Shown: in pieces, positions 1-35,927 of the stretch
Position numbering within the stretch: the first letter of the stretch is position 1
Layout of the letters: every line of letters begins with the position of its first letter
NCBI GenBank assembly: GCA_029262315.1
Contig: JAJCZP010000218.1
Coordinates: 1-35,927 of the forward strand
Reading direction: 5' to 3'
Origin: Deltaproteobacteria bacterium
Lineage (GTDB): Bacteria; Desulfobacterota; Binatia; UTPRO1
Length of the DNA stretch: 35,927 bases
Position numbers and translations under genes: made by a program
The notes under the pieces: generated by a model
The model's input: the letters and a program-made list of their open reading frames with translations, nothing else
Told to the model about the DNA's origin: nothing
Database searches by the model: none

Positions 1-1
1 C

Positions 2-46
2 TACGCTCGACACAGCCTGGGCCCACTCGATCCCGAGGAGAACTAG
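2..46 (+). CDS. possible C-terminal end of an upstream gene (partial)
   Basis: Frame 2 is open from the window edge to a TAG at 44-46 and would encode a short tail ending LGPLDPEEN. The charged, non-repetitive composition would suit a protein C-terminus, but fourteen codons cannot show that this is a gene. I do not recognise it; the rest lies outside the window. Confidence 0.2.
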   Translation, partial: YARHSLGPLDPEEN

Positions 47-109
47 AACAATCGAGACCACATCGAGCCGGGAACCAAATGCGGGCCTCCCGCGATTCGA
101 CCTGTTCGG

Positions 110-436
110 TTGGGCTCAGACAAATGGCAAGGCAGGGTTGCAGTGAAGCAGGTCTACAAGATTACCTATCCAACCGGCAAGATCTACATCGGGAAGGACA
201 GCGTCGGGAGCGCCCGCTACATGGGGAGCCCTAATCCAGACCTGGTGAACGCGGACTTCGCCAAGCTGCCCGCCGAAAGACGTGCTGATTACACGCTCCG
301 CAAAGAGATCTTGTGGGAATCCGAAACCGCTTCCGAGGAAGAGCTGGCGGCGAAAGAGGTCGAGATGATCCGCGCACATGGGTCCAACGATCCGCAAATC
401 GGCTACAATCGGTGGCCGAAGTTTGCGGCCGCGTAG
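110..436 (+). CDS. stand-alone GIY-YIG nuclease-domain protein
   Basis: This 108-residue protein is essentially one GIY-YIG endonuclease domain. The first motif is VYK at residues 15-17 (the Gly of GIY is replaced) and the second is YIG at 26-28, separated by a short loop. A conserved Arg-Tyr (SARYMGS) follows, then a Glu-rich helix (EELAAKEVEMI) carrying the expected metal-binding Glu, and the closing GYN seen in many family members. Such domains cut DNA in homing endonucleases, UvrC and mobile-element nucleases. The start shown is TTG; a GTG at 143 would begin just before the domain and is equally possible. It has no fused DNA-binding domain, so its target specificity is unknown. It sits at the left of an island carrying a recombinase and defence-type genes, which suggests a mobile or defence role. 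Confidence 0.6.
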   Translation: MGSDKWQGRVAVKQVYKITYPTGKIYIGKDSVGSARYMGSPNPDLVNADFAKLPAERRADYTLRKEILWESETASEEELAAKEVEMIRAHGSNDPQIGYNRWPKFAAA

Positions 437-608
437 CTCCGGCGTGCAGGAGCAAGACCTCCCGCTTGGCGGGCCGGGACGCTGATCGCGCGTCAACACC
501 CTTCGGCAGGTGGCGGAGGGCGACAACCCTGTAGTTCCCGCCGAGCGTCTGAACCAACGTCCGCTGTCGCACGCGGATAGGTTCCAGTGCAGCGCCGTGT
601 AGTTGGAG

Positions 609-884
609 TCAGTTCGTGTCAGACATTTCGAGCGCCTTTAGTTCCTGGACCGACAGTGCACCGCGACGGTTGCCGTAGACTCGACGCAGGTTCCCGCACA
701 GCCAGCAAGAGCAACGCCGAGGCGTGTCGGCGAACATCGCCATCGTCTTCGCGTCGTACGTGCAGGGGCAGGGTTCCCGAAGAGGATCGCGGAACCGTTG
801 GGCCGCGTGCTGGGCCCAGTTCTCCCGCAGCCGGCGCATCTTCTTCACGTAGCGTGAGTACCGACGCTCAGCGCGCGTCCGCAT
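609..884 (-). CDS. small basic protein with CxC...CxCxxCGN cysteine motif
   Basis: The 91-residue product starts with a very basic segment (MRTRAERRYSRYVKKMRR) and then carries PCPCTYD and CSCWLCGNLRR, followed by a helix ending in LSVQELKALEM. The CxCxxCGN-x-R signature followed by a short helix resembles a recurrent family of uncharacterised small bacterial proteins, probably a zinc-binding fold; function unknown. The ATG lies directly after the TGA of the preceding small ORF (TGA-GGC-ATG), so the two are probably translated as a unit. Homologues, as I recall them, often accumulate in repetitive or mobile parts of genomes, which fits this island. Confidence 0.55.
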   Translation of the reverse strand: MRTRAERRYSRYVKKMRRLRENWAQHAAQRFRDPLREPCPCTYDAKTMAMFADTPRRCSCWLCGNLRRVYGNRRGALSVQELKALEMSDTN

Positions 885-887
885 GCC

Positions 888-1091
888 TCACCGCTCGTGT
901 TCCCGTGAATCGCGTGGTGGAGGTGGTGGCGTTGGTGTGTCCGGCTCGGCCGATTGCTTGTCGTCGTCCGTCGATACTGGGCGCGGCTTGCCGAAGATGT
1001 GCGGCGGGGCATCCGGCCAGAGGTGCACGCAGCCGTCGCCGTGCTGGCACTCGGTGCAGTACGGGTAGCCGTCGCGCCGGGGCAGAAGCAA
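888..1091 (-). CDS. small Cys-rich protein (YPYCTECQHGDGC motif)
   Basis: The 67-residue ORF has a compact Cys/His cluster near its N-terminus (YPYCTECQHGDGC, then H), with spacing that could bind one zinc ion, followed by an acidic and Pro-rich tail (TPTPPPPPRD). It starts at TTG in this reading and ends three bases before the next small gene, on the same strand. I do not recognise the family. Coding status rests on the tight coupling to the neighbouring CxCxxCGN gene and the non-random Cys cluster; the tail looks like low-complexity sequence. An upstream start cannot be excluded. Confidence 0.45.
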   Translation of the reverse strand: MLLPRRDGYPYCTECQHGDGCVHLWPDAPPHIFGKPRPVSTDDDKQSAEPDTPTPPPPPRDSREHER

Positions 1092-1205
1092 CCATCACCG
1101 TCCTCCGGCACTCGAACCACGCGGAGGGTGGCTCACAACCGGGTGGTTCTGCGCCAGGTGATCGGGTGACTGCATTGCCTGTAAAGTTGCGTCCACGGAT
1201 CGGCC

Positions 1206-1802
1206 TCAACCCGTGGACTTTTGAGCCACCTTGAACCGCCGTGTGATCGTCGCCCGCGAGTAGCCAGTTCGACGCGCGACCTCCCGGACCGACAAGCCCT
1301 GGTCCAGCAGCTTCTGGACACGGCCCGCGTCGACGATGGCGCGTGGTCGTCCGAACTGAGTGCCTGCCGCACGTGCACGCTCGACGCCTGCCCGTACCCG
1401 CGCCTGGATACGCGCGTGTTCCTGACGCGCGACCCACGCGAAGACGGCGAGCAGCAGATCGGAGACGGGGCTCGCGGTGTCGAGCCAACTCTCCTCATGC
1501 GACTTCAGCACGACGCCCGCCGCCTTCAACCTCTCGAGATAGCGGACCATCGGGCCGATGCCTTCGCGGGAGAGGCGATCGAGCGCCCAGACCAGCACGG
1601 TGTCGAACGCGCGACGATGCGCGGCCTCGAGCAGCGCGCGGAGACCTGATCGGTCGGCGCGGCTGCCGCTCGCCTGGTCGACGTACTCCACCACGACCTC
1701 GGCTCCCAGGCGCTCGGCCCAGGTGCGTAGAGCGACGAGCTGGGTCTCGACATCCTGCCCGCGATCGGTGGTGCTAACCCGCGCGTAGAGAGCGGCCTTC
1801 AC
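1206..1802 (-). CDS. serine recombinase (resolvase/invertase family)
   Basis: The 198-residue protein is a complete small serine recombinase. The catalytic N-terminal domain opens with ALYARVSTTDRGQDVETQ, where Ser10 would be the nucleophile that forms the 5' phosphoserine link, and continues with the family motifs GSRADRSGL, VLVWALDRLSRE and ARIQARVRAGVERARAAG. The C-terminus (VQKLLDQGLSVREVARRTGYSRATI) is a Hin-type helix-turn-helix for site binding. The GTG start has a good ribosome site (GGAGG about nine bases upstream). Such enzymes resolve cointegrates, invert segments or move Tn3-type elements. No transposase is beside it, so it may belong to the island or be the remnant of a Tn3-like unit. 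Confidence 0.9.
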   Translation of the reverse strand: MKAALYARVSTTDRGQDVETQLVALRTWAERLGAEVVVEYVDQASGSRADRSGLRALLEAAHRRAFDTVLVWALDRLSREGIGPMVRYLERLKAAGVVLKSHEESWLDTASPVSDLLLAVFAWVARQEHARIQARVRAGVERARAAGTQFGRPRAIVDAGRVQKLLDQGLSVREVARRTGYSRATITRRFKVAQKSTG

Positions 1803-1987
1803 AAGCCGAGCCTCCGGACGTGCGGGACGGGCAGGGTGCTGGTGAGCCGGGCGCGGGTCGCGTGTGGATCTAGAGCGACGGGCTGCTGATCATCGAGACC
1901 GACACCTGGACGCAGAACGGCCTTCGACTCGATCTGTACGAGCGACATATGTCGGCGGTTGCGTCGCCGCGTCGGGAATATCGCTGA
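1802..1987 (+). pseudogene. possible decayed coding fragment with in-frame TAG
   Basis: One frame reads GAGRVWI, a TAG at 1871-1873, then SDGLLIIETDTWTQNGLRL with a protein-like alternation of hydrophobic and charged residues, ending at a TGA at 1985. No start codon fits the second part. It resembles a short conserved fragment read through a nonsense mutation. I do not recognise the protein, and chance cannot be ruled out over so short a stretch. Confidence 0.25.
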
Positions 1988-2391
1988 ACGTATTCGTGCG
2001 TGCGCATGAGTGTCGTCGTTCGGGCTGAGTCCCAGTTTGTCGGGTGCTCAAGCCAGGCAACTATGCGTTGGGCTGTGCGAGTCGTCAACCGCAATCGGTC
2101 TTGCCGAAGTGTAGGAACCACGTGCGAATCAGGATTCTCGTAGGCTATCGGATGCGCGCACTCTTCTCCGTCCGATCGTTGCCTATTGTCTTGACCGGCC
2201 ACTTCGTAGAGTCTGTGGCTTTACACGAATCGGGCTGGTTGAGGTTGCCTACCGGAAGCTCAACAATGCTTTGACTGACAGCGCAGGTAGCCACCTCCTT
2301 ACCGCCGGAGGAGTTTTCTACGCCAGGCCTCGCTTCCAAGTGAACGTGAGCCCCTACGGTCGGATCGGGCCTCCGTGATACCCGCAGCGAC
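1988..2391. other. 404-bp stretch with no supportable gene
   Basis: All ORFs here are short and composition-driven, none has a recognisable motif or ribosome site, and I see no tRNA, terminator or repeat. The base composition is less GC-rich than the core genes, in keeping with the accessory island. Confidence 0.5.
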
Positions 2392-2805
2392 TCAGGGCGT
2401 CTTTGGCCCGGTCTGTTGGGGCGGCTTCAGGGTGATCTCTTGCTCGTACTCACTGATTATTGACTCTCCGCGTTGGAGCGCGTCGAACACGTCGTCAATC
2501 GTCGCTTCACCGTACTTGTACCTTAGCACTACGGGGTCAAGGGTGCGCCAAGCACGGACAAACTTCTGGTACCGCCGATCTGGTTGGACGAAACCCAGCA
2601 CAGCCAGGCAGACGGCGGCGGCTGCTGCGAGAAGTTTAGGCACGAGGTCGATGCCAAAGTCGATGGTTGCGAGCGACGAGGCGGTTACGCCAACGACGCC
2701 GACAAAATAGTGGTACCCTGCGGACCAAGACCAGAGGCCACGCCACTGATCAAGTCGCTCTTGAATCTCTTCTGGGACCTTTTTCGGAACCGCACTGTCT
2801 GACAT
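2392..2805 (-). CDS. two-helix membrane protein, SLATT-like
   Basis: The start at 2805 is chosen because GGAGGG lies six bases upstream; the open frame extends further but without coding character. The 137-residue product has a charged amphipathic N-terminus (VPEEIQERLDQWRG), two adjacent hydrophobic helices (YHYFVGVVGVTASSLATI at about residues 33-50 and KLLAAAAAVCLAVLGFV), then a cytoplasmic helical tail beginning QPDRRYQKFVRAWRTLDP. This layout, two close helices followed by a P-x-x-R...F...AW/Y helix, is that of SLATT-domain proteins, proposed pore-forming effectors in defence and second-messenger systems. The family assignment is inferred by pattern. It is transcribed away from the SIR2-HerA operon with 425 bp between them, so co-regulation is possible. 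Confidence 0.6.
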   Translation of the reverse strand: MSDSAVPKKVPEEIQERLDQWRGLWSWSAGYHYFVGVVGVTASSLATIDFGIDLVPKLLAAAAAVCLAVLGFVQPDRRYQKFVRAWRTLDPVVLRYKYGEATIDDVFDALQRGESIISEYEQEITLKPPQQTGPKTP

Positions 2806-3230
2806 CGAGAGCCCTCCTTCGTGAACGGTGTCTGATAGTTCACTCTGGTAGCGTCTCCTCGCTGACTGAAGCAAGTCGCATCTTCGTCTTCCCACAAGAC
2901 CGAGGTTACGGAGCCGAAGGGACGGAAGGAAGTTTGGTGTAAGCGTTTCATTCTGGAACACTTGTTGGGCTTCCGAGGTCACTTGGGTAAATCGTAGTCA
3001 GACCCCGCTCGCCGAGGAATCAGCGTGCGGCTCGGTCGCTGAGCGCTACGGGAGCAGCGATACCATCTTCGAATGACCATTCTCGGAGCCTCCCGAAGAT
3101 CTCGACCTGCTGAGCTGCTACGCAGATCCGAGTAAGGTGCGACCTGCCAAACTCAGATCCTCAGATTCCATTCGAGAGAGAAACGCGCCGTTCTCATTCA
3201 GAAGAGATTGGGCTACAAACGCCGCCGAGC
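2806..3230. promoter_or_regulatory. divergent intergenic region between SLATT-like and SIR2-like genes
   Basis: This 425-bp region separates two divergently read genes and must hold both promoters. I cannot assign confident -35/-10 boxes. No regulator gene, RNA gene or strong palindrome stands out. The short ORFs inside lack coding features. Confidence 0.3.
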
Positions 3231-4454
3231 ATGCCCCAATCACACGACGCGGTTCGGCAGGTAGGACTACTGCGACAGGCTCTGGAGTCGTCGAAGCGGC
3301 CTCTCGGGTTTCTTCTCGGCGCTGGATGCCCGATGTCCGCTGGCCCGCCCGAGGCCCCGCCGTTGATTCCGGGGATCGCGGGCATGACGGAACGGGTTGT
3401 CACAGAGCTTGGGGATTCGGACCTGGGCGAGGCGTTCTCGAAGGTAAGGACGAATCTAGCGATGGCGGGTGCCGCGCCCCCGAACGTTGAGGACTATCTT
3501 ACCCACGTTCGCTTGCTCGCAGAGGTGGCACGCCAATCGTCCTCAACGCTAAGCGATCTCGACCATCCAACGCTTGTCGCGCTCGACCACAAGATATGCA
3601 AAGTGATCGCCAAGCTCGCGACCGTCGACCTTCTAGGGACCAAGACTCCTTACCATCATCTTGCCGCATGGGTCCGTGGCACAACGCGGGTCATCCCCGT
3701 CGAATTGTTCACGACGAACTACGATCTTCTCCTTGAACAGTCACTTGAGGAGCTGCGCGTGCCGTACTTCGACGGTTTCAGCGGGTCCCGTGAGGCTTTC
3801 TTCGATCCACATGCGATCGAGGCTGAACAGGAGGCTTTCCCTCCGCGGTGGGCGCGTCTTTGGAAACTCCACGGTTCGATCAACTGGTGGGCGCGATCTG
3901 CGACGAGCCCCTCGGAGGTCGTGCGTAGCATGAAGGAGGCCGGAGAGAGTTTGCTGGTGCACCCCTCTCACCTGAAATACGACGAGTCGCGTCAGATGCC
4001 GTACCTCGCGATGATGGACCGTCTCAAAGCGTTCCTCAGGCGGCCAGCTGCGGTCCTCGTGACGTGCGGCTACTCCTTCCGCGATCGGCACATCAACGCC
4101 CTACTGTGGCAAGCGCTTGCGGGCAACCCGGACGCGACGATGTTCGCACTCGTGCGAAGCAATCTCGAGAAGTACCCTACCGCGATCGAGCTAGCGACAA
4201 CCACGCCGAACCTGTCACTTCTCGCGAGAGGCGGGGGAATCATCGGCGTCCGAGAAGCGAAGTGGTCAGCTCGCGAACCTGCGGACAAGGCACCTCCCGG
4301 TGTGGCGATCGAAGCCGGCGCCCCCAATGAGCAGATGCAGGTCGAGGTCCATCTCGGCGATTTCGCTCAGCTCGGCTACTTATTGCAGGACATGATCGGA
4401 GGGCCGCGCGAATACCCTCTATCAACGCACGGCGGGGAGCCGAGTGGTGGCTGA
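3231..4454 (+). CDS. SIR2-like NADase-type effector, first gene of a SIR2-HerA operon
   Basis: The 407-residue protein carries a SIR2-like fold typical of defence effectors. GFLLGAGCPMS (residues 26-36) is the Gly-rich NAD-binding loop, FTTNYD (160-165) holds the conserved Asn of the nicotinamide pocket (Asn163), WKLHGSINWW contains His214 in the position of the sirtuin catalytic His, and TCGYSFRDRHIN (278-290) is the late NAD-contacting motif. In known SIR2-HerA systems this subunit depletes NAD(P) or cuts nucleic acid when phage infection is sensed, as part of a large complex with the HerA hexamer. Its last 11 bases overlap the HerA gene, so expression is coupled. About 100 C-terminal residues follow the motif set and may contact HerA. 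The ATG at 3231 has only a weak ribosome site. Functional assignment is by family; activity here is inferred. Confidence 0.88.
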   Translation: MPQSHDAVRQVGLLRQALESSKRPLGFLLGAGCPMSAGPPEAPPLIPGIAGMTERVVTELGDSDLGEAFSKVRTNLAMAGAAPPNVEDYLTHVRLLAEVARQSSSTLSDLDHPTLVALDHKICKVIAKLATVDLLGTKTPYHHLAAWVRGTTRVIPVELFTTNYDLLLEQSLEELRVPYFDGFSGSREAFFDPHAIEAEQEAFPPRWARLWKLHGSINWWARSATSPSEVVRSMKEAGESLLVHPSHLKYDESRQMPYLAMMDRLKAFLRRPAAVLVTCGYSFRDRHINALLWQALAGNPDATMFALVRSNLEKYPTAIELATTTPNLSLLARGGGIIGVREAKWSAREPADKAPPGVAIEAGAPNEQMQVEVHLGDFAQLGYLLQDMIGGPREYPLSTHGGEPSGG

Positions 4455-6315
4455 TCCGACGCTCCTTGGAACAGTCGAAGCGGTAAGTGGCTCTACGGTT
4501 ACGATCGCTTTAAGCCGCACGCTGGGTACGGGAATATCGTTCGTTGAGGGCTATGGCTATCGGGTAGGGCAGATCGGAAGCTTTGTTCGCATTCCGCTGG
4601 GATACATCGATCTCTTTGGCCTGGTCACTACCGTAGGTGCGGCGGCCGCCCCGCAAGATGTGAATGATCAGCCGCAGAGAAGCCGTCAGTGGCTGACTGT
4701 CCAGCTCGTCGGTGAGGGCTCTCGGAAGGGTGAGTTCAGCCGCGGTGTGTCTCAGTTCCCGACGGTCGGAGATGGCGTCCACCTCGTAAGCGAGATCGAC
4801 CTGGCAAGGATCTACGGACGACCCGATGACGGTAGATACCTTCCGGTCGGGCGCATTGCGAGCGCTGATCCGATTCCCGCGCTCATCGATGTCAACAAGC
4901 TCGTCACCCGCCACTGCGCAGTCGTAGGGTCAACTGGCTCGGGCAAGTCGACTGCGGTGGCTACCCTGTTGAGCATCTTATCTGAGAAGACTCGCTATCC
5001 GTCTGCACGGGTTCTGCTCTTGGACATCCATGGAGAATATGCACGTGCCTTCAGAAATAGGGCATCTGTCTTTCGCGTGAACGCGGATTCATCGGCGGGG
5101 GAAGGTGACCTCTTCATCCCGTATTGGGCTCTCAACTTTGAGGAACTGCTTGACCTGACATTCGGCCCTTTGGAGGACGTGGAGCGCGGTTTCATTCGGC
5201 AGAGGATCGAGGACATGAAGCGCGCAAGCATGCGCGATCAGAAGCCATCCGGGGTAACTGAGGAGACGCTGACGGTCGACACGCCAATCCCGTTTAGCAT
5301 CCATCAGCTTTGGTTTGACCTTCACCGGCTCGTCTACGCGACCTACACGGCACAAGGTACGGCGCAAACCGACGCCACAGTCGCTTACGAACTCGATGCC
5401 AACCAGCAGCCGATCGAGACGGGCGACGCGCTGAAGGTCACGGCGCCTCGCTATCGACCGCATACGCTGGCTGCAGGTGGCCAGAAGGTATACCTCGCTG
5501 CGAACTCTCCGAACATTCGACGGTCAGTCGACGGCCTGGGCTCAAGGTTGCGGGACCGACGTTACGACTTCCTCTTTCGCCCAGGGCCGTGGACGCCAGA
5601 TGCCGTCGGCAAGCCGGCGAATGATCTTGGCAGTCTGATCGAGGCTTGGCTCGGCGGGCCACAGCCGGTCGCGATTCTTGACCTCTCGGGCATCCCGGTG
5701 ACCGTTCTAAATACGCTCATTGGAGCACTTCTGCGCATTACGTTTGACTGTCTTTTCTGGGCCCGGAATCTCCCGGAAGGTGGCCGCGAACGCCCCCTAC
5801 TCATCGTGCTTGAGGAAGCCCATGCGTACCTCTCCACTTCGAGTACCGCAACAGCCGCGGTATGCCGGCTAGTGAAGGAAGGTAGGAAGTACGGCCTGGG
5901 GGCGATGGTCGTCAGCCAGCGCCCATCGGAGATCGACCAGACGATCCTGTCGCAGTGTGGAACGGTCTTCGCGCTTCGACTGGCTAACACGACAGATCGG
6001 AGTCATGTCACGGCTTCTGCGACGGACGGTCTGGAAGGGCTGCTGAGCATCCTGCCTTCTCTTCGGACTGGCGAGGCAATCATTCTAGGTGAAGCGGTGC
6101 ACCTGCCGATGCGGGCGCTGATCGATCTCCCGTCGGCAGAGCATCGCCCGGACAGTGTCGATCCGAAAGTGTATACGAGCGACGAAGAGCCGGGCGGGTG
6201 GAACAGCCCCCGCACGCCTCAGGACTACGCTGAGGTGGCGACGCTCTGGCGGAAGCAGGACTACCGATCTCCCCGATTGGCGACACCAGAGGATGAGTCT
6301 GGAGAGAACGGATGA
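4444..6315 (+). CDS. herA: HerA/FtsK-like ATPase of a SIR2-HerA system
   Basis: The 623-residue protein is a HerA-type hexameric ATPase. An N-terminal beta-rich region (about 1-130) corresponds to the HAS barrel. Walker A is GSTGSGKST at 162-170 (Lys168), followed by LLLDIHGEYA, typical of the DUF87/HerA family. Walker B is LIVLEEAHAYL with Glu457/Glu458. VVSQRPSEID (Arg493) and the QCGTVFALRLAN segment complete the RecA core. HerA normally pumps DNA with the NurA nuclease; beside a SIR2-like protein it instead forms an anti-phage complex. The GTG start (4444, or 4447) overlaps the SIR2 gene and has GGGGAG upstream. Its TGA overlaps the next ATG (ATGA), so all three genes of the operon are coupled. 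No NurA homologue is nearby, which supports the defence reading over a repair role. Confidence 0.92.
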   Translation: MVADPTLLGTVEAVSGSTVTIALSRTLGTGISFVEGYGYRVGQIGSFVRIPLGYIDLFGLVTTVGAAAAPQDVNDQPQRSRQWLTVQLVGEGSRKGEFSRGVSQFPTVGDGVHLVSEIDLARIYGRPDDGRYLPVGRIASADPIPALIDVNKLVTRHCAVVGSTGSGKSTAVATLLSILSEKTRYPSARVLLLDIHGEYARAFRNRASVFRVNADSSAGEGDLFIPYWALNFEELLDLTFGPLEDVERGFIRQRIEDMKRASMRDQKPSGVTEETLTVDTPIPFSIHQLWFDLHRLVYATYTAQGTAQTDATVAYELDANQQPIETGDALKVTAPRYRPHTLAAGGQKVYLAANSPNIRRSVDGLGSRLRDRRYDFLFRPGPWTPDAVGKPANDLGSLIEAWLGGPQPVAILDLSGIPVTVLNTLIGALLRITFDCLFWARNLPEGGRERPLLIVLEEAHAYLSTSSTATAAVCRLVKEGRKYGLGAMVVSQRPSEIDQTILSQCGTVFALRLANTTDRSHVTASATDGLEGLLSILPSLRTGEAIILGEAVHLPMRALIDLPSAEHRPDSVDPKVYTSDEEPGGWNSPRTPQDYAEVATLWRKQDYRSPRLATPEDESGENG

Positions 6316-6521
6316 ATCGGGTAGCCGTACAGTCATCTAACCTCGCCGAGATTGGCTATAACCCGCAGTCGCAGACCTTGGAGATAATGTTTCGCAACGG
6401 CGCTGTGTATCAGTATTTCGATGTCCCAGAGCACGTGTTCAAGGAGCTACTCGACGCGGCGAGTCCAGGGCGGTATTTCCACAGCGCCATCAAGGGCTCC
6501 TATAGGTACGCCCGGTTGTGA
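6312..6521 (+). CDS. KTSC-domain small protein, third gene of the SIR2-HerA operon
   Basis: The 69-residue protein is a single KTSC domain, a short domain first noted at the C-terminus of some lysyl-tRNA synthetases and as stand-alone bacterial proteins, of unknown function. The diagnostic pattern is visible: SSNLAEIGYNPQSQTLEIMF, then GAVYQYFDVPEHVFKELLDA and a closing SPGRYFHSAIKGSYRY. The ATG overlaps the HerA stop as ATGA and GGAGAG lies just upstream, giving strict translational coupling to HerA. That makes it likely to act with the ATPase, for example as a sensor, inhibitor or structural subunit, but the role is inference. Common SIR2-HerA loci are described as two-gene systems, so a dedicated third subunit would be notable. 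Confidence 0.85.
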   Translation: MNRVAVQSSNLAEIGYNPQSQTLEIMFRNGAVYQYFDVPEHVFKELLDAASPGRYFHSAIKGSYRYARL

Positions 6522-6637
6522 GGCCGTAGCAGGTTCCACCCGAGCGCCTAGCGGAGTCGTAGCTCCCAGGCTCACTGGCCCAGCGTCCGAGAAGAGCTAT
6601 TCTCATACGCGATCCCACCCAGCCCGAGGCCGGCAGC

Positions 6638-7207
6638 TTACCGACCTTCGACCAGATCCCGCAGTGCCTTTGCCCCGTCCTTCGCGTCCAGATCGAGCCC
6701 CGCATCCGCAAGCGCGATCCCGGCCTCCTTGGCCTGGCCGACCATCCGCCTGTAGCTGGCCTGATACGTGCCGGAGGCCTGCGACGACCGGTAGACCAGC
6801 CCCCAGCACTGCCGACACGCAAACGTCCGGTCGCCCGACGGCAAGTACAGCTTCGCGGCACGCCGTCCACACGATTCGTCGCCGCGCCAACTCGGACACT
6901 GGAAGCGCCACGCGGCCGTGCCCCTGGTCGGGCGGACGTACGTGAGCACGATCCACTGCTCGAACGTCTGCGTCGTTCCGAGTAGATCGGTGACTTGCCA
7001 CTGGAGGCCCAGCAGGCGCTCGTGCTCGCCCGTGGTGTCGATCACGACGCCGAGCCGGAGGTCGGTGCCCAGTGTGAGCGTGCCGCCCGTCAGCGGGCCG
7101 CGTAGGAGGTCGCGCTCGGTGAACACGGTGATCTCGAGCTGCATGCACTGTTCGACGGTGCGCGCCTTCACGTGATCGTTCCATCTGGTGGAGTCGGCGT
7201 TGCCCAT
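6638..7207 (-). CDS. zinc-ribbon-like hypothetical protein
   Basis: The 189-residue protein has a beta-rich N-terminal part and a C-terminal module FQCPSW...SCGRRAAKLYLP...FACRQCWGLVYRSSQ, i.e. a Cys pair, the GRR-x-KLYLP strand, then CRQC and LVYRS. It resembles a recurrent family of uncharacterised proteins in which two CxxC knuckles flank a KLYLP segment; here the first knuckle is expanded (C-x8-C). A short helical tail follows. The likely role is nucleic acid or protein binding through zinc, but none is proven. It is read convergently toward the SIR2-HerA-KTSC operon and lies just inside the right end of the island, near the tRNA-Val attachment scar. Confidence 0.65.
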   Translation of the reverse strand: MGNADSTRWNDHVKARTVEQCMQLEITVFTERDLLRGPLTGGTLTLGTDLRLGVVIDTTGEHERLLGLQWQVTDLLGTTQTFEQWIVLTYVRPTRGTAAWRFQCPSWRGDESCGRRAAKLYLPSGDRTFACRQCWGLVYRSSQASGTYQASYRRMVGQAKEAGIALADAGLDLDAKDGAKALRDLVEGR

Positions 7208-7327
7208 CAGTCGGTCCGCGTTTTCCGAAACGTGGTCCGTCGCGAACCGTTATGGCTGGTAGCCAACAGAAAACTTCTCACGGTTCAGATAGCTTCCGGC
7301 CAGCGGATACGCGGTGTGAATATTTGC

Positions 7328-7360
7328 ATGAAATCTGGTGCCGGTTTTGGTGCCGGTTGA
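7328..7360 (+). repeat. Gly-rich tail SGAGFGAG before a stop, possible integrase 3' remnant
   Basis: The frame ending at TGA 7358-7360 reads KSGAGFGAG-stop, made by a direct duplication of GGTGCCGGTT. Very similar duplicated Gly tails occur before stops at 14502-14528 and 15318-15339. I infer these are the last codons of tRNA-targeting integrases, as each lies close to an attachment-type site, but no integrase body survives. Confidence 0.3.
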
Positions 7361-7453
7361 GCCGCGCAATACGTCGCAATCAGTCGCACTGTGGCGCACG
7401 TATCTATGTGATTAGACAGAAATCACTCCTCGTCGTCTGACCCCTCTGAGTGA

Positions 7454-7495
7454 CTTACAAGCCGGGGGTCACTGGTTCGAGCCCAGTACCGCCCA
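7454..7495 (+). pseudogene. 3' half of tRNA-Val(UAC), attachment-site scar
   Basis: The anticodon loop CTTACAA (anticodon TAC at 7456-7458) is followed by a T-arm with a perfect stem ACTGG/CCAGT around TTCGAGC and the acceptor strand ACCGCCCA. The 5' half (acceptor, D-arm, anticodon 5' stem) is absent. This is the duplicated 3' end left when an element integrates into a tRNA-Val gene, making this the right attachment site of the island; the intact tRNA-Val should lie to the left, outside the window. Antisense translation gives the familiar false ORF motif GGTGLEP. Confidence 0.7.
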
Positions 7496-7501
7496 TTCTC
7501 G

Positions 7502-7696
7502 TCAGAAGTCGAACGGAACGACCTCGCTGTCGAGCGCCGGACCTTTCTTGTTCGATTTGTCCGGGTCGGCCCACTTCGGAAGTTTGCGTTTGTTGCCGCC
7601 ACCCAGCTTGGCCTTCTTTGGTGCGAGGGAAGTGCAACGACCCCCCTCGGTGCACGGACGTTCCTGCTCAGGCCTACAGTGAAACTGCGCCAACAT
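7502..7696 (-). CDS. small hypothetical protein (doubtful)
   Basis: A 64-residue ORF from the ATG at 7696 has Cys residues near the start, a Lys-rich middle and an acidic end (SEVVPFDF). The lysine-rich KLGGGNKRKLPKWADPD stretch is unusual for random GC-rich frames. I do not recognise it, there is no clear ribosome site, and the open frame runs further upstream without coding character. It may be real but very small. Confidence 0.28.
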   Translation of the reverse strand: MLAQFHCRPEQERPCTEGGRCTSLAPKKAKLGGGNKRKLPKWADPDKSNKKGPALDSEVVPFDF

Positions 7697-7900
7697 GGCG
7701 CTTCGCCACTGTTCGCGCGCGCAATTTCTGACCGTCCGAGAGGTGACCCCCCTTGTCACAAGGTGTGCCGTCGGCGACGTAGATGTGACGCCGTTGTCCT
7801 CCGGCGTCGCTGTGGGAGCGAGGGGAAAGGCGCCACGGCAACTACGCCGGGGGCTTATGGCGAGGGCTGCTTGGCATGGGGCTTGCTTTGACAAAGTCCC

Positions 7901-9142
7901 GTGTCACAGGAACCCAGCGCGGCCTCCGCCTCCGGCTACTCGATCTTGGTTGTCGACGCTCAACCGGAGACGCTCGATGCAACGAAGCACACCTTGGAGC
8001 TGGATGGCCATGAGGTGCTGTGCGCGGACGGCCTGTCCCGTGCGTTCGAGCTCTTCCGCGAGTACGAGGTGCAGCTCGTCCTGGTCGACTACCCCATGGA
8101 CCGCATGGCCGGCGAGGAGTTTATCGCGGGCGTACAGAGGGACGACCCCCGGGTGCAGATCCTGCTGCACACCGGCGACTCGGGTGAGACCCCGCCGCGT
8201 GAGATGCTGCGGCAGCTTGGCGTCCAAGGCTATCACGGCAAGACGGAGGGACCGGCCAAGCTGCTCTCGTGGGTGGATGCGGCACTCAAGGCCTACGAGC
8301 AGCGCAGTGATATCGAGCGCACCTTGCAGGGAGCTCTCTTGACGCTGACTGACCTGCTGGCGTTCGTGGCGCCGATGGCCTTCGGCCGGGCCGCGCGCGT
8401 GAAACATGTCATGAACAGGCTCGCGGGGCACCTAAGAGGGCATGGCAAGTGGCAGGTCGAGACCGCCGCGATGCTCTCGCAGATCGGGTGCACAACACTG
8501 CCGCCGGACCTGACAGAAAAGCTCTACCGCGGATGGACATTGGCCCCGGCCGAAGAAGAGGTCGTTGCGCGGCTCCCGGCCGTGGCCGACCAGCTCTTGG
8601 CCGACATCCCGGGCATGGAGACGGTGCGGGAAATCCTCGCCTACCAGGACAAGCACTTCGACGGGACGGGCACGCCCGAAACCGACGTGAGCGGCACTGA
8701 AATTCCGTGGGGCGCCCGAGTTCTGAAGATCGCACTTGATTTCGACCTCCTCGAAATGTCGGGGCTTCCGACCGAGACTGCCGTGGAGACTCTCCGCAGC
8801 CGCTGTGGCTGGTACGACCTCGAGCTGCTGGACCGCTTCGCGGAGCTGTTGACCCGCGACGAGCTACCGGACTGCACCGAGCCACTAGAGGATGAGGAGC
8901 GCGAGCTGCCGGTCGATGAAATCCAGTCCGGTATGATCTTCGGACAAAACGTAAAGACCCCTACGGGTATGCTGATCATTGCGCATGGCCAGCCGGTTAC
9001 GGCGGGTGTGCTCGCACGGATCCAGAACTTCTCCGCGGGAGCCGGGACGCCAGGGACGCTTAGGATGATCCTGCCTGCACCCGGCCGGCGAACCGCGCGC
9101 CGTGGCTCCAGCGGTCTACGCTCGGAAGCGTTCGTCGACTAG
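7901..9142 (+). CDS. response regulator with degenerate HD-GYP domain
   Basis: The 413-residue protein starts with a receiver domain (about 12-130): acidic Asp19, phosphoacceptor Asp63 in LVLVDYPMD, Thr91 in LLHTGD and Lys114. A helical linker leads to an HD-GYP-type domain (about 140-300) in which the signature residues are lost: the HD pair of LLHDIGK reads LSQIGC (Ser193-Gln194), and the HHERWDGSGYP box reads YQDKHFDGTGTP (248-259). A C-terminal beta-rich module (residues about 340-380, LPVDEIQSGMIFGQNV) is often found after such domains. Active members hydrolyse cyclic di-GMP using bound iron. This one probably cannot and may instead act by binding a partner or nucleotide. An in-frame stop at 7889 leaves GTG 7901 as the first possible start. 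No histidine kinase is adjacent. Confidence 0.8.
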   Translation: MSQEPSAASASGYSILVVDAQPETLDATKHTLELDGHEVLCADGLSRAFELFREYEVQLVLVDYPMDRMAGEEFIAGVQRDDPRVQILLHTGDSGETPPREMLRQLGVQGYHGKTEGPAKLLSWVDAALKAYEQRSDIERTLQGALLTLTDLLAFVAPMAFGRAARVKHVMNRLAGHLRGHGKWQVETAAMLSQIGCTTLPPDLTEKLYRGWTLAPAEEEVVARLPAVADQLLADIPGMETVREILAYQDKHFDGTGTPETDVSGTEIPWGARVLKIALDFDLLEMSGLPTETAVETLRSRCGWYDLELLDRFAELLTRDELPDCTEPLEDEERELPVDEIQSGMIFGQNVKTPTGMLIIAHGQPVTAGVLARIQNFSAGAGTPGTLRMILPAPGRRTARRGSSGLRSEAFVD

Positions 9143-9552
9143 CCGTCATACCGAGCCCGTCGCCCGGACTACGGGCCCACCATTGGTCGACAAGGAACGG
9201 CAGGTTGGCGCACAACTGCCCGCGTGAAATCAGGTGCCGGGTTGTTCCCTGTGTCGGCGTACCAGACGCGGACACCATGGTCCGGACGAGATCACCGCTC
9301 CTCACGTCCCCCACGAGCGATCCAAGCCGGCCAGCCGTGTCGCGGTGCGTCTTGCCGGGGCGCCACCGCGCCGGTAGCGTCTCCCAAAGAACTCTGGGCC
9401 GGGGCGCCCCCGCTGCTCGTCCGCACTGCAGCGACACAGTAGGGGTACGAACCCGGCCAAGGTCGGAAATCGGGGTGTGACGTCACCCCACACTGAGCGT
9501 TCAATCTGCCTATCCTCGCGGTGGGCACAGCGATCGAGACCTTGGGGAGAAG
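9143..9552. other. 410-bp intergenic stretch without a supportable gene
   Basis: Short ORFs on both strands lack motifs and ribosome sites. A GYPYC-like string on the minus strand (9430-9470) faintly recalls the small Cys-rich protein at 888-1091 but is out of frame beyond it. The promoter of the downstream secreted-protein gene must lie here; I cannot place it confidently. Confidence 0.4.
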
Positions 9553-10410
9553 ATGCGAACAGACGGCATTCAGGGGACCTTTTCAGGATTGATCATCGCG
9601 CTTCTTGCGCTCTCCACGGGAGTCGCGTTTGCCGGGCCGACCGACGCCGAAAAATGTGAGTTCGCGAAGAACAAGGTCGCCGGAAAGTATGCATTCTGTC
9701 GCGCCAAGGCGGAGGCCAAAGCGATCAAGAGGGCTCTCGCGCCGGACTACACGAAGTGTGACAGCAAGCTGCTCAAGAAGTGGGACAAGGCGGAGGTGCC
9801 CGCTGCCTGCACTGACGCGGTGACGGCTATGGCGATCCAGACGTTCGTCACCGCCAACACCGACGCGATCGCCGCCGCTCTGAACGGTGGAATGCTGGCA
9901 GAGTGCGGCGATGGGTCAGTGAACGTCGCTGGAGAACAGTGCGACGGTTTGGATCTCGACGGCTACAGCTGCGCGTCCTTGGGGCACTTGGCCACCGGCA
10001 GCCTTGGCTGTGACGGATCGTGCAACTTCGATGTCGCCGGCTGCTCCGATTGTGCGTCTCTGGGTGGCGTCGACGTCGGCGGTTTCTGCTGGTTCCTCGG
10101 TACCGCCACTGATTGCGACACGACGTGTGCGAGTGTCGGACTGGTCTACAGCGCGGCAACCTCAGCGTATGCGGGAAGCAGTGGGGCGTTGACTCAATGC
10201 TACGACGTGATGGATGCACTGGGGAAAACCGCTCCCCCCTTCGTCGATGTCGGCGATATCGATTGTCTCGCCAACGAGAGTATCGCTGTTAGCGGAATCG
10301 GCTGCGCAGTCACCGGTCCTAGCTTCCCGCTTCGGATTCGGTGTACAGCCACGCCGACGGTATCGTCCGCCAGCCATCCAGATCTTTCCCGCGCTTGCGC
10401 CTGCGAGTAG
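9553..10410 (+). CDS. secreted Cys-rich protein with myxobacterial-type repeat
   Basis: The 285-residue product has a signal peptide (hydrophobic LIIALLALSTGVAFA, cleavage after about residue 27). A helical Lys-rich segment with three Cys follows (about 30-110), then CGDGSVNVAGEQCDG (about 117-131) with CASLG and GSLGCDGSC, the disulfide-rich repeat common in secreted proteins of myxobacteria and relatives. The C-terminal third is Cys- and Gly-rich with no domain I recognise. It is probably an extracellular or cell-surface structural or binding protein. The ATG is preceded by GGGGAG. It stands alone on its strand with no co-transcribed partner. Confidence 0.72.
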   Translation: MRTDGIQGTFSGLIIALLALSTGVAFAGPTDAEKCEFAKNKVAGKYAFCRAKAEAKAIKRALAPDYTKCDSKLLKKWDKAEVPAACTDAVTAMAIQTFVTANTDAIAAALNGGMLAECGDGSVNVAGEQCDGLDLDGYSCASLGHLATGSLGCDGSCNFDVAGCSDCASLGGVDVGGFCWFLGTATDCDTTCASVGLVYSAATSAYAGSSGALTQCYDVMDALGKTAPPFVDVGDIDCLANESIAVSGIGCAVTGPSFPLRIRCTATPTVSSASHPDLSRACACE

Positions 10411-10544
10411 GCGCGAACCGCGGCCTTCACCCGGGTCGGACTCGTGCCCGACTGGACACGGCTCGTCGCCTGGCACTAGAAACCTTCACGTGACGAATTT
10501 CTAGGGAGTTCGTGAAAGTCGACAAGGGGACTGCCAGGGGAGCC

Positions 10545-10997
10545 ATGATGAAGCATCCGCATCTCGACACAATCGCTCGCTACTTCAAAGGCTGTAATAC
10601 AGCGGATACCGACCTTATGGTCTCTTGTTTTACAGAGGACATCGAGGCGTACTTCCTGACGATTCCAGCGGTCATAGGCAGTTACGAGGTTGCCAAGTTC
10701 TGGTGCCAACTGCACCAGGACATGGGTGCGATCTGGTCTATCGATCGTGGCGTTGCCCACGACAATGATGCCGTCGTCGAATGGACCATGCGCCTGACTC
10801 CCGCCGAGGAGCGCAAGGATGAGCTCTGGCGCGGGACCGACTGGTTCAAGTTCGACAACGACCGCATCGCGGAGATTCGTCAATACTACAACGATCCAGG
10901 TGCCAACCCGGAATCGACACGTAACGAACTGCAGGACTATCCGTACGCTGAACGAGGGTATCCCCTTCGGGAAAACCTCGACTCCAGACTCCCGTAG
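10545..10997 (+). CDS. NTF2-like (SnoaL-type) protein
   Basis: The start is placed at ATG 10545 because AGGGGAG lies six bases upstream; a GTG at 10512 would add eleven residues. The 150-residue protein has the cone-shaped NTF2-like pattern: first helix HPHLDTIARYFKGCNTAD, then LMVSCFTEDIEAYF, a strand region around VIGSYEVAKFWCQL, and late strands VVEWTMRLTP and WFKFDNDRIAEIRQYY. Members are isomerases, cyclases, hydrolases or non-catalytic binding proteins, so substrate and reaction cannot be given. The C-terminal tail ending NLDSRLP is charged. No pathway genes adjoin it. Confidence 0.72.
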   Translation: MMKHPHLDTIARYFKGCNTADTDLMVSCFTEDIEAYFLTIPAVIGSYEVAKFWCQLHQDMGAIWSIDRGVAHDNDAVVEWTMRLTPAEERKDELWRGTDWFKFDNDRIAEIRQYYNDPGANPESTRNELQDYPYAERGYPLRENLDSRLP

Positions 10998-11031
10998 TGC
11001 CTGGCCCGGCAGTCGCAAACAATCTTCCCGC

Positions 11032-11529
11032 TCAGGGCACCGCTTCCAGTTTCGCTTTGAACTTCCCTTCGAAGATCACCTGCGTCGGGCCGGCGACGAC
11101 ATAGCTGAACCTGCCTTTGACGCTCTTCGGAGAGCCGTCTTTTCGGAAGGTGATCTGACCTGTCAAGAAGCCGCTCAGGCCCGCGATCTCGCCCTCGACG
11201 CCAGCGAAGACTTGCAGCAGCTTTGGCTTGTCGTTCTTCACTACGCGGGCCTGGCTTCCAGTGAACTCGAAGCTCGCGCCCTCAATGAAGATGTAGCACT
11301 TGTCGCCTGGCAAGAACGAGAGATTCCATTGCCCGAGGGTCGTGCCGATCTCATGGCCTTCCTTGGCCCTGCAGACGACCTTCTCCTGTTTCCCCTCGAC
11401 CCAGCGCGTGCCTTTGACCTCTAGGGTGCCGAGTGCTGAGTCGACGAAACCGGCGATGCTCGGTGTCGCGGTGAGGACGATGAGTGCAACGGCGATGAGT
11501 AGTCGAACGCCTGTGTGCGATGTATGCAT
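11032..11529 (-). CDS. secreted hypothetical protein with beta-rich fold
   Basis: The start is at ATG 11529, with GGAG just upstream, so the earlier ATG at 11577 is rejected. The 165-residue product has a signal peptide (GVRLLIAVALIVLTATPSIA) and a mature part rich in strands and Gly, with two Cys and motifs such as GTRWVEGKQEKVVCR and QITFRKDGSPKSVKGRF. I do not recognise the family. The alternating hydrophobic pattern suggests a beta-sandwich or small barrel acting in the periplasm or outside. Its upstream region carries the TTACC-box block it shares with the beta-helix gene at 11651-12751, so the two are probably co-regulated. Confidence 0.65.
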   Translation of the reverse strand: MHTSHTGVRLLIAVALIVLTATPSIAGFVDSALGTLEVKGTRWVEGKQEKVVCRAKEGHEIGTTLGQWNLSFLPGDKCYIFIEGASFEFTGSQARVVKNDKPKLLQVFAGVEGEIAGLSGFLTGQITFRKDGSPKSVKGRFSYVVAGPTQVIFEGKFKAKLEAVP

Positions 11530-11567
11530 GATTTGCTCCTTCGTGGGTCGAGATTGGGTGCTGTGGT

Positions 11568-11641
11568 GTCTCGTCATGATCGGGACGATAGGTGGAGGGG
11601 CGGTAAGCAGGAACGCCCGATCGGTAAATGTTGGGGTAAAG
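11568..11641 (-). promoter_or_regulatory. shared upstream block with TTACC boxes, copy B
   Basis: Read on the minus strand, this block has CTTTACC, TTTACCGATCG and GCTTACCG at roughly 16-17 base spacing, then CCTATCGTCCCGATCATGA. The same ordered blocks occur upstream of the beta-helix gene (12807-12887). Conserved order with different spacing suggests a regulator binding direct repeats of TTACCG; the regulator is unknown. Confidence 0.5.
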
Positions 11642-11650
11642 AGTTCCGTG

Positions 11651-12751
11651 TTACTGTGCCGGCTTCACCCGCACCTTGAACGCCCTGGGCGCCACCGGCG
11701 CGACGAGGGTCACGCTCCCGGGACTCTCGTCGCAAATCTCGTCCGCGGGGTTCGCCCCGGGGCCGGCCGGTCCGAAGTAGTTCTTGGGGGCGTCGATCGC
11801 GTTCTCTGAGATGTTCAAGATGCCGCAGTTCCGGCCGGCGTCGTTTCCCATGATCGTGTTCTTCGTCACGAATGCCGTCGCCCCGTGTTTCAGCCGCAGT
11901 CCCGGGCCGCCGTTGCCGCTCAGGAAGTTTCCGTGGATCCTGTGGCCGGTGCCGTCGATCCGGAAGCCGTCCGCCCGGTTGGCGGTCGCGGTGTTCTGCG
12001 TCGCCTCGCTACTGCTCTCCAGATCGAAGCCCGGTCCTTCGTTCCCGCTTGCGATGTTCTTCACGAGGCGTGCCCCGGCGCTCCTGATGTAGAAGCCGAT
12101 GGCCCCGAGGCCGGTCGCGATTCCGTTGGCAATGGCCCGGTTGCCGACGATCAGTGGTTTGCCGCTGGTGTCGACGAAAAAGCCACTGGCCTCGTTCGCG
12201 TACGCTACGTTGCCAATGATCACCGGATTCCCGGTCCCTCCGATGGCGAAGCCGGTACCGAAGTTGCCCGTTGCGAGGTTGCCCTCGATGCGAACGTCGC
12301 CGCGTAGGCTGTGGAGGCCCCGGACCTCTGCCCCGGTGAGCGTGAATCCGCGTTTCCGCCTGCCGAGGACGACGCCGGGGACCTCGATCAGAACGGCAAC
12401 CTGCATCCCGCCTGCGTCGATCACGGTCGCCTCGGCGCCGAGGCGCGAGATGATGGTGACGCGCTTCGTGATCAGCAGCGCGCAGACGGAGCAGCTGCTC
12501 ACGGGCTCCTCTTCGGGATCGTCGAGCATGCCGTTCGCGTTGAGGTCGCCGTAGCGGCCAGGCCCAACCTCGACGATGCTGCCCTCCGGGGCTTCTGCGA
12601 TGCCTCGGCTGATTGTTCGGCAGGGAGTGTTTTTGGTGCCGCAGCCCGGTCCGTCGGTGCCTTCGATGGCAACGAGAGTCTTGGCGGCGTCCGCGGTCCC
12701 CGCGAGCAGGAGGACGAGGGCGAGGGTGGCTCCGATGATGTGGTTGTACAT
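11651..12751 (-). CDS. secreted right-handed beta-helix repeat protein
   Basis: The start at ATG 12751 follows AAGGAGAT, so the upstream extension is not used. The 366-residue protein has a signal peptide (IIGATLALVLLLAGTADA), an N-terminal part TLVAIEGTDGPGCGTKNTPC leading into the parallel beta-helix entry motif CRTISRGIAEA, and then successive coils of about 22 residues with the N-x-x-x-x-N-x-x-G-F/I pattern (for example NLATGNFGTGFAI, NRAIANG, NIASGNEGPGFDL, NTATANRADGFRI). Such proteins bind or cleave polysaccharide, or act as surface structure; no lyase residues are assigned. A calcium-type insert DLNANGMLDD sits near residue 70. A shortened paralogue lies at 21286-21789. Confidence 0.82.
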   Translation of the reverse strand: MYNHIIGATLALVLLLAGTADAAKTLVAIEGTDGPGCGTKNTPCRTISRGIAEAPEGSIVEVGPGRYGDLNANGMLDDPEEEPVSSCSVCALLITKRVTIISRLGAEATVIDAGGMQVAVLIEVPGVVLGRRKRGFTLTGAEVRGLHSLRGDVRIEGNLATGNFGTGFAIGGTGNPVIIGNVAYANEASGFFVDTSGKPLIVGNRAIANGIATGLGAIGFYIRSAGARLVKNIASGNEGPGFDLESSSEATQNTATANRADGFRIDGTGHRIHGNFLSGNGGPGLRLKHGATAFVTKNTIMGNDAGRNCGILNISENAIDAPKNYFGPAGPGANPADEICDESPGSVTLVAPVAPRAFKVRVKPAQ

Positions 12752-12806
12752 GGGTGATCTCCTTCCGGGATCGCCTAGGTCCGGATATCGGCCCGCGCGA
12801 TCCGCG

Positions 12807-12887
12807 TCTCTCATGGTCGGGATCGTAGGCCCCGGGTCGGTTAGCGCGTAGCCGTCGATCGGTAAGGATCAGCAGGCGACGGTAAAG
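12807..12887 (-). promoter_or_regulatory. shared upstream block with TTACC boxes, copy A
   Basis: On the minus strand this block has CTTTACC, CCTTACCGATCG and CGCTAACCGA, spaced about 22 bases apart, followed by CCTACGATCCCGACCATGA. It matches copy B (11568-11641) block by block while the spacers differ. It lies 56-136 bp upstream of the beta-helix gene start, a suitable place for an activator site. Confidence 0.5.
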
Positions 12888-13020
12888 GGTGAGGACCCCC
12901 CGTCTGCGTTCGGGTCGCATCCGGGCCGTGGACGGCCGCCTTCTTTCCCTGCGATCTCTCACCACGGTAGATCCGGGACTCCGACTTGCGTGCCGGATGG
13001 CATCGCCTACACTGGCGCGC

Positions 13021-13473
13021 ATGAATCTCCAGCAACAGATCGACGAGGACATCAAGTCCGCCATGAAGGCACGGGAGACTGAGCGGCTGTCCGTGCTCCG
13101 GATGCTCAAGGCGGCCCTCAAGAACGCCGCGATCGAGAAAGGCGGCGCCGAGGCGCTACTCGACGACGCGGAGACAAGCGCCATCGTTCGCAAGCAGGTC
13201 AAGCAACGTCAGGATTCGATCGAGGGCTTCGAGAAGGGGAACCGGCCCGAACTTGCCGCAAAGGAGAAGGCGGAAGCTGAGATTCTCACCGCGTATCTTC
13301 CGAAGGCACTCGCGGAGTCCGAGTTGGAGGCGCTCGTGGCGGATGCGATCGCCGAAGCCGGTGCGACCTCCAAGGCGCAGATGGGCGCGGTCATGAAGAT
13401 CGTGCAGGCGAAGGCCGCCGGGCGAGCAGACGGCCGGACGTTGAGCGGGATGGTTGCCCGGATATTGGGATGA
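13021..13473 (+). CDS. yqeY: YqeY/GatB-like domain protein
   Basis: The 150-residue protein matches the YqeY family, which is related to the C-terminal tRNA-binding domain of the amidotransferase subunit GatB. The helical start MNLQQQIDEDIKSAMKARE, the RLSVLRMLKAALKNAAIEK segment, VRKQVKQRQDSIEGFEKGNR, EILTAYLPKALAESELEALV and the closing KIVQAKAAGRADGRTLS are all typical, and the length is that of the family. The open frame extends to 12889, but homology begins at ATG 13021. Its cellular role is uncertain; a link to tRNA-dependent amidation is suggested by the domain. The usual neighbours (rpsU, dnaG) are absent. Confidence 0.9.
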   Translation: MNLQQQIDEDIKSAMKARETERLSVLRMLKAALKNAAIEKGGAEALLDDAETSAIVRKQVKQRQDSIEGFEKGNRPELAAKEKAEAEILTAYLPKALAESELEALVADAIAEAGATSKAQMGAVMKIVQAKAAGRADGRTLSGMVARILG

Positions 13474-13675
13474 TCCCGAGTGCCGTCCACTGCTGCAGCC
13501 GCGTTCCGCAGATCGGGTTGATGCAGGGACTCCATCGGGTCGCCGCACCGCTCAAGCACCGCAGGTCTCCCGTCGGGCTCAGTCCTAAGCCCCACGTGCC
13601 ACATGGTCCCGAGCGCAGCGCCCATTCCGCAAGCGTTCGCGCGCGCGGTTGATTGCGGCAGAGTTGCCAGCGTCA

Positions 13676-13873
13676 GTTCCGGTAGCCATGGACGGTGCCC
13701 CCCGTGACGTGCCCGCGTTCCGCACGACGGCGCATGGTCGCGTGCGTGCGCTGTTTCGCCTTCTCCCCTTCGAGCTCGCTCGCGAAACTGCGCAGCGAGA
13801 GTACCATGCGATCGACCGCGCTCTCGAAGCGCTGCTTGTCGTCGCTGAGCGCGGTGAACGTCCGGCGGTTACG
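13676..13873 (-). pseudogene. large serine recombinase remnant
   Basis: On the minus strand, 66 codons read VDRMVLSLRSFASELEGEKAKQ (shown in parts) and then RRRAERGHVTGGTVHGYRN. This corresponds to the middle of large serine recombinases, where a D-R-x-x-x-x-L..FASE-x-E-x-x-x-x-x-x-R helix is followed by (K/R)A-x-x-GHVTGG-x-x-(F/Y)GY-x-N. A TGA at 13673-13675 directly follows GYRN and the upstream frame is disrupted, so both the catalytic Ser region and the zinc and coiled-coil domains are missing. It is a decayed fragment of a phage or element integrase, unrelated in frame to any present gene. Confidence 0.68.
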
Positions 13874-13936
13874 TCACCTTCGAAAAGGGCACGACCGTCC
13901 GCCGCAAGCCTCTTTGGTGCCGAGCCCGATTCCTTG

Positions 13937-14374
13937 CTACATCTCGCAGGAGGCGGCGCACTGATTGACGTAGGCCGCACAGGCGGTGGTCGCGTTCTCC
14001 TTCTGGAATTTCGCGCGCAGCTTGACCTGTTTCAGGCCATCAGTGGCACCCTGCCTGCACGCCTTCTTGTCGATCACCGACGCGAGCTTGCACCGCGCCT
14101 TCTCGAGCTTTGCGGTGCCCGCCGCCTGGCCCACGTAGCACTTGACTGCTTCGCGGACGAGCTTCTTGCAGATGCTGAACCATGTTCTACACACCTTGGC
14201 GCCCTCTCCGATCACGCACTGAGCCACGGGTGACGCATCTTCCCAGTCCGATTCGACTTGGGAAGCCGACGGGCACGATGTCACGCCCGTCGCATGGGCC
14301 AGTGAGCTTGGAAGGATCGCGATGCTGAGCAGCATCGCCGCAAGTAGCGCCCCTCGAACTGAGATCGATGTCAT
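13937..14374 (-). CDS. secreted Cys-rich hypothetical protein
   Basis: The 145-residue product starts MTSISVRGALLAAMLLSIAI, a clear signal peptide with cleavage near SSLAHA. The mature part is helical and Lys-rich with eight regularly spaced Cys (for example CRTWFSICKKLVREAVKCY, CKLASVIDKKAC, CAAYVNQCAASC), implying a disulfide-braced helical bundle in the periplasm or outside the cell. I do not recognise the family. A purine-rich AGAGG lies upstream of the ATG. It sits between the recombinase remnant and a degenerate tRNA-Val scar. Confidence 0.62.
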   Translation of the reverse strand: MTSISVRGALLAAMLLSIAILPSSLAHATGVTSCPSASQVESDWEDASPVAQCVIGEGAKVCRTWFSICKKLVREAVKCYVGQAAGTAKLEKARCKLASVIDKKACRQGATDGLKQVKLRAKFQKENATTACAAYVNQCAASCEM

Positions 14375-14501
14375 ACGGTAACCTCTACTCGTTGGCTCCT
14401 AGCGGTTCAAGACGACGGGCGGCGCACCATGCTGCTCAACGTCTCGAATGCGACGTTTCGATCCTCCTTAGGTCGCATCGTACGATCGGACCGCTCAGCA
14501 C

Positions 14502-14580
14502 TCTGGTGGCAGTTCTGGTGGCAGTTGAGGATCGAAACTCGCGCAACCTGATCGAAGTCGGGTGAAACACCGGGCGACCT
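14502..14580 (+). repeat. duplicated Gly/Ser tail before stop plus divergent copy of the 123-bp repeat start
   Basis: TCTGGTGGCAGT occurs twice in tandem and ends at TGA 14526-14528 (SGGSSGGS-stop). The following bases (GGTGGCAGTTGAGGATCGAAAC, then GTCGGGTGAAAC) align with the first half of the direct repeats at 15328 and 16630. This is an older, diverged copy of the same element end. Confidence 0.45.
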
Positions 14581-14655
14581 GAAGTCTGCGAGATCACAAG
14601 CGATCGTGCGCAACCACGCGACTACTCGACGTCGCTCTCATCCTGCTCGATCCCT

Positions 14656-14682
14656 CTTACAAGCCGATCCCAGTACCGCCCA
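14656..14682 (+). pseudogene. degenerate tRNA-Val(UAC) 3' fragment with T-arm deletion
   Basis: CTTACAAGCCG followed by CCCAGTACCGCCCA repeats the ends of the fragment at 7454-7495 but lacks the middle 15 or so bases of the T-arm. It is best explained as an eroded attachment-site duplication from another integration at the same tRNA gene. Confidence 0.55.
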
Positions 14683-14780
14683 CTCTTGTAAGCGACTGCG
14701 GCGCAGAGGAGCGTCAGCTTCCGGTTGCGGGTCGCAGGTGCCCGTTCATGCGCGATCCGTCGTCGTGATAAGGTTCCTCG

Positions 14781-15239
14781 ATGGCGCTGTCCGTCTCGGC
14801 CACCACTTCAGTTGCAGCCTCACCAAAGGAGCTGCTCGAGTTCGTCCTCGATCTCGACCGCTATCGCGAGGCCGATCACAAGATTCTACGCGTGTCGAAG
14901 GTCGAAGGGCCGGATGAGAACGGCTTGGGCTCGGCGAGAGTCTGGGGTCGGTTGCGTTGGGGGCCACCGGCACCCGACCGACAGGACTTCAAGCTCGAGC
15001 GATGGCGACGGCTCACGTTCACCGGTGCGTCGGGACAACCGGCCAGGCTCGTCTTTTCCTTCGTTGGCTCGTTCGAGTGCGAAGCGACATCGGCGGGAAC
15101 GGTGCTCACCCACGCCTACGAGTTCACGTTCACGCCACCGTTTCGGGTGGTGGAGCGGTTCCTCGCGGGGTGGCTTCAGGACGAGATCGAAGCCGAGGTG
15201 GCTCGCATCGCCGAGATTTTCGCGCGCCAGGGGGCGTGA
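14781..15239 (+). CDS. SRPBCC (START/polyketide-cyclase-like) family protein
   Basis: The 152-residue protein has the classical SRPBCC order: an opening strand (ALSVSATTSVAASPKELLEF), helix VLDLDRYREADHK around the D-x-x-x-Y pocket motif, central strands with LRWGPP and KLERWRRLTFTGAS, then VLTHAYEFTFTPPFRVV and a long C-terminal helix RFLAGWLQDEIEAEVARIAEIF. These proteins bind hydrophobic ligands in a deep cavity and serve as cyclases, stress proteins or toxins; no substrate can be named. No signal peptide is seen, so it is cytoplasmic. It lies between two element-end repeats. Confidence 0.8.
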   Translation: MALSVSATTSVAASPKELLEFVLDLDRYREADHKILRVSKVEGPDENGLGSARVWGRLRWGPPAPDRQDFKLERWRRLTFTGASGQPARLVFSFVGSFECEATSAGTVLTHAYEFTFTPPFRVVERFLAGWLQDEIEAEVARIAEIFARQGA

Positions 15240-15327
15240 TCGCGGCGGGGCGCGCTGAGGGTTCCCTCTGAGCACGAGAGATGGCTGCCGCTATTCGGTT
15301 CCCGACCACAAGCTCGGTGTCAGTGGC

Positions 15328-15450
15328 GGTGTCAGTTGAGAATCGAGACTGAGTGAAGCTGAGTGAAACCTATAGTAACCCGACAATGGGTCCGTTCTCG
15401 GAAAAGGACCAGCCTACGCGAAAGCGCCCGTCTTTCGGGACGACGTCTCC
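15328..15450 (+). repeat. 123-bp direct repeat, copy 1
   Basis: It begins GGTGTCAGTTGAGAATC and ends CGACGTCTCC. Copy 2 is at 16630-16752, the same length, with high identity in the first half, a shared GCTyrCGTGAAAGC core and a shared CCCG...CGGG hairpin near the end. A middle hairpin (GGTCC...GGACC) has a different sequence in copy 2 but the same position. Confidence 0.75.
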
Positions 15451-15510
15451 TACCCCGCTGGCAGCTGGGCGAGCCCCAGGGGAGGTTCCGGACGTTGTCT
15501 GTTGTGGGAT

Positions 15511-16503
15511 CTAGGGGGCACCCAAGGGGCGCTGTGCATCGCGGAGAACGCGAAACTTCACGCCCGAGTTTGACGCCTCGAGGATCTCCATCTCGATCGC
15601 TCGAAAGACCACCCGCTCGCTACCTGCTAGGTCGTACTTCAACTCCTGGTAGAAGGCCGGCCGCGCGAACGTTCCCCGTCGCCCCGCGTAGTACTCGCGG
15701 TACGTCATGGCGATCTCGGTTCCAGATCGTCCTCCGTACACGAGTTCCCACATGATCGTCGCCTTGCGTGCATGAACGAGAAAGGGACGATCGGCTGGGA
15801 CGAAGGCGCGTGTGCCTGCCATCTCTGGCGTGTCCCAATCTTTCCCAGCCTTCGGGGATGAGATCCGCAGGACGGATGTCGCGCACGGGATCGTGCCGTC
15901 GTAGGTCACGACAATTCCGATCTCCTCGGCGTAGAACGACGGGTTAGTGACGAGGCACAGCCCGCCAGACTGCGGGCGCAGGTAGAGACGGCGACTCGCG
16001 TTTACCCTTCCGTCAGAGTTGTTCGAACACGCGGAATCAAGAGCGTCCTCGAAGCCCGCCGGGAACGGAAACGCGACCATGCAAGCATCGCGAGTCTCCT
16101 CGAAACGGTTGACACACGCATCGGCGACTGCGCGCGTGCAGTTGGGCTGGCCGAAGCAACGCGTTGACTCGCGTGACGCGGGCAGGACGCATGCGAGCAT
16201 CCGGCGCACATCGTCGTTCTCGAATTCACGGAAGACATCCCTTATGCAGGGGGGAAGCTGGCTCCGAGCCGCACTTTGAAGGCAGTCCGCGCGGTCGTCG
16301 CGATCGGGGTCGCATAGACAGAAAGCGGTCTGCGTCTCGATCAATGCCTCAGACACTTGATCGAGCAAGGCTTCCAGGTCGGAGGCATCGGTGTTGTCGT
16401 CGCCTCCGCCGCCGCAAGCCACCAGGGAAACGGCAACAGCCGCTGCTACTAGCATCGGCACTCGTGCCAGGTTGCCCGAGGAAGAGATTCTCCACGCTCC
16501 CAC
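15511..16503 (-). CDS. lipoprotein of unknown function
   Basis: The GTG start at 16503 is chosen because it gives a normal lipoprotein signal: Arg in the n-region, a hydrophobic MLVAAAVAVSLVAC core and a lipobox ending in Cys, then Gly-rich CGGGGDD. A later ATG at 16455 would leave almost no n-region. The mature 300-residue protein has a Cys-rich helical first half (CLCDPDRDD, CVLPASREST, CMVAFPF) and a beta-rich second half (FYAEEIGIVVTYDG, GKDWDTPEMAG). I recognise no domain. It would be anchored to the outer membrane facing the periplasm or surface. The gene is bracketed by 123-bp direct repeats. Confidence 0.68.
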   Translation of the reverse strand: MGAWRISSSGNLARVPMLVAAAVAVSLVACGGGGDDNTDASDLEALLDQVSEALIETQTAFCLCDPDRDDRADCLQSAARSQLPPCIRDVFREFENDDVRRMLACVLPASRESTRCFGQPNCTRAVADACVNRFEETRDACMVAFPFPAGFEDALDSACSNNSDGRVNASRRLYLRPQSGGLCLVTNPSFYAEEIGIVVTYDGTIPCATSVLRISSPKAGKDWDTPEMAGTRAFVPADRPFLVHARKATIMWELVYGGRSGTEIAMTYREYYAGRRGTFARPAFYQELKYDLAGSERVVFRAIEMEILEASNSGVKFRVLRDAQRPLGAP

Positions 16504-16577
16504 AATCACAGTTGTCCTTAGCCTGAGTCCGCAGGCAACACGAACCCCCAAGTCGGATGCCCTTCTATGCGCAGCCC

Positions 16578-16618
16578 TGTTGAGCAGCGGGTCGTAGGCT
16601 CGAGTCCTACACGGCCCA
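16578..16618 (+). pseudogene. tRNA-like 3' fragment (T-arm and acceptor)
   Basis: A perfect T-stem GTAGG/CCTAC surrounds the loop CTCGAGT and is followed by ACGGCCCA, an acceptor 3' strand with an A discriminator. Upstream CTGTTGA could be an anticodon loop (GTT, Asn), but the stem does not pair, so no tRNA is functional here. The minus-strand ORF reading MGRVGLEPTT is its antisense artefact. It is a second type of tRNA scar next to the direct repeat. Confidence 0.5.
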
Positions 16619-16629
16619 TCGCTCGTTCC

Positions 16630-16752
16630 GGTGTCAGTTGAGAATCAAAACTGATCGAAACGGAGTGAAACCTACAGTAACTCGATGACGGCCTCGTTGT
16701 TGGAACAACGCCAGCTTGCGTGAAAGCCCCCGTTTTTCCGGGCGACGTTTCC
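16630..16752 (+). repeat. 123-bp direct repeat, copy 2
   Basis: This copy starts GGTGTCAGTTGAGAATC and ends CGACGTTTCC, the same length as copy 1 at 15328-15450. It contains a perfect inverted repeat CGTTGTT-GG-AACAACG in the middle and a CCCG/CGGG hairpin near the end. Shortly after it, at 16767-16780, CTTACAGGCCGGGG resembles the anticodon-loop end of the tRNA-Val scars. Confidence 0.75.
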
Positions 16753-17007
16753 GACGCCGCAGCTCTCTTACAGGCCGGGGATACCGAGAACGACGTCATC
16801 CTGGGCACCTGGTACTCCGATCCGAACCGGGTCCGAAGCCAATGGCAATGACGCGGTGTCGCATTCTGGCGCAGCAAGGCGCTTCGTGCCCGCTGCGCGA
16901 TTGACGCCACAGTATCTCACTTGTAGGCCCCGCATGATGCGCAGGCAGATCTGCGCACTCGCTGCAGGCCAGTACGCCCTACTTCTACCCGACGCAGGAG
17001 GCTTTCC

Positions 17008-18201
17008 ATGGCAGACAACTACTCCGTCTTGAACAGGCTCGGAGACCTCGAGCAACGCCTCGCCCGGCTCGAAGGCCCCAGTGCGCCTGAGGCCTCAGTG
17101 CGGCCTCATAAGAAATCAGCTGGCACCTACTGCGGACTACCTCTTGTGCCGGAGCGCGTGCTGGGCCCCGAGGTCTCGCCCGACCGGGCCGCGCTTCTCA
17201 TTCGCCTTGGCCGAAAGTGGGTCAATGGCACCGTCCTGCATTACTACTTCTTCGACAAGGACACCGATGGACATTCCGTGAGGCTCCGGGATGGGACACG
17301 GCGATGGATCTCATGGGTCGGTCCAGAAGAGCAGCGTGCCGTCGTGCGGCGTGCTTTTCAGGAATGGAAAGATCTCGGAATCGGTCTCCAAGTGCGCGAG
17401 GTGTCTGTGCGGGAGGAAGCCGAGATTCGAATCGGCTTCGGCCAGGGGGACGGCTCCTGGTCTTACATCGGGCGCGACATCATCGACCATGTTCCCGCGG
17501 TGAACGATCGCACCATGAACCTCGGTTGGGATCTAACGCGCGGGGACGGACTCGATACCGCAGTGCACGAGATCGGGCACACGCTAGGCTTCCCGCACGA
17601 GCACCAGAATCCCATCGCCGGTCTCGTTTGGGACGAGGAGGCCGTCTACACGGCGCTGGCCCAACCGCCCAACGGATGGTCTCGTGAACAGACCTACCAC
17701 AACATTATCCGCAAGCTCGAACGAGCCGCAGTGCGGGGATCCGAGTGGGATCCAAACTCGATCATGCACTATCCGTTCGAGGCCGGGCTCATTCTGGAGC
17801 CCGAACGGTATCGTAGCGGGCTCTTCCCCGAGGATGGACTGTCGCCGATGGACATCGAAACGGTCCGTGAGATCTATCCACCGACCGCAGGTGTTCACGC
17901 AGAGCTCCGAGAGTTGGACGCCCGCCACCTGAATTTGTCCGCGGGGGAGACCGCGGCGTTCTCGATTACGCCAGACGCGACGCGAACCTATACGATAGGC
18001 ACCTTCGGTACTGCCGACACGGTGATCGTGCTCTTCGAGGAGGAGCAGGGAGAGCTACGCTATCGCGCAGGGGACGATGACAGCGGCACCGACACGAACG
18101 CGACGATTCGCACAAGACTGATTCGCGGCCGCAAGTACGTGCTACGTATCCGCCTCTACTATGCCGACGTGTCTGGCAAGAGTGCGGTGATGCTGTGGTG
18201 A
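17008..18201 (+). CDS. metzincin zinc metalloprotease with C-terminal PPC-like domain
   Basis: The 397-residue protein has the metzincin site HEIGHTLGFPHE (187-198), with zinc ligands His187, His191 and His197 and catalytic Glu188, and a Met-turn SIMHY with Met253, the arrangement of astacin-like (M12A) peptidases. The N-terminal region has a short coiled coil (LNRLGDLEQRLARLEG). Residues about 300-397 resemble a bacterial pre-peptidase C-terminal (PPC) beta domain, including GDDDSGTDTNATIR and KYVLRIRLYY. The ATG follows AGGAGG. No signal peptide is visible, which is odd for an enzyme with a PPC-type module; export may be by a signal-independent route, or the protease may act inside the cell. 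The protein after it is a membrane-type acyltransferase on the other strand. Confidence 0.86.
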   Translation: MADNYSVLNRLGDLEQRLARLEGPSAPEASVRPHKKSAGTYCGLPLVPERVLGPEVSPDRAALLIRLGRKWVNGTVLHYYFFDKDTDGHSVRLRDGTRRWISWVGPEEQRAVVRRAFQEWKDLGIGLQVREVSVREEAEIRIGFGQGDGSWSYIGRDIIDHVPAVNDRTMNLGWDLTRGDGLDTAVHEIGHTLGFPHEHQNPIAGLVWDEEAVYTALAQPPNGWSREQTYHNIIRKLERAAVRGSEWDPNSIMHYPFEAGLILEPERYRSGLFPEDGLSPMDIETVREIYPPTAGVHAELRELDARHLNLSAGETAAFSITPDATRTYTIGTFGTADTVIVLFEEEQGELRYRAGDDDSGTDTNATIRTRLIRGRKYVLRIRLYYADVSGKSAVMLW

Positions 18202-18339
18202 GAGTCGCACCGTAGCGGGATGGAGCCTCTACAAGGTCGGATATCGTGGCGTTACGTCAACCCGAACTGGGCGTTCATGCCGTCTTGTATCACCCTCTCC
18301 GGAAGTCGCGCGCCCGACTCGACCGTGTAGTTGTGTCGA

Positions 18340-19257
18340 TCACGGTACGCGGTCCTGACGCTTCCGGAGGCCGAGCAGGATCGCTATGCCACCTTCGACC
18401 GCTCGCCGCACGCGGTCGCGTACTTCGAAACAGACCGTCTCGTCGGTCGCCTTTCCCGCGAGAGCCGTCGTCTCGATCGGGCCGCCGAACCAGAAGTAGA
18501 ATTGCTGCGGGCGTGGGATCGGCGTTCCGGCGAGCCCGGAGACGATCGGGGGAATCTCCTCGGCGCGCGTGATGAAGCGTCGTACGAGGTCGCCGACGAC
18601 GGGTGTCGCGAGAATGTCTCCTGCGTCCAGGACGACGTCGTAGCACTCCTCGGCGCCGACGGCGGCGAAGGGCACGATCGGGTAGCCGTGCTCGATGGCG
18701 AGACGCACGAATCCCAGACGCTCCTTCCAGATGAGTTGGTACTTCTCGTCCCGACGCTTCATGACCTCACGGCCTCCGCCAGGGTAGACGAGGATGGACT
18801 CGCCGGCGTGCATCAGTTCCCGGCAGTTTTCGCGCGTACCCTCGACGGCGCCGAGGCTTGCCAGGAACTCGCGCCATCCCGGGATCTGAAAGTGCAGGTG
18901 GTCGGCCAGACCGTGGGGTGAAATGGAGAGTCGCTCATGCAGGCCGAGGAGCATCAGCGGTAGGTCGAGCATGCCCATTACAGTGTGATTGCCGGCGAGC
19001 ATGCACGGTCGTCCGGTCGGGATGTTCGAGACGCCGAGGAACTCGGGATCAGTCAGCCAACGCCAGGGCGCCAGCGCGAACTTCACCAGCGCGAGGGCTG
19101 TGGGGTCGGGGTCTTTGCGTAGAGTACTTGCCACCGGAACGCTCGCCAGCTTACCGGGCCGAGCATGGGTCGCGCTATCGTCCGCGGGTGGTTTGCCGCG
19201 GCGGCCGTCCCCACGTTTCCCAGATTCGTGAATGCCCTTCGTGAACAGCTTTGGCAA
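18340..19257 (-). CDS. lysophospholipid acyltransferase-like protein (LPLAT/DGAT2 group)
   Basis: The acyltransferase core runs from LALVKFALAPWRWL to the C-terminus. GNHTVMGMLDLPLML holds the catalytic His-Asp box, here with six residues between His and Asp rather than the classical four, as in MGAT/DGAT2-like members. YPGGGREVMKR is the glycerol-phosphate or acceptor-binding motif, and GYPIVPFAAVGAEECY is the later conserved strand. It would transfer an acyl chain from acyl-CoA or acyl-ACP to a lysolipid or glycerol acceptor at the membrane. The start is uncertain: the first 40 residues lack homology features and a GTG at 19131 may be the true start. No lipid-synthesis neighbours are present. 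Confidence 0.8.
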   Translation of the reverse strand: MPKLFTKGIHESGKRGDGRRGKPPADDSATHARPGKLASVPVASTLRKDPDPTALALVKFALAPWRWLTDPEFLGVSNIPTGRPCMLAGNHTVMGMLDLPLMLLGLHERLSISPHGLADHLHFQIPGWREFLASLGAVEGTRENCRELMHAGESILVYPGGGREVMKRRDEKYQLIWKERLGFVRLAIEHGYPIVPFAAVGAEECYDVVLDAGDILATPVVGDLVRRFITRAEEIPPIVSGLAGTPIPRPQQFYFWFGGPIETTALAGKATDETVCFEVRDRVRRAVEGGIAILLGLRKRQDRVP

Positions 19258-19350
19258 GAAGTTGCCGCATAGAGTTGACCGAAGTCAACCGCTCGAACCT
19301 CTGCCGGTACCGAGGAGGGGTGCACAGCCCTCTCATACCCCGGTCGAGGC

Positions 19351-20208
19351 TCAGAGAACCACCGACGGCAAGCAGACTTCCTTCTCCTTCTTCAAATCGA
19401 CGCGCTCGCGGCCGAGAAAGTTCGTCGCGTGCACTCCCGTGAGCCTCCCCGTCTTCGTTTGTGCGACACAGTGGCCGAGGTCGAGGTAGTCGCCGCAGTC
19501 CTCGTTCTTTCGGCACGGTTGCCCGGGGATTCCTGATGCCTGGGCGCACGCCTTCTTGAGGGCCTTCACGGCGTAGCAGAGGAAGTGGGCGTCGGGATGT
19601 TGCGGGGGCGCGCCGTCGACGGCCGTTGCGAGACAGAGCCGTGTCGGCTTCTTGAGCTGCAGCGCGCGGTCGCCAATCGCGAGGACGTTGTCGCGGAGCG
19701 AGGTTGCGATCCCCTTTGGAAAGCGCGTGAGGCAGGGCCCGTCGAGGCCGGCAATGCCACAATCGAGCGCGGACCTGCAGGTGGTCGCCGGGTCTCCCGC
19801 GCAGACCTTCTTCACGAGCTTGACGCCGTAGCACTTGTAGGTGTCGACGTTGGTCGGACCGGGGGTTGGCGCGGGCGCCGGAAAGGCGATCGCCGTCGCC
19901 GCCATGAGCCCGGCAGGCTTCTTCGTCGCCACCACCAGCGTGCCGAGCGCGTTCCGCACCACGAGGGTCGGCTGCCGCTCGTGCTTCGGCGTCTTGACGC
20001 ACTCGCCGCCTGGGCAGTCGCTGTCGGCCGTGCATGGCTGGTTTTCGTTCGTCCCGGCGCCGCAGCTCCGCTTCGTCTCCTTGATCTTGTAGTCGCGAAG
20101 CTGCGTGGCGCCGTCGACGGGCGTTGCGCCCGGAGCGTAGCCCGACGCGCAGAAGAGGTTGGTTTTCTTGATGTCGAAGGCTTTCGTCTCGAGCGAGTCG
20201 GCCAGCAC
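19351..20208 (-). CDS. Cys-rich repeat protein, probable 3' part of a frameshifted or truncated gene
   Basis: The product contains three or more modules of the form K(x)CYGVKLVKK...C, FDIKKTNLFCASG, LKKPTRLCLAT and VDLKKEKEVCLPS, a repeated pattern seen in secreted proteins of deltaproteobacterial lineages. The GTG at 20208 is the first start codon, yet the frame upstream to about 20371 is clearly coding (LLDPFVCYGGK, GGACANEIDCGGTENTT) and has no start or signal peptide. The stop of the upstream lipoprotein lies exactly there. So either a frameshift split one lipoprotein gene or a deletion removed this gene's own 5' end. As it stands, an exported-type protein would lack an export signal. Confidence 0.6.
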   Translation of the reverse strand: MLADSLETKAFDIKKTNLFCASGYAPGATPVDGATQLRDYKIKETKRSCGAGTNENQPCTADSDCPGGECVKTPKHERQPTLVVRNALGTLVVATKKPAGLMAATAIAFPAPAPTPGPTNVDTYKCYGVKLVKKVCAGDPATTCRSALDCGIAGLDGPCLTRFPKGIATSLRDNVLAIGDRALQLKKPTRLCLATAVDGAPPQHPDAHFLCYAVKALKKACAQASGIPGQPCRKNEDCGDYLDLGHCVAQTKTGRLTGVHATNFLGRERVDLKKEKEVCLPSVVL

Positions 20209-20371
20209 CGCCTGGTAGCCGACCGGGCCCTTGTTCTTCGCGCAGAACGCGGTCGTGTTCTCGGTGCCGCCGCAGTCGATTTCGTTCGCGCACGCGCCCC
20301 CGGCGTTCGCCGGCGCAGCCGCCGTGCAGATCGTGCCACGCGTCGGCTTGCCGCCGTAGCAGACAAAGGGA

Positions 20372-21193
20372 TCAAGCAGCGAAAGCGCCGACGATACGAC
20401 CGTCGCCTCCGTCGGGATCGACGGCCGTGAACAGCCCCTCGAATGTGTAGTCGTCGGGGACGAGCGGATTCGTGAGGATGCCGGGATAGATGTAGAGGTG
20501 GACGCGAAACTCGCCGCCGTAGCTCAGGAGGCTCGGCTTGCCGTCGCCGCCGAAGGGCAGGAGGAAGTCGATGAAGCGCATGCCGCCGCTCTCGGTCACC
20601 TCGATGTCGGGATCGATGCCGTCGGTGTAGCGGCCGTTCGAGTCGAGGTCGGGATAGGCGAAGGTCGGCGGTGCCGAGGCGCGAAGTGGTGTCAGCACCT
20701 CGACGATGTCGTCCCGGTCGAAGTCGAGCCCGACGAGTCCGATCTGCGTTCGCTCGGGTCCGAGGGCTTGGAACCCGTTGAAGACGTACGCATCCGGAAT
20801 GGCGACGCTCGCCGCGGCCGTCTGGTAGGTGTCGCCCATCACGTCGAACTTCACGGTGAAGCCCGGACTCACCCCCGCGGCATCGCTGGTCGTCGTGACA
20901 GCGAGTCCCGGCGGTGTCCCGTAGGTCGGCGCGCCGACCGAGCGCACGAGCGGCGGCGCCAGGCTGTTCGTGCAGTCCTCCTTGCCGGTCGGGTCGACGC
21001 AACCGTCGCTCGTCTGGGAACAGCAGGCGCTGGCGCAGGTATAGGGGCCGTTTAGATCCGCGCATCCGCACCCGCAGCTCGTGCAGCCGGTGAGCAGGGC
21101 GGCTGCGGCACACGCCGCGAGGACGAGGACGGACAGCGTGGGCACGAGTCGAACTGGCACGCACGGCGCCGTGTCCGAGCGGTAGGCGGACAT
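20372..21193 (-). CDS. lipoprotein with Cys-rich N-terminus and beta-rich body
   Basis: The start is placed at ATG 21193, giving a signal sequence with Arg in the n-region and a lipobox ending ALLTGC; an ATG at 21262 is possible but adds an unhelpful tail. The mature protein begins with a dense Cys cluster (CTSCGCGCADLNGPYTC, CASACC), then a strand-rich body of about 200 residues with DFDRDDIVEV and DLDSNGRYTDGIDPD, Asp-rich loops that may bind calcium. It ends DGRIVGAFAA at TGA 20372-20374, while another frame continues at once as coding sequence (see 19351-20208). Function unknown; likely outer-membrane anchored. Confidence 0.66.
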   Translation of the reverse strand: MSAYRSDTAPCVPVRLVPTLSVLVLAACAAAALLTGCTSCGCGCADLNGPYTCASACCSQTSDGCVDPTGKEDCTNSLAPPLVRSVGAPTYGTPPGLAVTTTSDAAGVSPGFTVKFDVMGDTYQTAAASVAIPDAYVFNGFQALGPERTQIGLVGLDFDRDDIVEVLTPLRASAPPTFAYPDLDSNGRYTDGIDPDIEVTESGGMRFIDFLLPFGGDGKPSLLSYGGEFRVHLYIYPGILTNPLVPDDYTFEGLFTAVDPDGGDGRIVGAFAA

Positions 21194-21285
21194 GGGGAAC
21201 GGATAGCGCAGGCGTGGCCCGATGGTCAAAGGCTCGGCGGATCGCCCGCGCGCGGGCGTCATGGAAGTCTACTCGACGCGAAAAC

Positions 21286-21789
21286 CTATGATTGGTACGG
21301 CTGAATAACCTGCTCATCGCGCAGCGCAGGAGGAGTGATGACACGCATCCGCGGTGCGCTCCCGGGCCGCTCGTTGCAGATCTCGTCCGCATACGCCACG
21401 TTGCCGACGATGACCGGACTTCCAGTTCCTCGGATGTTGAAGCCGATGCCGCGGTTGCCCGTTGCGATGTTGCCCTCTACGCGAACGTCCCCGTATCGGT
21501 TGGCGAGGCCCCGAGACTCAGACCCGGTGAGCGAGAATCCGTGTTTACGCTTGCCGAATATGACGCCGGGGACATCGATGTGAACCCCGTAGCGGCCGGG
21601 CCCCACCTCGACGACTCCGCCTTCCCGCGCTTCCGCGATGCCTCGACTGATCGTTCGGCAAGGGGCGCTCTTGGTACCGCAGCCCGGCCCGTCGGTGCCT
21701 TCGATGGCAACGAGAGTCTTGGCGGCGTCGGCGGTCCCCGCGAGCAGCAGGACGAGGGCGAGGGTGGCTCCGATGGTCTGATTGTACAT
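21286..21789 (-). CDS. shortened paralogue of the beta-helix secreted protein
   Basis: The 167-residue protein is nearly identical over its first 45 residues to the protein at 11651-12751 (signal peptide, then TLVAIEGTDGPGCGTK and CRTISRGIAEA), then skips two internal blocks. The first jump goes from GPGRYG directly to the VPGVIFGKRKHGF segment. The second joins GNVAYA to DEICNERPGS, removing most helix coils. The reading frame stays open, so a short secreted protein is still possible, but only about two to three coils of the helix remain and function is doubtful. The upstream TTACC block of the longer copy is missing. Confidence 0.7.
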   Translation of the reverse strand: MYNQTIGATLALVLLLAGTADAAKTLVAIEGTDGPGCGTKSAPCRTISRGIAEAREGGVVEVGPGRYGVHIDVPGVIFGKRKHGFSLTGSESRGLANRYGDVRVEGNIATGNRGIGFNIRGTGSPVIVGNVAYADEICNERPGSAPRMRVITPPALRDEQVIQPYQS

Positions 21790-22078
21790 TAAAAGTTGAG
21801 AATCTCCTCGCTTCTTGCTGACCCGGTTTCGCCTTGACGCTCGCGGGCCTCCTCTTCGTGGGACTCGTGTTCCGGGCGTTGCGAATCAAGACCCGCGGCC
21901 GTCCCCGGGTCTGGTTGCGCAGTTGCGCATCGCTCTTGACTCCTCCACGTTGCCCGTGCAGGAACAGACGCGTCACCGACCACTCCCGCTCTCGGTCAGT
22001 CGCTCCGGCCTGAGAACGAGCGCTGCATGCGCTCACGGGCGAGTCGCACCCTGACACTAGGCGTTCGGAGGCCAGACG
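21790..22078. other. 289-bp divergent intergenic region
   Basis: It separates the shortened beta-helix gene from the two-repeat secreted protein. GGAGG just before 22079 serves the latter. I see no convincing promoter boxes, RNA gene or repeat. Confidence 0.35.
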
Positions 22079-23638
22079 ATGATCAAGATAGCGGGTTGCG
22101 CTCATAGTGCGCGTTTCGGAGCACGCGGGTTCGTCTTCGCGGTGGTCGCGATGATCCTCGTCGCCGTGCCGGCGCGCGCGGGCGATCGCGGTGTGCAGTT
22201 CACGCCCGACGGGAAGCGCGTACTTGCCAACAAGGATGTTGGCACCGAACGGTGGGCGATCGCCCTCAATGCCGACGGGACGGTCACGGGCAACGTCTTC
22301 AGGACCGACGGCGGGATGCCCGCGTTCATCGCGTGTGATCCGCTCGCGGGCGACAACGCCTTTGCCTGCTTTGGCGCGGATCCCTGCAGTGACGACGGTG
22401 GCGTGGCGCGCGGCATCCAGCGCACGCCCGACGGCGAGCGTGTGCTCGTGAGCAAGGACGTCGGCCCCGATCGCTGGGCGATTACCCTGAACGGCGATGG
22501 GACCGTGACCGGCAACGTGTTTCGCGGGGGCGGGGGCGCGCCGGCTTTCCTTGCGTGTGATCCCCTGGAGGCGGCGAACAGTTTCGCGTGCTTTGGGGCG
22601 GATGCCTGCAACTCGGCGCCGTGTGACGGCCTCTTCTCGTTCATCGACGATGTTACCCTGCCGGCCGAATTCTTCGAGGTGCCGGCCTCCTGTGGGGCGC
22701 CGTTCGGGTTTCTGGCCAACGTCACGTTGCCGGACGGTTTCTTCGCGTTGCAGGTTGCCGAGGACGTCGTGTCGTCCATCGCGACCGGGGATGGGGTGAT
22801 CGCCGTGCTGCGGATTGGGGCGGCGCCGATTCCTGGCCTCGGTGCGCCGAATCCGATTGCGGGCGTGTTGGGCAACACGAACGTCAGTCCCGGCGGCACC
22901 AACGAGCTGGATATCTTCTTCAGCGGGTTCGCGGGGGCCAGCGCGAGTACGGCGCAGCGCGATTCTCAGTCGACGGGCGCGGCGCTGGTCGTCGCGATCG
23001 GCGACGAGGCGTGTGCCCCTACGGATCTCGTGAGCGACTGGTTCGAGGTCCCGCTCGACACGGCTTCTGGGCAGCTCGATCTGTCGGTGTCGTTCTCAGA
23101 GGCACTCGAGGACGGGGACTTCGTGATCTGCATCACCACGATCGAGGATGGGGTGATTGGCGAGTACTTCGTCGTGCAGCAAACCGCTGGGGAGAGCCCA
23201 ACAACACCCGGCGTCGATGAATCGTGTTTCGACGTGATCGTCGACATCGCCGCCAGTGACGACATCCTGGCCGCGGCCTTCTTCCTGGAGTACCCACCGG
23301 ACGCACTCAGCATGCCGGGATCGCAGTTTTCTGGTGATCTCGTTCCGGAGACGGCGGAACGCGCCACGTTCTTGATGCCGTTCACGGAGGCAACGCCGCT
23401 CGCCGACTTCGACCTGCTGGGTGGGCCGGAGGGTGGGCAAGACGGGCTTGACGAGACGCTGTTCTTCGCGGTGACCGCCGACGAGTCTTTTCCCCCAGGC
23501 GACGTGGCACGCATTTCCTTTGATTGCGTGGCAGGTGTTCCGCCGCCCCCCGTCAACGAGTTCATCTGTACGGTGACCGCTGTTGGATCAGGTGGGGCGA
23601 ACAGCAATGCCACCTGCGGGGTGCGCGCGGCGCCGTAG
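22079..23638 (+). CDS. secreted protein with an N-terminal tandem repeat
   Basis: The 519-residue protein has a signal peptide (FAVVAMILVAVPARA) and then two tandem copies of a roughly 70-residue module: FTPDGKRVLANKDVG...ACDPLAGDNAFACFGADPC and RTPDGERVLVSKDVG...ACDPLEAANSFACFGADAC. Each carries one WAI-(A/T)-LN-x-DGTVTGNVFR core and a Cys pair. After a linker, residues about 190-330 form a beta-rich region with Cys, and residues 380-500 have a cohesin-like or immunoglobulin-like look (DESCFDVIVDIAASDD, AFFLEYPPDAL, GDVARISFDC). I know no function. The repeat and secretion suggest surface display or matrix binding. GGAGG precedes the ATG. Confidence 0.68.
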   Translation: MIKIAGCAHSARFGARGFVFAVVAMILVAVPARAGDRGVQFTPDGKRVLANKDVGTERWAIALNADGTVTGNVFRTDGGMPAFIACDPLAGDNAFACFGADPCSDDGGVARGIQRTPDGERVLVSKDVGPDRWAITLNGDGTVTGNVFRGGGGAPAFLACDPLEAANSFACFGADACNSAPCDGLFSFIDDVTLPAEFFEVPASCGAPFGFLANVTLPDGFFALQVAEDVVSSIATGDGVIAVLRIGAAPIPGLGAPNPIAGVLGNTNVSPGGTNELDIFFSGFAGASASTAQRDSQSTGAALVVAIGDEACAPTDLVSDWFEVPLDTASGQLDLSVSFSEALEDGDFVICITTIEDGVIGEYFVVQQTAGESPTTPGVDESCFDVIVDIAASDDILAAAFFLEYPPDALSMPGSQFSGDLVPETAERATFLMPFTEATPLADFDLLGGPEGGQDGLDETLFFAVTADESFPPGDVARISFDCVAGVPPPPVNEFICTVTAVGSGGANSNATCGVRAAP

Positions 23639-23667
23639 CGCGCCCGCGAGAACTCCCGCTTCGCGCG

Positions 23668-24036
23668 TCAGTTTCGGAGTCGCTGTCCGAGGTATGCCGC
23701 GCCGCACACGGCCCCGCCGAAGATGAGTAGATTCGAGAGCATCGACGAGAACTCGTAGTCCGGGTCCGTCATGAACCACGCGTGCAACACCCCGTGGAGT
23801 ACGAGGAATCCGGCGACTCCTATCCGGGAGCGCGCGCGTATACGCGCGTCGGTGCTGGCGATGAGCGCGATGATTCCCGCGAAGAGCGGTACGTGCAGTG
23901 CCACGAACGCGACCATCCCGACATCGTCGGGGAGGGATCGCAGCACCGGCAGCACACGCCACTCGTGATTTGGCATGGCGTCGAGCTCGTGGGTCAGCAG
24001 GGCGCCGAGGCCGAGATAGAAGACGAGGTTTCTCAT
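23668..24036 (-). CDS. small multi-pass membrane protein (DUF6713-like)
   Basis: The 122-residue protein has about four transmembrane helices: MRNLVFYLGLGALLTHELDA, GMVAFVALHVPLFAGIIALIA, GVAGFLVLHGVLHAWFM and SNLLIFGGAVCGAAYLG. The first helix ends in a THELD motif, and DAMPNHEWR follows, a pattern I associate with DUF6713 membrane proteins; that recall is tentative. A later HGVLHAWF places two His in a membrane helix, which could bind metal or heme. Role unknown. It ends 30 bp after the two-repeat protein gene (convergent) and is 26 bp from the lipoprotein esterase behind it, both on the minus strand, so the esterase and this gene may be co-transcribed. Confidence 0.66.
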   Translation of the reverse strand: MRNLVFYLGLGALLTHELDAMPNHEWRVLPVLRSLPDDVGMVAFVALHVPLFAGIIALIASTDARIRARSRIGVAGFLVLHGVLHAWFMTDPDYEFSSMLSNLLIFGGAVCGAAYLGQRLRN

Positions 24037-24062
24037 GGCGTGAAAGGATCTCCCTTCCGGTG

Positions 24063-25853
24063 CTAGGGGCGCCGGATCCGTCGGTCGAGGATGTCGTTCT
24101 CGATCACAGGGATGAGGTCTTCCAGGATCGAGTCTTCGAATCGGCCGGAGGTCGCCTCTTCTATCTCGGGAACCTGGGTCTCCGGGATGGTGTGATTGAC
24201 ATAGAACGAGCCCGTGCGGCCGCCGGAGCCGGGGAGGAACGCCATATACATGTTCTGGAGTTGCCCGGTGAGGATGAGCGCGTCGAGGAGGAGGCGCACT
24301 TGTTCGAAGTCTTGCGGCTTCTGGCCGTATCCGCCGAGGAAGTAGACGATCGGAAAGCTGTCCTCGCTTCGGAAGAACGCCGGGGGGCGGTAGACGACGA
24401 TGTCGCGCATTGGCGTCGCGGCGCCGTCTCGCAGGGCGGGTGATGGGAGGGCGCCGGTGACGATGTCGCCGGTCGGGTCGAGGTTCGGCGGTTCGAAGTC
24501 GATGTCGAGACCCGGGAAGTCGATGTCGAGATCGGGCGCGTTGCCCGAGCCTGGTCCGAAGACGCCGTCGGGAAAGCTCTCGTTCAGAAACCCGATCATG
24601 CTGATGATTCGTTGCCAGACGGTGCCCGTGCCGCAGACGTCACCGTTCAGCAGATCGTCGGGATCGACACTCTCGAAGCCGACATGGCCCGCGGGGTAGC
24701 GCACGAGGAGGAACGGGGCATTCGGTCCGGGGAGATCGGTGCAGTTGCCGTCAAACCCGTCCTGGATGGCCACGGCGATGCCCTTCGCGACGAGGACGTC
24801 GACGAGATCGGCGTAGTGCTGCGCGAAGCCGAGTTCGTCTTCCGTGCCGACGTCCATGTAGATCCGTTGCGTACGGATGGCATCGGCGGAGAGACCCTCC
24901 AGACGGGTGAGCGGATCCTGAGCGAACCAACGGGCCCGGTCTGGGTCGTAGTCGAAGGTGCCGTTTCCTTCGCCGAAGTCCCCGCTTCCCGGGACGCCAT
25001 CGAGGCCGTCATCGTCGAAGGTCTCCCCGCGATCGGGCTCGAACACGAAGTTTAGGTTCGGGTCGGTGAACGGTTCGGAGTAGTTGACGACGAGGCCGTC
25101 TCCGACGTCGAAGATGCCATCGGCGTCGAGGTCGGCGACCTCGCGGCCCGCGCGTTCGACGCGGGTCGCCCCAGGCGCAATGGCGGCGAGTGATCCCCCC
25201 GCAACTAGCATTACGTCCGTTGCCACTCGCGGCAACTCGTCGAGTTGGCGCAGGCCATCCTCGTTGGTGTCACCGCCGTCGACGAATCCGCGTGCGTCCG
25301 CGGGGAGCGTGAAGGACCCATAGAGGTCGTCGATGAGTGTCGTGGCTGGTTCGGAGTCGCGGGCGAGATACTGCCGGCTCGGGTCGGAGTGATGGAGGAA
25401 GGGGTTGCCGAAGGCGATCGACAGGTCCTGAAACATCCTGATCCGTGAGTCGCGCTCGGGGTAGGGGGGAAGGTGGTCGAAGGTGAAGTCCTCACCGACT
25501 TGGCGTGGCAGCGTGGTCTGCGTCTTGACCTCGAGGTTGTCCTCGATGCTATCGCGGAGCAGTTGGCCCATCGAGACTGGTCCGCCGAGCGATGCGATGG
25601 TTCCGAAGAGATCGCCGTGCTTGGTGCCGAGGTTCAGTGCACCGTAGCCGCCCATGGAAACGCCGGCGATGGCGCGGAACTCGCGGCTCGCCTCGAGCGC
25701 CGGCGCCGGTCCGGTGGTATCCTCGCTCTCGCCGCTGCTGCCGCTCCCGCACCCGACGGCAAGGCCCCCGATGAGGATCGCGGCGGTGGCGATCCATCGA
25801 CGCATCTCCGCGCGATGTCGATGTCGCGTGATAGCCGATTGCATTGGTGTCAT
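24063..25853 (-). CDS. lipoprotein esterase with an apparently circularly permuted alpha/beta-hydrolase fold
   Basis: The 596-residue protein has a lipobox LAVGC (Cys35), then REFRAIAGVSMGGYGALN (nucleophile elbow, Ser66), DLFGTIASLGGP and a large insert with Asp-rich loops (DTNEDGLRQLDE, DLDADGIFDVGD). Later come YMDVGTEDELGF and YPAGHVGFE, positions for the acid and His of the triad. The last 115 residues (482-596) carry what is normally the N-terminal half of esterase D / antigen-85-like proteins: DIVVYRPP, FPIVYFLGGYGQ, MYMAFLPGSGG, GSFYVNHTIPE and FEDSILEDLIPVIEND. Normally that final motif runs straight into ASREFRAIAGVSMGG. Starts at 25853, 25844 and 25805 are possible; 25844 has a GGGGG at good distance. 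It should hydrolyse an ester at the periplasmic face; substrate unknown. Confidence 0.8.
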   Translation of the reverse strand: MTPMQSAITRHRHRAEMRRWIATAAILIGGLAVGCGSGSSGESEDTTGPAPALEASREFRAIAGVSMGGYGALNLGTKHGDLFGTIASLGGPVSMGQLLRDSIEDNLEVKTQTTLPRQVGEDFTFDHLPPYPERDSRIRMFQDLSIAFGNPFLHHSDPSRQYLARDSEPATTLIDDLYGSFTLPADARGFVDGGDTNEDGLRQLDELPRVATDVMLVAGGSLAAIAPGATRVERAGREVADLDADGIFDVGDGLVVNYSEPFTDPNLNFVFEPDRGETFDDDGLDGVPGSGDFGEGNGTFDYDPDRARWFAQDPLTRLEGLSADAIRTQRIYMDVGTEDELGFAQHYADLVDVLVAKGIAVAIQDGFDGNCTDLPGPNAPFLLVRYPAGHVGFESVDPDDLLNGDVCGTGTVWQRIISMIGFLNESFPDGVFGPGSGNAPDLDIDFPGLDIDFEPPNLDPTGDIVTGALPSPALRDGAATPMRDIVVYRPPAFFRSEDSFPIVYFLGGYGQKPQDFEQVRLLLDALILTGQLQNMYMAFLPGSGGRTGSFYVNHTIPETQVPEIEEATSGRFEDSILEDLIPVIENDILDRRIRRP

Positions 25854-26056
25854 CCCCCTAGGCCATCGGCCTGTGCCGCGAGTTGCGCCGTAGCTCGCGC
25901 TGGCGTTGGAAGCGACGACCGGCGGTCTCCTTATCTCCGCCTCGGGAGGGGTGCAATCCCAGGTCGGAGCCCCCGAAGTGCCGCGGTGCGCGTTCCACGG
26001 GTCGATCCGACTCGTCCCCGCGCCGATGACGGTCGGCGTGAGCGCGGCGGAGACAA

Positions 26057-27784
26057 ATGGGGTACGTTCGGCCGATGCCGCTGGCGTCGGGCAATCCCTT
26101 GGTGTCGATCATCACGCCGACGCGGCTGCGGCCGGATTTCTTGCGGCGCTGTATCCTGGCGATCCAGCGCCAGGAAATGGCGGAACACGAGCACATCATC
26201 GTCGCCGATCGCTGCCCGCTATCGCGGGCGGTGTACGAGGAGTTCGCGGAGGATGCGCGGATCGTGTTTGCCGAACTCACGACGTGCGTGTGCGATCCGA
26301 TCCTTCGCCGGACGCGCATCAGTCACAATGCCTCCTGCGCGAGGAATCTGGCGCTGACGCTCGCGCGGGCCGACGTCATCGCCTATTGCGACGACGACAA
26401 CGTGCTCCTGCCGAACCATACGCGCACGGCCTTGGAGTATCTGGCGGAGCATCCCGAGGTGGACGGGCTCTGCACGCAATACGTCCACAACAACTGGTCC
26501 CGGAGTTCCTCGTACGATGCGGTGTTCGCGGCCGATCTCTACGATACGAGCTTTCAGGATGGGCACGGAACGTGGGACACCAGCGTGTTCGTGCATCGGG
26601 CGGAGGTGCCGAAGCGGTACGGGTTCTGGAGGCCGTTGGCGGAGGCGTTGTTCGGCTTCGATCGTCGTTGGGCGCTGTCCTGGGGGAGGATTACCCGTTC
26701 GCGTCTTCCGCGGAGCACGAGTGTACGGCAGTGGGGATCCTGGCTCTCGCTGAAGGCGCGCAGCATGATGCGATTGCCGGTCGTTAGCGAGGATCACGAA
26801 CTCTTCATGTGGTGGCGGCGTCAGGGGGCGCGCCTCACCACGGTGGCGGTGACGACGTGCATCTATCACGCACATAGGGGCAACGTACTCTGTCACAGCC
26901 AAGGTGGGGACGAGCCGCGGTTGGAGCGACGTCGGCGCGAGGCGTACCGCGCGCGGCTTGGTGTGGCGGCGACCGAAGTCGGAGTGCTCGAAGCGGCGTC
27001 AGCGTACGGGGGTGCCGCGAGTCGGAGCCTCGTCCGACGGGTCCAGCGATTCTGGGGTGGTCTGCGTGTGGCGGCGGGGGAGATCGCCCGGCTGATCCCC
27101 GATCTCGTCGCGGTGCCGAGTTGGGTGCGCACACGCCGTCGCCGCGTGCGGGACATCCACGACCTCGAGCTTGGTCACCTGCGGAGTATGCGCGAGCGCG
27201 CCGCCGTCGATGCGACCGGGAGACCGGTGCCTTGGTATACCTATCCGGCCATCGAGTTTCTGCGGCAACTCGATCTCGGCTCCTTCGACGTGCTCGAGTT
27301 TGGCGCCGGCAACTCGACCGCGTTCTGGGCTGAACGAGCCCGCCGGGTCGTGTCGGTCGAGAGCGATCCCGCGTGGTATCGGCGGCTGGCCGCGGATGTA
27401 CGGGACAATCAGACCCTGTGGCTGCACGAGAACTGCGCGAGCTACGTTGCGGCGCCTGCTGCGCTCGAGATGCGGTTCGATATCGTCGTGATCGACGGGC
27501 GGTGGCGGAAATCGTGCGCCGAGGCGGCTACGCGCTATCTGAAGTCGGACGGCCTGCTCGTGTTCGACAACGCCGACTGGTTTCCCGCTTCGTGTGCGCT
27601 GCTGCGACGCGCCGGGCTTCTTCAGCTCGACCTGAGCGGGTTCTCGCCGATCAACGACTATCGCTCGACGACCGCGATCTTCGTGCGCGCCGGTACGCGA
27701 TTGCAGGAGGGCTACCGGAACCCGTTACCCATCGGGGGCTTGGATCAAGTCGGCGTGCCCGAAGACGACTACGAAGAGCGCTAG
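26057..27784 (+). CDS. glycosyltransferase family 2 fused to a SAM-methyltransferase-like domain
   Basis: The 575-residue protein begins with a GT-A glycosyltransferase: PLVSIITPTRLRPDFLRRCI at the N-terminus, the diphosphate/metal motif YCDDDNVL (Asp112-114) and an acceptor-side region with VSEDHELFMWWRRQGAR. After a basic linker (about 280-370) comes a Rossmann methyltransferase-like domain with VLEFGAGNSTAFWAERA (motif I, Glu414-Gly418), VVSVESDPAWY and FDIVVIDGRWRKSC. The final part has DGLLVFDNADW. It would build and perhaps methylate a surface sugar. The GGAG just before ATG 26057 supports the start. It is not within a polysaccharide gene cluster here, so its substrate is open. Confidence 0.85.
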   Translation: MGYVRPMPLASGNPLVSIITPTRLRPDFLRRCILAIQRQEMAEHEHIIVADRCPLSRAVYEEFAEDARIVFAELTTCVCDPILRRTRISHNASCARNLALTLARADVIAYCDDDNVLLPNHTRTALEYLAEHPEVDGLCTQYVHNNWSRSSSYDAVFAADLYDTSFQDGHGTWDTSVFVHRAEVPKRYGFWRPLAEALFGFDRRWALSWGRITRSRLPRSTSVRQWGSWLSLKARSMMRLPVVSEDHELFMWWRRQGARLTTVAVTTCIYHAHRGNVLCHSQGGDEPRLERRRREAYRARLGVAATEVGVLEAASAYGGAASRSLVRRVQRFWGGLRVAAGEIARLIPDLVAVPSWVRTRRRRVRDIHDLELGHLRSMRERAAVDATGRPVPWYTYPAIEFLRQLDLGSFDVLEFGAGNSTAFWAERARRVVSVESDPAWYRRLAADVRDNQTLWLHENCASYVAAPAALEMRFDIVVIDGRWRKSCAEAATRYLKSDGLLVFDNADWFPASCALLRRAGLLQLDLSGFSPINDYRSTTAIFVRAGTRLQEGYRNPLPIGGLDQVGVPEDDYEER

Positions 27785-27791
27785 GGCGGGG

Positions 27792-28673
27792 CTACAGCTT
27801 TCGTGCCGGTTCGAGAAACGTCCGCACCTTCTCATCGATGGCGCGGAGCGTATCGTCGGTCGTGAGGCCCTCGGCGACGACGATCACCTGGTCGATGCCG
27901 TACGCATGGTAGCGCTCGATATCCTCGAACGTGATGGGTTTCCGATACGGCGAAACTGCGAACTCGACCTCACTTCGCGCGCGCCCGCGTTCGGCGAGCA
28001 TGTCCTCGAGGGTCTTCACCTTGTCGCCCACGTCGGCGGGGAGCAAGTTGAAGCCGAACCAGCCCTGGCCGAGATCGGCCGTGCGACGGAGCGCCGGCTT
28101 GCTCTCGCCGCCGAAGTAGATCGGCGGGTGTGGCTTCTGTATCGGTTTCGGGTACTGGCGACAGGCGCGCATGTCGTAGTGCTTGCCGTGATGTTCGGAG
28201 ATGGGATCCTCCCAGAGCCGCTTCATTACTGCGAGGTACTCGCGGCAGATCTCGCCGCGCCCCTCGAAAGGCATTTGCAGGACCTCGAACTCCTCCTTCT
28301 GCCAGCCGACGCCGACCCCGAAGATCAGTCGCCCGTCCAGGAGCACATCGAGATCGGACACCATTTTCGCCGTGTAGACGGGGTTCCGCTGCGGAACGAG
28401 GGTGATGCCAGGGCCGACGCGAATGTGATCGGTGACGGCGGCGATGAACGACAGCAGAATGAACGGATCGAGCAGGCCGGCTTCTCCCCCGAGGGGAAAG
28501 CGGCCCGTCTCGTCGTCATAGGGGTACACGCTCTCCTGCGTGTCGAAGAGGACGACGTGTTCTGGTTGCCAGAGCGTTGCGAAGCCCGCCTGATCGCAGG
28601 CGCGGGCAACGGCCTTCACGTGTGCCGGCGTCGCCACCGGACTGTGCATCGCGGGGAGAATACCGATCTTCAT
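27792..28673 (-). CDS. LLM-class F420-dependent oxidoreductase (TIGR03619-like)
   Basis: The 293-residue protein is a luciferase-like monooxygenase-family TIM barrel. MKIGILPAMHSPVATPAHV is the first strand and loop, FATLWQPEHVV the second, then DPFILLSFIAAVTDHIRVGPG, RLIFGVGVGWQKEEFEVL and KPHPPIYFGGESKPALRR, all family hallmarks, with the TIGR03619 subgroup suggested by length and motif wording. Members use F420 (or flavin) to transfer hydride to diverse substrates, and organisms with many copies make F420. The reaction here is unknown. It converges with the glycosyltransferase fusion, leaving a 7-bp gap. Confidence 0.88.
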   Translation of the reverse strand: MKIGILPAMHSPVATPAHVKAVARACDQAGFATLWQPEHVVLFDTQESVYPYDDETGRFPLGGEAGLLDPFILLSFIAAVTDHIRVGPGITLVPQRNPVYTAKMVSDLDVLLDGRLIFGVGVGWQKEEFEVLQMPFEGRGEICREYLAVMKRLWEDPISEHHGKHYDMRACRQYPKPIQKPHPPIYFGGESKPALRRTADLGQGWFGFNLLPADVGDKVKTLEDMLAERGRARSEVEFAVSPYRKPITFEDIERYHAYGIDQVIVVAEGLTTDDTLRAIDEKVRTFLEPARKL

Positions 28674-28754
28674 GCGGTTCCACTAATCACAACGGGTGCG
28701 GCGTCGCTAGCCTCGACTGTCCTGGGCGCTGTGTGGTGGATCGTCCGGCAGGCG

Positions 28755-29618
28755 CTAGGTAAGCTGGACCGTGTCGCCCACGCGGACGCGCCCGGGGGTG
28801 TCGACGGCCGCGTATACGCCGAGGCTGCCACCGCCTTCCTTCACGATCGCGCGCATGATGCGGGGATCCCGGGGTAAGTCGGCGAAGCCATGGGTGGTCA
28901 TGACGCAGCGTGGGCAATCGATCGTGGTGTTGATCGTGGTGTCACCGATCTGGATTCGTGAAGCACCCCAGCCGAGTTCGGGCAGCGTTCCCTCAGGGTC
29001 CTTCGCCTCGATGAGGAAGTTCGGGCGGAAGCGGCGGACATCGAAGATGGACTCGGGGAACGTCGCCTGCATGTGATCGAGCGAGGTCTGCGTCATGAGC
29101 ATGAGCGGATAGGCATCGAAATAGGTGCCCAGTGGCGACTCGTACTCGAAGATCTCGGGGGGGAATTTCGTGAGATCGGGGAGAGGCTCGTCGGCGTTCC
29201 GGCCGAAGATACTTCGAAGCTCGGCTTCGAGGTCCTCGTCGTCGGGGGCGCCTCGGCGGTAGTGATCGAGCGCATCAGCGGGGAGGAGCGGCCAGAGCGT
29301 CACCGCGTGATCGACCGCGGCCGAGACGCGTGTCCCGGCGTCCTCGTCGTTCGACCACAGCGTTTCCCCGGTTGGGAGTGTGATGCGTGCGGGCGGCGCC
29401 GCTCCCGACGTGGGCTCCGATTCATAGCGAGCGGCACACTGCATCAGCGTGGGGATCTTCTTGGCGCCGCGAATGCCACCGCGCACTTCGTCGCGGACAG
29501 CCCACGCGCGATCGCCGACGATACCCTGCGCGCTGAGTGAGACCTCCGCCAGGCTCTCGCCGCCCATACTCTTGACGGGGTAGCGATAGATCGCCTTGAT
29601 CGTTCCGAGCTCTTTCAT
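28755..29618 (-). CDS. MOSC-domain protein
   Basis: The start is at ATG 29618 with GGAAAGGAG upstream; the longer reading adds a nonconserved tail. The 287-residue protein has the N-terminal MOSC beta-barrel (TIKAIYRYPVKSMGGE, GIVGDRAWAVRD) and the MOSC domain proper (FRPNFLIEAKDPEG, LGWGASRIQIGDTTIN) with CPRCVMTT, whose Cys corresponds to the molybdenum-cofactor-ligating or persulfide Cys in mARC and Moco sulfurase relatives. DRRDPRIM-like and GVYAAVDTPGRVRVGD segments close the fold. It probably binds molybdenum cofactor and reduces N-hydroxylated compounds or carries sulfur; the partner is unknown. Confidence 0.87.
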   Translation of the reverse strand: MKELGTIKAIYRYPVKSMGGESLAEVSLSAQGIVGDRAWAVRDEVRGGIRGAKKIPTLMQCAARYESEPTSGAAPPARITLPTGETLWSNDEDAGTRVSAAVDHAVTLWPLLPADALDHYRRGAPDDEDLEAELRSIFGRNADEPLPDLTKFPPEIFEYESPLGTYFDAYPLMLMTQTSLDHMQATFPESIFDVRRFRPNFLIEAKDPEGTLPELGWGASRIQIGDTTINTTIDCPRCVMTTHGFADLPRDPRIMRAIVKEGGGSLGVYAAVDTPGRVRVGDTVQLT

Positions 29619-29918
29619 CGTGTGCGACTCCTTTCCGGATGGCACGCGCATGTGGCCACGAGCCTCGCGATCCCGCAAGTGCCCCGGCGAGGGGGGCGCC
29701 GACGGCGATCGTGGGGGGCAGCGGGGACCACCCGTCGGCGGCGGGCACCCGTCCGAGAGGGCACCCCGGGGGTGGACGCGATGCTCAGCTATATATATGG
29801 ATGAGCGGACTTGCTCTGCCCGGTCGCTCGAGTCGGGCGAAGGGCCGGTCTTTTCGCCCAGATCTCGCGAGCCATTGTGCTCTCAACCCGGCGCTGATAG
29901 TACAGCTCGATTCCTGAC
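29619..29918. other. 300-bp region between MOSC gene and tRNA-Asp
   Basis: It holds the upstream sequence of the divergent MOSC gene and the leader of tRNA-Asp. A TATATATA run lies near 29801-29808. Possible promoter boxes for the tRNA are listed separately. No gene is supported. Confidence 0.4.
29875..29903 (+). promoter_or_regulatory. candidate promoter of tRNA-Asp / rplM
   Basis: TTGTGC (29875-29880) and TAGTAC (29898-29903) are separated by 17 bases, ending 15 bases before the tRNA. The -10 match is weak, but the position suits a stable-RNA promoter that could also drive rplM-rpsI. Confidence 0.3.
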
Positions 29919-29992
29919 GGGGTCGTAGTTCAGCTGGTTAGAACGCCTGCCTGTCACGCAGGAGGTCGCGAGTTCGAGTCTCGTCGGCCCCG
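29919..29992 (+). tRNA. tRNA-Asp (GTC)
   Basis: The cloverleaf is complete: acceptor GGGGTCG pairs with CGGCCCC (one G-T), the anticodon loop CTGTCAC gives anticodon GTC (Asp), the T-loop is TTCGAGT and the discriminator is G as expected for Asp. CCA is not encoded. The rplM ATG follows after 17 bases, so tRNA and mRNA are probably made as one transcript. Confidence 0.95.
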
Positions 29993-30009
29993 CTTGAGCC
30001 AAACCAAAC

Positions 30010-30450
30010 ATGAAGAAACATACTTTGATGACACGACGTGAGGACGCGCTTTCCGAGCGAAAGTGGTTCCTCGTAAATGCTGACGGGCGGGTCGTGGGCC
30101 GACTGGCGACGCAGATCGCCATGGTGCTCCGCGGCAAGCACAAGCCTACCTTTACCCCGCACGTGGATTCGGGCGACTTTGTGGTCGTCGTCAACGCGGG
30201 CAAGGTTCGGCTCACGGGACGGAAGCTGATCGATAAGATCTACTACCGGCACACCGGGTACCCGGGTGGTTTGCGTGAGACGACGGCTGGGCGATTGATG
30301 GGAGAGCGTCCGGAACGAGTGTTGCGTTCGGCGGTCGTCGGCATGTTGCCGAAGAACCGTCTGGGCCGGCAGCTCGCCAGTAAGCTCAAGATCTATCGTA
30401 GCGATGATCATCCGCACGCGGCGCAGAAGCCCGAGCCGCTGGCACTGTAA
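30010..30450 (+). CDS. rplM: 50S ribosomal protein L13
   Basis: The 146-residue protein is L13, an early-binding protein of the 50S subunit. Conserved segments are [73 protein letters not shown] and the closing [13 protein letters not shown]. The length is typical. It is followed by rpsI with a 28-bp gap, the conserved L13-S9 pair. L13 can regulate this operon in some bacteria. The start codon ATG 30010 has a weak ribosome site, fitting a structured leader. The adjacent tRNA-Asp is an unusual but plausible co-transcript. Confidence 0.97.
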
Positions 30451-30478
30451 TTCTGAAGAGCGAGTTTGAGGAGCATTG

Positions 30479-30877
30479 ATGGCTGAGCCACGAGAGACGC
30501 ATGTGACCACGGGACGGCGCAAATGTTCGGTGGCCCGGGTACGCCTGTCGCCCGGTGTGGGCAAGCTGACGGTCAACCAACGTACGCTCGAGGACTACTT
30601 CGGTCGCGAGACGTCGCGGATGATCGTCAATCAGCCATTCGATCTCACCGATACCCATGGCCAGTACGACTTGTGGGTGAAGGTGCAGGGCGGCGGTGTG
30701 GCCGCGCAAGCCGGTGCCATCCGTCACGGTCTGACGCGTGCGCTGCTTCTTGCCAATCCGGACTTTCGGGGCACGCTCAAGAAGGCTGGGTTCATCACGC
30801 GTGACCCGCGTGAGGTCGAGCGCAAGAAGTACGGGCGCCACAAAGCCCGCAAGCGTCCACAGTACTCGAAGCGCTAG
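30479..30877 (+). CDS. rpsI: 30S ribosomal protein S9
   Basis: The start is at ATG 30479, with GAGGAG seven bases upstream; a TTG directly before it is not needed. The 132-residue protein is S9: [55 protein letters not shown] and a basic C-terminus [15 protein letters not shown], whose last Lys-Arg reaches the ribosomal P site. It is encoded right after rplM and just before argC with only a few bases between, so the three genes are likely one operon. Confidence 0.97.
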
Positions 30878-30881
30878 TCCC

Positions 30882-31931
30882 GTGCCCGCCCCGGATTCCA
30901 TCCGGGTCGCCGTGGTCGGGGCGACCGGATACGTCGGCGCGGAACTCGTAGGCTACCTCGCCGGTCATCCTGGTGCGCGTCTCACCGCGGTGACCTCCGA
31001 GCAGAGCGCCGGGAAGCTGCTCGCCGATGTGCACCCGTTCCTGCAGGGCGCGTGTGACCTTGGTCTGGTACCGTTCGAGCCGAAGGCGGTTGCCGGCGAG
31101 GCCGATGTGGCGTTCACGGCGTTGCCGCATGGCGCGTCTGCGGCTGGGGTCGCGGCGCTCCTCGATGCGGGCGTCGAGGTCGTCGATCTGAGTGCCGATT
31201 TTCGACTTTCCGATCCCGAGGAGTACGCGCGGTGGTACGGGACCCATCCCGTGCCGGCGCTCCTCAACGAAGCCGTCTACGGACTCACCGAGTTCGCACG
31301 TGCCGCGCTGCCCGGAGCGCGCCTCGTCGCCAATCCGGGGTGCTATCCTACGGGTGCGCTCCTCGGTCTGTTGCCGCTCCTCGACGCCGGTCACATCGAG
31401 ACGCATGGCATCGTCGTCGATTCCAAGTCCGGAGTGACGGGCGCGGGGCGGACGGTCGCGGCGGAGTACCTCTTCGCCGAGATCAGCGACAGCTTTCGGG
31501 CGTACAAGGTCGGGAATCATCGGCATGCTCCCGAGATCGATGGCAACGTCCGCGCGCGGACCGGTGGGGATCACTCGCTCACGTTCGTGCCGCACCTGCT
31601 TCCGATCAAGCGCGGCATTCTCAGCACGATCTACACGCGCTTGCGCCCAGGCGTGGATCTCGCCGCGGTCGAGCAGACATTCCGGGCACGGTACGAGCAG
31701 GAGCGCTTCGTCCGCGTGTGTGGCACGCGTCTGCCCGAGCTACGTGAAGTCGTCGGTACCAACGACTGCGCCATCGGGTGGGCGGTGGACGGTGGCAGCA
31801 ACACGCTCGTGACCGTGACGGTGATCGACAATCTCGGCAAGGGCGCGGCCGGCCAGGCCATCCAGAATTTCAATGTTATGCAGGGCCTGCCCGAATCGAC
31901 CGGCCTCGAACGCGTCGCGCTGGTGCCGTAA
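30882..31931 (+). CDS. argC: N-acetyl-gamma-glutamyl-phosphate reductase
   Basis: The start is GTG 30882, four bases after the rpsI stop; the longer open frame upstream is just rpsI in another frame. The 349-residue enzyme performs the NADPH-dependent reduction of N-acetylglutamyl phosphate to the semialdehyde, the third step of arginine synthesis. Seen are the NADP-binding VAVVGATGYVGAELVGYL, the active-site NPGCYPTGALLGL with Cys154, KSGVTGAGRTVAAEYLFAE and EIDGNVRARTG-type His/Glu contacts in the catalytic region (NHRHAPEI). The length is standard. The rpsI-argC linkage recurs in several deltaproteobacterial lineages. It converges with lptG, 20 bp away. Confidence 0.95.
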   Translation: MPAPDSIRVAVVGATGYVGAELVGYLAGHPGARLTAVTSEQSAGKLLADVHPFLQGACDLGLVPFEPKAVAGEADVAFTALPHGASAAGVAALLDAGVEVVDLSADFRLSDPEEYARWYGTHPVPALLNEAVYGLTEFARAALPGARLVANPGCYPTGALLGLLPLLDAGHIETHGIVVDSKSGVTGAGRTVAAEYLFAEISDSFRAYKVGNHRHAPEIDGNVRARTGGDHSLTFVPHLLPIKRGILSTIYTRLRPGVDLAAVEQTFRARYEQERFVRVCGTRLPELREVVGTNDCAIGWAVDGGSNTLVTVTVIDNLGKGAAGQAIQNFNVMQGLPESTGLERVALVP

Positions 31932-31951
31932 ATCCTTCTGTCGCTGTCTCG

Positions 31952-33052
31952 CTATTCGGGGCCGAGGAGGAGGAAGGCGCCGAGGACGGTGAAGACGGCG
32001 TTGGCGGCCCAGCCGGCGATGGCGGGAGGGATGGCGCCGCCGTGGCCGAGTGACAGGCACAGCGCGAGGATCACCCAGTAGGAGAATCCGACCATCAGGC
32101 CCATGCCGGCGCTGGCCACGAGTGGACGCTGGCGCGGATTGCGGCTGGCGAGCGGGATGGCGATCAGCGTCATCACGAACGGCAGGAACGGCAGCGCGAG
32201 TTTCAGGTGTAGGTCGACGCGCAACTCCGTCATGTCGATGCCCTTGCGGCTCAAGTCGTTGATGCGATGCCGCAGCCGTAGGAAGTTGAGCTCCTCCGCA
32301 TCCGTGTCGAGAATGCGGAAGTCCTGCGGGCGGTCGGGGAGGGTGAAGTCCTCGTGGCCGAGCGCCGTGACGCCGACGTTGCCGGCGTCATCGAAGCTAC
32401 GCTCCGTGGCGAGGTGGAACTCCCAGCGATCGCCCCGCCACTGCGCGCTCGGAATCTCCACCAACCGCTTGAGCTCGAACGTTGGGCTGAAGTCGTACAC
32501 GGTCAGACCGACCAGGCGTTCCTGCCGCGAGTCGAAGTGTTCGATGTTGTAGATGCCGGCGCTCCCGTGGAACCAGATGCCGTGCTCGCTGAGGAGCGCC
32601 CGCATCGGTTGTTTCTTGATTTCCACGTACTCGATCTGGCGCGAACGACTGGCGCAGTACGGAACGACGACCTCGTTCCAGAACAGGATCGTGAGGCCGA
32701 GGATCGCGGCGGTCAGCAGTAGTGGCCAGCCGATTTGAAGCGTGCTGATGCCGGACGCTCGGAGCGCCGTGATCTCGCTGTGGTGCGCCATGATGCCGAG
32801 ACCGAGCAGGACCGAGGCCAGCGTCGCCACGGGGACGAGTTGCGTGATGATGAGCGGTATCTTGTACAGCAGGTGGCGGGCGACCGCGCTCGCGCTCGCG
32901 CCGTGTCTGAGAAACGAGTCGAGGTTGTCGAAGAAGTCGACGAGGACGTAGATCATGAGGAACGCGACCATGCACAAGCCGAAGATTCGCGCGCACTCGA
33001 TGAGCACGTAGCGTCGGAGGATGGCCGATGAATTGACGACGGCGCTGCTCAT
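31952..33052 (-). CDS. lptG: LPS export permease LptG
   Basis: The start is ATG 33052, within the ATGA overlap of lptF; the longer reading into lptF is wrong-frame. The 366-residue protein has the YjgP/YjgQ layout: three N-terminal transmembrane helices (IFGLCMVAFLMIYVLVDFF, PLIITQLVPVATLASVLLGLG, GWPLLLTAAILGLTILF) with the coupling segment HHSEITALRASGIS, a periplasmic beta-jellyroll, and three C-terminal helices (LPFLPFVMTLIAIPLA, GLMVGFSYWVILALCL and the last near AVFTVLGAFLLL). With LptF and LptB it extracts lipopolysaccharide from the inner membrane. LptF/G indicate a diderm cell. Confidence 0.95.
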   Translation of the reverse strand: MSSAVVNSSAILRRYVLIECARIFGLCMVAFLMIYVLVDFFDNLDSFLRHGASASAVARHLLYKIPLIITQLVPVATLASVLLGLGIMAHHSEITALRASGISTLQIGWPLLLTAAILGLTILFWNEVVVPYCASRSRQIEYVEIKKQPMRALLSEHGIWFHGSAGIYNIEHFDSRQERLVGLTVYDFSPTFELKRLVEIPSAQWRGDRWEFHLATERSFDDAGNVGVTALGHEDFTLPDRPQDFRILDTDAEELNFLRLRHRINDLSRKGIDMTELRVDLHLKLALPFLPFVMTLIAIPLASRNPRQRPLVASAGMGLMVGFSYWVILALCLSLGHGGAIPPAIAGWAANAVFTVLGAFLLLGPE

Positions 33053-34227
33053 GGGTGCGACGTCACTCGCTTCTGGCGCAGGAGTGCGAGCCGTTGGCCG
33101 AGCCTTCCAGCAATGCCCCAAGGCTTCTCGCGTGCCGCGGATTGAAACAGCGCGAGCCCGATGAGTGTGAAGAAGGCATTGGGCATCCACAGACCGACCA
33201 TGGGTGGGAGCGTGCCCTTCTCGGCCATAGTCTCTCCCGCGGTCAGCAGCAGGTAATAGACGAAGAGCAGGGCAAGGCTCACCGAGAATCCTCGCGAACG
33301 GACGGCGCGTACCGGCTGGAGGCCGAGCGGCACCGCGATGAGGCCGAACACGAGACACGCGAACGGCAGTGCGAACTTCCGATGAAACTCGACGAGAAGC
33401 TCGTTGGCGTCGCCGTCAGTGTTGCGCTTTGCGGCAATCGCATCGCGCAGTTCGCCTAGCGTCATTTCCTTCGCGGTCTTCTCTTTCGACGAGAATTTCG
33501 CGAGCGCGACGGCGAGGTCCAGGGTGACGTCGTACACCGTGAAGTCGGTCTTTTGGTAGCTCTGCTCGCCCTGGATGAATGTGTGGATGTTGCCGTCGGT
33601 CAGTCGGAGCGTGACGTGTTGCGTGCTTTCGTCGCCGACGAGCACGCCGCGTTTGGCCGTGACGGTATTGCGTTGATCGGGTTCGCGGCTATCGGCGATG
33701 AGGATGCCTCGCAGCTGGTCGCCAGGCGGATCGACATGCTCGACGTAGATGACCAGGCCCGCGAAGTCATCGTTGAAGACTCGCTCCTGCAGGCCGGCGC
33801 TCGCGCGTGTTTTGGCGATCTCGTACAGGCTCGTTTTCAGGCCGACGTTGCCCCACGGGCGCGCGTACGCGGCGACGAAGAAGCTCAACACGTAGATGAC
33901 CATTGTGAACAGCAGGACGGGGACCATCATCTGGTACAGGCTGATGCCCGAGGTTTTCAGCGCGACGATCTCGCTGTCGGCCGACTTGCGGCCGAACGAC
34001 AGCAGGATGGCGAGCAACAGTCCCATCGGCACGGTGACTTCGAGGAAGGTCGGGAGGATGTACCCGAAGACCTTGGCAATCTGGTAGATGGGGACGCCAC
34101 GGTTGACGACCAGCTCAACCAGCTTCAGCATGCGCGCCGTGAGCAGGATGAAGGTGAAGACGCCGATGCCGAAGAGGAACGGGGTGACGACTTCCCTCAG
34201 GAAGTATCGGCGTAGAGTCGGGCCCAT
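33049..34227 (-). CDS. lptF: LPS export permease LptF
   Basis: The 392-residue protein is the first of the lptF-lptG pair and overlaps lptG by four bases. Three N-terminal helices (PFLFGIGVFTFILLTARML, LEVTVPMGLLLAILLSF, PVLLFTMVIYVLSFFVAAY) include the coupling motif SADSEIVALKTSGISLYQM, followed by a jellyroll domain and three C-terminal helices (ACLVFGLIAVPLGL, FSVSLALLFVYYLLL, FFTLIGLALF). Together with LptG it forms the permease core through which lipid A and LPS move toward LptC and LptA. It is divergent to rlmB with only 45 bp between them, so overlapping promoters are likely. Confidence 0.95.
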   Translation of the reverse strand: MGPTLRRYFLREVVTPFLFGIGVFTFILLTARMLKLVELVVNRGVPIYQIAKVFGYILPTFLEVTVPMGLLLAILLSFGRKSADSEIVALKTSGISLYQMMVPVLLFTMVIYVLSFFVAAYARPWGNVGLKTSLYEIAKTRASAGLQERVFNDDFAGLVIYVEHVDPPGDQLRGILIADSREPDQRNTVTAKRGVLVGDESTQHVTLRLTDGNIHTFIQGEQSYQKTDFTVYDVTLDLAVALAKFSSKEKTAKEMTLGELRDAIAAKRNTDGDANELLVEFHRKFALPFACLVFGLIAVPLGLQPVRAVRSRGFSVSLALLFVYYLLLTAGETMAEKGTLPPMVGLWMPNAFFTLIGLALFQSAAREKPWGIAGRLGQRLALLRQKRVTSHP

Positions 34228-34272
34228 TCCGAAGCATCACATGCTATAGAACTCGAGCCTGGATTGTAAGCG

Positions 34273-35043
34273 ATGTCTCGACGTCATTCCCGCGGTCGTC
34301 CGCGCGCGCCTGAGCCGGTGGCTGATCTCGTTTTCGGGATCAATCCGGTGCGAGAGCTCTTGCGCGCCCAGCCCGATGCGCTGCAGTCCCTCGTCGCGGT
34401 GCCCGGCACCCGTGCCGTCGAGCCACTCCTCGAGACGGCGCGCCAGCTTGGGGTTGCCGTCGAGCTGACCGACGTCCCAACGCTCGATCGGCTGACCGGA
34501 CGTGGCCATCACCAAGGGGTTGCCGCGCGGGCGCGGGCGTTTCGCTACGCGGCCCTGTCCGAGCTGCTCCAGAGTGGCTCGCGACTCTTGGTGGCCCTCG
34601 ACGGGGTGACCGACCCCCAGAATCTGGGCGCGATCATCCGCTCGGCAGAGGTCCTGGGCGCTGGCGGGTTGATCCTTCCTCAGGACCGGACGGCCGCGGT
34701 CAGCCCAGCGGCGGCCCGAGCCTCCGCTGGCGCGAGCGCCCACCTCCCGGTGGCCAGAGTGGTCAATCTGGCCCGGGCGCTGGCCGAGTCGAAGGAGGTC
34801 GGGTACTGGATAGTTGGGCTGGACCCAGAGGGAGCCCAGCAATTTCAACAACTTCCGGATATTGAGCGAGCTATCATTGTGATTGGTAGCGAAGGGGCGG
34901 GTACCCGGAGATTGATTCGCGCCCAGTGCGATTTTCGGGTACAGATTCCCGTTCACGGCCGCGTTGAGTCGCTGAATGCGTCGGTCGCCGCCGGAATCGG
35001 GATCTACGAGCTGGGCCGCCTGCTGGGGGTGTCGAAAGCTTGA
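34273..35043 (+). CDS. rlmB: 23S rRNA (guanosine-2'-O)-methyltransferase RlmB
   Basis: The 256-residue SPOUT-class enzyme methylates the ribose of a guanosine in the 23S rRNA P loop (G2251 in E. coli numbering). The N-terminal substrate-binding domain starts VFGINPVRELLRA; the SPOUT core has LDGVTDPQNLGAIIRSAE (motif 1), IVIGSEGAGTRRL (motif 2) and IPVHGRVESLNASVAAGI (motif 3), which shape the trefoil knot and SAM pocket. The N-terminal SRRHSRGRPR tail is basic. The ATG start gives the usual length. It precedes the tRNA-tuf block, grouping translation genes together. Confidence 0.94.
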   Translation: MSRRHSRGRPRAPEPVADLVFGINPVRELLRAQPDALQSLVAVPGTRAVEPLLETARQLGVAVELTDVPTLDRLTGRGHHQGVAARARAFRYAALSELLQSGSRLLVALDGVTDPQNLGAIIRSAEVLGAGGLILPQDRTAAVSPAAARASAGASAHLPVARVVNLARALAESKEVGYWIVGLDPEGAQQFQQLPDIERAIIVIGSEGAGTRRLIRAQCDFRVQIPVHGRVESLNASVAAGIGIYELGRLLGVSKA

Positions 35044-35068
35044 CACCTTCTACCCCTATAGATACTTA
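35040..35068 (+). promoter_or_regulatory. candidate promoter for the tRNA-tuf transcript
   Basis: A perfect TTGACA (35040-35045) overlaps the rlmB stop, and TACTTA (35063-35068) follows at 17 bases; an AT-rich CTATAGATACTT surrounds it. It is about 230 bp before tRNA-Thr. The -10 box is poor, so this is a candidate only. Confidence 0.4.
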
Positions 35069-35300
35069 GGATGGTTCGCACTTCATCCGCTCGCCCCGTT
35101 CTGTCACTCCGACGGTGACGGGTGCGCCTCGTGACCAGAGGCGCGACGGGTCCACGGCAGAACTGGGAATGGGCGGCGTGTTCTATAGGCAAACATTCGA
35201 ACGAGCGGTCGGAGCTGATCCGGTGACGCGCAAAAGGGGAGCGTGATGCAGCGAACGTTGAGTCTTGCGCGCGCTACACGACCCGTTTGCTCGAGTTGGC

Positions 35301-35372
35301 GCTGGCGTAGCTCAACGGTAGAGCACCTGATTTGTAATCAGGCGGTTGTAGGTTCGATTCCTATCGCCAGCT
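35301..35372 (+). tRNA. tRNA-Thr (TGT)
   Basis: Acceptor GCTGGCG pairs perfectly with CGCCAGC, the anticodon loop TTTGTAA gives TGT (Thr), the T-loop is TTCGATT and the discriminator is T. It is the first of four tRNAs before tuf, as in the E. coli thrU-tyrU-glyT-thrT-tufB order. Confidence 0.95.
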
Positions 35373-35391
35373 TCGAGGCGTCGCATGTCGC

Positions 35392-35474
<83 letters not shown>

Positions 35475-35554
35475 TCCAGAGGTCGAACCACGAATATCGA
35501 GGAATCTGCCAACGCGGCACCAAGGATCGTACGAACCACATGAAGAATTGCAGC

Positions 35555-35628
35555 GCGGGAATAGCTCAGTTGGCTAGAGCATCAGCCTTCCAAGCTGAGG
35601 GTCGCGGGTTCGAATCCCGTTTCCCGCT
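35555..35628 (+). tRNA. tRNA-Gly (TCC)
   Basis: Acceptor GCGGGAA pairs with TTCCCGC, the anticodon loop CTTCCAA gives TCC (Gly) and the T-loop is TTCGAAT. Discriminator T. It is third in the tRNA block preceding tuf. Confidence 0.95.
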
Positions 35629-35665
35629 TCGAGCGCAGCTGATGACACGGACGATCGTGTCGGGC

Positions 35666-35738
35666 GCCCAGGTAGCTCAGTTGGCAGAGCACGTCCTTGG
35701 TAAGGACGAGGTCGGCGGTTCGATCCCGCTCCTGGGCT
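35666..35738 (+). tRNA. tRNA-Thr (GGT)
   Basis: Acceptor GCCCAGG pairs with CCTGGGC, the anticodon loop TTGGTAA gives GGT (Thr) and the T-loop is TTCGATC. Discriminator T. It ends 59 bp before the tuf start. Confidence 0.95.
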
Positions 35739-35797
35739 TTCGGGTTACGCGCTGATCGACTGGGTAGTTTTGAGCAAACGGAAGAGCCGGAGGAGCG

Positions 35798-35927
35798 ATG
35801 GGTAAGGCGAAATTCGAGCGGACGAAGCCGCACGCGAACGTGGGGACGATTGGGCACGTCGATCACGGGAAGACGACGTTGACGGCGGCGATCACGAAGG
35901 TGCAGTCCGAGCACAAGATGGGCGAGT
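35798..35927 (+). CDS. tuf: elongation factor Tu (5' part, cut by window end)
   Basis: ATG 35798 follows GGAGGAG. The visible 43 codons read [20 protein letters not shown] then [13 protein letters not shown]: the P-loop GHVDHGKT that binds GTP phosphates identifies EF-Tu, which delivers aminoacyl-tRNA to the ribosome. The rest, and probably secE-nusG beyond, lie outside the window. The four tRNAs just upstream are the classical neighbours and probably share its transcript. Confidence 0.95.

Follow-up and report, generated by a model that had tools for sequence, protein, structure and literature searches.

The question raised by this locus is whether a single gene of a soil bacterium encodes an alpha/beta-hydrolase whose chain has been naturally circularly permuted. 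The gene lies in a contig of 35,927 nucleotides, referred to here as the window. Its ORF, 24063-25853 on the minus strand, encodes 596 amino acids (coordinates including the stop), and the GC contents of its three codon positions (0.69/0.45/0.81) are those of a typical coding frame. Our analysis points to a serine esterase that is secreted and probably lipid-anchored, with an alpha/beta-hydrolase domain of the CE1/PF00756 kind that is very likely a natural circular permutant; this reading is built on the computed order of the parts, the conservation of that order in two clades, the conservation of the catalytic triad, and a predicted single-domain fold. The parts of the gene, in the order of the protein, are these:

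24063..25853, minus strand: the whole ORF, very likely a circularly permuted alpha/beta-hydrolase (esterase) of 596 aa, from profiles, relatives and codon GC.
25749..25805, minus strand: predicted lipoprotein signal peptide, residues 17-35, MRRWIATAAILIGGLAVGC, from a sequence pattern.
25569..25697, minus strand: beta5-alphaC-beta6 with the elbow GVSMGG, residues 53-95, matching PF00756 positions 116-152; in the structure model a strand at 60-65, a helix at 67-78 and a strand at 85-89.
25656..25658, minus strand: predicted nucleophile Ser66, a serine in all members covering the site.
24918..25316, minus strand: Asp-rich insert between beta6 and beta7, residues 180-312, from a motif scan and conservation.
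24837..24839, minus strand: predicted catalytic acid Asp339 (GTED), an aspartate in all members covering the site.
24684..24686, minus strand: predicted catalytic His390 (PAGHVGF), a histidine in all members covering the site.
24474..24557, minus strand: residues 433-460, the low-complexity, Asp-rich linker between the former C- and N-termini.
24066..24473, minus strand: former N-terminal half, beta1-beta2-beta3 (oxyanion loop LGGYGQ)-alphaA-beta4-alphaB, residues 461-596, from NF041944 (478-589), PDB 8z91 (3-106) and the model.

A preliminary description of this DNA had proposed that the protein starts with the nucleophile-elbow half of the fold and ends with the half that usually precedes it, and all of the motifs that it quoted are present. 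The predicted signal peptide ends in ..GGLAVGC and is followed by a short Gly/Ser-rich stretch and then by the nucleophile-elbow segment SREFRAIAGVSMGGYGALN (residues ~56-74); residues 53-95, which usually lie mid-fold, are here the start of the fold. GTEDE (336-340) and PAGHVGF (386-392) lie between the halves. Near the C-terminus are IVYFLGGYGQ (502-511), GSFYVN and FEDSILEDLIPVIEND (to ~587), and the protein closes with IVYFLGGYGQ…GSFYVN…FEDSILEDLIPVIENDILDRRIRRP. The break falls where it had been placed, between the EDLIP-x-I-(D/E) helix and the ASRE-x-RAIAG strand, with the chain starting at beta5 and ending with alphaB.

Profile searches recover the two halves in this swapped, cyclic order. 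The Pfam model PF00756 (Esterase) matches residues 58-95 only, at profile positions 116-152 of 251, and the esterase N-half of the NCBIfam model NF041944 matches the C-terminal residues 478-589. The PF00756 score passes the Pfam gathering cut-off of 22 bits in the native order (49.3 bits) and rises to 56.8 bits when the sequence is un-permuted, with profile positions 9-152 then covered continuously as against 116-152 natively; at E<=0.01, 19 of the 21 family members match this model. A profile of the family aligns to PDB 8z91 (E 4.8e-21) in three blocks that follow each other cyclically: family positions 449-545 on chain positions 3-106, 51-84 on 131-164, and 287-338 on 230-282. Profile blocks in cyclic order are also seen with CE1 feruloyl esterases. 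When the family was un-permuted in silico, 8z91 was matched over 3-164 in one piece at 70.6 bits, compared with 46.2 bits for the best native piece, and the feruloyl esterase 7xrt scored 52.4 bits as opposed to 39.5 bits natively (whole sequence).

A rotation test used an HMM built from ordinary relatives only, against which cyclic rotations at every sixth residue were scored for five permuted proteins and, as controls, for three ordinary ones. The best single match of the window protein rose from 46.6 to 82.3 bits, and those of the other four permuted proteins from 44.6 to 88.7, 46.7 to 83.7, 49.9 to 98.6 and 51.8 to 85.2 bits. The gain was therefore 33-49 bits in all five permuted proteins and at most 1 bit in each of the three controls (103.1 to 103.8, 103.4 to 103.4 and 62.5 to 63.5 bits). 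One of the permuted proteins (L021, 49.9 to 98.6 bits) gave this gain with its signal peptide removed and almost none with it kept, because the signal peptide then falls between the rejoined halves. Together with the profile blocks, the test indicates that the swapped pattern is more than chance. For annotation by linear profiles the consequence is that a mere fragment of such an enzyme is caught, Pfam covering 38 of the 596 residues.

An unusual order of parts in a fragmented draft assembly (298 contigs) could be an artefact of assembly or recent rearrangement, or could mark a pseudogene. The relatives speak against this reading, to which we assign a negligible probability: the same order is found at full length in at least 14 other genomes of the phylum (14 at ~36-65% identity), as homologues that the preliminary description had suggested looking for, and the triad residues are conserved. 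The occurrence of full-length relatives with the same order in other genomes rules out an assembly error. Clade A comprises complete copies in nine other genomes with 52-65% identity (relatives search), hosted by Candidatus Binatia and by one genome outside that class (G371, 871 bits; class by kinship label). Clade B comprises six genes in five genomes (G385 with two genes, G326, G457, G528 and G530) of another class of the same phylum, at ~36% identity. Its break is identical to that of clade A, members ending in ..HIDNHLQTK or similar and starting with ..GKGSPQYRAIAGVSMGG, and all full-length relatives share the position of the C-terminal end. The homologous segments are cyclically shifted with respect to ordinary relatives and are kept so in independent genomes, which by sequence marks the protein as a circular permutant. 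A search of genome contigs returned one relative, apparently on the same contig as G049:C575, and searches of plasmids and viral contigs returned no relatives of the permuted esterase. One genome of the set (G092) has an intact copy on contig C68 and a second copy (L015/L017, C27) that is split between two frames by a frameshift or sequencing error. A tree of un-permuted sequences that also included 15 ordinary relatives, unrooted and with several long ordinary rows, has a branch (99/97) that sets clades A and B together on one side; one permutation event is thus enough to account for both.

Ser66, Asp339 and His390 are invariant in every covering member of both clades, in line with the earlier suggestion that an acid in GTEDE and a histidine in PAGHVGF, lying between the halves, might keep a full triad. 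We place the catalytic acid at the Asp of GTxD because Asp339 aligns with the D of GTAD in an ordinary relative (L024). The LGGYGQ loop (506-511), well conserved in clade A and represented by L(G/L)GYN in clade B, is C-terminal to all three residues, which gives the order Ser-Asp-His-oxyanion. Traits of PF00756 are accordingly divided: the GxSxG nucleophile, the acid after beta7 and the histidine after beta8 are present, and the conventional order (oxyanion-Ser-Asp-His) is absent. From what is known of the family, the permuted esterase would hydrolyse an extracellular ester through this triad.

The linker has the traits that a joining of old ends would leave. It includes DLDIDFPGLDIDFEPP, is variable in length, and is much shorter in several relatives (L004/L053, L006, L008, L009 and clade B); its position is where ordinary relatives end (alphaF) and begin. 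In the ordinary relative L024, the counterpart of residue ~461 closely follows the signal peptide, and that of residue ~430 is near the C-terminus. The Asp-rich insert carries EF-hand-loop-like motifs, namely DTNEDGLRQLDE, DLDADGIFDVGD and a degenerate third, DPNLNFVFEPDR, and a motif scan finds DxDxDGxxDxxD/E loops in the protein. Such loops are conserved in both clades (in relatives as DTNGNGVFDAGE and similar), and no insert of this kind was seen in the ordinary relatives examined. EF-hand and dockerin Pfam models gave no match in the window protein or in family members; judged by its loops, the insert may bind Ca2+ and stabilise the domain.

Whether the two halves form one hydrolase domain was addressed by structure prediction. 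An AlphaFold2 model from 21 sequences has a mean pLDDT of 65 and a pTM of 0.65, with core blocks at 75-94 and the Asp-rich insert low; the first run, from 12 sequences, had reached a pLDDT of 54 before clade B was added. The order of elements in the model is beta5 (60-65)-alphaC-beta6-insert-beta7-alphaE-beta8-alphaF-linker-beta1-beta2-beta3-alphaA-beta4-alphaB (572-588), which is the textbook order of the alpha/beta-hydrolases cut between alphaB and beta5. Top Foldseek matches cover a half-domain only, since Foldseek aligns sequentially. With VIA-align 2, nearly all listed rows of PDB chains also cover mainly one half (model ~4-388 or 412-551), and among the aligned chains only 2d80/2d81, a polyhydroxybutyrate (PHB) depolymerase of Penicillium funiculosum, align near end to end over both halves. 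The 2d81 alignment has a Z of 15.2 over 240 residues at 4.0 Å (model 10-547 on chain 28-338), and 2d80/2d81 gave a Z of 14.3 with the first model. At the moderate confidence of the model, the predicted structure agrees with the same three-dimensional fold as in unpermuted relatives. The segments of a circular permutant can in principle swap between chains, and the very short linker of several relatives would fit halves that pair with another chain, as a domain-swapped dimer, or with a separate partner and form no single-chain domain. We consider this very unlikely: both halves always occur in one protein with a conserved stop, and the model of the monomer can be aligned, across the two halves, with one chain of a permuted hydrolase.

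Two outcomes that would have spoken against the preliminary description were thus not observed, as the modelled halves form one domain with 240 residues aligned on a permuted hydrolase and an assembly rearrangement is incompatible with the relatives found in other genomes. Its central proposal of a natural circular permutation is borne out by the profiles, the rotation test, the further genomes (at least 14) and both AlphaFold2 models. The class that it named, an esterase D or antigen-85-like fold, calls for a minor correction, the domain being placed with CE1-like PF00756 esterases and not with esterase D or antigen 85 proper. Closest to the family by sequence is 8z91, a soil metagenomic esterase (E 3e-31), and CE1-type feruloyl and acetyl-xylan esterases (1jjf/1jt2, 5vol, 7xrt, 6rzn, 8bbp; PF00756) are close sequence relatives. 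These enzymes share with the family the GxSMGG elbow, the acid after beta7, the histidine after beta8 and the N-half motifs SPAL..YLPP..GSFY.N.., but have the ordinary chain order. S-formylglutathione hydrolase / esterase D (TIGR02821) belongs to the PF00756 superfamily and matches locally at the nucleophile elbow; the window protein scores 15.8 bits against its cut-off of 281.7, and is therefore not a member, and unlike esterase D it is predicted to be secreted and is permuted. Mycobacterial antigen 85 and MPT51 are alpha/beta-hydrolases of the same broad group that are not permuted. Ag85C aligns to the model only partially (Z 7.9, 154 residues), and MPT51 gives a weak sequence match (E 0.4).

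The best near-full-length structural match, 2D80/2D81, leads to the type 2 extracellular polyhydroxyalkanoate (PHA) depolymerases, in which the order Ser-Asp-His-oxyanion and the cut between alphaB and beta5 are those of the family. The structure 2D80 was reportedly recognised as a circularly permuted variant by Hisano et al. in 2006. The permuted order of the esterase is unusual, yet it is not unprecedented among alpha/beta-hydrolases, given the same cut in these depolymerases, which the preliminary description did not mention. In type 2 enzymes, among which that of P. funiculosum is listed, the oxyanion hole is C-terminal to the triad (PMC2666664). The identical chain order and cut, this position of the oxyanion hole (PMC2666664), and 2d80/2d81 as best structural match (Z 15) would all suit a divergent type 2 depolymerase that shares the known permutation event. 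Sequence comparison speaks against it, a relation between the two groups not being detectable. The type 2 model NF050059 (cut-off 280 bits) matches none of the 21 family members at E<=0.01 and has no match in the source genome, which carries the permuted esterase gene. A search with PF10503 (Esterase_PHB) over 58 related genomes did not pick up the gene. Among PDB sequences compared with the family profile at E up to 10, there are 39 matches, nearly all to ordinary PF00756-type esterases, with 8z91 at 3e-31 and 2d80 absent. A genuine type 2 depolymerase does occur in the phylum (L128, G318:C51:80694-81677), with 352.6 bits to NF050059; its score with the family profile is -3.4 bits, whereas ordinary CE1-type esterases score 50-108 bits. 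Over 395 genomes of the phylum, this protein alone passes the NF050059 cut-off, and the type 2 motif order is visible in it, with a lipase box near the N-terminus and an oxyanion-like HG near the C-terminus. The NF050059 and family-profile scores rule out membership among the type 2 depolymerases, and descent from their permutation event appears very unlikely.

Closeness to CE1/PF00756 and the lack of a sequence relation to the type 2 enzymes argue for an independent permutation at the same site, and two independent permutations at the same loop are the simplest and most likely reading. The family probably represents a second, independent and ancient permutation at the alphaB/beta5 site of the type 2 PHA depolymerases, arisen within CE1/PF00756 and fixed in two bacterial clades, with an anchor or accessory domains (Fn3-like repeats, an NKDVG domain) placed directly before the nucleophile strand. 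In the proposed history, the gene would first have been duplicated in tandem and in frame. Copy one would then have lost its first half and copy two its last half, so that the chain became cut between alphaB and beta5 and its former C- and N-terminal ends were connected through a short linker of variable length. Tandem duplication with subsequent loss of the outer halves is the general model of circular permutation reviewed in PMC3320104. No duplicated intermediate was seen. The resulting chain would run from Ser66 through the Ca2+-binding-like insert, Asp339, His390 and the linker to the oxyanion loop, and its two segments would fold back into one ordinary hydrolase domain. Catalysis would then follow the standard Ser-Asp-His mechanism, with an acyl-enzyme on Ser66, while the LGGYGQ loop and the residue that follows Ser66 would support the oxyanion.

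Natural circular permutations appear to be rare among alpha/beta-hydrolases. In the open-access literature searched, the cases found were mainly engineered proteins, rearranged edge strands and the arrangement of the type 2 PHA depolymerases, and we found in it no description of a permuted CE1/PF00756 esterase. A second, sequence-independent case at the same loop suggests that the fold is preferentially cut at the alphaB/beta5 site. Homology between the ordinary and the permuted forms can still be recognised (E 3e-31), and they make a natural pair for testing how chain order affects folding, stability and the attachment of domains.

The position of the cut has the consequence that an anchor or accessory domain sits directly before beta5. 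The window protein, like most relatives of clade A, carries the lipobox pattern [AVLIF]x[GA]C; its residue at -3 is Ala, not the commonest choice at that site. By this pattern and by family knowledge, the permuted esterase would be exported and lipid-anchored. L008, L010 and clade B are without a lipobox. In three clade B members (L023, L072, L073), Fn3-like repeats were recognised by eye at the N-terminus, and L008 and L010 have an extra N-terminal domain instead of a lipoprotein-like signal. The extra domain of L008 shares 47% identity over 70 residues with the product of the gene at 22079-23638 (plus strand) in the window.

That neighbour is a secreted protein with two copies of one domain (repeats at ~22181-22600), of the form xxDGKRVLANKDVGTERWAIALNADGTVTGNVFRTDGGxPAFIACDP and without a Pfam match. 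This NKDVG domain has 20 matches over ~12 ORFs of the source genome and is lineage-expanded and apparently undescribed. In another genus it is fused N-terminally to the permuted esterase (L008:1114-1560, L010), which links two neighbouring genes of the window. Across 15 loci, no conserved neighbourhood was found beyond the esterase itself and the domain shared with this neighbour, and no conserved neighbouring gene pointed to a substrate. On the same strand as the esterase, 26 bases downstream of its stop, starts a gene for a DUF6713 membrane-like protein (PF20460; 23668-24036, minus strand), which was not seen beside other copies of the permuted esterase; given the spacing, co-transcription with the esterase is possible. 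On the other side of the esterase gene, a single ORF at 26057-27784 (plus strand) appears to join a family 2 glycosyltransferase to a Methyltransf_24-like domain.
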